Assembly (NCBI GenBank): GCA_963971425.1
Contig: OZ020521.1
Location: 7,271,519-7,335,518, forward strand
Direction: 5' to 3'
DNA length: 64,000 nucleotides
Origin: Bryoerythrophyllum caledonicum
Taxonomy: Eukaryota; Streptophyta; Bryopsida; Pottiales; Pottiaceae
How positions within the stretch are numbered: the first letter of the stretch is position 1; every line of letters begins with the position of its first letter. A model generated the notes under the pieces. It worked only from the letters and a program-made list of their open reading frames with translations. It made no database searches and was not told where the DNA came from. Shown one piece after another: positions 1-64,000 of this stretch. The position numbers and the translations under genes were made by a program.

Positions 1-3000
1 AAGATAAAGGTTTGTTGGTATTGGCCCATCATCCAAATTGGGGTTGTTGATGGACATGGGTCTTCTGCACAGCGGTATGCAAATTGCATGGACTCATTCT
101 GGGAGCCATCTGGGGAGAGCCATAGTTGGGTAGAGAAAGATGCATGCATTTTTTCATGGGTAGACACATCGGAAAGAACGATGCCAGGGGCCAGTGGGTG
201 GAGAAAGCGCAATGTATTTGGAGTGCAGGTTGAAAGCAGGATTTGCATTCTTCAATCGGCAAAGGCTCACATACTACAATATATTGCAATGCAAACCGAA
301 GCTATCGATGACGACCGTTTGCAAGCAGCCCTCAATTCTATGGAGTAGATAGTGCGCCTTTTTGAGAGTATACTAGTTGTGTATGGTAATTGATATATAG
401 TGTATGTGTAAGAGTAGTATATTCTAAAGGTGATGTAAGACGTTATGTCATTAATCCTATAGAGGAAAGGTAATTTTACTATTGGTGCTAAGTCCATTTG
501 TAGAAGAATCTGTATTTGGTTTCCACCATTGTATGCATTATGTACTACGTAGAATATCTTTTAATCAACTGCCAACCCTAGCATAATGTATGTTTTTTTG
601 TGATTATGCCTGTTTGTATATCCTACAATCCTTCAAATCTATCTTTGAAATATTGTGAAATTATATTAAATACACATTTATCTAGTATTAACGAAGGGCC
701 ACCAAAAATTAGTTGAAAATGCCAAAAAATCGCTTCCAATATTAACAACCATGATTGTATGTAATATTGTTGCAGAAGCTCAATTTTTTTTCCTTTGAAA
801 AACATTTTTTTTTTTGTTTTTTTTTGCAATTTTGCTATTTTGCCACTTTTGTTCGCAATGGCCGCCGTTGTACCCAAGTGCACTTTTAAATGGCCAAGTG
901 CATAATTGCTTAATTGCGTGTTATGTGTGCTAAATTAGGGTATGGTAGTAGAAGCCATCGGGATGCAGTTGCAGGGAATGGCAATTTGGCATTGAAATAT
1001 GCGTAGTGAAGGGACGTGCAGAGTCTGTGGACGATGATGAGGGTACACAAATTTAGATCAAAGTGAGAAGATTGTGCCAAAACCAACAAGGAGGTGTGCA
1101 CTAGAGGATCAAGGGGAGAGCAAGAAGGTAATTGACAACAAAGATTGTGCAAATCGGAGGCGTTGGACGTGGTCAGGGAGCAGCGCACAAGAGTTAGGCA
1201 TGTGCGCACGACGACACTACACGCGTTCAAAAACAATAAAGAGATTGTAGAGCAAAGAAATCAAGTGGAAGAGGGCGATGGCTGCAGCCACCCAAGAGCA
1301 CGACAATTTTGTAAGAAGTGACAAGATGATTATGTGGTAGCTACAAAGGCGCCAAAGGCAACGGGGAAGGCGCATGCAGGAGCTCTGGGCTAGGATTACA
1401 ACCTCGGTTGTTTTTTCTTTTCTCTTTCCTAATTATTTTGTATGATTGTAACTCTAAGTGAGCTTTGGAGGTTTTGGAGGTCTACCACTGTGGGGAGAAG
1501 TGTTGGATAGCTGTAGGTGGGTGTGATTTTATGTTTGTGAAGCCTTGGACTCTGCAAGTTCAATGTGAGGTGTGTGAGTAAGAAGCTGTTACGTGAGTAG
1601 GAAAGAAGAAGTGAATTTGAACCAGAAATGCTCTTGTTGGTCTCAGTTTTATTTTGAAGTTGTGTGTATATATTTTTGCGAGAGAGGGCTGCTATGGAGA
1701 GAGGCAACGTCGGTGGGGCTGACTGGAAGGGTTTTTGGATCTAAACGTCCTCAGACACCAAACTTATCTCCACTATTCATGGCCCTTTCCACAGAACATG
1801 CAAATGTGAGGAATAGGGTTAAGTTCATGGACTGTAGAAAAATAGACATTGTGAAGCAAAGAAGGGTGCATCACAGAAGTTACAAATTGGGCACCTTGAG
1901 ACCCTGACATAACTAGAGCAAAAGAGCCATTTGTATTGGATAGAGCAGAGCAAAGCAAGGTTTTTCTCCACTTCATAACAACATCCAACACCTCTCATCT
2001 TGTTGATCAAAATCCTGGGTTGAAAGCAATTCTGGAGTTCAATGTAGGGTTCATCTCCTCTTCAAAAAATGGAATCATTGAATCCCAGTCTTGTTGATCA
2101 AAATCATAAATCTAGAGCTCTAGACGGTTTGCTTCCAGAATACAACATCATGGGAGATCATTACCATATCCGCACCTTCAGGAGCTTATAATCTTGAGAA
2201 CAAATTTCATCTTCTCATCGGCAAGAATCAAGGAATTCCCAGCTTGATGATCAACAAAACCTTTACGTAATCAACTTTGAGCTCTTCAACTTTTGCTTCC
2301 AAAACTGCAGAATGCCGCATCGAGTAGAAGAATCACCATATCCGCACCTTAATAAACAAAAAATTAACGACATTGAGAAGAATTTATCACCATTGCTCCA
2401 CAATCATCCAAGAGATTGAACATGATGCTCATTCATGTCATTTGAGTTTTTTTTGTAGATACGTCAGCAAATGTTGTCTGAGGTGCGGGCGTATCATAGA
2501 ATCATGAAAGATTTGTTCCAATTGATAACTCAGTGTAAAGTACATTATTGGGTCATAGGCCTGTATACACACTCCGAGACAATTCGAACAACAAACAAAA
2601 TACACAAACATACACAAGATTCAACTAGGAAATGCTGACTCGGAACCAAAGCTATGAAACAAAAATGAAGAACAATCAACACACCCAATGCAAGACATTC
2701 CGAACGAGTTGGCAACTAACCTTGATCTAAACCAAGGCACATGTGCGCATACAGAACTCAATAAAATAAAACGAACTCAAAATGTCTATGAAAAATGGCT
2801 ATGAAACATTAAGAACATTAAGAATATTCTTTGCCCTGCAAATTTAGAAGATTAAAGAAGTTTGCATGTGGAGCACACTAACATCCCTACGTTGTCTAGC
2901 TGTAGACACCAACCTTAAAGTTGCGGCTTGCACTTGGGGCGACGCACATGATTGAGAATTTGGTTTAGAATATGCCACCGAATTTGGTTCAAAATTTGGT

Positions 3001-3367
3001 TCAGAATTGTGCAAACCCGCACATGGTTTAGAATTTCCCCACCCCCCTCGCCTTGTTTACCCCGCCCTTGCCTCGGTTTTAACCCTCCAGAAATATTTCT
3101 CTTCTCTGTTTATCTTGATTTCAAAGCTCTATTTCTCTTCTCTATTTCTCTTCTTTGTTTCTTTTCTAGTATGTTTCTCTTGCAGGGTTTCTCTTGCAGT
3201 TGATTAAACTTTTTGGGTTTTCAGGTTTGAATTTGGAGCTCCATATGCAGTTTATTCCATTTTTATTCTAATTGATTTTCGTGTTTATGTTTAAGCTTTG
3301 TTCATTGCTTCTTTCTCCCATTTTGAACTTTTTTGGAAAGGTTCTGTCCCTGTAAGAATACTAATTG
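1..3367. other. AT-rich region with no recognisable gene
   Basis: Only short open frames without family resemblance are present. An 18-bp phrase ending CATATCCGCACCTT occurs twice, at 2161-2178 and 2334-2350. The phrase TTGTTGATCAAAATC also occurs twice near 2000 and 2090. This suggests a small degenerate repeat, but no element ends were found. The 86-codon frame at 88-348 has no motif that I recognise and could be a relic exon. Confidence 0.5.
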
Positions 3368-4166
3368 TTAACCCTTTAGCGCCCAGGGATGTTTCAGGAA
3401 AAACCAAGAATTTTGCTGATTTTTTTCTTTGAACCGGAATTGATGGAAATACAATGACTAATATTAATATCTAACCTTACAAAATTGAACTTAACCCATG
3501 ATCTCAACTTTGGGGAAATTTTGCACAACATCCAACCGTTGATGGAATAGATTATAGTGTTTAAAGTTACCATATATTGGTAGTGAAAGCTGTGGAATTT
3601 GGAGGGTGTACTACTTTAACTATCAATAGAGTTTTGCAAGATTTTTTTTACTTTGAATCAGAGCGGTTCACATGTGCACTAGGTTGATAGCTTTGCATTG
3701 ACATATTATACGTGAAGAAAATATTTATACCCAATTATTGGTGATTTGTTTTCTTTTTTCTACTTGGTTGTATACAAAAATGTTCCAACCTTATACGAAT
3801 CAAAACGGAAGTTTCGTATGTGAGGAGAGAGATCAACAATCACAAAACAATGAAGAATGTCTTAAAGACCAAGTTCAATCAAAATTTAAGACCAAAATCA
3901 ATGTGCATGTGTGTGAAATACAACAGAGTATGTGGCATAGTATTCACTGTATTTGAGTGTATTTGGTGTATTTTGTGTTGTATTCCTAGCTTTTCCAAGA
4001 GTTCTATAAATCCAAATCATGATCTGATTGTTGGAGAGTGTTCGTGTAACAAGTGTGCAAATCTGAACCTCATATCTTAAAGCCTAGTTCCTCATGGATT
4101 TCATGCAAATTGAGTTTTAGCACCTCCGGAGTCCCATTTCGGGCTTCCTAGGCGTTAAAGGGTTAA
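3368..4166 (+). mobile_element. TTAA-flanked MITE, family A, copy 1 (piggyBac-like ends)
   Basis: The element is bounded by TTAA at 3368-3371 and 4163-4166. Just inside are inverted ends that read CCCTTTAGCGCC on the left and CCCTTTAACGCC, read inward, on the right. The internal part is about 790 bp and has only short open frames. A second copy in inverse orientation lies at 50873-52463. A TTAA target and ends beginning CCC are typical of the piggyBac superfamily. No transposase is encoded, so this would be a non-autonomous member. The superfamily assignment is inferred from the ends only. Confidence 0.75.
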
Positions 4167-4517
4167 AGTAAAAGTCAACTTAGAAACAATCAGTAGTTTC
4201 TATATCTGCATAAGGTGAAAGGAACTTATGTTTACAATACCTTCTATGGTGGGAGGAAAGTATACAAGGCAACTCTCCCACAGAGTGAAGACACTTCTCC
4301 ATAGCTAATACATTTCAAATATATTTGTGTTATTTGCTCTCTCTCTTATATTTTGGTTTTCCTAGAGTCTGTAGCTCTACTTCCTTACGATATATAGTTC
4401 CATCTTAACACTAACACTGAATGAGGAGTGTGCAATTTTCATAAGTGGAATTTCGTGCCGTAGTTTCGATCATGCAATCACTAGTTTACAATTTAGCATG
4501 AGTATTACAATGTTCCC

Positions 4518-5901
4518 GTGCATTTACATGGTGCTTTCTCTTCTCTTATGTACCATAGGTGCTTCTATGCTACAATGGACCCTATTCTCGTTGGTGTTGT
4601 TCCAATTATGTGGATGGTCCTGTCAATGTTAGGAGGCAATTCGACGATGCCACTAACTAGTCCCATAGTACCGTTTCCTGTGTTGAGCACCCCAAGGTCA
4701 ACGACCTCATTGTCCATGGACACTACAAGTTTCGTACATTTTCTTCCCTTTTTATGCTTTATAGCTACAAAGAATGTTTATTCCCCACGGTTGTGGTGGG
4801 TGGTGCCGAGGCAAGAAACTCATTGGAGGTACGTTGAGCCACTAGTTTGGGCAGCAACTGAGGAGTCTTTTTATTGGAGACACATGGAAAACTATAGAAT
4901 GAGCCCTCAAGCGTTTGATGAATTGGTTGCCTTTCTAACACCTTATGTGCAATCAGAAATTATAAACCCGGTTAGGCCCCAATTGGAGATGAAGAAGATT
5001 GTTGCTCTAGTAGTATATAGGCTTGCTCATGGTATATCTCCAGACATCATGGCCGATCGCTTTCGGGTTGGAGGTTCCACCATTCGCAAGTATGTGCACA
5101 TAGTCTCTGACATCCTATGTGACTTGTTTAGTACATGCATTAGCATACCTTCAGGAGAACGATTGCAAGGCATCATAGATGACTTTGAGGTCCTCACTGG
5201 CTTGCCAAACATTTGCGGTGCTATTGATGGAACACACATTCCTCTCTCTACGCGACTAGATACAAGTGTCACTCCTTCCGAGGGTGACTTCTTCAACAAG
5301 AAGAAGTTTCATTCCATTGTTGCAAGTTGTTTGCGACTCGAACAAGGTTTTCTGGAATGTGTGTGTAGGTCAACCTGGTGATGTTCACGACAAGGGGCAA
5401 TTCAAAGTGTCAAGCTTATATAGTGGCCTTCGGAGTTGCGCTATTTTGCAGGCGCCAGTCGTGGATGTCCGAGGAAAGCTGTGCACTCCATACTTGATAG
5501 GTGATTCTGCCTATCCAATCCGTACTTATTTGCAAAGGAACTACAGGCCTACATGGGATGAAGAGAAGAAGAGGTTCAATAGTGCTATGAATTCCGGTAG
5601 GATTATTATAGAGAATGAATTTGGGTCTCTTAAGAATAGATGGCGTATTCTTAACAACTTTAACTCCAGAGTTGACAGAGCGGCTAGGATTACTGTAGCT
5701 TGTTGTTGGTTGCATAACTTTTGTGAGCAACGAAACTTACCAAAACGAGGAGGTCATAATGCACGGATTCTAGATACTGAGCGTGGATTTGGCAATATTA
5801 GACTACCGACTATTCGTGAGGTAGAGAGAGCAAAAGAAGATGGCAAAGCATTGAGAGAGAAGTTGTTTGAACAGTGGATTCTTCAAAACCCGCGGCCTTG
5901 A
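4518..5901 (+). pseudogene. PIF/Harbinger (HARBI1-like) DDE transposase, frameshifted
   Basis: Two overlapping frames encode the halves of one Harbinger transposase. The upstream frame (4518-5381) carries the helix-turn-helix-like segment with GGSTIRKYVHIV and the first catalytic aspartate in GAIDGTHIPL. The downstream frame (usable from about 5310 to 5901) carries the second aspartate in GQPGDVHDKGQF and the glutamate in IIENEFGSLKNRW, followed by the usual C-terminal helix. The switch of frame lies near 5310-5325, between the first and second catalytic residues, so the copy cannot make a complete enzyme as read. The companion Myb/SANT gene follows in the same orientation 0.5 kb downstream, as is normal in this superfamily. 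No terminal inverted repeats were identified. A sequencing indel is an alternative explanation for the shift. Confidence 0.88.
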
Positions 5902-6407
5902 AATCCATATCATCATAGTGACAAACTTCGGGTTTTTAAAATATTTTAATCCATTATCAATATTAACAAATAAATAAATGGATTTTTTAAAAGCAATGAC
6001 ATATCTTTAAAGCAATGGTATATTTTTAAAATAGAGTCGTGAACTTCCGTTACCTAGGTTACCTAGGTTTGTTTTTCTTTGCAACTTCACTTTGATGTTG
6101 TTTTGTTGCAAAAATATACATTACAGTAAAGTTCAATTGCTATGGTTAAAGTAATGATTGAAATCTTTGCTTTGACACTTCAATTTTAGGCTCTAGCTAT
6201 TTTTATCGTGCTCTTTTACTTTGCACCTTTACTTTAGTGCTTTTACTTTGATAAATATGTAGTAAAGTAAAAGAAATTGTTATTATATAGTATGTTGCGG
6301 TCTCTAACAATATACTATTGAATATATATGTCAGTGCTAAATATATTTTCCTTCTCTCTTCTCTCATTTGGATTGCGAGTTGTTAATTTTACAAAACAAC
6401 GTCCATC

Positions 6408-7443
6408 ATGGACGCAGGTGAGCCTTCAATTGTCCACCAAGAACAGACAGAGCCGAAAGAAAGGGATTGGACGAAGGAGAATTTTGGCTTCCTTCTGGCT
6501 CTTGTTAAAGAGAAGTTTATAGAAAATGGCGGTAAGAAGATCTCAAGGGATAATTGGATTAGTTTTGCCAAGACACTAAATGAATCATTTCCTAATGAGC
6601 CCGGACGATCATTTAAGCACTGCAGAGATAAGTTCCAAACTATGAAAACAAAGTACAAGGAAAAGAAGCATGACACGGAAGAGACAGGAGCTGCCCCATC
6701 AACGTGGCCATGGTATTCTTTCTTCGATGATTTGTTTAGGGGCACCGCAAATGTGGAAGGTAATTGATTTTTTTCACAATTTACTAATTAAGCACTCGTT
6801 TGAGATATTGTATTTGTACTAAATTTTGATTTTTAACAGAGTTTTCCATTCTTCTGTATGTTGTATAGGCGTACCGGGTGCTTGCGATCAAGGCGATATC
6901 AATAGGGAAGTTCATAACTTAAGCGATGAAGAGGTGGCTCCGAGTTCTGTGCAGCCATCCTCATCAATTCGAGCCCCTGGGGCTGGACCGTCCACTGCGC
7001 TTGTCTCTCCTCGTACAAGAGCAGAGAAACAACCACAAGCTCCTAGACAATTGAATCGGAGCGGCGAGAAACATAGAAGGCGGGGGCCTACCCCCGATCC
7101 ATCCATTGTGGCTGCCTTTGACAAATTATTGGAAGGTTTGTTACAATACCAAATAAATGCTTTAGAAGTATCGAAGAACCAAGTGGAACTTCAACGGAAC
7201 ACTTTGGAAAATGATGAGCGCTGGAGACAACATGAAGCGGCCACAAGAGAGATGAATATGCACCTACAAAGAGATATGCACCAAGAGCAATTGCGAGTGG
7301 CAAGGGAAATTCAAATGGACGTGCATCAACATCACTTCCAAATTGCTAACATGCTTGCAAATGCTTTGATGGCTATAGCTAATCGACCCCCTCTTCCCCA
7401 AGGACCACCCCCACCCCCACCGTTACACCCACCTCAACCTTGA
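6408..7443 (+). CDS. Harbinger-associated Myb/SANT-like (trihelix) protein
   Basis: The proposed gene has two exons, 6408-6759 and 6869-7443, joined across a GAAG|GTAATT donor and a TATAG|GC acceptor in matching phase. It encodes 308 residues. Residues about 18-110 form a Myb/SANT-like (trihelix) domain. They start at RDWTKENFGFLLALV and contain the spaced tryptophans of that fold (WT, NW, WPWYSFFDDLF). The second exon has a Ser/Pro/Ala-rich linker, a basic stretch (GEKHRRRGP), a glutamine- and arginine-rich predicted coiled coil and a proline-rich end. In PIF/Harbinger elements such a protein binds the transposase and helps bring it to the nucleus and to DNA. Unlike the adjoining transposase, this frame shows no break. 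A host trihelix factor is possible, but the location argues for the transposon. Confidence 0.8.
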
Positions 7444-8979
7444 GTAGTCATTTCAAGATACATTAGGTGGTCCCAATTTTTTAACGGAGTGTAAGGCTTT
7501 TTTTGAATGGATTGTAATACAATTTTTATAACGGAATGTAAGACATTTTTTGAGCGGATTGTGAAACATTTATTGTAAGGTGTATAATTGTACGTTTAAC
7601 TTCTACTTAATCTCTACGTTAAAGGGGTTAAATGACAAAAACTCATGTTAATCTTTGAACGTCAATGGGCGTTTGTGTTATCAATTTATGGCATAATTTG
7701 TTTTTAAAAATTATATATATATAATTGACTCTACACTATCCATCAGACACAAAAATTCGTTCATCAGATGTAGTCAATTTGACAAGGACACAAGTCATAT
7801 AACATGTTTGTATTTCATTTGGATCAATAATCCCCCCGGACATGTGTTATTGTCTATCCATCCATTTTTTTAATATGCAACATCAAGTTAACCCCTACAA
7901 GTCCATGCCATTTTAGAGGAATCTCTACTTGGTTGATTAGAATTTGAGAAGATGAACTAATTGAAAATGTAACCATAGGATCTTCTTCTGAACTTATAAG
8001 AAATGATGTGGTGAAAATTTTGTGAAGTTTGACCTTACAGACTGAAAGATAATTGCGGTCAAAGTATACATTTTAAGACCCCGTAAGTACACTTGAATCT
8101 GTTGGGGTTAATTAGCATGTTCATGTTCTTCAAAATGTCACCCTTCTTGGCCACATGAAAGATAAGTACCCTAAGCCCCTCTTTTCCACATGAAAAAAAG
8201 CACATAAACCTAGGTAATGAAAGGTCGTTGGGAACTTGGGTGAATTTCGTGAGGGATGGTAAAACGAAGGGCGGTTATGGGAAAATTTTGTGAAGATTTA
8301 CTGTCAAACGTACCAAAAACATCCCAAACTTACACGACGGTATGGTCAGCATGTCAGGGGGCGAATTTCAAGAAAGTGCTCCGAAAAGCAAGGGTCCGGT
8401 CCCTGAAAACTGCAATCTGGGTGCATGTGCGGGGACCAATTGACAGGCCCCTATTGAAAGTCTGTGAGCAAACAATCAGGATGAACTTGGGATATGGGCA
8501 GGTTTGGGAAGGAACGGGCGGGTTTGGAAACAAACGCACATGCAACCAGACGGAGCTCCCATCCAAACCCCAATGTCAAATGGTCAGCCCCACCTTACAT
8601 GAAATTTTGTTTTTTGACATTTTAAAGTTACACATTGGGAACACACACGAACGACCGCGCCCACTTGGGAACTCGCTTGGGAACAAACTTGGACAGATTG
8701 GGAACACATGAGAACGATGTGGGAACACACTCGGAACAGATAAGTTACAAATATGGTAAAAAAATGTAAAGCTGAGGAAGGGTTAACAAATGGATTGGTC
8801 AGCAACCAAACTAGTTTTCCACCTCAACCTGATATGGGTGTGAGACACCAAACCCGGCCCCGTAGGAGCCAGATTTGGTACCTCACACCACCGTACCGTG
8901 CTCATGTGCTCATGTGCGTATGCTTTGGGGAGCAGGGACGGAACGGGACGGGAGGTGGGCGGGCGGGGAAGGAAGAAGG
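7444..8979. other. Intergenic region with repeat fragments
   Basis: No gene is recognised. At about 8026-8050 there is a degenerate copy of the phrase AGTTTGACCGCACGGATTG that recurs in the family-B elements of this window, so 7960-8110 is probably an element fragment. Between 8633 and 8735 the motif TTGGGAAC(A) is repeated about six times at irregular spacing. The 151-codon frame at 8256-8711 runs through these repeats and resembles no known protein. Confidence 0.45.
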
Positions 8980-9048
8980 GCGATGAAGGTCGGGGAGGGA
9001 TGGCGATGAAGGTCGGGGAAGGATGGCGATGAAGGTCGGGGAGGACTG
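8980..9048 (+). repeat. Three tandem copies of a 23-bp unit
   Basis: The unit begins GCGATGAAGGTCGGGGA and is present three times head to tail (8980-9002, 9003-9025, 9026-9048). There are only one or two differences per copy. It lies in the GC-rich region upstream of the gene that starts at 9273. Confidence 0.9.
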
Positions 9049-9128
9049 ACCGCCCGTTCATCCGACGGCGGGGCAACGAGAGGGTCAGTTGGCCTTGGGC
9101 AAAGATGCGCGCCCAGTTAGATAGACAA

Positions 9129-9180
9129 ACGATCTAGACACACCGTCGGCGACCACGATCCAGACACACAGTCGGTGCCC
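9129..9180 (+). repeat. Two adjoining 26-bp direct repeats upstream of the 9273 gene
   Basis: The phrases ACGATCTAGACACACCGTCG and ACGATCCAGACACACAGTCG begin two abutting 26-bp units about 100 bp before the start codon. They may be in the promoter or 5' leader. No function is shown. Confidence 0.6.
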
Positions 9181-9272
9181 ATCGGTAGGACTAGAATCTT
9201 GATACTTACCATTGTCCCAGTTACGCTCATCTGTCTAGATTCTTGATGCGCCTCCAGTGACCCAAGCATCTA

Positions 9273-10511
9273 ATGGCCGATGCACATGCCGAGCTCACCG
9301 CGCCACGCGACGTCGTAGCTCATCAGTGCGCGCACTGCAGGTGCCCGGGTGCCCAGTACGGGCCGTTGCGCCGGAGCGCCAGCGAGGCGAGCTTCTGCAG
9401 CTTGCTGGCACCGGAGCAGGCGAGCACCGAGGCGCGCTTCCGGGGAAACACGTCCGCGAATGGGACCGTGAGCGTGGACGTCAGTAGTGTTGCGCGGGGG
9501 AGCACGGCGATGGACGACGGCGACGACGACGACGACGACAACGTGTTGTACGTTGCCGATATTGTGGCGTCGAACCTGGAGGAGCTTAACAGTGGGCGGT
9601 ATCCGAAGCTGAAGCTCGCGTTCGACGACTGGGAGAAGAGCCTGGAGACGAGTTTGAAGAGGCGGGAGTACAAGGAGGCGCTCCGGGATGCCATCCGGAA
9701 CGAGATTTACCAGGTGATTGGGTTCTACATCGTGTTCCAGGGCGTGATCTTCACGGCGGTGGCGCAGGCGTCCGTGCTGCGGTGCCAGAACTGGTGGACG
9801 TCGTTCCTGTTGTCGCTGTTGACTTCTCTGGTCACCATCGGCGCCGTGTTGCAGAAGCTGCAGGACTTCTGGGCGCTGGAGACGACGATTGCGGGCGAGA
9901 TCGGCACGGCTAAGGTAGAAAATTGTGACACCCTATCTCTCTCTGATGCAAGTTTTTGAAGGTGCTAACCCTTGAGGCGGTGGCATGTGCCTTGTTCGGA
10001 TTTCAGCATTTCAGTAGGTCTTCGTTTCTGATACACATCTCAGTTCGCCAGGTGAAAGAGTTGACAGCTCAACAGAAGCGACACAAGTTTAGTTTCATTA
10101 CGTCTGAAAATGGCGAAGGATTAGGGTTTAGACCCTTTTTTTGTGCAAAACCTTGTCCATTAGAGATATTCGTAAAGTGGCTGTCAGATTTTCATAGACT
10201 TGTCTGCACGAAATCCAGGCATTTCCTAGATTGTAGAAACGTTCCATGAGCTCTCAGCTGACGGATTGTCACTGTTTTTTGTGCAGGTTCTGAAGAACCG
10301 GATTAGTGACGTGAAGCTGAAGGTGGGACCAGCCAGGTTCAACTTCAAGAAACACGCGCTCGACGGTTTGCCAGATAATAGGAGTAAACCGCGAACCAGT
10401 GTGCAGCACTACAGGTTTGCAGTGATCACAGTCCTACTCTGTTTCTCCGCGATATTCTTGGTATCCAGCTGGAGGACTCTTTGCAAAACAGGCAGTGCCC
10501 CGGACGACTGA
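9273..10511 (+). CDS. Plant membrane protein of unknown function, paralogue 1
   Basis: There are two exons: 9273-9914 (ending GCTAAG|GTAGAA) and 10287-10511 (after TTTTGTGCAG), joined in phase 0, giving 288 residues. The N-terminal third is variable, with a CAHCRCPG cysteine cluster and a run of aspartates around residue 85. The conserved core follows, with SNLEELNSGRYPKLK and a charged helix. Two hydrophobic segments come next (VIGFYIVFQGVIFTAVAQAS and a segment containing FLLSLLTSLVTIGAVL). A third lies near the C-terminus in exon 2 (VITVLLCFSAIFLVSSW). The start is supported because MADAHA is shared with the paralogue at 14727-16160 and an in-frame stop lies just upstream. I do not recognise a named family. 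The three hydrophobic helices suggest an integral membrane protein, but its compartment and role are unknown. Confidence 0.8.
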
Positions 10512-11897
10512 CCACATCCGGCTCTGTTTCCGCGTTTTTCTTTATAAATCCAATGGCATGTTTCGATAGGCTCCACAGTGAAAAGCTAGGATAAAATACA
10601 GCGGTTTGCAGCCTAATTGTTATTGCATACAAGGGGCAAGTGCCAATACAATTATGTATTTGAGTGATGGTGTAGCTAGACTGTTTACACCGTTCTCAAG
10701 AGGTTTGAGTCTTGTAGCACTTTTGAAGGCCAAAACTCTGTAGGGTGTCCACAAAGATTACCAAAACGTAGCATTAGGGTTGTGACATGTGCTTTGGCCA
10801 TAGATCCCAGACAAACCCTAGTAGATCATAGTGGCTTTGATGTGAGTCCCTCCGTAATTAGTAAGGCTCTCCATGAGGTTGGTTTTTATAATCTCGATTC
10901 TTAATTACAGCTTGGAGAATTTATAGATGATTTGGATGGATGAGGTAGTCAAGAAGTTGTGACAAATCACATTGTGGCAAAAGAGTGATGAACAAGACTT
11001 CTTTGCGCAAGTCGTTTATGTAGGGATTCAGGGTTTGTTTCTAGATGCGCAAGAGGATGCTTGCAGACTTGTGCTCATGGAGGATGGTGCTCTTGTTCAT
11101 AGAAGATTTAGGCAAGTTGGAGAGAAAGCCTCAATTGTATAGCTATCAACCTTGCCTTTTTTTTAACGTTATTGAGAACCTTCAGAAAATGCTCAAAGCT
11201 GCCGTATAGAAGAAATGTAGACCCAAATATCAAAGATGTGGGTGGTTGTGAAGGCAAAGAGGAAGGCTATCTTGCGAAGGCAAGCTTAAATCTCTAACTG
11301 CATCCATGCTAAAGACAATCAAACTTGTTCTTGTAGGGATAGCGACATAGCGTCACACATTCGTGATTTTTTGTTTTATCTACTACAATTTGTTGTTAGA
11401 ATTCACTTTTGTGGAGTTTGATGGAAAGACGAGATGCAAAGAGACGAAATTGGCTTCTCATTTGAGTTCAAATATATGAAATGTGAATAAAAAATCCTAT
11501 CCAGACCCTATTCTTTGCTCTTCGCTCTTCGGCACTAGAAGTGTCAAAATACTGAAACTGATGTGAGGGTACTGTACATTATATTACACAAAGTAGGGTT
11601 ACAAACAAATGATTTTCCAATTTTGTTTATGGGTAAAGCTAAACAGCTTCTGCTTAGACGTAGAAACACTGTAGCACTTTGCCTGATCGATTCATCTATT
11701 TCTTGAGAGAAAACCCAAGACGTCATGAATTCAACAGATTTCTCCAGCAAAAGTTTATTATTCTCAAACTGCAATAAGATCAATATCGAACATTGTTGCA
11801 GCTAAGGAGACCGATTGCAAGAGCAAAAATCATACATTCATCGATATCATACACTCGGGTAATGTACACAAACTTGGAACTACGCTCTCTAGGAGAT
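10512..11897. other. Intergenic, no gene seen
   Basis: The region holds the 3' flanks of the convergent genes on either side. At about 11564-11578 the phrase TGAGGGTACTGTACA matches the terminal inverted repeat of the element at 25476-26916, but no element body adjoins it. Confidence 0.5.
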
Positions 11898-12885
11898 TTA
11901 CATGTTAAGCGAGCTGTGGATGAACCCGAGCAGCGGGCCCTTGAGGTAGATGTTCTCGGTGATGAGCAGCGCAACAAGCCCGATCATCGCCGCGCGCCCA
12001 TTCCAGCGCTCATTCTGCGCGTTGAAGGGACCGTTCTCGCGACTGTCGGGAGATTCTTTGTTGTACATGGGGATGAGCGTTGCGGCGATGACGATGGGCG
12101 CCACGAACAGGAACCAGATGAGCCCGCGCCCCTCCGTGACCTGCTCCCACACACTCTGCCCGGTGATGATCTCCGCCACAAACGCCCAGGTGATGCCCAG
12201 CATGGCCAGGCGGCTGTTGATGGTCTCAGGCGCCGGCCCGTCGAACTTCATCAGGCTCTCGGTGCTCGTGTTGCCGTCCTCCGGGCGGCGCTCATTCTCC
12301 GGGCGGTAGAACTTCTCCACCGGCGAGCCGCCGAAGATGCGCAGCGGGTCGTCCTTCTTCTCCGGCTCGCGCTTCGTCTCCGGCTGCGGACACATGGAGA
12401 GAAAGATCAGTATTCCGGGTCAAACTCCATGAAATCGTCACAGATAGACTCTGTGACATTCTCTCAGACTCCATTACATTCTTCTAGACCGAGTGACCGA
12501 GTCCATGAAATCTGTCGCGTACAGACCCCATGATACCATCACAGACTCCAGTCGAAGTCTACAATACTGTCAGACTGAATACATGAGGATACAGCACTAG
12601 CCATGACATCACGGAACCGGAACACTAGTTCTCCACCATTGGCAATGAAAATGCACTGGCCGCTGTAATGTAAGGCAAGTGAAGCAAGAATTGAAACAAT
12701 GAAGGACGAATGAAGCTCACCAGAGGCGTCTGGTCCTGCTTGGCCGACACGACCAAGCTACGGCGCTGCACCTGCGAGAGTCTCGCTCCCCGGAAGCTCT
12801 TCGCGGACGGGGATCCTGTGAGCGACGGAAGCCCAGCAGCCATGGTCTGGACGCAGCTCCTGCTCAACATGCTGGAAGTCGCCAT
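11898..12885 (-). CDS. Early light-induced protein (ELIP), thylakoid
   Basis: There are two exons on the minus strand, 12885-12721 and 12383-11898, joined in phase 0 (CCTCTG|GTGAGC donor, TGTCCGCAG acceptor). The protein has 216 residues, close to the usual ELIP length. Residues 1-45 are Ser/Ala/Arg-rich and end near RRSLVVSA, as expected for a chloroplast transit peptide. Helix 1 carries the chlorophyll-binding signature ETINSRLAMLGI. Helix 2 is LIWFLFVAPIVIAATLIPMY. Helix 3 carries NERWNGRAAMIGLVALLITE. ELIPs are three-helix relatives of light-harvesting proteins that accumulate in thylakoids under high light, cold or desiccation and protect against free chlorophyll and excess excitation. 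A TATA box and a G-box upstream fit light and stress control. The three-helix pattern separates it from two-helix SEP and one-helix OHP proteins. Confidence 0.92.
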
Positions 12886-13008
12886 CTCTGGAAAACTCGC
12901 TATTTCAACTATGAAGGAAGAATATCTCTGACAGACCGATTAGCTGGTTGCAATACTAGAATGTGTATGCAGTAGTAGTGAATGAGGAATGCCGGTGTGA
13001 GTGGAATG

Positions 13009-13016
13009 TATATATT
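13009..13016 (-). promoter_or_regulatory. Probable TATA box of the ELIP gene
   Basis: TATATATT on the plus strand (AATATATA in gene orientation) lies about 125 bp before the ELIP start codon. The spacing leaves room for a leader of roughly 90 bp. Confidence 0.6.
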
Positions 13017-13238
13017 CCAACGAACGGAGGAAAAGTGGAGGTTGAGCTGTCGACGTCGCAGGAGGAGTCGTGAAGTTGAATGCCATGTGGGAGAGTTATC
13101 GGAGGAACATGTTACTGCATCGGCTCCGTTGGATGGGTTGGGCTGTCTGGAGTCGTTCGTGAAAATGATCATGTGGAAAGGGAGGGTGACCATTGTGGAG
13201 GTGCCGGGTTTGCATTTCGGTTGTGTGCGTTTGGTTGA

Positions 13239-13244
13239 CACGTG
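13239..13244. promoter_or_regulatory. G-box (CACGTG) upstream of ELIP
   Basis: A perfect CACGTG lies in the context GACACGTGAA, about 355 bp before the ELIP start codon. In plants this palindrome binds bZIP and bHLH factors such as HY5, PIF and ABF. Control of this ELIP gene through the site is inferred from position. Confidence 0.5.
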
Positions 13245-13299
13245 AATGTAGTTGGGTCCGGTTATTTGATTTCTGGATATTACTGCTCCGGTTTGTGCA

Positions 13300-14182
13300 T
13301 TTTCTGTGGTCCACACTCCTTGCCAAGTTTACAATATTAGATTAGATCAACACTCATATGTCAAAAATAAATTTCTACGCAAGATTCTCCATCTAACAAC
13401 CAATTTCTTTCTTTCCAAACTGAGAAGGGGTTCAAGGGAGTCGCACAATCATGGTCGGTTATCGTGGAAACACTTGTCAGTAAAGCGTATTGTCCACAAC
13501 AGCCCTTCATTTGATGACACAGGTTTTGTGACCGAAGAGGATAAGCTATGTAGCCTGACGCTACATTTTTTCTCTGACATGGAGTTTGTACATGAGACGA
13601 TGTCAGTTGACAGGTAGAGAAGTCAGGCATGGTTTCATATGTTAACGGATCTTTCCCCTTTGTGTTCCATTCTTTCCATGTTCAATTCCTCTGCTAGTCC
13701 TCCTCCAGACCAACAGTTCAGATTTCCCCATCATCCTGCGCAATTTTGAAAGTAATTTTCAAATGATCAAAAATCTGGGAAGACAGTGCCGTTTAGGAGT
13801 TAATCCATGGCCCGAACTGAACGTAAAGATACTGAAATACCTCCAAATTCTGGACTGAGACCTATTATACAAACAAGGTTATTTCTCATAGCGAGAGACT
13901 CCTAATCTGAAATTGACGTCAGGAGAAATCACTCGCTTATTAACAATCTTGTACATGAAACGTAAAAGAACTATCCCACCCTGATAATACACCTACACCT
14001 CCTGGCTAACATAAACAGGATATAACTACGCGTACCATCTCCAACCTTTCTCAAGGGCTGTTTACACTTAAAATTAAGTTGTGTCTTCTCGCATAGATGC
14101 AGAAAACTGTGTTGTTGCTACCGCGTTATGTGAACACGCTTCTAGCGTAGTTGCAGCATATTATTGTTGATGTAAAATGTCT
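13300..14182. other. Intergenic, no gene seen
   Basis: No coding family was recognised. A palindromic TGACGTCA (C-box type bZIP site) occurs at 13914-13921, about 1 kb from the ELIP start. It may be coincidental. Confidence 0.45.
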
Positions 14183-14575
14183 TCAGTGGCCCGACCTAAA
14201 GCTAGTGATGAACCTCCAGATCCTGGACCCGCTTTTAGTATACCCACCGCCAGAATTATCCCCGGTTCGCAACGGCGACTCGGGCGGCGGCGCAGACGAC
14301 GACAACCGCGCCTTTTTGATGGTGGTAAAGTTGCCATCGCCATCCTCCACGATGGTGATGGACTTGTTATCGGCGCAGTCATCGGAGCTGATGATGACCG
14401 GGCGGCCGTTGCGGTCCTTGCCCATGAGGTATTCCTGGTAGGTCGCGTTGGGGTCGACGTGCACCTTATAGGAGCTGTCCTTGGACAGCACCGTCAAGTC
14501 TGTGAACACCAGGTTGTTGCCAACCTTCAGCCTCAGGGACCTCCCCGTCTTGTTAATGATCTCCGTCCAGCTCAT
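14183..14575 (-). CDS. Small plant protein of unknown function (NKTGRSLRL / DPNATYQEY type)
   Basis: This is a 130-residue reading frame starting at the ATG at 14575, 14 bp after a good acceptor (TTTCAG, exon from 14589). A 5'-UTR intron is therefore likely. The N-terminal half has INKTGRSLRLKVGNN and HVDPNATYQEYLMGKDRNGR, a pattern I associate with small uncharacterised streptophyte proteins. The C-terminal tail is Ser/Pro/Gly-rich and probably disordered. There is no signal peptide, membrane helix or catalytic motif. It lies about 150 bp downstream of the paralogue-2 gene in the same orientation. The upstream in-frame extension to 14638 would cross the acceptor and is not preferred. Function unknown. 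Confidence 0.7.
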   Translation of the reverse strand: MSWTEIINKTGRSLRLKVGNNLVFTDLTVLSKDSSYKVHVDPNATYQEYLMGKDRNGRPVIISSDDCADNKSITIVEDGDGNFTTIKKARLSSSAPPPESPLRTGDNSGGGYTKSGSRIWRFITSFRSGH

Positions 14576-14726
14576 CGCGGCCGACTGACCTGAAACATAG
14601 AAATGGGATGCATCACTAACCAACACAAAGCGTGACATCTAAATATGGGGATGTCCTCTGATTTGATACAAGAAACGAGGATGAGTGAGAAAACGTACGT
14701 TGTCAGCGGGTTCAGTGCAAAGAGCG

Positions 14727-16160
14727 TCACGAAGGTGGAGCACTGCCTGGTCTGCAAAGAGTTATCCAGCTAGATACCAAGAATATTGCGGAGAAACAGA
14801 GCAGGACTGTGATCACTGTAAACCTGTAGAGCTGCACACTGGTTCCCGGTTTCCTCCTCTCTGGCAAACCGTCGAGCGCGTGTTTCTTGAAGTTGAACCT
14901 GGCGGGTCCCACCTTCAGCTTCACATCACTGATCCGGTTCTTCAAAACCTGCACAAAAACCACGGCCAATCCGTCAGCTGAGAGCTGATTGAACGTCTTC
15001 AAAATCTAAGAAATTCGTGGCTTCGGTGCACATAAGTCTATGAAAATCTTCAGGTTGGTTCTTCAAAACCTGCACACCCATCAGAGAATGTCGGATGTCT
15101 GCAACTTCTTCACATGCAACCAGTGAAGTTGAGCGCCACACCGCTGATCAACATGATTGGAGTCCTGCGTTGGTCTCTTTCCGACCGATTATCATCTCTG
15201 TACATCAAACCCTAAAATCCTGCTGACCTCTCACTAAAACCCTACTCGGCCTCGTTACTGGAAAAGCTGGATCTAAAATTGCACCACGAATCAAGAGCCT
15301 TTTCTCATTCATTCACTTGCCCGGTGAATCAAAAAGTGCAAGAGCTACAATACAAAACAGCCCTTGAAACCCTTTGTCGAGAAAAATCACAAAACAAGCC
15401 ACTGAAAGGGCTTGAATCGCTTATTAGCCACTTCCACGAGATATTTTTGCCGAGACGCTCGAGGGGGCCGCCCCTTGCAAATGAAATGACATTAGGAAAT
15501 ATTCCACCATTGGGGTATTACCTTAGCCGTGACGATCTCGCCCGCAATCGTCGTCTCCAGCGCCCAGAAGTCCTGCAGCTTCTGCAACACGACCGCGATG
15601 GTGACCAAAGAAGTCAACAGCGACAACAGGAACGACGTCCACCAGTTCTGGCACCGCAGCACGGACGCCTGCGCCACCGCCGTGAAGATAACGCCCTGGA
15701 ACACGATGTAGTACCCAATCACCTGGTAAATCTCGTTCCGGATAGCATCCCGGAGCGCCTCCTTGTACTCCCGCCTCTTCAAACTCGTCTCCAGGCTCTT
15801 CTCCCAGTCGTCGAACGCGAGCTTCAGCTTCGGATACCGCCCACTGTAAAGCTCCTCTAGATTCGACGCCACGATATCCGCAACGTACAGCACGTCGTCG
15901 TCGTCGTCGCCCACAAACGCGCTTCCCTGCACCAGACCCGACGACCGATCGCTCCCCCCGATGTCCACGATCAACAACCCATTCGTCCCCGACCCGCGGT
16001 ACCGAGCTCCAGTGGAATCCTCCGCGCCGACGCTCGCCTCGCTACTACTGCTGGCGCTTGGGCGCAGCACGGCGTCGACGCCCACGCACCGGCAGTACCC
16101 GCACTGGTGAGCTCCGACGTTGCGTGCAAGGAGCGTCACACCGGCATGTGCATCGGCCAT
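14727..16160 (-). CDS. Plant membrane protein of unknown function, paralogue 2
   Basis: There are two exons on the minus strand, 16160-15522 (GCTAAG|GTAATA) and 14948-14727 (after GTGCAG), joined in phase 0, giving 286 residues. The core from SNLEEL to the end of exon 1 is almost identical to the gene at 9273-10511, as are most of exon 2 and the position of the intron. The N-terminal 90 residues diverge but keep MADAHA, the HQC..CRC cluster and an aspartate run. The frame stays open 58 codons upstream to 16334, so a longer product cannot be excluded. The shared MADAHA start is preferred. The same three hydrophobic segments are present. The inverted orientation relative to paralogue 1 implies a local duplication with inversion. 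Function unknown. Confidence 0.8.
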
Positions 16161-16439
16161 CAAAGCAGAGAACTGCGATGTGGTGGCAGTCAAACTGGCC
16201 GGAAAGAGGTAGGGCTCTGGAATGCAGTTCCCGACGAAGTCTTTGGGCGAGGAAGTCACCGCGGTTGCCGCCGCGTTCTGAACGTCGTCGTCTCTGGCAC
16301 AATCTCTTTCCGGGATTCCACCTCTGTTGTACATGCCTTGTTTGATTGTGACTTGAACAAATCAGACATGTACGGTGACGCTACATTCAGCTTTGTTGTC
16401 AGTGCACTTCAAACCGTCAGAATGTCACTCCGTTGATCG

Positions 16440-17291
16440 TTATCTGACTTCCCAGACTTGGAGATCTGGCACTATTCTTCCTTAAATTTTTATTTATTTA
16501 TTAGAATGTAAACATGGGAAATCATGAAGAATAAAGTATATCATTTTCAGTGATATTTTTCTATTTTTGAGTCATTGAGGACATTTCTAGCGATGCTTCC
16601 GTAGAAATCAAAATGAGAAAATTTGTCTTTCTAGGGACAAAACCTTCTTTTTCTCCCAAAAAAATAAACTCAAGGATTATGACTTTGCTATGGAGCTACA
16701 CATGGCATTTAATGCAATGAAATCATTCTATTGAAGGGGTGTTGGCTATGAGGTTAGGGTTGTTTTATACTAGATAGCTTGATAAGTGGTCAATAGATGA
16801 AGGAGATGAACCGAAGCTAGAAATTTTTGTGAAGCATTTTGAGGTTGAAGTTGTGATTGTAGGGTTGTTGTGTGCCAATGGCCTATATTGAGTGTATCGG
16901 GTTCTGTTTGCTAAAATATGGAATTCATTACAACAAAGATTTTTCTTTGTATCAATTGAAATGTTTTTGGGAATAAATGTAAAAAATCTAAAATAATTCA
17001 TAACAAATAATTCAAGAAATCTTGAAAGCATATATTCAACAATTTTTTAAGGTTGGAGGATTTGCCGGTGGATTACCCGAGACGGTTGTTGCACCTCTAG
17101 AACGCATTAACATACTCTCATGAGAAAACGACATTGAAACATGAAGTTTGAAGCCAAAACAAAAATGTGAATGTGGTTTTGAAATGTTAATTGGAAGTTT
17201 ATTTTAGAAAGTAGTAATGTTTGTTGTTCAAGAAGAATCCACTCAAGCTTGCCAAATTCAGGTGGTTTGAGATTGACGTGCTATACATACG
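16440..17291. other. Intergenic with one gene relic
   Basis: The region is AT-rich with no complete gene. The mitochondrial-carrier scrap at 17052-17123 is described separately. Confidence 0.5.
17052..17123 (+). pseudogene. Exon scrap resembling a mitochondrial carrier
   Basis: After a plausible acceptor (TTTTTTAAG) the frame reads VGGFAGGLPETVVAPLERIN and then meets TGA. This matches the start of a mitochondrial carrier repeat, where GG.AGG is followed by the P-x-[D/E]-x-x-[K/R] signature. Here the final basic residue is N and the usual Ser/Lys before the signature is replaced. No other carrier exon was found nearby, so it looks like an isolated decayed exon. Confidence 0.45.
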
Positions 17292-17664
17292 AATGATGAG
17301 GCACCTCGGCCTTGGTGTAGTGGTTTGGGTCATGGCACACCGGTGAGGTGGTTGTGAGTTCAAATCCTATTGCCGGCGTGGTGCCTACCACCATAGTCCA
17401 CCCAATTATGGTGGGGGTCCCATGACCTCGTTGTATGGGAATCCACAGAGCCCTTGGGGGAGATGACATGTCGGTTGTCTCTAAGGCAATTAATATAGGG
17501 AAGCACTTAGTGTAGAAAAGTGTTTACCCTCGAGAGGGGGGAGTAGTTCTATAACACTAGCTTATGTCCCGTGGCCATATGCTTAGTGAAGAGAATGAAC
17601 AAACACTATATTCACGCCGGTCTCCTTCGGACATCGGAGTTCTTCTTCTTCTATAAATGATGAG
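17292..17664 (+). mobile_element. tRNA-derived SINE with 9-bp target duplication
   Basis: The body at 17301-17655 is flanked by perfect AATGATGAG repeats (17292-17300 and 17656-17664). Near the 5' end are RNA polymerase III promoter boxes: an A box TGGTGTAGTGG (17313-17323) and a B box AGTTCAAATCC (17357-17367), at tRNA-like spacing. The last 130 bp, from about ACCCTCGAGAGGG to a TTCTTCTTCTTCT tail, resemble the 3' end of the LINE that ends near 21592. SINEs move using the reverse transcriptase of a LINE whose tail they share. The perfect duplication suggests a fairly young insertion. Confidence 0.85.
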
Positions 17665-18539
17665 TGTCAAGCACACAATGCAAGACGTCAATGGAGGTGG
17701 ACCAAACAAACAGAAGAGAAAGTTGCGGTTGTGTGAGATAACGTATGTCAAGCTCGTCAAGTAGCATGTGTTGTAGTCTCAAATTTATCGTTGGCACGTT
17801 GTATGGTTGATAGTGTGGTTATCAACATTTGACATGTACTTCAACAATGAACAACCATTGTGGCGCATGCCGCACATTGCAATAGGACACGTAAAGAAAA
17901 ATTGATAACCACAACAGATCGAGAGTCCTAACCAATCAAATAAACAGAAAACATATACAAAAACAAGTATATGTAGTACACCCTCAAGGAATAACCAGTA
18001 AACTTCAAGATTAGTCAAGCCTCTCGCACTCCGCAAAGGAAGAATCAACGAGTGCAAGTAGTATAAGAGAATGCGGAGCCTTTACTGATGATAAACAATC
18101 ACTTACAAGTAAAGGTAATCACTTAACACTGTCTAATTCACTCACAAAGTTTGACTTGACAAAGACGTCAAGACAAGGACGTGTCCTGCGCTATACGAAC
18201 AGACACACAACCATAACTAGATTGGAATCATCCATCGATGAATGCAATGTTAATAAATCAATGAAATCGTCTTGCGACAAGTGTCGTGTAAAGAAAGATC
18301 GATAACCACAAGAGATGGAGAGTCCTATCCAACATCAAATAAATGAAAAACATACACTAAAACAAGTATACGTAGTACAAATGTAACATACATCCATATT
18401 CCTACATACTCCAAGGTCCATTCATTACTATCAACAATAACATCATCCCAAGAAATATCCCCCACCATTCCACCCTCCCAATCCCTCGCACCCATACCAC
18501 CCCCGTCCTCCAACATACATCCTTAAAATCCCACCATAT

Positions 18540-21500
18540 ACCCCATTAATAACACCATACATCATGAACATATACAACACATAGATACTAACAATATACA
18601 AAATACTTATACAAGAGATTTATGCCAATGGCAACACAAGAACAATACATTCAACAAATGGCTTCCTCAAAGAAACGTCTTTCCACGACACGAACGCAAT
18701 ACCTCCACATACAACACCAAAAATTTAAAACAATATTATCAAAGAATCCAAAATAAATTCTACTCGAAAATCATTCAAGCCCACCACCCTCAAGAACAAC
18801 TCCAAGACCGAAGATCCGTAATTCCACCTATAATTATTCCACTTCTAAACATCAATACAACACAATGTAACCCCAAAATTGATATACTCACATTCTCGAA
18901 CACAATTAAAATAGATAACAATCAAGCACACCTATATGAAGAAAATGGCCGGCATTTATCCACTATTACCACTACTAGACTCCAATGGCTATGGAATCAA
19001 TACAACATGAAACTACAAACTCCTACAAATATTGAACCAACAACCCAATCATTGAAACCGAATTAATTTGGCTATACCAGAGATATAAATACCGTATTCC
19101 AAAAAAAATCCCCTCAAAAGTGCACAATACTCAATACCCATACCCATTCTACACTCATTAATTTGATCCTATAACATTGAACAATCATACTTTTCTTCCC
19201 CCATCACATGCTCCACCAAACTAAAAAAAATTCTACTCACCCTTTGAAAGAGATAAAATATTTGGCTCCTTGGGAAAGGCCTTTGACTACAAATGGATTG
19301 GTAATGGTATAGCTCACCCCCAGAATGAGGAGGAAATACAACAAGCATTACATTGGGGCTGCCTTGCCGCCAAACATGACCCAAACCACACATCTACACT
19401 CATCATCACACCGGACAACAACTCGTACCAAAACTTTAACCAACACTCAAGCCCATTTATAGACTTTCATATCATTGCACTATTTGAAACAGACTCAATA
19501 CCATACGAAGAACCTATTATTCCACCCGAGCTAAAAAAGTCCCGGATTGAACCATCTACTTTACAAATAATATGTGTCCACCACCAAAATCAACCCCTTG
19601 GTACTCTAGAACAACTTGTTGAACTCACCTCCATAGCAAATACTCTAAATATACACCAACTATGCACTAAAATGGCCCCACCGACACCTATACCAACCCC
19701 CATAAACCGAAGCAAAAAATGGTCAAAACTAAACTACTTCAACAATACATTAGACTACCTTGTAACACCTCCCCCCCTCCCGAACTACCAAACTCATACC
19801 TCACCAAAATTTGACCCCGCATATAGCTACTATACCGATGGCTCCTTCAAACCACCAGAACAAGTTAGCCCGAGAAATTGGCGCAGAGAAAAATCTGGCT
19901 ATGGCATATATAATCCTACCGAAGAAATTAAATTAGCCAAAAGACTCCATGGACTACAAAATATCCTTAGAGCAGAACTTGTGGCCATCCACAAAACACT
20001 ACAAATTATCACAACAAAATACAACAGCGAACCTGCACACATATTCACCGATTGTATCAATGCACTTTACCTACTAAACACCCAAATAACACACCCTACC
20101 CTCCACAATAGCCACCCCGACAAAACCATATTAATGTCAATGGTCCAAATGTTACAAATCCGAACACAAATCACAACCCTTCACAAAGTTAGAGCACATG
20201 CCAATATTGATGGAAATGGACAAGCAGATAAATTAGCAAAAGAGGGCCGAGAAAAAACACATAAAAATGCCAAAGATCCATACAAACATGCCCATGCTAC
20301 CCCATACTACTTTCAAAAAGAAGATTGGCCTTCCAAAGAAGATACCCCTTATAAAGGCCCGGTTAGATTCTTGAGCAAATATCTCAAAAAACAAGACCTC
20401 TATAACAACCTTGACACAATCTCTCAAAACTTCCCTAACATAGAAAAATGGACTAGCAACAACAACATAGACAATGAACTCTCTACAAATTTTTGGAAAA
20501 ATCCCATTATTTCCGACTCACAAATAACATGTCTCATCAAATTCTGTACTGGTTAATATATGGAAAACTCCTGAAAACAACTCTTCTTTGGAATAGAAAG
20601 ATTTCCATCCATAACATGTCCCATATGCACTTCCACGGACCCCGACACATGGCTCCATGTTTTACTTAAATGCCAAAACCACCACATACACTCCTTAATT
20701 GTCAAAAGGCATAACAAAGCGGTATGGGAAATTCGAAAACTAATGACCTCCCATAACGAATCGAGATGTTTTATTCTCATGAATGCCGGCACCTTTAACA
20801 ACAACCCACAAGAAAATACGGTCCCCCCTAGGCTACTCCCATGTACATGTGCAACTCAACGTTGTCATTGCAATGCTAGACTCAAACCGGACATACTTTG
20901 TGTTAGAGGCCTACCATACAACGATCCCACACCCGACCACATAAACCAAAACTACACCATTCAATTCATCGAATTCACATATTATGATGATAGATTTTCC
21001 CCAGAAACAATCGAATTTTTTTTAAAAAAATACCAATCCTTTATCGATGACATCATAGCACTCGGATGGAAAGTGGACCCCCTTATTGTAATCATAGCCG
21101 GCGCTTGTGCCACCGCCTTTATCCCATCTATAAGAACCCTCGAAGATACCTTTAAAATCCCCATTGATACAATTGTACACACTTTCAAAAACATTAACAC
21201 CATTACCATCCAACATGCTATGTCCATCCTACTACATAAACGCAAAATTGAAAACAACCAAGCCCTCCCCCACACACAAGACCCTCCACAGTATTACCCA
21301 TTACTTATCTTTAAAACTTAAAAAAAAACAAAAAAAAACTCCTACATTGAGAAATACACCCCCCTCCCTCCTCCCAATGTTTCCCTCTTCCTCTCCTCGT
21401 CTTGTTCCCCTTTGGTTATGGTTGGTTACTTGTGTGTTTTGGCTACTTGTTACATAGTGTCTACCCTCGAGAGGGAGAAGCAGTTCCATACTACTAATTC

Positions 21501-21592
21501 CTTGTCTGGTGGGCATGGTCTTAGTGGTGGAACAAACAGACACTTTATTCACGTCGGCCCCCCTTCGGATCCCGACGTTCTTCTTCTGCGTA
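18540..21592 (+). mobile_element. Non-LTR retrotransposon (LINE), 5'-truncated or decayed
   Basis: C-rich, A-rich sequence with LINE coding relics runs from about 18.6 kb. The recognisable part is an RNase H plus zinc-knuckle C-terminus (separate entry, 19270-21321). It is followed by a 3' tail that contains ACCCTCGAGAGGG and TTATTCACG and ends in TTCTTCTTCT at about 21590. The region 18.6-19.27 kb shows fragments of the same polyprotein in other frames (for example QAHLYEENGRHLSTITTTRL), so at least one frameshift is present. No reverse-transcriptase YxDD motif was located. The left edge is approximate. Confidence 0.7.
19270..21321 (+). pseudogene. LINE polyprotein C-terminus: RNase H and zinc-knuckle domain
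   Basis: One frame runs from 19270 to 21321 with two in-frame stops, TAA at 20554-20556 and TGA near 20571. All four RNase H acidic positions are visible: YYTDGSFKPP, ILRAELVAIHKTL, HIFTDCINALYLL and NIDGNGQADKLAKEG. Beyond the stops the frame continues with CPICTSTDPDTWLHVLLKC and KRHNKAVWEI, the C-terminal cysteine/histidine knuckle of many LINE ORF2 proteins, and then KPDILCV. The RNase H would remove RNA from the cDNA hybrid during target-primed reverse transcription. The two stops show that this copy is dead. Confidence 0.85.
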
Positions 21593-22365
21593 GTACATCC
21601 TCAAGTGCCCCCCCTAGTAGATAAAAAGACCCTCTATCCATCTAGGACCAAACAACACTAACGAGACTAAACGCCACGGTGATGTTGTTGCAACAACTAT
21701 ACACAATCAGTCGAAAATATTGCCCATCGCCGAATCAATAAGCATATGGAGAAGTAACAAAGAGAGGGTAGGCCCGGTGCAATGTGAGGTTGTGAGCCCC
21801 ATCTTTAATCGCCTTAGGCAACTTTATTGTCAATCCCTTGGTCAATCTTATCGTTGGTTATCCCTGAATCGAAACGAAGAACTCCAATTGGGTGGCAACG
21901 CAACACACAGTGACAAGTCCACGAGGAATTCAAGTCGTTTCAATGGATGAAAACATGGCTCAAAGACCTTAAACAACGAGGGCAAGTCCAATCCTTGGAT
22001 GGTAGAGTAGAAAGAAACAGCGTCAAACAAGCCATATGCCAACCACACCAGGAATGCTAGAATGTGAGCAGTGAGCAGTGAGCGGTGAAGAGTGAGTAGT
22101 AAGCAATCTATTTTTTTCAGTTGGGCACCCTATAACCACAGATTTGGGGTGATTTACAAGAAACAATTTTACATTGTGACCTATTTCTGTGGTATGAAAA
22201 AAGATCAAAATGGGAGAAAGTTGGATTAAAAAACCCCGAAATAAATTATTTGGAGGATATTTGGATGAATGTAGATAGATGGATGAATGTAGATGAATGA
22301 TTGCTCAGCTTATATTAAAAAATATATAGCAACTTCTAAAATATTAGTAAAAAAAAAAAAAAAAA

Positions 22366-22650
22366 CCAACCGAAGGACTCCTCGGTACCAAGGAGGGCCC
22401 TGAGGGCAAAACCACAAAAAACAATAAAAACAAAAAAAAACAAAAAAAAACCAGCTGAAGTGCTCCTCGGTACCGAGGAGGGCCAATGAGGGCGAAACCA
22501 AAAAAAAAACAAAAAAACAAAAAAACAAAAAAACCAGCCGAACGGCTCCTCGGTACCGAGGAGGGTCATGAGGGCGAAAGCAAAAAAAAAAAAAAAAAAA
22601 AACGGCTGAGGGGCTTCTCGGTACCGAGGAGTGCCCTGAGGGCGAAACCA
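22366..22650 (+). repeat. Four-unit array of A-rich spacers and CTCGGTACCGAG hairpins
   Basis: Four units of about 65-80 bp each contain a near-perfect palindrome CTCCTCGGTACCGAGGAG, followed by GGGCC..TGAGGGCGAAACC and then an A-rich stretch. The palindromes lie near 22380, 22466, 22548 and 22615. The first and last copies carry single changes. Related phrases (CCTTGGTACCAAAGTGCCC near 23672 and CCTTGGTACCGAAAAACCC near 24018) occur further right in the same element, so the unit is part of its basic structure. Confidence 0.8.
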
Positions 22651-22701
22651 AGGGAAACCAAAAAAAGAATACAGAATTTTATTTTTTTTAGTTATCGCCC
22701 A

Positions 22702-23516
22702 TTAATCCGTATAGGACCAAGGCAATTTTTCCTCAAAAACACTCCAAAATTGCCATTTTCAGCACATTCAACATAGAATGATACAAAATCAATTTTTTGA
22801 AACTTTAACAGTAGGATCTTGTACTAGACTTGTATGAAAGTGTGGTAAAAAGTTTGGTAAGTTTGACCGCACGGATTGAAAGATATTAGCCTTTGAAGTG
22901 CGACATAATCTTTTTTTCAGGTCATACTATACACCTTCAACAAACTTCGACCACCTTCTATGGAAACTTTTTGCACTACGGGCCGTGATTTTATTGTCTT
23001 AACTTGGAAAGGATCATGTTAGGCACATGTGCACTAAATTTTAGAAGTAGAAGAGGTGTAGAAGATGTCCTAAAAAATCCTGCAATGCAACTATGTGCCG
23101 AGAATCAACAATACACTTTATATTTTGCATGTATCATATCCTTCTCAAATATTTGAAATTCACAAATCCGTACAGTAGATGCAAAGATCTCGATTTCCTT
23201 TCCAAGAGGACATTTTCTTTCTTTTAAATGGACAAAAATTCGAATTTCTATTGAATTTAGAAGTTATTAAAGTTTGGTGACAGTATTTGTGATCTGTCAC
23301 ACTAAACTGCTGCACTATTTGTATATGTAAGTGAAAATAAATTGTAACTTTTGAACTATAAGTCGGAATTCTACGAAATTTGTGTCTACGCAAAGCTAAT
23401 CAAAAGTTGGCCATTCAGTTAAAAAATCTCAGAAAATAATGCCTAGAATTGAGAACGTGGTACCTTACCCAAACTCAAAACGTCTCCCGAGGGGACATCG
23501 GTCCTTTAGGGGTTAA
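22702..23516 (-). mobile_element. TTAA-flanked MITE, family B, copy 1
   Basis: This 815-bp element is bounded by TTAA at 22702-22705 and 23513-23516. Its right end, read inward, starts TTAACCCCTAAAGGACCGATG, and its left end starts TTAATCCGTATAGGACC. It is collinear with the copy at 51456-52271 in opposite orientation, including the internal phrase AGTTTGACCGCACGGATTG. It sits inside the 22049-24760 element. No coding capacity. Confidence 0.75.
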
Positions 23517-25473
23517 GAAAAATTCTCCGTAAGGGGTTATTCAAATTGCCCATTTGGCACTTCAAACTTCTCCGTATATTTGAATACAAAAATTCTTGCT
23601 TTCACTACAATGTTACATAGTTTTACAATTCTTGCTTCCACTTCAATCTGAGTGAGGGGAAAAATGGCACCTTGGTACCAAAGTGCCCATTTGGCACTCC
23701 AAAATTTTATGTAATTTTGAACACTAAAATTCTTGCTTCCACTATAATCTTCATCGCAATGGAGCATTAGGCCAACGCAAAGCAAGGGTGAATTGCAAAC
23801 ACTTGTATTATGTATACAGATTCTTGTGCAAGGCAAACATGGAAGACGACAAGTAAATACATGCACCAAGTCTTAGTTTCAATGAAGTACAGATCCTACT
23901 CCGCAATAGTAATCTCTAAGTTTTTCTTGTTTTGGTCATAGTAGTTATGGCAAGTTATTGCCTCATTTATAGTTTAACTTTGAAAACTACACGAAACTTT
24001 GGAGGGCCAAAATGGCTCCTTGGTACCGAAAAACCCTTTTGGGCTTCACAAAAAACTTGTGAAGTTCAACGATTTTCACTTGTAGAAATAGTAGAATTTG
24101 TTGAGGAAAAATATTTTGAAACATGTTTTACCTATTGTTGGGAACGGGAAAAAAAATCACCTAAATTAGACAAAAAATTAAAATTAAAATGGGCTTAGTA
24201 GGCTCTTTGGCATAGAAGAATCTCTTTTGACTTCTTTAAAATCTTGTAGTTCAGTGATTCATCTTCACTCTTGAAAGGTATATTTTTTTATGTGGCATGA
24301 ATTATGAAGCATTGTAAACTAACATAATTTTTGTTTCCCATTAAATTTCATATCGCTCATAGAGAAATTTTCGTAAAACTAGATGAGATTTTGAATGGAT
24401 GCCCTAAACTTCATTCATCCATAAACTCTGTCCATCTATGAAATATATCATCCAAACTTATTCATCCATTTAATGACGAGAAATAGTCAACTCCGTATTA
24501 AAGTTTGGTTAGGTTTGTCCCTAAAATTCAACATTTATTTTTATGTGAAGCAATTTTATAGCCCATTTGTAAGTGAAAAATCACAGAAGACATTTGTAAA
24601 CCACGGTAATAGGTTGCAAAATGTTGCTTTTTTTAGAAAATTCCAAATATTATTTATAGAAAATTCTTATAATTAGAATACTCATGTCCATTTTTATCCT
24701 CCCTCCTCACTGCTCACTGCTCACCGCTCACTGCTCACTGCTCACATCCTAGCGTCGTTGCTAACCACACTGGCAATGGTCACAAAGTAATATGGTAGCC
24801 GCGCCCTTCTTCTCACCACACAGAAAACACGGAAGGCTGTTCTAAACAACCGCCAACTCCGGATGAACGGAGCCATCAATGGATAAATGGCAGGGAGCAC
24901 AATTCTTAGAGTGCTCTCGACACTTCCGGCCATCCTTGCCTTCCAGCAACAAGATACCACTCGGCAATACATCATTCACGCAAAGAATAGTGCGCCATGC
25001 CTTGGCGTTCAACATCGTAGGCGCCCTACACTGCAGATAAGCGTAATACGTCGTGGAAAAACGTCGGAGCTAAAATCGATATGCACCGCTACGAATACGA
25101 GCAATGGGCAAGTTCTCCATAGCCATGGGCATAGCCCGCTCGAAGAACTCCGCTAAATCGCATGGACATTGGGCCCACACGTCTAGATCGTCCAAATCCA
25201 CAACCGGAGCGAACTTTTCCTGAACGAAACTTGGTAAAATTGTCTCTTGCCCATACAACAACTGATACAGACTAAAAGCAGCCAGGGAAGCCTCCTGGCT
25301 AAATTGATATCCCATGGCGATCCATGGTATTATCAAATCCGAATCACGGTAGCCACCCTAAAGTAATCCATACTTCCTTGGGCCCCGCTTCACGATTTTA
25401 ACCACATGCTCCGCCAAACCGTCCACTTTCGAATGATCCCGAGAAGTGGTACGGTTGTCAATCAAAGCCTTGG

Positions 25474-26918
25474 TACAGTACCCTCACACAAGTATACGTA
25501 CTTTTTGCTTTTGTACGTTTCTACATTACACTGCTGTCAACTTTGGCACCCTCCTAAGGGCTAAAAATTTGTCAATTTACCATGAAATTTTTGGCACAAG
25601 ATCACCTTTATGTTAAAAACATGTGTGCCAAATTTCAAGGCCAGAAGATTTATACAAAAAAAGATATCCAAGATTTACCAACATGGGGTAGCTGTAAGAA
25701 AAGTTTCACAGCTGCCAACTTTGACACCCTTCCAAGGATTGAAAGAATTTTTTTTGCCCATGTAATTTTTAGCATGAGACGACCTCTATGTTGATTACAG
25801 TGACAAACAAAACCGAGTACAATTTGTACTCACTTCCATTCAAAAAATCATACCATGAGTATAGGTGGACAAAACCGAAATGTGTGCAAATCAAAGTTGT
25901 AGTACATGATGTATTACACAATGGTGAAAAGTTTGAGGTGGAGTTGAATTGTGGTTTGGAAGATATCGAATGCCAAAATAGAGTGCCTTCATACTCACTT
26001 TTGTTCAAGATTGGTATGAGAGCTTTCAAAATATACACAGTTTGGAATGAAGCCAATTTTCTTTAGTGTTGTCTTTATGGTATTGTAAACCATCATCGTA
26101 AACATGTGTATGCCTTTCATCAATGGAAATCAACCTTTGTGTGCTTGAGATAAATCTCAAATTGTGGAAAAATAGATGTTTTCTTGTGAGAATGGCATTT
26201 GATAATCCTTTGTGGAATTGATAGCATGGAATATTAGTGGACATCATAAGTGACAAACGTGAATCAATATTGGCCATAATTTATTGCATGTATTTCATTT
26301 TGTATTTGATTTTTTTTGTATTCAATAAACTCCTTTATAAACTTGATTATTTATATTGAAATGATGTGATGATTTTCTTCTTTGACCTTATTGATGTCAC
26401 AATGCTCATCAATGGAAGCTTTCCATCCACCACTTTGATTTCACTTACTTGCATTTTGATGACTTCGTATCATAAAATACTCAACGCTCCATTTTGCCCC
26501 TTCTTTGATTTTTATACCAAAAATAGTTTTAATTACAAGAAACAATTTTGAATATCATTTTTTCTATTCATCATGTAGCCTTGGAATTTGGCACGCTTAT
26601 TATAAACATAGAGGTGGTCTCATGCTAGAAATTCCATGGGCAAAAAAAATTCTTTCAATCCTTGGGAGGGTGTCAAAGTTGGTTAGTTGTGAATGGCTCA
26701 CAACTACACATCTTGGTAGATTTTGGATATCTTTTTTGTATTCATCTTCTGGCTTTGAAATTTGGCACACATGTTGTCAACATAAAGGTGATCTTGTGCC
26801 AAAAATTTCATGGTAAATTGACAATATTTCATCCCTCAGGAGGGTGCCAAAGTTGGCAGCAGTGTAGTGTGGAAATGTACAAAATCAAAAGTACGTATAC
26901 TTGTGTGAGGGTACTGTA
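25474..26918. mobile_element. 1.44-kb TA-flanked element with long inverted repeats (Tc1/mariner-pogo type ends)
   Basis: Element 25476-26916 has inverted repeats of roughly 80 bp starting CAGTACCCTCACACAAGTAT on both sides and extending to the GCCAACTTTGGCACCCTCC phrase. It is flanked by TA. It interrupts the integrase reading of the gypsy relic between GHEFLGAF and the segment leading to VDGLAEHVVK. Subterminal copies of CCAACTTTG.CACCCT recur near 25710 and 26670. CAGT ends and a TA target are typical of Tc1/mariner and pogo elements. No transposase was recognised. The 92-codon frame at 25788-26066 has no family resemblance. Confidence 0.82.
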
Positions 26919-27515
26919 CACAAAGCTTCAAAAGCGCCAAGGAACTCATGCCCCTCGTCTGTCAAAACCTTAGCGCGGGCTCCAATACGAGCCAACACTC
27001 GGTTGAGGAATGCCATGGCCGCCAACACTAAAGAGTTCTACAAAAGAGCCACAAGCTCAATTCACTTGCTAAAATGCTCCACCATCTCCAAGACATACTT
27101 GGCTCTGTGTGGAGTCGCGACAAGTGGACCAGCAAAATCCAAGGACCACCCGTAGCTCAACCCCATAATGGGCAAAGGCTGCAATTGCGGTGACAAGGTG
27201 CTGAAGCTAGATCTAATCCAATCACACACTTCGCACCGAGAAACATACGTGGCGACCTGCTAATACATGTTGGTCCACTTATAGTGGTTGCGCAACATCA
27301 AATGAGTCTGACGCACACCATAATGTCCTAGCTCTTTGTGTACTTGCATTATCAACAAAGCCCTCTGATCTGGCCTCAGAATCATGCGCCTAGTCCCATC
27401 TGCCCACACCCAAAATAGAAGCCCGTACTCCCAACGGTACCTTGCTATTCAATGCCCAACTCTATCACACTCCATAGCAGAAAGAGCTGGGAGAAGTGTC
27501 CTATAATGTAGCTTG

Positions 27516-30500
27516 TGCAAGACTAGACCGTAAATATAATTGCTATGCATATAATTCTAAGATTATAACTTCTACATATTGGTTTGTAATAAAATTATCA
27601 TATTTAAGTTGATTTTAGCATATGTAATAATATGAGCTCGTTTGCATTTTTGAGAAAAATTATCTAAAAAATGAATTGTTTAAGATTCATTGATAATGCA
27701 CCATAAAAAAATATTACTATCCGTGATTTAGACCAATTTAGACAACTAATAGAACCCTAATTTAGACTTGGTTAAAAAATAGGTTTTGAACCAATGTAGA
27801 TTCATAATTCAAATGTGAGCATACTACAATTCATAAAAAATGGGTGAAAAGAGATGATCCATAATCTCTATCTACAATAATCCTTTGAAAGCTCATATGT
27901 TTGTTGTTCTAGAGGATATTCTTTGATTTATAATTGCTACTTATTTAATTCTTAAATTATGATTTCTACATATTAATCTTTAATGATTCTATCAAGCTTA
28001 ACTTTATTTTAGCATTATAATATGAGTATGTTTACGTTTTGGAATATATACATATAAATAGTAGTTCAAAAGTTATTAACAATGCATGATAAAATCAATT
28101 AATAGAATCTTGATTTGGATTTTGTAAAATTAAAAAATAGGTTTTAAAAACAATGTTGGTTTATGGTGTAAAATATATCATAGCTACAATTAAAAAAAAA
28201 TGGATGAAAATAGATCATTTACAATCTCCATACACAATAGGCCTTTTGAAACATGTTATGTCTCCTATTTGAAACATGTTATGTCTCCTATTTGAAACAA
28301 CGTTATTCAAGCTCTCATAAATCAGTTGGCATGAAAATGACATGCCAAATGCATAGACATTGAACGTGAAGCAGACAATGGAACACTTTGAAGGAGGCAA
28401 GATGCACTCCTAGATTTGTTGTTGGCGCTTTGTGTAATTAATGGTCTAGTAGGCAACATTTAACATGTAATTCAACAAATGTATATCTATTGTTGCACTT
28501 GTTGCGTTCTGCATTGGAGGAGTGTATTATCAGAAGGGCTCAACAAAGGCCAATCTACAATTCACTATGTCTACTATTCACATTTTATTTATTACACGGA
28601 TTTCTTTTTTTTAAAAAGGTATCGAAAGAAAACTTCAGCTTCCACAGTTGATGGCACCTCCTCAGTGGCTTAAAGGCTTGGTGCAAAGGAACACACGAGA
28701 AGCAAAGAGTTTCTGAGAATATATATGAGCATAGTTCCTATCCCGCTACAACATCCTTATTAAGTGAAATTCTTTTCAAATATATCAGAATTTTTTTTGA
28801 ACTTGTGTCTTTTTAAAAAGCTCAAAAACAACTATATAAGTTATTTTAGATATATTCCAATAGTAGAATATAATATATTGTATTCTACATAATTTCAAAA
28901 AAATCAATCGATTTTGTCTATTAACATTACCATGACAAATTTTTAACATTATGGTTCACATAATGTTCATTCTTTTTACATCAAACTTTAGAGGTAAAAG
29001 AACAATGTAAATTACTTTTAAACTTTGTATTAAGGAATGAAGGTTCAAAAAATACCATGACAAATTTAAGTTTTATTGTAAACTCAATAATTCCTCATGG
29101 AATGCAAACTCATATAATGAAAATAAAGATATTATAACACATTTTATAGAAGAGAAAATAAATGAATAAATTTCATAAACAAAAGTATCTAATTTATATG
29201 AAAAGAAGTAAAAAGGTTCTTGGTTCTTAGTTTGGCAAGGTGTGGAAACGTTTGATATGCCTTACATTGGATTATTTGCACGATGTAAAGTTCTTTTCTT
29301 TTCTTACTTGTACTGAATTTTATTTTATTTTCTAATTTACTTCATAAAAAATCTCATTGGTGGTAATAGAGGTTGTAGTAAACAACCTGAAGTAGCATTT
29401 GAGTCAACCAAATGGCATAACTTTTTCATCAGTCTCGATTATTTTTTTTTATGACCAACAATACTACTACCATTGCACATCTCTTTGAAAAGTCCAAAAA
29501 TTTGTGATTTATATCTAGGTCATAAAAACTTGCCTAAATAGCCAAAAAGTTATGAGATGGAATCAGTTTTTTTTTAGTGGTTCAAAAATTTTACTTGGAA
29601 AAAATGGTAAATATCATGCTTATGAGGTACTTATTTGATGATATTGTGTACAATCTCTCTTAATACGATGTCAATGAAACACAATTAAAAGAGGTAAGAA
29701 ATACCACAATAAACCCTAAAAATATGAAAATATATTTAAAGTTCAAAGTGTAGGTGCATTTGAAATATAAACATGTGCTTAAGTCTAAAATTATGATTAA
29801 TGTTATATTGTTAGAGTATGAGTTTATATCATCGTACCTTTCATATTAATAGGCATGTATTTTAGTATGATTTTATGATTTCAAATCCAAAATCTTGGCT
29901 TTTAGGGGCTTTTAGAAAAATTGAAAAATAGTATAATTGAAATAGTATATATATATATAATGACTAAAGTAGCCTAAGATACTATGATTTTAAAGTAAAT
30001 TTGAATTTATTTACATTTTTATATTTATGTACATGATGTAAATCTTATATATTGGAAATTGGCAAGGACAATCCACAATCCAAATATAAAAAATAAATAG
30101 ATACATCAACTTGTATCTCATCATAAATATCTCAACATAAAATGTGTATCTAATTTTGAAATGTACATAAGGTCATTTATTAAAATCTAAAAATTCTAAA
30201 TTCTAAATAGGGCATTTAAATTAGACACTTTCCTTATATCAATTTCATAAATTTATATTTTTTAAGAACATTTAACCTTGAGGGTTCCAAATAACTAAAT
30301 TGCAGTACCATTAGACTTTACTATTGACTTTGTTTTTGCAATTGGAATTTTGTGGCACATTAAAATTGAAGTATTCCAACTATAATATATTTCCAACTAA
30401 CTTGCAACCGCAAAATTAAGCAATTGCACTTTGTTAAAAAAAAACTTGAATCCGTATCCTAAATTAACAATGATTGAAGAGGGTTAATATTTAATAGATA

Positions 30501-32672
30501 ATAAAAGTAGGAAACTCATAATAAACACTAAAGTCTATTTTTTTTTAATTATATATATATATATATATGACTGTATGCAATGTCAATCTCAAATACAAGA
30601 CTTTAAGAAGATATTGGACAAAGAAATTGCCTAAATTTTACACTTTTCAATTATATCATGGGTATAAACATACAAAACTATCCCACTTTTGATGTCGTAG
30701 TGTCCCATTTTGGGAATAAATTTATTTTAAGGGTACATAAATGAAGACGATTACATTTTTGAATTTGGTGGAATGATGGACATCACTAGTGGATCCTAGG
30801 GTTCAAGGGCAATTTGCCATTTGTAATCAATATTTAGTCTTATTCACCAAAGTCACTAAAAACGGGTGATTCAACAAAAAATTGAAAATAATTCTTTCTA
30901 TACTTTTGTTGGTTGGTTGAGGAAGATAACAAGATTCTACAAGTAGGACTAACTTTAGTTTAATTATTTTAATTTTAGTGTCACAATGTACCTCCTCTCA
31001 AGTTTAGCGTCCCTAAAATAATCCTTGTAAAAGGGATTAAATAAATAAAAAATTAGGCCCACATGTAAAATCAAGTTAACTTCCATCTCCAACCAGACCA
31101 AATGTAATTTACTTTTTTCAAATATTCATGAAATTCTCTATTTTTGTTCAAAATGTGTAGGGCTTAGTGTGCTTGTACCATCATCTATAAAGCCTTCAAG
31201 TGAATCGCAACTAATATTAAGATTTATTTGAATCCTACATTCATCATATTCAGATATTTAAAATTCCTATACATGACAAATTCATAAATTTTATATGTAA
31301 TTATAAGATTAATATAGTATCTAAATTTTTATTCTAAAATTATACGTACTTAACTTCAATATTTCAAAAGACTTAATGTAGTATGTAATCAATAAAGATC
31401 TATCCATTTATTGCATTGCAATTATTATTAAGATATAAGAAATTAATGTTATAAATGAAATTTAAAGAGTCTCAGATGAAACTTTTCATCCAAATCAAGA
31501 TATAATGCACCGAGGGCTTTATTTTACACATTTCCTTTTTGTCTTCATTATCAATTTATAGAATCCTTTGGAAATATAATTTATATAATGAAATATTTTG
31601 ATGAAATGATTTCATCTTTATAAAATAAATATATAAAAGTCAATACAAGCATAAATTTATTTCAAAAATGATTTTCTATATTATGTTAGTATGGATAGTG
31701 AATCATAGTATTAATACATATAATGTATCATACTTTATACTACTTACCAATTTGAGTTATTTTCATTAATTCAAATTAATCTTATCTTCTACAGGAACCT
31801 AAAATAATCTATTATAGGTTTTATATTGTACAAGTAGAAACCCGTGTCTTCTTGAAACAATATGTAAATAAATAGATAAAAAATATTTTAAAAAATACAT
31901 ATATATATCTATAATTTCAAAAATATATAAATAACTAAATATATAATCCTAACAAATATTAATAAATAAATTATTTATCTACAGGCACATGCAAAGAATT
32001 TTAGAATATCACAGTGTGTTAATATATGATTAAACCTAATTAAAAATAATCAAATGATTCTTTGGTACAAAATTCTGCCAAAAAAAGTTGCTTTCGCAAA
32101 ATTTACTCATTAAATTTGTGAAACTACAATGTTCACAACGTTTCATTCTCTTTCAAAGAATCTATTAATTTTTTATCAATTGTTTTAAAGTAATACAATG
32201 ATCAATCTATTGTCATTCATCAACATTGTATATTCAAAAGATATCAATTTAGTCATTGAGATTGTCATCTATATCATATTTTGATCATAAGTATATTGGG
32301 CTCTTTAAGAGCTAAGTATCACATCTATAATAATCAGGATCATTATTGTTGATAATATCACTGTTAGTATTATTTGTTGATATATTTGTTGTTGGTATCA
32401 AAATATATTTTTTCAGAGTATAAATCATTATACTTTGTTTTAAGAGTATTTGTTCTAACCATTATACTCTATTTAAACCACTCTTTGTTGATGGCAACGT
32501 TAGATTTTCATTTTTCATTAATATTTCATTTGTAGGTGCCAAAGCACGAAGATTCCAGTGTATAGACTCATATACTTTTTTCTATTTTTTGCATGTTCTT
32601 TTTTTGTTTTCATTTGTCAATCAATGTTTTTCTTGAATATTATAGAGAACAATTCTTTGTTTCTATTTCTTT
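27516..32672. other. 5-kb AT-rich region, no gene seen
   Basis: No coding family, RNA gene or bounded element was recognised. Short AT microsatellites occur near 29948 and 30552. A short duplicated phrase (GAAACATGTTATGTCTCCTATTT, twice) occurs at 28247-28297. Confidence 0.5.
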
Positions 32673-35600
32673 TCAATCCATGGATTGTCTTTCTCCCATG
32701 GATTGTCTTTCTCCCATGAACTGTCGTTCTCCCATGGATTGTCTTTCTCCCATGAACTGTCTTTCTCCCGTGGATTGTCTTTCTCTCATGGATTGTCTTT
32801 CTCCCATGGATTGTCTTTCTCCCATGGATTGTCTTTCTCCCATGGATTGTTGTTCTCCCATGGACCGTCGTTCTCCCATGGATTGTCTTTCTCCCATGAA
32901 TTGTCTTTCTCCCGTGGATTGTCTTTCTCCCATGGATTGTCTTTCTCCCATGGATTGTCTTTCTCCCATGGATTGTCTTTCTTCCATGGATTGTCTTCCA
33001 TCCACTGATTGTCTTTCTCCAATTGAACGTCTCTCTCTCATGGATTGTCTTCCTCCAATAAATTCTTTTTCTCCTATGGATTGTCTTTCTCCCATAGATT
33101 GTCTTTCTCTCATAGGTTGTCTTTCTCCCATAGGTTGTCTTTCTCCCATAGACTGTCTTTCTCCCATAGACTGTCTTTCTCCCATAGATTGTCTATCTCC
33201 TATAGATTGTCTTTCTCCCATAGACTGTCTTTCTCCCATTGATTGTGTTTCTCCGATAGATTGTCTTTCCCCCGTTGACTGTCTTTCTCCCATGGATTGT
33301 CTTTCCCCCGTTGACTGTCTTTCTCCCATGGATTGTCTTTCACGAATTGCTTCTCTTTGACCCATTGACAATCTTTCTCCGATTGACTGTCTTTCTCCCA
33401 CGGATTGTCTTCCACCCATTGATTGTCTTTCTCCCACGGATTGTCTTCCACCCATTGATTGTCTTTCTCCCACGGATTGTCTTCCACCCATTGATTGTCT
33501 TTCTCCTCTAGATTGTCTTCTACCCACCGCTTCTTTTTCTCCCATTGACAATCTTTCTCCAATTGGCTGTCTTTCTCCCACGGATTGTCTTCCACCCATT
33601 GACTGTTGTTCTTCCATAGACTGCCTTTCTCCAATTGATTGTCTTTCTTCCATAGATTGTCTTCCACCCATTGATTGTCTATCTGCCATTGACTGTCTTT
33701 GTCCCATTGGTTTTCTTTCTCCCACGGATTGTCTTCCATCCATTGACTGTTGTTCTCCCATAGACTGCCTTTCTCCAGTTGATTGTCTTTCTCCCATGGA
33801 TTGTCTTCCACCCATTGACTGTCTTTCTCCCATGGACTGTCTTCCACCCATTGATTGTCTTTCTGCCATTGACTGTCTTTGTCCCATTGGTTTTCTTTCT
33901 CCCATAGATTGTCTTTCTCTCATGGATTGTCTTCCTTCCATAGATTGTCTTTCTGCCATTGGCTCTTTTTCTCCCATTGATTTTCTTTCTCCTATGGATT
34001 GTCCTCTGCCCAATGATTGTCTTTCTGCCATTGACTGTCTTTCTCCTATAGATTGTCGTCCATCCATTGATTGTCTTTCTTCCATTAATTTTTCATTGGC
34101 CATAAACTGTCTTTCATTCATAATTTGTTCTTTGCCCATAGGTCCTCTTTCTTCCATTATTTGTCTACCACCCATGGATTCCCTTATTCTTGTAGATTGT
34201 CTGCTACCTATAGATTTTCTAATGTCCATTGATTGTCTATTATCCATGTTTTGTGCTCCACGGAATGATTCTCTTATTCCCATGGATTGTCTTCCATCCA
34301 TTGATTTTTTTATTCCCATAGATTTCCTCCCACCCATGGATTCTATTATTCCTATAGATTGTCTTCCATCTGTGTATTCTCTTCCATCAATCCCTTGTCT
34401 ATTATTTGTAATCTCTCTTGTCCCCATAGATTCTCTACCATCTATTAATTCTCTACTATTAATTGATTGTCTTTCATCTGTATATTGTCTTCTACTTGTA
34501 GACTCTCGTATTCCCATTGATTGTCTTTCATTCATGATTTGTCCTCCACCCGTAGATTCTCTTGTTCCCATAGATTGTCTTCCATCTGTAGATTCTCTTT
34601 CAACAATTTCTTGTCTACTACTTGTAGATTTTCTTATTCCCATAGATTGTCTGCCACCCATTGATTTTCTACTATTAAATAATTTTCTTTCATCCATATA
34701 TTGTCCTCTACTTGTAGATTCCCTAATTCCCATGGACTCTCTTCCATAGGTGGATTCTATTTTTCCTATAGATTGTCGTCCACCCAAGGATTCTTGTTCA
34801 TCAATTTCTTCTTTACTACCTATGGATTCTCTTATTCCCGTTGATTTCCTTCCACCCATAGATTCTCTTATTCCCATAGCATTCCTTCCACCTATAGATT
34901 CTCTTATTCCCATTGATTGTCTTCCATCCGAATATCCTATTTCATCAAATCCTTGTCTGCTACTTGTGCATTCTCTTATTTCCATAGATTTCCTTCCACC
35001 CATGGGTTCTCTTATTTCCATTGATTTTCTTCCACGAGTGGATTCTCTTTCATCAGCTCCTTGTCTACTACTTGTGGATTCCCGTAATCCCATAGATTTC
35101 CTTCCACCCATGTATTCTCTTATTCCAATTGATTGTCTTCCGTCCGTATATTCACTTTCATCAATCCCTTCTCTACTAATTGTAGATTCTCTTATTCCCA
35201 TTGATTGTCTTCCACCTATGAATTCTCTTTCATCAAATTTTTGTCTACTACTTGTAGATTCTCTTATTCCCATAGTTTGTCTGCTATCCATTGATTCTTT
35301 GCTATCAATGGATTGTCTTTGATCTATATGTTGTCTTCCACCCATGGATTCTCTTATCCCCAATGATTGTCTTCCATCTATTGGGTTTCTTATTTCCATA
35401 AATTCTTCCCATAAAGGTTTTCTTCCATCCATGGATTCTATTATTCCTATTGATTGTCTTCCATCTATGTATTCTCTTTCATCGATCCCCTTTTTACTAC
35501 TTGTGGATTCTCTTATTTCTATAGATTGCCTTCCACCCATTGATTCTCTAGTATTGATTGATTGTCTTCCATCTGTATATTGTCCTCTACTTGTAGATTC

Positions 35601-38600
35601 TCTTATTCCCGTTGATTGTCTTCCACCCATGGATTGCCTTTCATCGATCCCTTGTCTACTACTTGTAGATTCTCTTATTCCCGTTGATTGTCTTCCACCC
35701 ATGGATTGCCTTTCATCGATCCCTTGTCTACTACTTGTAGATTCTCTTATTCCCGTTGATTGTCTTCCACCCATGGATTGCCTTTCATCGATCCCTTGTC
35801 TACTACTTGTAGATTCTCTTATTCCCGTTAATTGTCTTCCACCCATGGATTGCCTTTCATCAATCCCTTGTCTATTACTTGTAGATTCTCTTATTCCCAT
35901 AGACTTCCTTCCACCCATGGATTCTCTTATTCCCATTGATTGACTTCCACCCATGGATTGCCTTTCATCAATTCCTTGTTTACTACTTGTGGATTCTCTT
36001 ATTTCCATAGAATTTCTTCCACCCATAGATTCTCTTATTCCCATAGAATTTCTTCCATCCATAGGTTCTCTTATTCCCATAGAATTTCTTCCACCCATAG
36101 ATTGTCTTATTTCCATTGATTGTCTTCCACTCGTGAATTCTCTTTCATCAATTCCTTGTCTACTATTTGTAGATTCTCTTATCCCCATAGATTGTCTACC
36201 ACCCATTGATTTTCTACTATTGATTGATTGTTCTTCATTCATATATTGTCCTTTATTTATAGATTCTCTTATTTCCATGGATTCTCTTTCATCCATTGCT
36301 TCCCCTATTTCTGATGATGGTTTTCCACCCATTGATTTCCTTATTCCTATAGATTGTTTTCCTCTAATGGGTTCTCTTCCACTCATCAAGTCTCTTACAT
36401 CATTGTCATAGTAGTTTTCTTCTTTCAAATCAACATGTTCAACAACATTTTCTTCTAAGTTATATTTTTGTGTACTTGGAGAATGAAATCGTGAAATAAC
36501 AAGTGATTTTGGGCGTGGCTTATGTGAATTAGAATATAGCGAAGTTCTAGACAAGTTTGATGTTGATTGAGACCTTTGTTGTAAATTTTTAAAACTATCC
36601 CCAAGTTTATCCACAGAATAGCGTCTTGGTTCATGATTCCTTTCAATATGATGTGAAATAGATGGAACTACATCTTGAATATTTTTTAGTTTAGAAGATA
36701 ATTCTTTCCGAACTTCTTCAATAGATGCTCTTCTAGATGCATCCATTACACTACAATCAATTGATTCATTTTCTACTACATTTATATTACTTTGATTTTG
36801 AAACATAGAATTTGATGCAAAGTCCTTATTATCATCATTATTTATTATAGATAAGTGTGTGGATGGGGGTTCATTCTTACTATCATCATTCATCTTAAAT
36901 AAAACATTCAACTCATCAAGTTCACTTCTTTCATTTGGAGGAATTGATATTGTCTCAGAAGCTTGTTTTAGTTCACTATTTTGAGTTTGGTTTTGAGTTT
37001 CAAGTTGTTCTTTTGTTGATGGATTACTTTGTGAACTTTGAAATAAGGACATGAATTTTTCGGTAAAGGAAAATGGTTTGCTTACTTTTGGAGAAGTTAT
37101 TTTGTTACTTGGGTGAGCATAGGATAAGGATTTAGTTAGTTTCAAAGACTTTGATCCTTTACTTAAATGAGAATAAGATACTGATTTATTGAGTTTTGAA
37201 GACTTTGGTGCATTCAATGGTTCAATTTGAGATTTCATTTCCTCATCCTTTTCATTTTCATAATTGGTTGATTCCTCATTGTTTTTGCTCAAAATTATTT
37301 TTTCATTTTCACTTGTAGTTGCATATGATTCATTAATTGGTGAATCTTGAAATAATGACCAAGATTTGGATAGTTTGGAAGATTCACTTTTTCTTGCATT
37401 TTTTGACATGGGCTTCTTTGATCCATGACTTGTTGACTTGGACCTAAATTTCACCTTTTTATTGTTTTCTACTTGTTCTTCAATATTCCAATACGTTTGA
37501 TCTTTTTCATTCATATTAAAAGATTCATTTGTATTATCATATGGAGGTTCATTCGTTTTAAAATATTCATTATGTGCTTCAACTACATTTTGTGACATTT
37601 GTACTTCATTGTCAAGTGGATTATCATGTAAAGATAATCGTAAGGATTTATCAGAATTAGAAACATATGATGGTTTATATCTAATATGCATCTGATGTTC
37701 ATTATCATTTGTTGAATTGTCATCTTTTATGTTCATCTTAAAAAGTGTATGTTCATCATGTGGAATCTTTTCATGTTTGGATATATAAGAAGGTCTAAAT
37801 TTAGAATTTGGTTGATTCAATGTAGCTTGTGATCCATCACTTGTTGAATTTTCACCCCAAGCTATATGGTGTACAGGATGGTGTTCATCTCCTGAGTGAT
37901 GTAAAATAGAATGAATAGAAAATTCATTTGTTTCTAAAATATTTTGAGATTCATTTTCATTCTGATTTATAGGCGGATCATATAATGCCGTTACTTGATC
38001 CACTAATGAATTCAAAGGCCATGGTAGTTGACTCGTTGTATTTTCGTGGGGAGCTATTTGATTTTCTATTGATTGGAATTTTCTGTTATCTTGACTTTTG
38101 TCAAAATTATGTATTTTTGATTTAGAATCATAGTTTATAAGAACATCATCGTTATAGGCCATTTTGGAGGGTACTGATTGTCTACTGCTAGAATTGACAT
38201 TTTTATTGTTATAGGGTTTATTTGATATATGATAACTTTTGCTTCTAGATTTGTTTAAAATTCTGTAATCTAATTCATCATCATCTTCATGTGCATTTTC
38301 TTCAAATTTTGATTGTGTATAAGAATGTTTAGGAGTTTTATAATACACTTTTCCTTTTCTCTCTTCATTAGCAATGGTGTGATGAAAATTCACTTTTGAG
38401 TTATCATGTTTTTTAATCCTTAAAATATTGTTTTGGAATTCCGCATTTGAGAAATCTTTCCAATTTAAAATTTCTTCATCTTTTAAATCATTATTATAAG
38501 TACAATTTTTTTCACTTTGTTCTTCTATAATTTGTTTTTCTATATTCATCATTTCATTTATATCAACTTCTATAACTATTGTTTTTTCTACATGAACCCT

Positions 38601-41411
38601 TTTAGGCGAAATATTTAGAACAGAAAAACTTTTATTACCATTTTCACAATTTAATCTTGTCTCTTGTTCTTCATAACTATTTGGTAAATCTTCATTATAT
38701 TGATGAGGTAAATTATAAGAAAAATCATCTACTGGATTTAAATGCCTATGCAAAAGATTGGTATTTGCATCACCTAATACATCAGAAGATTCAATATGTG
38801 AAGAATATGAAATATTTTTCTCATTGAAATCAATAAATACAGGTTCATTAGGATAATCAAAATGTTCCTCATGAGGTGGAATTTGATCCCAATTATCATG
38901 GTGTTGTACACTTTGTTCATAATTAATTGGACATTCATCACTAATAGATTGACCATTATATACATGATTTGTAGACATTCTATTCATTGGTAGTGGTTCA
39001 TAATAAACATCATTATTCTTTGTTTCCAATTGTGCACTACAAGTAACATTATTTGTGGATATTATGTTCATTGGTAGTTCACCATATGTATCATTGCTTG
39101 TAGATATTCTATTTATTGGTAGTTCATAATGTGTAACATTGCTTGTGGATATTCTGTTTATTGGTAGTTCACCATATGTAACATTGCTTGTAGATATTCT
39201 ATTTATCGGTAGTTCACAATGTGTAAGATTATTTGTGGATGTTCTACTCATTGGTAGTTCACCATATGTAACATTGCTTGTAGATATTCTATTTATTGGT
39301 AGTTCACCATATGTAATATTACTTGTGGAAATTCTATTCACCGGTAGTTCACAATGTGAAACATTATTTGTGGATAATCTACTCATTGGTAGTTCACCAC
39401 ATGTGACATTGCTTGTAGATATTCTGTTTATTGGTAGTTCACCATATGTAATATTACTTGTGGAAATTCTATTCACCGGTAGTTCACAATGTGAAACATT
39501 ATTTGTGGATAATCTACTCATTGGTAGTTCACCACATGTGACATTGCTTGTAGATATTCTGTTTATTGGTAGTTCACCATATGTAATATTACTTGTGGAA
39601 ATTCTATTCATTGGTAGTTCACAATGTGTAACATTATTTGTGGATGTTCTGCTCATTGGTAGTTCGCCACATGTGACATTGCTTGTAGATATTTTGTTTG
39701 TTGGTAGTTCATCATTTGTAACATTACTTGTGGAAATTCTATTCACCGGTAGTTCACAATATGTAACATTATTTGTGGATAATCTATTCATTGTTTGTGG
39801 TTCATAATAAACATCTTTTTTAGTTCCTAAAGGTTCACAATATGTAACATGATTTTCCATTTCTAATGATTCCTTAGGTCCCAAATGTGTTTCTATACTC
39901 AATTGTTTATCACACAAAACAGTTGTTTCCAATTCTGATGGTTTATCATACAACATAATTGTTTCGATTTCTAATGGTTTATCGTATGACACATTTGATT
40001 CTATTGGATTGTTGTATGATATTTTTGTTTCAACATGTTGTGCTTGGACGTATTCAACATTTGGATTAAAACTATGTCTACTACATACATGATTATTATC
40101 AACATAATTATTTGAGAAATGATAACCATGTTCTTTGATCATGTGTTCCTCGGGATTGTATTTCAATTCATTTATTTCTGCTGTCATTCTTTGAATGTCT
40201 CGAGTTTTCCGATCAAGTTCGTCCTTCATATCCACAACATTTTTAAAGTAAAAATGAAATTTGATTGTTTTAGTACAAACAATCACTCATAGCATGTATA
40301 GTTGCATTAACTACTTAATGATTTACTAGTTTTCTTTTTTGAACCAATAATCAATATTATAAATAAAAGATAACTTTGTTAAGATTTTATTATATATATA
40401 TATACACATTTTGCATACCTGGTGTTTATTGTTTGTATTCAACAATAGCTCCAACATTTGAAATGCTACTTTTCCACAACTAAAAATTCTTTGTAGCAAT
40501 AGTGATATCAACACCCTTTCATCCAATGTTTTGTCAAAATATGAACATTGTAGCTGTACAATTGCAATAGACACAAAATTTAAAAACATCAAAGACCATA
40601 TATTTATTTAATCTTGAAATGAGCTCTTTTTTATATGATTGTTGTTTGATAAAAGTTTAATAAGTTAATATATTTTGTAAAGATAAGGATAAGAAACTAC
40701 ATAACTGCTTACTATTTGAAAATGTATGTAATCTTTTCTTTGTACAGACCTTATTACATACCAATAGAACTCAATGTATTTGCATAATATGATTTTATAA
40801 TATTTCACTAGTAAAATTGCTCAAAACAAAAAAAATTAGGATGAAAATTTTCTACAAGAAAGGATGACATACATGGAATACTTGCCATTTTGGAGTCGGC
40901 ATCAATGGTGGTAAAAGAGTAGCTGCTTTCATGATGTTGCTCTTGTAAATGAGTATGCACTTGATCCAACCACTCTTCTACCTCGAGGTTCCATTTACTT
41001 GCTTCATGAGCCACAAATTCTTGTGTAGCTGTTTTGAAACGTTATTAGTTTACAACCTCTATGTATTCAATCCAATATTTTAAAACACAATTAAAGATTA
41101 TAGAAGGTTTTGTTAAATCTTTGCTCAAATCTAACAAATATAAAATTGTTAAGATCATATATATATAAATATATATGGTGTTTTAGGATAGTTTTTATAA
41201 GATATATATATTTTACAATACCATTGATGTCCCAGGTATCTTGGCCATCCATTACTGCCAACAAGAAATGAGTTGGATACCAAATTCCCTTCACAAAAAG
41301 AATTTGGCCATCCTTTAATTCTAACTTTGCATAAGTTTCGTTTTCTTTGTACAACCTTGCAAATTCTTTTTCCCTTTCAAATTTTTGTTGCTTCAAAATA
41401 TCTTCTTCCAT
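32673..41411 (-). CDS. XRCC4-like head domain fused to a giant repetitive tail (about 2,672 aa)
   Basis: Four minus-strand exons are proposed: 41411-41222, 41028-40886, 40553-40419 and 40223-32673. All are phase-consistent. Intron 1 is GT-AG, intron 2 appears to be GC-AG (ATG|GCAAGT) and intron 3 is GT-AG with a weak pyrimidine tract. Exons 1-3 resemble the head and first coiled-coil turns of plant XRCC4, the DNA ligase IV partner in non-homologous end joining. Signs are KLELKDGQILFVKGIWYPTH, the DGQ turn, TQEFVAHEASKW, ESSYSF...DSKM, then MLELLLNTNN and DELDRKTRDIQRMTAEINEL. Usual XRCC4 proteins have about 260-340 residues. Here exon 4 adds about 2,516: a short helix, 16 tandem 15-residue units, a 900-residue Ser/Asn/Lys-rich stretch, and about 1,240 residues of R-Q-S-M-G-E-type hexamers up to the stop. 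The coiled-coil part that normally binds ligase IV is not recognisable. The XRCC4 assignment rests on memory of the plant family. The tail frame itself is beyond doubt. Confidence 0.7.
32676..36395 (-). repeat. 18-bp coding repeat (hexapeptide), with 72-bp higher-order units
   Basis: The 3' half of the giant exon encodes about 205 degenerate hexamers around R-Q-S-M-G-(E/G/D). Toward the C-terminus (32.68-33.9 kb) the simple ERQSMG form dominates. Between about 34.3 and 36.3 kb a 24-residue higher-order unit appears (GIRESTSSRQGIDERQSMGG plus four residues). Four nearly identical 72-bp copies of it lie head to tail at about 35590-35880. The antisense strand is open over long stretches because of the periodicity. 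Confidence 0.93.
39026..39796 (-). repeat. 45-bp coding tandem repeat (15-residue unit, about 16 copies)
   Basis: The encoded unit is close to NRISTSNVTYGELPI. A higher-order period of three units (135 bp) is visible because HCELPV, YGELPI and CGELPM versions follow each other in order several times. The units are exact multiples of three, so the frame of the giant exon is kept. Two 135-bp blocks around 39330-39600 are nearly identical, which points to recent unequal exchange. Confidence 0.92.
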
Positions 41412-43177
41412 TGGATTTCTCCTACAAAACTATATCTTCTCTAGAAAATTGCATTGCACATTCTTTTTTTTCTTCTTCCAAATTTGTCAATTTTAGAGAC
41501 CTTCTTTGTATTCATTTTTATTGATTATTATAAATCATTTTTCTCAAATCCATCTCAAATGTGATGGAAGTTTTCATCAATTTCTTCACAAAACTACCTA
41601 CATTTCCAAAATTTCAATTTGAGTCTTAAAAGACACATCATTGAAAATCAAATAAGTTTGTTTCCTTCTAATTATAGATTGAATTTTAAATACATTCAAC
41701 CTTTTTCTTGTTAGAAAGAATGACAAAGGAGTAGTGATTCTATAGGTCATATTTGTCTTTTGTTTTCTTATAGATAATTTTTATATCAATTCACTTGATA
41801 AATTAACACTACATAAACATTCAATTTAGGGTTGCGGTCCCTACATGCTAGTGAAAGGAGATGATGTATGAATCTCACTTAAAGTCCATTGGTTGAAGAA
41901 GAGCTATGGATTTTTCTTCTTTCATCCTATTTGATATTTTGGTTGCTTATAATGAGATAAAATAAATCATCCAAAAATAACGTATAATACGAAATCAACA
42001 TAATGCTTTTTCAACCAATAGAAACATGTCTTACATATTACTCAAACTACATAATGCTAGTCTACATCAAATATAATAAAAGATAGAATTTGAAAATTAG
42101 ATATAAACATATTAACAAATTTAATAAACGTTTCTTTAATATATCCATTTTAAAGCCAAAAAATTAAAATAAAGACATAAAAGACTTATTTATTAAATTC
42201 TTCTTTAATTTAATATGACACCTTGGAATCTACATGTGAATTCATGGTTAGTAAGAATGACTACATGAACCATGTGAGAATTAGAATAGCATCCATTTGT
42301 ATAAATCCAAAGGCAATTTACACATGTAAAAATGTATTAGTTGATTTTTTTATAGATTTAACCAAATACAATGGAAAAACATTGATGTGTATAAAACATG
42401 ATTGTTGAAGAAATTTGGAACAATCCGATAGAGCCTCAAAAGGAAAATTTGGTAGGCACCCCAAACAACTCTTCCATGGCCCCACTAATGAAACTTGGCA
42501 TGCTAAAACTATCTACTTCAACAGCCTCACAAATTGAGGTGTCGTTGAAGCATCTCCATCCTAACCGCCCACCCATTGCAAGCACGCAAATGCCGAGGGT
42601 GGACGAGGCCCCTAGCTTGGCTTGTTGGAGGTGAATATCCATCACTACATAAGGTATTCAAATATCTAAGGTATTCAATCTGGCAGGTTGCAGTGGAGGT
42701 ACTCTTGGACCTACAAAAATATAAATTGCTACCTTGTTCATGCCAATAAATATGCACATCATGTTACACAAAGGCCAATGTAAGCATCCTTAGGATTAAC
42801 TAAAAATTCAGGATGCAACAAAAGTAACAATATAAGTTTTTAAAAATAAAAACTAAAAAATAGAAAAAATAGAAAGAATATATATAGAAAAATTTGAAAC
42901 ATTATAAATTTGGCACGTCCTCACCCTTTGAGGTGTGAAAAGGCAAACAAAAAAATCTACATACAATTGAGGAGTCCATATAAGGACAAGGACCTAAACT
43001 CCAGATCTAACTAAAATCAATACTCGCTACAAAATTGTAAGCTGTACCATAATCAACCTGATAATCTAATCAGGTTTTTTAATCCTTGAAAGAGTTTGGC
43101 GTAAAGATATGCAATATTTGGCACCTGATTAACAAACTGGTCTTCATGCTCTCTTTGACAAGCAACAATAGAGTACA
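41412..43177. other. Intergenic between the XRCC4-like gene and RRP8
   Basis: This is the upstream region of the XRCC4-like gene and the 3' flank of RRP8. A plausible acceptor (TTTTGTAG) lies just 5' of the proposed start at 41411, so a leader intron or a further 5' exon is possible. The 78-codon plus-strand frame near 42398-42634 has no recognised relative. Confidence 0.45.
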
Positions 43178-46100
43178 TCACCTCTTCTTGTACACACAGG
43201 GTTTAAGGTCAGGCCAGTTGATTGGCCTCTTTCCAGTTTTCTCCCCCTGAAAATGCAAGTAAGGTGAGAAAGGAATAAGTAAAAAAAAACTTCAAACAAC
43301 CCCCAAAAGAACCAGCGCCATGAGAAATTTAAAGAATATCATACCAATAATAAATCAAAAGAGGGGGGTTTACTAGTAAATATTGGGTGACTTTAAAAAG
43401 ACGTCTAAACATCAGCACTTTATAAAGGAGTAAAGGAGTCAGGTGAAATAAATGAGCAATGTAACGACTCTCAAATTACCTGTTTCTTGAATGTAAACAT
43501 AAGGAACATCTTGTTCTTGTCATCCTGATGGGCAAAAAAAAAACACTAGGTCACATCTACAAGAGAAAAGTGAGAATAATGTGAGCCCATGAATCAAGCG
43601 TTTGTTGGAAATAGTGCAACTAAATATGCCACAAGCACCTAAATAGTGCATGATACCCTTAATTCCTCTTTAACTCAACCTACTATAGATATATCTAAAA
43701 ATCTCAGACTCACCTTTAAACTAGAAGATAGGGGTAAAAAATAAAGAGAACCCTATCTAGCCACTCTTAACAAACAACAGAAGCTTTCCCATGACAAAAG
43801 AGACGTTAGATTGTGTAAAACTTTTATGGACTTCGACGGTGAATAGAATATTTAATGTCTTTAAGAAAACAAACAAAGGTTAACTAAAATTATACCTGAG
43901 AGATCGGAGTAAAACCCAGACGTTTCAGAGCATCTATAAACTGGGTCGGAGAAGCACCATCATTTGCTGGATCAAAGCGGCTCTTGACCTCGGCTATCAG
44001 CAAAAATCCCCTGTTGGAACAAAAGAATAAAAACCAGCTCCAAATTGTTTTTCAAGGAGAGAAAGGTGGCGGCTAACAATCTTGGTTAAAACTCTTTCCT
44101 CACTCTTGAAGAAAGCTAAAACTGATTTTAACGTGAACTTCTAGACCACCAACTTCTCTTCAGTACATACTTGAAGTAGTCTGATTAAAATTGGAGAACC
44201 ACTAAGTTTGAATGAACAATGATAATAATATAACAAATAAAAGAAGCGGGCATCATATTAACTTAACAAAAAACTTTACTTTCTTTAATTAATTTATTCA
44301 CTCTGAAAAATATGCATATCAATCACACCGTCCTTGTTTCTAGAAAAGTGAAAGATTGGACTTTGGGGCTTAGGGTTAAATGAATACCCTAATTTCAGTA
44401 CTCGATGTGCTTCTTTGAGAAAGCTTGGGTAGTCTACTCCCATTAGTGATAAGCAGAAAACAGCAACATCGATGGAATCCGTCTCCAAAGGAGTCTGCGA
44501 GCAACGAGAGCAGGTGTCAAATTTAGGGTTTAGCGTATAGGTACAAAACTCTGAAATGGAAAAAAAAAAAAAAAAAAAAAAGGCACACAAGACTCACCTT
44601 GGCCATGTTGCAAGCAATAACCGTGTCGTCACACGCCACAAGGTCCAACGAGTGAACTTTGTTCTTCACACCCTTGGAAAGCCTCGCATCCCCTATTTGC
44701 AAAATACGCCAACCCCAAAATTACACTTGAGAAGTCACCCATCGTAATAGCTACTAGATCAGTGGAAGAGCTTGGTGGTCTCTCACCTAGAATTCCTCAA
44801 TAAGTCAATGTCTTTGAGAATTAGTTTCAGCCGCATTTCATAAGAGGTACCATTAATCTCACCTGCCTTTTCCCTCTTTAAGGTGATTATAGGTGTGTAG
44901 AGCTCTCTTGGGCTGGTTTTGATGAGAATAGATGTCAAAACTCCTGGTATCTTTACCTCACTTTGCAAAGCACTTGACCCATAATGAACGATCCTGGATC
45001 CTGACACTTGATATCAAAATCATCCAAAACCTTACCACAACCAAAGTCAGCAACGACCAAGTCGGAGTTCCGAGCATTGAGCCAGTCCATGACAACCTGG
45101 ACAGGCAATCTAGGCCAGTGGGCCATCTGCGCTTGATACCCTGCATGATACTGTGTACCATATCAACCCACAGAAAGGTGCCTCATCAGTGAATCTTACA
45201 TGCACAAGCCCTGCATCACAGAAACATCGCCAGCATTGAACATCGTCGTTTCAGAACATGTAGTTCAAGCCATAAGTACAAGATTCAACACTTTTAAAAT
45301 AAAAAAAACACATCTCTCTACACGACGTTTCTTCATGTGGACAAGAAAGAAGGCTTTGTTCTTATGTGTAGTAATTGAGCTTCTCTTACCAGCTGAAAAG
45401 CGCTTCCATCTTTCCGAAACAGCTCAAACGCTTCTTCTCCTCTGTTCATCACAACAGTGAGAATCCAAACGCTAAACCCTACACCCTCCACACTTTTATC
45501 CTCGTGCTTGAAAACCACGCCATGAATAAACCTTGAACGTTAAACCCTAAACTGATCCGGAAAATCTTACTTGCAGGTGTAGAGTTGCTCATTGAGCATT
45601 CGAAATTGGCCTCCACTGAGTTTCTCCCGCATCTGCACCCAACGAAACAAAACCAGATCTTCTCCTCTCAGTCCTTCTCCGCGTGGAAAAAAAACCCTTA
45701 AACCCTACGGAAAACAACCTTAAACCCTGAACATCAACTTCTCCTCCATATTATACTTGAAAAAACACATCATGAAGAAACCTACAACTCTAAACACTTC
45801 AACCTTTCTCTCACATTACGATCCTACCAAACAAAAACAACCCCCCGGAAAACCTTAAACCCTAAGACTCCAACACTCAACTTTTGAAACTAAGACTTCG
45901 TCAGCAAAGACCTGACGAAGGGTTATTTACGACCAAAATGTGACATAACCTATCTTATCGAGAAAACTCAAACCCTGAACCCTAAACCCCAAGTGTTCAC
46001 CTACCTTTTCAAGATAACTCAACTCAGCCCGCTTCACCGGAGCTGCTGCTGCTGCTGCTGCTGCAACAACAACCTCGCCACCCTCACCTCCATCACCATC

Positions 46101-46409
46101 CTCACCACCCTCACGAATTCCCTTCTTATTCCGCTTCTTCCGATTCCTCTTCTTCTCACTCTCACCTCCATCACCACCCTCATGCTTTCCCTCCTTATTC
46201 CGCTTCTTCTGAAGCCTCTTCTTCGCAAAAGCCCGCACATCCACAGCACCATCCCCACCCTTCCTCTTCGCATCCCCCTTCCTCTTCATCGCCACGACCC
46301 CAACCTCACCAACTCCATCCGCTTTCCGCAGCTTCATCCTCGCCTTCTTGCTCAACTTCTTCTTCTTCCCTTCATTGCTCACCCCACCTTCTTGCTCTTT
46401 CGTCATCAT
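43178..46409 (-). CDS. RRP8: Ribosomal RNA-processing protein 8 (nucleolar rRNA adenine methyltransferase)
   Basis: There are nine phase-consistent minus-strand exons: 46409-46005, 45632-45571, 45441-45390, 45150-45036, 44692-44598, 44494-44388, 44010-43896, 43524-43480 and 43246-43178. They give about 354 residues (366 if the in-frame ATG at 46445 is used). The N-terminus is Lys/Arg-rich with an alanine run, as expected for a nucleolar protein. The RRP8 core follows in order: KLSGGQFRMLNEQLYTC, YHAGYQAQMAHWP, the SAM-binding VVADFGCGDARLS, LDLVACDDTVIACNMA, TPLETDSIDVAVFCLSLMG, EAHRVLK...LLIAEVKSRFD, DDKNKMFLMFTFKK and the terminal NWPDLKPCVYKKR. In yeast Rrp8 makes the m1A645 modification of 25S rRNA. 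Telo-boxes at the 5' end fit ribosome-biogenesis control. No break was found. Confidence 0.95.
46041..46062. repeat. GCT/GCA trinucleotide run in RRP8 exon 1
   Basis: Seven consecutive GCT units on the plus strand, continuing into GCAACAACAA, encode most of an eight-alanine run in the RRP8 N-terminal region on the minus strand. The run is likely to vary in length between individuals. Confidence 0.8.
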
Positions 46410-46416
46410 TCCTCCC

Positions 46417-46438
46417 GAAACCCTAAACCCTAAACCCA
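46417..46438 (-). promoter_or_regulatory. Telo-boxes at the 5' end of RRP8
   Basis: GAAACCCTAAACCCTAAACCC lies just upstream of the preferred RRP8 start codon. Further AAACCCTA cores occur in the first introns (near 45470, 45537, 45703, 45856, 45978) and, as TTAGGGTTT or AAACCCTAT, on the other side near 46584 and 46614. In plants telo-boxes mark promoters of ribosomal-protein and ribosome-biogenesis genes. Function here is inferred from the identity of the gene. Confidence 0.6.
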
Positions 46439-46839
46439 AAAACACATGCTGGTGCTGCTATCACCACATGACCCTGTTCTCTGATCAGTACCACCTCCTC
46501 CTTCAGAACAACCAACTATGGATGATATTTTGACAGTTACGAATATCGTTCAAAGAAAGGATTCGTTCCCAACGGATGAATTTTAGGGTTTCAGAAACGG
46601 CGCCTCCCCAAACCCTATTTAAACCTCCTCCTGGAATCCCATTTACTCATTCTGAGGTGTTGTCTTCGGCGTCGCCGCGGTGGTTTTGTGGTTTCTCGTC
46701 TAGTTTAGTTGCTTCGATGTCTGTTGGAGATGGATTAAGGTTTAGTTTTTTTCTGCCGGTTTCGGTGTTTATTATGAAGATGAGTCCCTCTACGCATGCT
46801 TAGGGTTCAAGCCATCTAGGGTCTATGACCTTGGCTGCT

Positions 46840-46925
46840 GAAGGATGTGATGATGAGAAATTGTCGCCCCAGTCCTATACGAACTTTGTTCTATGAGGAT
46901 TGACTATACTCTATTCTGATTCTTC
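46840..46925 (+). ncRNA. Candidate C/D-box snoRNA (unit A1)
   Basis: A C box GTGATGA (46847-46853) and a D box CTGA (46916-46919) are spaced as in C/D snoRNAs. They are bracketed by a terminal stem GAAGGA (46840-46845) with TTCTTC (46920-46925), six pairs with one G-U. The guide next to the D box would be GACTATACTCTATT. A duplicate of its 5' half occurs at 47055. Targets were not verified. Confidence 0.5.
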
Positions 46926-46939
46926 CGTTATTACTCGTC

Positions 46940-47032
46940 GGGATGTGATGATTTTTTTCGCCTCACCCGAATGTAGCTTCATGTTACATCATGTGGGATT
47001 GCGAAACATGATTTGCACGTCAGTCTGATCCC
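46940..47032 (+). ncRNA. Candidate C/D-box snoRNA (unit B1)
   Basis: C box GTGATGA (46945-46951), D box CTGA (47025-47028) and terminal stem GGGA (46940-46943) with TCCC (47029-47032). The guide before the D box reads GATTTGCACGTCAGT. Its last 45 bp are repeated near 47280-47324 (GTTGCGGAACATGATTTGAA, then CAGTCTGA), so the unit is duplicated. A target in 25S rRNA is plausible but unchecked. Confidence 0.5.
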
Positions 47033-47054
47033 TGTGTACTTTTTCGGTGAAAGT

Positions 47055-47130
47055 GTGATGAGAAGTTGTCGCCCCAGTCCATTTTAACACTACGTGTTCT
47101 ATGAGGATAGTTCATTCGAGTGTTGTACGC
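47055..47130 (+). ncRNA. Degenerate second copy of snoRNA unit A
   Basis: GTGATGA (47055-47061) is followed by GTTGTCGCCCCAGTCC and TGTTCTATGAGGATAG, as in unit A1. No CTGA is present at the expected end, so this copy is probably non-functional or uses a variant D box. Confidence 0.3.
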
Positions 47131-47330
47131 ACATATGTCACTGTCAAGGCCTGGAGATACCTCCACACATTGACTCCTCCTTAAGTGTGCAAGATCGAAG
47201 TCGGTGCCATATTCTGTGGCTCTGGCGCATGTTGCCTTATGTCAGGTTTTGGTTCCACATTTTTACCGTTGATCAATTGGATATATCATGGGTTGCGGAA
47301 CATGATTTGAACGACAGTCTGACCCCTCAG

Positions 47331-48045
47331 TCTCCCACTATCTATACGCATCCCTCCCATATGTTATACCACTTCTAAGTTATTATGCCACCATCTTAAA
47401 TCTTAGTTAAATAATAACCTTATTCAATTTCAGCCTAGTTCGAACTAGTGCTGCCATGCTGACGTCTGAGAATTAAAGCACAAATCGGTAAATATTGTCG
47501 ATTTATATTTTCGAGATAAATCAATAACAACCTCACTATCACTCAACAATGCCACTATTGTTTCACACCACTATTTAGGTTGTCAATAAATCATGGATGA
47601 TGACTACCTGGATACTATCCGGACTGGAAACGTTCATCATTTAATGTTTTTCGATAGCAATCTTGGCATTTACTGGTAAGATTGTTTAAATTGAAGATGA
47701 ATTGAACATGCGCTAGTTCTAAACGAATATAGAAAGATTCGTGCAGCTGCCTTGTTCCGAATAGTGCAGTAGCAGTTAACGCACTTGTAAAATTTCCGAG
47801 TGTACATTTCTATTCATTACAAGAGAAGTTTAGATCCTGTCTGTCCTTGATTGACAACTGCATCAATCTCCACAGAAATCACACCGATGTAAACACGTCC
47901 ATATACATGTATATTCATGACGACGCCGCTACTGCTCAAACGAGATCATGAAAGGACATCTATACGCGACATGTTCAAAATACTGACTCATTGCTAATTT
48001 ATATCTTTTCTCATGTGACCACCGTTGATTCCAGAGCAAGCTCTT
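47331..48045. other. Intergenic, no gene seen
   Basis: No coding or RNA family was recognised. This is the 3' flank of the minus-strand gene that ends at 48046. Confidence 0.5.
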
Positions 48046-49112
48046 TTAGTGGCACACGCCGCCGCTGTTTACAATCACAATCAACTGCATTAGATCAATC
48101 GGAATTGATTATTACTTGGAGCGGACTTAAAACAAGATTTTCTCGACATTGTAAAAATATATACAAGATATAATTCTTGAGATGATGTATTGAAATGGTT
48201 GCCACATTGGTCACGAAAAGGATTGCCTACGTACCTGCACTTGGCGACGCCTGCGCCGTACCGCCGCGGGCTGGGGCATTTGTGCTGACAATTCCCGCAG
48301 TTGTTGACGTCCTCGCACAAATTCACCTCACATCCATTCGTATCCAGAACGCCGTCGCAGTTGTCAAACCCCGGGAGGCATTTCACCCGGCACTGGGCCT
48401 TTCTGCAGGTCGTCTCCGCGTTCGGGTACGCCCTGCACTTGATGGCAGCGCACCTGTCGATGTATTTGCACCGGCCACCCTCGCAGCTCGCGAACTCGTA
48501 ACTCTTGGGGTGGCATCGTCGCTTGCACCCGCCGCAGTTGGCGACGTCACCATCGATGAAGTTCACCTCGCACCCGTCCGCGAAGTCGCCGTTGCAGTTA
48601 GCGGTGCCGTAGGGGCAGATGAGCTTGCATTGACCGTTCTTACACACGCTGGGGGAGAGGCAGAGGATTGCAGCGCAACTGCTGGCATCGCTGGTGGTGC
48701 TATCAACAAAACCTGAAACAAATCAGTTGCCAAATAACAGCTTCAGCATAGCTTCAGAGACTACTCTCTTCGTTGTCTAGATTTCAAGAAATTGTCTCAT
48801 AGCTATCAGAATGAAGACTTACATTCACAATCTACGAAAACAGAAACTGATCAACCCTGACGAATATTAGCTGCCTAATCACATTCTTGGAAAACACATC
48901 CTTACCCTAAACCCTAAACTGGCACCATTTTAGAGAAAAGTGTAGATAGCAAGAAACTGCCTAGATTGCAAGAATATGACTTCCGGCCATAAGCTATTCA
49001 ACTCACACCAATCGATCAGCAACAATGCACAGGATTGGTTCTCACCTAGTGTGCAGATCACCAACGCACTTGCGACTACCATGACCGCGGTCGATTGCCA
49101 TGAGATCGCCAT
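48046..49112 (-). CDS. Secreted cysteine-rich protein, Stig1-like repeats
   Basis: Three minus-strand exons are proposed: 49112-49046, 48712-48235 and a 19-bp terminal exon 48064-48046. They give 187 residues. The first exon encodes a signal peptide (hydrophobic VMVVASALVICTL). The mature part has many cysteines in two related modules containing NCNGDFADGCEVNF with NCGGCKRRC, and NCDGVLDTNGCEVNL with NCGNCQHKC. This CNGD...DGCE...NCGxC pattern is that of plant Stig1-type apoplastic proteins, known for roles in reproductive and stress-related extracellular signalling. The last splice (TGCAG|GTACGT to TGTAAACAG) yields a terminal SGGVCH. If it is not used, the frame runs on to 48090 with a non-cysteine tail. 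The start at 49112 is preferred because it gives a standard signal peptide. 49139 is possible. Confidence 0.78.
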
Positions 49113-50275
49113 CTCTACAGCGGAAACCAACACGAACACAAGCTTTCGGACGCGAGTAAGGAGCGATTAACTGGGAAGGACATCCCGAAGAAAGGATATA
49201 TAGAAAGCAGTGTTGACTTCGGAGTTTGGTCGAAAAACGCCAAATGCAGGTGAAAGGGTACTCTGTAATGAGTAGAGTAGCTCTTAAGCTTGGCAGGGCC
49301 AGCAAAGCGGTGGAGTTTGATTGGGCGCATGCGGATTGTGTTGACTTTGGAGGACGTGGAAGTTTCTTCACATGAAGTTTGCGGAGTTCACTTTTAGTTT
49401 CATCCATTGTTATGGGGATATTCTAGGCTGATATTCGGGAGGTGGTCAATATTACGCTGTGTAATCAGGTTCTGTCTGTTGGTTTTTATCGTAGTGTTAT
49501 CTTCGTGTGATGCTATAGTGATATCATACTGGTACTAGGGTTTTACCCTTTGTAAGCAAGTTTTGTCAATTTGCTTTCTACATGTTGATCATCCATGTTT
49601 TTCGTCTAGATTTTGAGGAGCTTCGGTGATAGTCTTTTGCAACTGTGAGTGGTGCAAGGCGCTGTTGACTAAATGAATGGCGTGGATCTAGAGAAGGTGA
49701 ACTTTCAGTGCTCTCAACACGTTGTATCACTTCCATGCATATCTACAAGTTACGGATAAGTTCATGTCTTGCATGGCGGTACAGGGTCTTAGACATGGAT
49801 CCATAGGTGGGCTTAATGAATGAAGCTAGTTCTAAATTTGGGCACGGTTCGTCAATGCTACGTACACACGTCGTCTTTCGTTACACATGGGGCATGCCTA
49901 ATGAATTAACCTTATACTGTTTGCCAGGTGGCCTCCTTTTTGACAAGAGAAAAGGTTCTTGAAGAGCGGCCCTTGACAGTAATTGTGAATCGCCTTGGCG
50001 CGCATTGTTGGTTCTCGTTTTTTCTGCAATTCAAACTCTGTTTTGTTTTTGTGCCACAAAAAAAAAGAAAAAAAAAGAAAATGAAAGACAGAAATTGTGA
50101 AGCTCATGTCAGATGCTTAAACGATGATGCCAGGTCAGAACCACAATTGTGTATCCCAAAATCATGAGGTTTGAAATTCGTCTTCAACTGGAACTTGCAC
50201 AAAAGTGCATTTCTAGACAGAATCGTACTAAAAATGTGCATTCTTTGCGTGTATCACTGCGTGTTGGCTCACCAG
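49113..50275. other. Intergenic, no gene seen
   Basis: Upstream flank of the cysteine-rich gene, then unassigned sequence with an A/G-rich run near 50057-50082. Confidence 0.45.
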
Positions 50276-50438
50276 GCAGACTTCGACGTTTGTTGGTGTA
50301 ATGGCTCGGTGACAGAGGTCATATTCAAGCCGTGGCTTGAGGTGATGAACTCTCAAGGGTGTCGCGTGCTGGGCAACAACCGTGTGGTAGATGTGATCCA
50401 TGATGGTGAAAGCAAAAAAATCACAGGAATAGTCGCCA
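50276..50438 (+). pseudogene. Isolated exon resembling a FAD-dependent oxidoreductase (carotenoid desaturase-like)
   Basis: Between an acceptor (GGCTCACCAG) and a donor (GCCA|GTAAGT) the frame encodes about 54 residues, including FDVCWCNGSVTEVIFKPWLE and GCRVLGNNRVVDVI. This resembles the middle of plant and cyanobacterial FAD-dependent amine-oxidase-type proteins of the phytoene-desaturase superfamily, where a (W)C.G.V.E.IF.PW segment precedes a VxDxI strand. No neighbouring exon was recognised, and a TTAA element begins 435 bp downstream. It is therefore called a relic, though a gene with unrecognised exons remains possible. Confidence 0.4.
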
Positions 50439-50872
50439 GTAAGTTCTATGATGTGATATCAGTTTCCACCTTGCTTGCTGACTCCCCAGTACAGTCTTTA
50501 TATTTGACAGGGTTTGACTTTCTATGGCTATAGCTTTGATATGTGTCAAAGTGAGCCCAATCTATTCTCTTAAGGTGCATTATTAATACATGTAATATAC
50601 ATGTAAAAATATGCAAATTATGGAATTGAAAATAGTCTCCAAATCTTACATAATAATTGGAGACAGGGTGAGGAGGTGATGCCACCTCCCCATGGGCGAC
50701 GCCGAGCCATCACGTCAGCTGAGAGTGGGAGGGAAGACCCTCGTGGGGATGGGGGCAAATAACGTTGCAAATGGGTTCCGTTGGCCATGGGACGGGAAGC
50801 GCTGCAACCAGAGCACAACCCAATCAGTGCTCTTTGACATTGATTAAGGTAAAGGCACCCAATTCCGATCAC

Positions 50873-52463
50873 TTAACCCTTTAGTGCCCAGGAAGCCTGA
50901 AATGGGACTCCGGAGGTGCTAAAACTCAAATTGCATGAAATCCATGAGGAACTAGGCTTTGAGATATGAGGTTCACATATGCGCACTCAATACACAAACA
51001 CTCTCCAACAATCAGATCATGATTTGGATTTATAGAACTCTTGGAAAAGCTAGGAATACAACACAAAATACACCAAATACACTCAAATATAGTGAATACA
51101 GTGAATACTATGCCACATACTAAGTTGTATTTCACACACATGCACATTGATTTTGGTCTTAAACTTTGATTGAACTTTGTCTTTGAGACTCTCTCTTCAC
51201 ATACCAAACTTCCGTTTTGATTTGTATAAGGTTGGAACATCTTTGTATACAATCAAGTAGAAAAAAAAAAAAAATTCACCAATAATTGTGTATAAATATT
51301 TTCCTTGCATATGATATGTCAATGCGAAGCTGTCAACCTAGTGCACATGTGAACCACTCTAATTCAAAGTAAAAAAATTCTTGCAAGAATCTATTGATGG
51401 TTAAAGTAGTTCACCCTCTAAAATCCACAGGTTTCACTACCAATATACGGTAACTTTAACCCCTAAAGGACCGATGTCCCCTCGGGGGACGTTTGGAGTT
51501 TGGGTAAGGTACCACGTTCTCAATTCTAGGCATTATTTTCTGAGATTTTTTATTGAATGGCCAACTTTTGATTAGCTTTGCGTAGACACAAATTTCGTAG
51601 AATTCCGACTTACGGTTCAAAAGTTACAATTTATTTTCACTTACATATACAAATAGTGCAGCAGTTTAGTGTGACATATCACAAATACTGTCACCAAACT
51701 CTAATAACTTCTAAATTCAATAGAAATTCGAGTTTTTGTCCATTTAAAAAACTGAAAATGTCCTCTTGGAAAGGAAATTGAGATCTTTGCATCAACCGTA
51801 CGGATTTGTGAATTTCAAATATTTGAGAAGGATATGATAAATGCAAAATATAAAGTGTATTGTTGATTCTCGGCACATAGGTGCATTGCAGGATTTTTTA
51901 GGACATCTTCTATACCTTTTCTACTTCTACAATTTGGTGCACATGTGCCTAACATGATCCTTTTCAAGTTAAGACAATAAAATCACGGCCCATAGTGCAA
52001 AAAGTTGCCATAGAAGGTGGTCGAAGTTTGTTGAAGGTGTATAGTATGACCTGAAAAAGAGATTATGTCGTACTTCAAAGGCTAATATCTTTCAATCGTG
52101 CGGTCAAACTTACCAAAAATTTCACCACACACTTTCATACAAGTTGAATACAAGATCCTATGGTTAAAGTTTCAAAAAAATGATTTTGTATCATTTTGAG
52201 TTGGATAACTCTCACAATGGCAATTTTGGAGTGTTTTTGAGGAAAAATTGCCTTGGTCCTTTAGGGGTTAAGCACTATAATCTATTCCATCAACCGTTGG
52301 TTGTTGTGCAAAATTTCCCCAAATTTCAAGTCATGGGTTAAGTTCAATTTTGTAAGGTTAGATATTAATATTAGGCATTATATTTCCATCAAATCCAGTG
52401 CAAAAAAAAAATCAGCAGAAATCTTGGTTTTTCTAGAAACATCCCTGGGCGGAAAAGGGTTAA
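50873..52463 (-). mobile_element. TTAA-flanked MITE, family A, copy 2 (carrying a nested family-B element)
   Basis: Bounded by TTAA at 50873-50876 and 52460-52463, with ends CCCTTTAGTGCCCAGG and, read inward from the right, CCCTTTTCCGCCCAGG. It is the inverse-orientation counterpart of 3368-4166 and is collinear with it on both sides of the insert 51456-52271. The native length would be about 775 bp. Confidence 0.8.
51456..52271 (+). mobile_element. TTAA-flanked MITE, family B, copy 2, nested
   Basis: The element is 816 bp with TTAA at both ends (51456-51459 and 52268-52271) and terminal inverted repeats CCCCTAAAGGACC. The family-A copy at 3368-4166 shows the uninterrupted site (ACTTTAAACAC in reverse), so the insertion duplicated TTAA. 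The two best-preserved B copies (this one and 22702-23516) differ by scattered substitutions only. Confidence 0.88.
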
Positions 52464-52619
52464 GCCAATTGGGGACTCAAATGACATTGTATGTCAAAAA
52501 CATTTTTTTGTAGAAAGATGCGGAATTTGGAATGAAACTCAACAAATATTTTTTCAAATTTAATCACAAAGAATTGGTATCGATGTAGAATTTAAAATAC
52601 CAATACCACCGGAGCCCAT

Positions 52620-54421
52620 AATCAACCTGTAGAGTAGGTGAGATTTGGTGCCCTCCTTTGTCCAATGCCAATAAGTGAGAGTGAGTAAAAATAGAGAAGA
52701 CATGCCATAGATAACCCACTCATGGAGGTACCCAATGCCGATCGGCCTTATTCAACTTTCGAGGCAAGGCCACCTATGAGAGCTCAATTGAGGTGCAGCA
52801 ACCCAAAATTGCACACTTCATGACCCAATGCCGATAATGACTGGGGTTTTCATGTTTTGAGTTATCGATTTTGGGTTGCTTCAAGCACCATTTCATGCAT
52901 TTACCATTTTCATTGACCATGCCTGGATACTCTACTGATCGGAATTGGGTGCCTCTACCTTATTGCATGTTGTCTTCTACACAACTATTTAACTGTAGAA
53001 AGGGATATTGTTGGAAGAGAATTTCGTTGTTCAAAGCTTTTGAACATTGGGTTCCAACCCGAAGAAGAAAACGGGTCCAAGAATGTTGTTAATAAAGAAA
53101 CAAAAGCTGCGTTGGAGCAATGTATACTGCTTGCTGGCTTTTTCTAATGCTGAGTAGAAGTTTCTGAATCGAGAGACTTGAAGTCTGTTCAAATAAGTGA
53201 TTGATTTCTAACCTGTGGATACTGAATTCAGGAATTCAAGCAATTTGGAAGGGTGTGTTATTTTTGAGAATTATAAGCAGACTCAATGAAGCGCAGAGCA
53301 TATGTCAAGATTCGTAATGTCGTATGTTGTCTTGCTTGCGTTTTTGTTCGTCTTCATTTGCTTTAGGTGTGCTACCCTTAATTTCCTGACATTATACTCT
53401 GTTTGCATCTCAGATAACATAACTCAACAACGTGTAAGAGTTTTTGCATTGCACAAGGAGATGGACCATGGCTTTGGGACGAACAAAAACGCCTTTGGGT
53501 TTGAGCACTTGCCTGTAGTAGCCGAGAAGGGGCGCAGGAGGGACAACGTTGTGCAACAAATCGTTAGTTCGTGTCAAATTTAGGGTTTTATGTACGGGGA
53601 TTAAGTTACCTGGGTTTCTCTCCAACAAAAGTGTTAGGTTTTCATGTTTATGTTTTAGGAGGAACTGTGATTGCACTCGCAAAAAAAAACTGTGTGGTTG
53701 TGTTGCATTTAATGAAGCTTTTTGTTGTGTTGTTGCGGTGGCACATGCCGCATGGAGACAAACGTAGTTTTGATGGATTTCATGGTGGCGGAGACGGGGC
53801 GCAGGAGCAAGAGCAATGGCACCATGGTTGAGTGACGACTTCGCACAACTAAGTCGTAAGTTCGTGTCAAATTTGGGGTTTTGTGTGCGAGTGGTTTTGG
53901 GGGTTTAATTTACGTGGGGAGGGTTGTGTGCTCTAGTTGCAAGAATTTGGAATTACAATTGTTCATCAAGGACAAATCGGCATTGCTATCGGCTGATAGC
54001 ACCTTGCATCTCTGGGACGTTGAAAATTGTGTTTACTTTGTCTTGTAGGCCATGTCGAAGCTGGCCTTGGCACTGGTTTGGATCTCAGGATCCAGAGGAT
54101 AGTGGTGATGACACCTCCCATTTCATTAGTGCTATGTGCTATGGGTGCCAACAAGCAAACGGCAGCCCTACAACCGTGGGATGAGGCAAAATCGTGGAAA
54201 GGCAGGCTCGAATGTTTCCGGCATTGCCTCTTGGTATGCTCTGCACATATGACAGTTGTTGCGTTCATATGAAAGAAATGGCTATTGCAAAGAGGTTGCA
54301 GGGGTTTTTGGAAATTCTACGACTTTGCATCAGATTTATGCCAACTGTGAGTGTGAAATGGGGTTTCTTATGTGGGGGTTTGAGCAGGGTTTATGAATCT
54401 TGATTGTGTTTTGTTTTATAG
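52620..54421. other. Region with a degenerate duplication, no clear gene
   Basis: A block around 53530-53640 (GGGGCGCAGGAG, then GTTAGTTCGTGTCAAATTTA and GGGTTTT) recurs at 53795-53915 in the same order. This is an imperfect direct duplication about 270 bp apart, containing telo-box-like TTAGGGTTTT. Open frames here do not resemble known proteins. Confidence 0.4.
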
Positions 54422-54532
54422 GTTCGGGGAGTTTCTGTATACGTTACTCATAACGCACTTAAAGCTCTAAGAGAGCTGTCCAATGCATCATATTCTTCTC
54501 CAATCGATGCAAGCATTGATGAAGTACAATGA
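54422..54532 (+). CDS. Possible terminal exon of an unrecognised gene
   Basis: After a good acceptor (TTTTGTTTTATAG) a 37-codon frame reads VRGVSVYVTHNALKALRELS and continues to SIDEVQ and TGA. It has amphipathic helix character and normal codon use, but no upstream exons could be joined. Low confidence. Confidence 0.22.
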   Translation, partial: VRGVSVYVTHNALKALRELSNASYSSPIDASIDEVQ

Positions 54533-54624
54533 ATTCTGTGAAGTGGGATCGTGATGAAATGTACCTACTCTGTAGATGATATTTTGCATAATCTACCACC
54601 GTTTTAAATTCTCTCACTTAGGTG

Positions 54625-56407
54625 TTAACTCCTAGAGGACCAAATCTCCTACGGAAGACATTTCTTATTTTGGGCACGTTCCAATGACCTCAATTTTTAT
54701 GGAAAAAATCTAAAAGTTTTTATGAGGATGCAGCATAGTAGTAGCTTTGTAGGAATATAATAATTTTTCACACTAGACCATTGATAGAAAAGTTATGCTA
54801 TTCTTAGTCCAAAACTAGGGATTTGGAGCACCTTCAAATTTTTTGCTAGAAATTTCTATTGAAATTAAAAAATATATTTATATTAAGAATAATACTTTCA
54901 GTGATAACGTCAAAAAATATTCTTGTCTTTATTGAAAAATTGAATTTTAGCCCAAATCAAACATTTGTTAAGCAAGGTACCAAAAAAAACTTCTTTTTTT
55001 CCACATAAAACATAGAGATCTTCAATTTTTTTAACTTTTTTTTCTACTACGATATGTGGTGTTAACCATCTAATTGATCAATCCGATTATCATTTCAAAA
55101 CATGTCAAATTAAATAAATAAAAAATGCGAATTAGCAATTTTTGAACCTCGAATCCTTGCGCAATTTTTGAAAATATTCTACACCCCTACTTAACCTCTA
55201 AAATTTGGTGTACAAGGGGATAATATCATGCAACATAATGAATTTTGACCTTGTATAGTGAAATTTTTTTACACCAAGTGAAGTCAAAGTTTGCTGACCT
55301 ACTTAACGTAGGTAAGAAAATGAACCATTTTCTTTACTTCAAACACTATAATCTTTCAATCCGTGCGGTCAAAGTTGATGACATTTTGTGAGTGTGACAA
55401 TTTCACAACAAAAAGACACCAAAATTGTTATTCTAGTACAAAGGAAACAAAAACTTTTACTTTCAATTTTAATTGTAGGATCTCAATCAAGAATTATTAA
55501 GTACCATAACCCTAATAATTTCATACACTTTGATTGTACGAATTGAAAGATTGTAATGTTTGAAGTAGGGAAAACAATTAATTTCCCTCCGTGTGTTGAG
55601 AGGATCACCAGACTTTGACTTCATGTGGTGTCCAATTTTTGCACTACACAAGGTCTAAATTTTATACCATCATGTTAAACAAGATATTAGTTCTTTGCAC
55701 AATTTTTTAAAATATGCAAGGAGTGGAAGTTCAAAAATTGTCAATTCATGTTATATATTTTTTGAACTTCATACGTTGTAGAATGAAAATCCAAACAATC
55801 AATAAGAGGAGTAACACCACATCTTGTAGTAGGAATAATATAAAGCAAAAAAAATTAAGATGTCAAGTTCTTATGTAGAAAAAGAAGAAGTTTTTTGGTA
55901 CCTTGCCCAACAATGTGTGATAATGTTTGAAATTGTTTGACTTGGATTGACATGCTATTTTTCACTAAAGACAATAAATTTTTTTTGACACTATGTACAG
56001 AAATAATATAAGTTGCTAGTATTAAAAATCTCACATTCAATAGAGTGTCCTAGCAAAGGTTTTTGGAGTTGCCCGACGTGCCCGCCCTCACGAGGTTTTG
56101 CTTTAAGATGACATAACTTTTGCATTAAGTGTCCGATTTCGGAAAAAATTGTATTGTCGAAAAGATTTTGGTAATTTCCATCAATTGTAAAAATTTCAAA
56201 GAAGAATAATATATGTTGACACGGTAGGAACCTGCCCAACCTTGAAGAGTTCCTTAAGGGGACTCTTGGAAATTTAGTGGCTAGTTGAAATCCTAAAGTT
56301 GAAACTAGAAAAATATAAACTTCTGATATTTTCCTTACTCATAGCACTAGAATTAACAATTTTGAAGTGTTTTTCAATGTGAAATTGGCAAGAACTTTAA
56401 GTGTTAA
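54625..56407 (+). mobile_element. TTAA-flanked element, diverged family-B relative (1.78 kb)
   Basis: The left end is TTAACTCCTAGAGGACCAAA. The right end read inward is TTAACACTTAAAGTTCTTGC, followed by CAATTTCAC. Both correspond to the family-B ends at lower identity. The interior contains CTTTCAATCCGTGCGGTCAA near 55346 and a second, weaker inverse copy near 55535. The family-B copy at 56411 starts three bases after its right end. Confidence 0.6.
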
Positions 56408-56770
56408 AGGTTAACTTCTAAAGAACGAGAGTCCCCACGGGGACACTTTGAATTTCAATTGAGTCCTTCAATCTCAATTTTTTGAATGATTTTTCAAGAT
56501 TTTTTATTGAATGGGAAACTTTCTAATAGCTTTTTGTTGACAATTTTTGTAGAAATCTCACTTACAATTCAAAAGCTACAATCATTTTTCGATAACGCAT
56601 ACAAATAGTGCAGCGGTTTAGTTTGACCTATTACAAATACTGTAGCAAAAGTATCATTAATTCTAAATTCAATAGAAATTTGAGTTTTAGTCCACTAAAA
56701 AAATAAAAATATCTCTTAGAAAGGGAATGGAAATCTTTGCATCCACTGTACAAATTTTTGAAATTCAAAA

Positions 56771-56890
56771 ATATGAGAAGGAAGAACTAGGTCTCCAAAG
56801 AGGGCCGGCGTGAATAAAATGTTTGTTTATTCTCTTCACTAAACCAATGACCCAGTATAGTTAGGTGGACTATAGTGATATATGAGAAGG
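56771..56890 (-). mobile_element. 98-bp 5'-truncated SINE/LINE tail with 11-bp target duplication
   Basis: ATATGAGAAGG flanks the insert perfectly (56771-56781 and 56880-56890). Read on the minus strand the 98 bp contain TTATTCACGCCGG near the 3' end and finish in TTCTT, matching the shared tail of the SINE at 17301-17655 and the LINE ending near 21592. Confidence 0.82.
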
Positions 56891-56940
56891 ATATGATATA
56901 TGCAAAACTTGTCAGTGTATAGTTAATTCTCAGCACATAG

Positions 56941-57171
56941 TAGGGTGAAAATCTGCTAAGGTGGTATGTTTTTAGTGTCACATGGCCTTAAGATAGGGAA
57001 GAAGGGAACGATCAGTATCATGATGGCCATGATTTCTTCAATTTTTTTGAATGGACGATTGACATTCAACAACCATTTTACAGAGGGCTACAACTCAAAT
57101 ATATTTGTGTGTATTTTTTTTTTGCCCAAAAGTGAGTATCCTTAGTGGATTTCTGCCCAGATGCATTGCAG
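56941..57171. mobile_element. Approximately 230-bp MITE-like insert
   Basis: Absent from the other family-B copies. Its ends form an imperfect inverted repeat of about 20 bp: GGGTGAAAATCTGCTAAGG on the left, GGGCAGAAATCCACTAAGG read inward from the right. Exact ends and target duplication are uncertain. Confidence 0.5.
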
Positions 57172-57913
57172 GATTCTTAAGGACATCTTCTAAGTTCTAC
57201 ACCTCTTCTACTTCTAAAATTTGGTGCACAAGTGCCTAGCATGATCATTTTGGAGTTAAAATTAAACCACGGCCTGTAGTGCAAAAGTTTGTCATAGAAG
57301 GTGGTCAAAGTTTGTTGACGGTGTTTAGTATGACCTCAAGAAGAGTTTATGTCTCACTTCAAAGGCTCATATCTTTCAATCCCTGCGGTCAAACTGAATT
57401 TTTTTCTTACCACGCACTTGTACAATCCTAGTACAAGATCCTATGGTTAGAGATGTAAAAACTGTACTTATTTGCATTTTGTGTTGAATACATTGAAATA
57501 CATTGAAATACATTTGACGCTGATGAGCTTTTCTGGCCTGAGAAAATCTACGAGTGTTCTAGATCATGCAGAGTGACATCTATGCACTCGGTACATTTCA
57601 GCAGAAAAATCTACCAACTCATTTCACAGAAAGCACTGTAGCTCGTCGATGCTTGCACCAATTGTTGTGACAATGGTCTCAATAGATGCCCATCTAACTC
57701 CACCTCTTAGTCATGGTATATTTTTATCCTTTAAGGTGGCCTATAGCGCTTGCTACAAAAGTTCTTGTGCCAAAATGACCCATATATGATCGTCGGCCTT
57801 AAAAAAACACCACAAACGCCACCTCCCCAACGTGTGACCCAGAAACGCGCCACGTGGGAGATCTGGAAAGAAAAAGATGTCCCGCGAGCCGGCATGAAAG
57901 AAAAAGAAACGCA

Positions 57914-57933
57914 CCACCTCCACATGGAGGTGG
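57914..57933. repeat. 9-bp-arm inverted repeat with 2-bp loop
   Basis: CCACCTCCA, CA, TGGAGGTGG. It lies in GC-rich sequence about 700 bp before the BT1 gene. It may simply mark a palindrome in the promoter region. Confidence 0.6.
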
Positions 57934-58638
57934 CGTCTCCGACACTTGTCGTGAAGCCCCTTTTTATCTGAATCAGCGGCCGATTTCTAGACCAACAATC
58001 TGGAGATTTCCAAACAAACTTAGCACCCTTTCTTGTCCGGAAAAGTGAGCCGCTCACCTCCCTTTTCTCCTTCGATCAGGTGCAATCGCGTTCGATCAAG
58101 CTCGATCTGCTTCATTGCAGCTTGTGTACTACAGGAAGATTCGTGGTTTGAGGTCCAGGACACTTCGGAATAGTTGGAACTTTTCTCCTCGGCAGTTGGT
58201 GTGTGTGTGTGCGTGTGATTGAGGCTTGACGTCTCATGGAGAGCGCTGAGGTGCTGTGAGTTTGCTTGAGCTGGTACAATTGGGATTTCTCTTTGTTCTT
58301 GTGGTTTTCATTTCGTGAGTTTGTGGGAGCTTTGAGTTTTTCAGGTGATTTCTCTGGAAAATGTGTCATGAAGTGTCGGTTACTGGTGGGTTTTTTTTTA
58401 AAAGTTTGTGGAGAGGGTGAGTTTGAGCTTGAGTTTTGCTCTGATTTTTTCTCTAGAGAATGCGATTTTTGTCTTGAGAATTGGATGCCATTTTTATTTT
58501 TATTTTTTTGTTTGGGTTTCTTTGGTTTGTGGAGATGAGAATAAGGAGGTGATATTGGTGGTGGATGTTTGGTGCAGATTTTTGAGGTGAAGAAAGGGGT
58601 TTGGTTTGGTGGTGAAGGAAGGGTAGGAAGGTTTGGCG

Positions 58639-60460
58639 ATGGCGGGCATCAAGCGCCTGAGCAGCACTTATGGTGCCTCGTTTCTGGCCTTGATAACGCT
58701 CTGTTACTTCACGCAGGGATTGCGGTGCTTTCCCTGGATGGCCATGACTTATTGGTACAAGGACAATCTGAAGGTGAGCGCAAGAAAGACGAAGTCGGTA
58801 GAGATTAAATTCGAATGGTAGCGAGTAGTATTGACGTGCTCTGCTGTCAGTAGTTTAGGTTTGAGGCAGAGCTGCGGATTCATTGTTTTCGTTTTGATGG
58901 CCCTTCTGTTTGCTGTGCAGGTCGATCCAGGCACAATGCAATTCCTCATGTCCACGGCTGCGCTTCCCATGGTCGCCAAGCCAGTGTATGGTATCATTTC
59001 AGACTCTGTGTACATCAAGGGCGCGCATCGTGTGCCCTACATCATCATCGCAGGTGAGACACTCTGCAATTTTGTTACAAGTGTAAATGTCATTATCATT
59101 GCTGAATTCTGACGATGTAAATTCATCACTTGCGTCATCTGGTTTCAGGAGCGCTCCAACTCTTCGCTTGGGCTTCAATAGCAATGTTCGCTGGAGTATC
59201 GTCGACCGCTACCATCCTGACGGCGTTCCTCACAATCACCAACTTCGGTGGCGCCATAGCGGAGGTCGTCCAAGACGCCATGATTGCTGAAGCCGGGAAA
59301 CACAAAGTGGGTGCACAGCAAGGTAAGCACCTCTAGACTCTCCTCACACCAAGAGAACCAATGTATGGAGATCAGTTCATTCGTTTGGTAAATGAATCAC
59401 ATGGCTTCATCTCCTCACTGTACGTCTAATTGTTCCTTTCTCTTCACGTCTCCATGCACGTGAAGCGCTTCATCTCCTTACACCATGATTTTGTCGACGT
59501 GTGTTCGTTGCAGGTGAGCTCCAGACCTTTGCCTGGCTCGCCATGGCGGGCGGAGGCGTGGTCGGCAACTTATCAGCCGGCTACGCCATGAAGCTTCTGA
59601 GCCCCAAAGCCATGGTGCTCGTGTTCGTCTTCCTCCTCTCGCTGCAACTCCTGCTGGCTTTCACAGTGAACGAGCGCGCCCTCGGCCTCGGCCCCGCCAA
59701 GCTCGACACCGACGACAACCCGGACGCGAAGCAAGCGAAGAAAGGCGTCGTGGCCGCGATGTGGGACCAGATCGCGACCCTGAGGCTCTCTCTGCAGAAG
59801 CCAGCGCTCTGGCGCCCGCTCCTGTGGTTCCTCTCCTCCTACTTCGTGATCCCGGGCATCGGCGGCGCCATCTTCTTCTTCCAGACGGAGCACCTGGGGC
59901 TGCACGTCTCCGTGCTGGGCCTGGCGCGCCTCGTCGGCCAAGTGGGGCTGCTCCTCGGCAGCATGCTCTTCAACAAAGCCCTCAAGGGCCTCCCCCTGCG
60001 CCAAATGTTCGCCGGGGTCCAGATCCTCCTCTCCCTCTGCATGCTCACCGACATCATCATCGTGAAGCGGATCAACTTGGAGTACGGCATCCCGGACAAG
60101 TGGTTCGTGCTGGGCGCTTCGGCGTTCGTGGAGGCCATCGGCCAGTTCAAGATCCTCCCGTTTACGGTGCTCCTGGCGCAGCTGTGTCCTCCGGGAAGCG
60201 AGGGCTCGGTGTTCGCGTTCTTCGCATCGGCGCAGACCATCGCCGGCTTGACAAACGGCTACCTTGGCGTGGCGCTCGCGAATTACCTCAAGATCACGGC
60301 CAAGGACTTCTCCGGCCTGCCGCTGGGCATCCTCATCCAGTCGTTCTGCGCCATGCTGCCAGTGCTGTGGATCGGCCTGATTCCGGCCCAGCCGGAGCGG
60401 AACGTCTCCGAGATTCAGATGAAGGCCGTCGATGACGAGGACACCAAGAAAGAGCTCTAA
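58639..60460 (+). CDS. BT1-family folate/biopterin transporter
   Basis: There are four exons, 58639-58773, 58921-59053, 59149-59322 and 59514-60460, with canonical GT-AG introns and matching phases. They give 462 residues, normal for the family. The N-terminal part holds GIKRLSSTYGASFL, YFTQGLRCFPWMAMTYWYKD, PVYGIISDSVYIKGAHRVPY and FGGAIAEVVQDAMIAEAGK, which are hallmarks of plant folate-biopterin transporters of the major-facilitator type. About twelve hydrophobic helices follow with a charged central loop (KQAKKGVVAAMWDQ) and a short acidic/basic C-terminus. Characterised members carry folates or pterins across plasma or plastid membranes. The substrate of this one cannot be told from sequence. 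There is no obvious transit peptide. The ATG at 58639 starts the conserved region, and a GC-rich leader precedes it. Confidence 0.9.
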
Positions 60461-62802
60461 TCAGAAGCTGTTTCTCATCTAGAAACTATCGTAGTATGTG
60501 AGCTCATGAAACGATGCAGGCCGATCAGTTTCGGTTACTCGATCGAGCGTGAACTTATGTGAAGATATTTCAAGTTGAGTTGTTGCCTGCATGCATGTAA
60601 TTTTTTGTAGATGTGATACATACGCTAGTCCAATTCTTAATATACCACTAGTCCTCGAGTGAAGGCTGCGGTTGATCCCTACTGTATCGCTCTTCAGTTC
60701 TCAATGGCCACCATGTTGATCATGTAGAAGATGATTCAGTGTTTGTTGAAACCCTAAACCGTAGCTAAACCACTCTCTTCAGGCTGTTCTTCTGTCTTAA
60801 CGTTATGTAATACAGTTCAATTGCAAACACCTAACTCCTAAATACCAGATGCAAACCAAGAAACTGTCACAACCTCTCATCGGTGGTAAAATCCTCTCCA
60901 TCGACTGGTCAACAAGTCTACTTTCAATCTTACAAATAGACAAACAAACACGTCGAAAATTGGAAACTGCCATATTTAATAATACAAGATCATATCTTTC
61001 TTTGCAGAAGGTGAATGATGGATTTTCCTTGCGCTTCAGTCACGAGACCAATGTTTGGGGCTCTGGCTTCTAGTGGATTTGTTAAAGTAAAAAAACAATC
61101 GCTTGCCTTAGCCGAGAGATTCAGGACCTTCATCATTATGTTGTCCTTGATTCTGTGTCATTGGGTGGAGGACCTTTGATCATGATCTTGGTCTTAGTTC
61201 AACGATTCTTTTTAAGGAAACTACTGTTGCCGGAGTAGGTTGGTTTTACAACAAAGTGGAATTTCTAGTAGCAAATCTTTCTACTTTTCTCCTTAAAGAT
61301 CGTGTCTCTCCTTTTTGATTGGTAGACTTACTCATGATGAATGGACAAAAAAGGTGACGAATTAGTTGCGCTTGGGTTTGCAAATGATCACATCTTCTCT
61401 TTCTACTTTTTCCCTCCTTCCTTTTCTACTTTTTCTTCTTCTTTTCATTCTACTTCGAGATGGGGGTTTTGAAAAATAGAAACTTACGAAAGTTTTTTGT
61501 AAGCCTTGAATTTTGGGTGTTTAGATAGACTATCTTTAAATTTGTGTAATCCTTATTCGTCTGAGCAATGTTTAACATTTATTTGCGGCTATGAACTTTA
61601 GACGAATTATTCTTGGAGTATAGGTATTAATTATATAGGTAAAGAGCCATAAATACAAATAGTAAATATATTCATATTCCTTGAAAACATATAGTAATTT
61701 TGAAACAACTTGCGCATCTTGGACATTGCAATATTGTATCTCTCCAATATTCAAGCACTTATTCAATTTGTATTCTTTTACTCCTAATGTTTTGAAATTA
61801 TGTCTTTGATGTTCCAAATATTGAAATGGGAAAAAAATAATTCTCTAAAAACACATGTGAATTCAAAATTAAAAAATAGGAAATAATAGTAAATAATTTA
61901 TTTTGAATAATAGCCCAATAATTAAAGGTATTTCAAAGACTACTTAAGATGATAATCATGGTATTTAAAGATGGATAGAACTTATTTGATTGTATGATAT
62001 GCTAGCTTAAAACCTTTATTGAAAAATTTGGACCATATAGGCTTTTATATATTATGATTGCTTATATTATTAAAGAATTATATCTTCAATTTTTCATTTA
62101 CAACGTAATTTAGCCTAATACCTTTTTGAGCAATCTGATAGTTTTTGAAGACATATAATTTTTTCCATCATTAAAAAGTTGGAAATCTATTGTCTAAATG
62201 TTTATAATTTTCTGCATGTATACATTTAAATATGAATATTATCAAATCAACTATAAAATATTTGGAATAAAATATTAGAATGTCATTCTAGCATAACATT
62301 TGTAAAATTTATATACTAAATACTTCTTATGCTTGCTTTATTGTAGTAATTCAAGGGCTGAAATCCATGAAAATTTATGATTGATTAAATCATTTTCAAA
62401 CATGATGTCAAAAAAATGTCAAAATTAGGCCACCAAATAACTTCAAAAAAAATTTAAAAAATTAAAAACAACATGTTACAACATCAATAAAGATACAAGC
62501 ACCTAGATGGTTGTATAAATACCATTGTGAGTTTATGTTTCATAAATTAGAAAATACCATTTATAAGACTTTATTCTATATATTTTTATGCAAGCTTATA
62601 TTTAGTTATGTATAGAATAAATTGGTATTTTGAGATTTGAAAAGGACCAACCATTTAATGTATGAATACTAAAAATGACCTCCTTTTTCTAGATTTTAAA
62701 AATAATTTATCAATATTGACATTGACTAGTTTTTAAAAAATTTGGAGGATTAAAGTACTAGGTTGTCGATGTAACATGTGAGATTGAAAAATATTAGTTA
62801 CA
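60461..62802. other. 3' flank of BT1 gene and AT-rich intergenic DNA
   Basis: No gene recognised. A pyrimidine-rich run (TTTCTACTTTTTCCCTCC and similar) spans about 61390-61455. The 74-codon frame at 60849-61073 has no family resemblance. Confidence 0.5.
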
Positions 62803-63035
62803 AGCCTTCTTAGGTTGCAATAACTAAGCGTTATAACTTGTCACATTGAAATGGACTAGCAATGCCTTCTTAGGTTGCAATAGATAGGCCTTGTTACAAT
62901 GAAATAGATCAACTCTGTGCATTTATGGGTTGTAACAAATAGGCCTTGTCATGCGTCATTTTGAAAGAAACTAGCCACGTGCCCTTTTATGATACAATAG
63001 ATAGGCCTTGCCACATTGAGATAAACCAACTATGT
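62803..63035 (+). repeat. Degenerate tandem repeat, four units of about 60 bp
   Basis: Each unit contains a form of TTAGGTTGCAATAGATAGGC followed by CTTGCCACATTGAAATAGAC and a short variable part. Units begin near 62803, 62864, 62925 and 62984 and are 70-80 percent alike by eye. Confidence 0.65.
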
Positions 63036-63469
63036 TTCCTCTTGATTGCCTAAAACCGTGAGGAGTTTCTAGCCTGTTCAATCCGACATCCCTCACTACG
63101 CAAAACACCTCTTCCGGCACCACTCTCAAAATGTTCCACCTACAATTTTTTGTGCGGAAAATTCTCGGCACCAAATTGAATTTATGACATACCCAATATA
63201 GTGGGACCTCTTTAAATGTTAATGGTCGAGAGCGGCAAAAAACCTAACACATATTGAAGATAACATTTATAAGGCTTAAAAAAGAAATCAATAACACTTA
63301 CCAAAAATCACATTTATAGTACTTAAAAAATAAATCTATGAAACTGATAAAAAAATCACATTTCTAAGACTTCAAACAGACTTAGAACGTTTGTAAAAGT
63401 AAATGATGAAAGTACAAATAAAATGTGAATAGTATATGAACTAGGTTAATTCAAAAAAAGAATCTATTG

Positions 63470-64000
63470 TGGTTTGAAGAGATTCTTTCATATGCCAATT
63501 GCAAACTTTCTTCTGAAGTGCTGGAATATATTTTACATATGAAAGAACATTCTCTGGTGGTTGCTCCAAATTTTTTTGCAAGGTCTCAAGGGCACGCTTG
63601 GCATCATTAAGTCCTACAACCTATTCTACCATATCATCAACATCTACCATATCCTCATGTAGATCACATTCCTGATATTCAGAGGGTAGCAAATCTATAA
63701 TATCCTCATGAGTGGGTTGATAAAGATTATTCAAATCAAATTCGAGCTCAAAATTGATGAACTCATGAGCCTCCATAGTATCATCTCCTTAATTTGTGTG
63801 GCTCCAACAATTCTGAATTATTTGAGCTGTAACCCTAACACGCTATGCTCTCTCAACCATAACCAGAACTTGATACACATCAATTTGAATTTCTCTCTTT
63901 GCCATGATACAATCTATTTGATGTTGAATCACTACTTCCAGTAGTAGGCCTTAAAAGATATAATAATGCCTGCATTTATAGATTGAAGCAAATGGTGGCG
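63470..64000 (-). pseudogene. C-terminal part of a pogo/Tigger (CENP-B-like, DDE_1) transposase, broken
   Basis: Read from the window's right edge on the minus strand, LLQSINAGIIISFKAYYWK matches the DDE_1 pattern LLQPLDAGII..FKA.YR. It is followed, after stops and frame changes, by VTAQIIQNCWSHT (the NCWRHTG motif) and then a tail with FDLNNLYQPTHEDIIDLLPS and LNDAKRALETLQKNL. The catalytic core would lie beyond the window. At least two stops and one frameshift make this copy inactive. Confidence 0.7.

What the first reader, a model, noticed from the sequence alone, without database searches (positions are those of the whole stretch)
32673..41411. XRCC4-like DNA-repair head domain spliced to a 2,500-residue repeat tail
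Three small exons encoding an XRCC4-type head are phase-compatible with a 7.55-kb intronless exon that is almost wholly repetitive. XRCC4 normally has about 260-340 residues; here the predicted product is about 2,672. A stop-free frame of 2,516 codons in AT-rich DNA cannot be chance, and all repeat units are multiples of three. A filament-forming end-joining factor with a huge Arg/Ser/Gln-rich disordered tail would be new to me. It could act as a scaffold, a phase-separating linker or a lineage-specific regulator.
Basis: partly seen in the sequence, partly recalled or inferred. Interest (0 to 1): 0.92.

Follow-up and report, generated by a model that had tools for sequence, protein, structure and literature searches.

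The report
Moss XRCC4-like protein with repeat tail
A moss-like plant genome carries a real gene that joins a DNA-repair-type head to a very long, probably floppy, repeat-rich tail; it looks like an offshoot of the XRCC4 repair protein that has lost part of the stalk and may serve as a scaffold, with a relative in the model moss Physcomitrium.

Summary
A four-exon gene model on the minus strand (41411-32673) encodes 2,672 residues: an XRCC4-type head (PF06632, 49.1 bits, cut-off 26.2), a short stalk and a 2,516-codon last exon. The model needs a GC-AG second intron, which a paralogue shares in its DNA and Physcomitrium patens by inference from protein models. P. patens has a 1,100-residue relative with head, stalk and long tail in one predicted protein; the host genome has a second copy (1,428 residues) with identical exon 2 and 3 lengths. 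The tail is homologous to the P. patens tail (30.8% over 344 columns, E 3e-19). About 59% of the last exon is tandem repeat; a 1,236-residue RQSMGE-type array lies beyond the point where the P. patens protein ends and shows signs of coding constraint. 'End-joining factor' is weakly supported: the same genome has an ordinary XRCC4 with a lower-stalk motif that the three long-tail proteins lack. Shared intron positions suggest descent from an XRCC4-type gene that kept only head and upper stalk. Most likely it is a dimeric, disordered, phosphorylation-prone scaffold rather than the ligase IV partner. New variant of a known kind; function untested.

The parts
41222..41411 (-). Exon 1 (190 nt): start codon and first part of the XRCC4-type head
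   Evidence: the start region aligns with P0006 and the C14 paralogue
41029..41221 (-). Intron 1 (193 nt), GT-AG
40886..41028 (-). Exon 2 (143 nt): rest of the head up to ...DSKM
   Evidence: same length in the C14 paralogue
40554..40885 (-). Intron 2 (332 nt), GC-AG (ATG|GCAAGT)
   Evidence: same donor in the C14 paralogue; protein models P0003 and P0004 read on as KMAS where P0006 has KMLECS
40419..40553 (-). Exon 3 (135 nt, phase 0/0): end of the head and start of the stalk
   Evidence: also 135 nt with phase 0/0 in the C14 paralogue and in the ordinary XRCC4 model on C6
40224..40418 (-). Intron 3 (195 nt), GT-AG
32673..40223 (-). Exon 4 (7,551 nt, 2,516 codons and stop): end of the stalk and the whole tail
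40152..40223 (-). Stalk part of exon 4 (DELDRKTRDIQRMTAEINELKYNP)
   Evidence: Conserved in C14 and P0006
39072..39788 (-). 15-residue repeat array (ELPxNRISTSNVTYG type; 45 nt, higher-order 135 nt)
36522..38660 (-). Mostly non-repetitive tail with motifs shared with P. patens: YYKTPKHSY, SRSKSY, WGEN, two LFQ-type motifs, S(L/M)SYAH, ASIEEVR, RRYS(V/I)DK
32676..36383 (-). Six-residue repeat array, 1,236 residues (RQSMGE/RESMGG/RQGIDE types; 18/36/72 nt)

Best explanation
This is a member of an XRCC4-derived family found so far in this moss-like genome and in Physcomitrium patens. A duplicated XRCC4-type gene kept the head and the upper stalk (two shared intron positions flank a 135-nt exon), lost the lower stalk that in XRCC4 holds ligase IV (that role is recalled, not tested), and gained a giant last exon encoding a disordered tail. 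The protein probably forms parallel dimers through head and short stalk, so that two long tails radiate from one node; conserved basic-residue-plus-serine motifs in the tail are probably docking and phosphorylation sites, and the repeat arrays act as an extendable polyampholyte spacer or condensing segment. It would work as a scaffold, probably nuclear, and not as the ligase IV partner. Shown by sequence: open frame and splice-compatible gene plan, head family, tail homology, absence of the motif, signs of coding constraint. Inferred: transcript, dimerisation, disorder, phosphorylation, location and scaffold role.
For: Head: PF06632 at 49.1 bits, cut-off 26.2; a four-head profile matches human XRCC4 chains at 4.4e-8 (1fu1_A, residues 29-159) and XRCC4-myosin chimeras at up to 1.3e-9. 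Joining: P0006, one predicted 1,100-residue P. patens protein, has head, stalk and tail; the C14 paralogue has the same E2 143, E3 135 and GC-AG intron 2. Tail homology: window against P0006 82 bits over 344 columns, best of 20 shuffles 25.4 bits. Ordinary XRCC4 elsewhere: C6 model, 337 residues, aligned to human XRCC4 as far as residue 242 of 7lsy_F and carrying VLNTKKSKSR where human has VLNEKKTKIR; the motif is in 1 of 7 proteins tested and in none of the three long-tail ones. Constraint: array dN/dS-like 0.46 at lag 6 against 0.78-1.7 in 200 simple neutral simulations; head and stalk dN 0.34, dS 1.25 between paralogues over 195 codons, NG86. Among other head paralogues two are linked to DUF3444 and two to an AT-hook-like motif (label recalled), one of them to both, which hints at nuclear roles.
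Against: No expression, localisation or binding data; P0006 is itself a database prediction (isoform X2). The charge-hydropathy measure puts the tail on the disordered side but also the window head, marginally, so it does not discriminate. C14 and P0006 tails gave no BLASTP match at E 0.1 beyond head and stalk. The head tree has no branch reaching both support thresholds. One antisense frame of the array also has a low ratio (0.65 and 0.55). The motif pattern was written after C6 had been seen, so its presence there is no independent test.
Confidence: 0.55

Rival explanations
1. It is still an end-joining factor: the head binds XLF or XRCC4 and joins or regulates repair filaments, the tail acting as a recruiting platform.
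For: Head homologous to XRCC4; a paper names a second XRCC4-like gene in Physcomitrella (PMC8803787, passages seen), which may or may not be P0006.
Against: VLNxKKxKxR motif of the lower stalk absent while an ordinary XRCC4 exists in the same genome. In PMC8803787 the second XRCC4-like gene was not detected as differentially expressed, whereas Pp3c1_38430, which the authors call XRCC4, was; PMC4990234 lists it as 149-fold up after bleomycin (passages seen). Whether Pp3c1_38430 corresponds to C6 was not tested.
Confidence: 0.2
2. The head and conserved tail motifs function, but the 1,236-residue RQSMGE-type array is a tolerated minisatellite with no role of its own, grown beyond the ancestral C-terminus.
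For: The P. patens protein ends some 40 residues after its YSN motif and the C14 paralogue has a different low-complexity end; near-identical 72-nt copies (95% match) point to recent expansion.
Against: No stop in 1,236 codons, one register shift among 149 matched units, and dN/dS-like ratios of 0.46, 0.51 and 0.62 at lags 6, 12 and 24. This could reflect only avoidance of stops and of harmful residues.
Confidence: 0.35
3. It is a basal-body or flagellar scaffold of swimming sperm, working like SAS6 or CCDC61, which share the XRCC4 fold.
For: CCDC61 and SAS6 are XRCC4-superfamily scaffolds (PMC7267773, passages seen); mosses have flagellate sperm (recalled); a weak CEP63 match for the C14 head, 18.9 bits, under its cut-off of 33.
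Against: The window head matched XRCC4 and, of other families, only a weak ORC5_C at E 0.1 or better.
Confidence: 0.08
4. Head and tail are separate genes, or the gene is dead.
For: No transcript was available; two database models stop in intron 2 (P0003, P0004) and one in intron 1 (P0005).
Against: The stalk runs unbroken across the exon 3/4 junction in three proteins; P0006 is one predicted protein; constraint in head and array.
Confidence: 0.04

Closest known systems
P0006, uncharacterized protein of Physcomitrium patens (1,100 aa, PF06632)
   Same: 54% identity over 99% of the head-stalk query; KMLECS joint that fits the same GC-AG intron; homologous tail motifs
   Different: About 935 residues after the inferred intron position; no counterpart of the 15-residue or RQSMGE-type arrays in the alignment; ends about where the array begins
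XRCC4 (human; ordinary XRCC4 model on C6 of the same genome)
   Same: Head family, start of the stalk, and with C6 a 135-nt exon with phase 0 on both sides
   Different: The window protein lacks the lower-stalk VLNxKKxKxR and is about eight times longer than C6
XRCC4-head proteins linked to DUF3444 or AT-hook-like motifs in the same genome (C4, C12, C14:17.76 Mb)
   Same: Head; for C14:17.76 Mb also similar first exon borders, read by eye
   Different: DUF3444 or DNA-binding-type stretches in place of the repeat tail
SAS6 / CCDC61 (XRCC4 superfamily)
   Same: Plan of head, coiled coil and low-complexity tail (PMC7267773, passages seen)
   Different: No match to a SAS6-type family was listed for the window head

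Membership tests
XRCC4 superfamily, PF06632 head | Head domain above the curated cut-off | tested here: met
   49.1 bits against 26.2
XRCC4 superfamily, PF06632 head | Head followed by a parallel coiled-coil stalk | tested here: inconclusive
   The profile alignment runs on to about residue 160 of human XRCC4 chains such as 1ik9_A, into the upper stalk (its place is recalled); no coiled-coil or structure prediction could be run
XRCC4 proper (ligase IV partner) | Lower stalk with VLNxKKxKxR | tested here: not met
   Present in 1 of 7 proteins tested, C6 only; human has VLNEKKTKIR
XRCC4 proper (ligase IV partner) | XRCC4_CC coiled-coil model (PF21924) | tested here: not met
   Not listed for the window head and stalk at E 0.1 or better; C6 matches at 21.8 bits, itself below the cut-off of 27
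   2,672 residues; the C6 model has 337
XRCC4 proper (ligase IV partner) | Binds ligase IV and XLF and is needed for end joining | not testable with these tools
   Needs bench work
XLF and other XRCC4-superfamily branches | Match to their own Pfam models | tested here: not met
   Only XRCC4 and a weak ORC5_C were listed at E 0.1 or better for the window head
Long-tail XRCC4-like family (proposed here) | Exon 2 of 143 nt, exon 3 of 135 nt, GC-AG intron 2, giant last exon | tested here: met
   Window and C14 at DNA level; P. patens at protein level only
Intrinsically disordered scaffold | Disordered tail | tested here: inconclusive
   Composition on the disordered side, but so, marginally, are the window head and the C6 head

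The most novel reading that the evidence does not exclude
Mosses turned a duplicated XRCC4 into a new kind of nuclear scaffold: a dimeric head that no longer holds ligase IV, bearing two tails of over a thousand residues whose arginine-serine repeats are multi-site kinase targets, so that phosphorylation tunes condensation around the head's partner; array length is a fast-evolving dial.
Probability: 0.25. Interest if true: 0.7.

Novelty: new variant of a known kind. Interest (0 to 1): 0.52.

Why it matters
XRCC4-superfamily proteins are described as scaffolds in end joining or centriole formation (PMC7267773, passages seen). Here a member of the XRCC4 branch seems to have shed its ligase-holding part and taken on a long fast-evolving tail, in a plant lineage noted for efficient gene targeting (PMC8803787, passages). 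P. patens allows a direct test by gene removal. The GC-AG intron may also explain why some gene models of this family are cut short.

Tried and rejected
Rejected: chance open frame; head and tail as separate genes; membership in XRCC4 proper. Alternatives to the GC donor (GT donors downstream) were weighed by eye and set aside because the GC donor recurs in the paralogue and fits P0006; no script scored them. Led nowhere: a DNA match to the array on C11 lies in no open frame of 150 codons or more, and part of that fetched stretch reads N; it was left. No other copy of the mid-tail stretch was found in the genome with a 660-residue query. A search among proteins near full length (about 1,240-3,940 residues) found none at E 1 or better among 136 candidates. 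Single-sequence searches of solved structures were weak: none for P0006 at E 10; for the C14 head XRCC4 chains at 4.6e-4 (a chimera at 5.4e-5), but unrelated designed proteins scored as well as that. The YN00 method failed and NG86 alone is given. The species could not be named: 13 contigs over 20 Mb among the 21 of 894 whose lengths were read; 'moss' rests on the nearest named relative. Literature: 10 of 10 searches used, three of them with lists cut short (20 of 41, 10 of 24, 15 of 70); in what was listed I saw no paper on this protein, unless the second XRCC4-like gene of PMC8803787 is it. The library is open-licence only. PMC8803787, PMC4990234 and PMC7267773 were seen as passages; the other papers only as search listings.

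Full report
What is there. The minus strand holds a four-exon gene model: E1 41411-41222, E2 41028-40886, E3 40553-40419, E4 40223-32673, giving 2,672 residues. Introns 1 and 3 are GT-AG; intron 2 is GC-AG (ATG|GCAAGT...CAG). The open last exon is far beyond chance: 20 simulated 64-kb windows gave at most 246 open codons against 2,516; the longest real open frame elsewhere in the window is 443 codons.

The head. The first 200 residues match PF06632 at 49.1 bits (cut-off 26.2) and otherwise only a weak ORC5_C at E 0.1 or better. A profile of four heads matches human XRCC4 chains at 4.4e-8 (1fu1_A, residues 29-159) and XRCC4-myosin chimeras at up to 1.3e-9. Single-sequence evidence is weaker: P0006 found no solved structure at E 10, and with the C14 head XRCC4 chains reached 4.6e-4 and a chimera 5.4e-5, while unrelated designed proteins reached 5.6e-5.

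The joining of head and tail. A search for proteins of about 400-1,260 residues found one at E 1 or better among 244 candidates: P0006, an uncharacterized P. patens protein of 1,100 residues, 54% identical over 99% of the query region, with its own long tail. A search near the window protein's length found none among 136 candidates; a search with four short heads found four of 1,507. P0003 agrees with P0006 up to ...DVKM and then reads ASPPF, and P0004 (P. patens) reads KMASFSS, as expected if a predictor runs through a GC donor; P0005 instead runs into intron 1. The own genome holds a second long-tail gene on C14 with E1 205, E2 143, E3 135 and E4 3,804 nt, the same GC-AG intron 2, 1,428 residues.

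The tail. Window and P0006 tails align at 30.8% over 344 columns (82 bits; best of 20 shuffles 25.4) and share KTPKHSY, SRSKSY, WGEN, ASIEEVR, RRYS(V/I)DK and two LFQ-type motifs. Window and C14 tails align at the start and near the RRYS region (34% over 107 columns, E 0.002, 31 bits against 24.3 for the best of 20 shuffles), and weakly, out of order, in their repeats; C14 and P0006 gave no BLASTP match at E 0.1 beyond the stalk. P0006 ends some 40 residues after its YSN motif, about where the window's six-residue array begins, so the array is an addition relative to P. patens. It has 1,236 residues, self-match 0.44 at lag 6 against 0.02-0.06 at lags off the period, one register shift among 149 matched units, and a dN/dS-like ratio of 0.46 at lag 6, outside the 0.78-1.7 range of 200 simple neutral simulations; one antisense frame reached 0.65 and 0.55. 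The 15-residue array also gives 0.46.

Origin. The genome has six loci with an XRCC4-like head in these searches: C9 (window), C14:14.4 Mb, C12, C4, C6 and C14:17.76 Mb, the last found only at E 0.29 but with DUF3444 downstream. C6 gives an ordinary XRCC4 model of 337 residues, aligned to human XRCC4 through residue 242 of 7lsy_F, with VLNTKKSKSR where human has VLNEKKTKIR. That this part of the stalk holds ligase IV in human XRCC4 is recalled. Its second exon is 135 nt with phase 0 on both sides, as is exon 3 of both long-tail genes. The long-tail genes thus seem to share the introns around this exon with XRCC4 and to diverge beyond the second: the stalk goes on for some 24 residues and then gives way to the tail. 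The motif is absent from the window, C14 and P0006 proteins, and also from C4, C12 and the fragment P0002. In the head tree the two long-tail genes, P0006 and P0004 group at 88/92; no branch is starred and the order within the group is open. dN 0.34 and dS 1.25 between the paralogues over 195 codons speak for purifying selection, with dS high enough to be unsure.

Reading. The protein is XRCC4-derived but fails tests for XRCC4 proper. The likeliest role is a dimeric scaffold with a disordered, phosphorylation-prone tail; that is inference from the superfamily (PMC7267773, passages seen) and from composition. PMC8803787 (passages) names a second XRCC4-like Physcomitrella gene that was not detected as differentially expressed; whether it is P0006 could not be checked.

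Limits. The charge-hydropathy measure does not separate head from tail clearly.

Noticed in passing
L018 (G000:C4:30685000-30694999): A 684-residue open frame joins an XRCC4 head (56.5 bits) to DUF3444 (179.9 bits); a literature search for both terms found 0 papers.
   Followed up: partly
L017 (G000:C14:17754000-17763999), about 5800-8750: Another possible XRCC4-head gene (head found only at E 0.29) with an AT-hook-like GRGRPPK stretch and DUF3444 (96.4 bits) in following open frames; the joining was read by eye.
   Followed up: partly
L019 (G000:C12:9312000-9321999): Intronless XRCC4-head open frame with an AT-hook-like RGRPPGK stretch and a weak XLF match (15.4 bits, cut-off 24.6).
   Followed up: partly
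window 46843-47035 +: Two C/D-box snoRNAs of Rfam families snoU31b and snoZ122 side by side.
   Followed up: no
window 5260-5898 + and 19225-20556 +: Probable transposon remains: a DDE_Tnp_4 transposase frame and an RNase H frame.
   Followed up: no
window 59489-60460 +: BT1-family transporter frame, 250.7 bits.
   Followed up: no
G000:C11:3274119-3274254: DNA match (74%) to the array outside any open frame of 150 codons or more; part of the fetched neighbourhood reads N.
   Followed up: no
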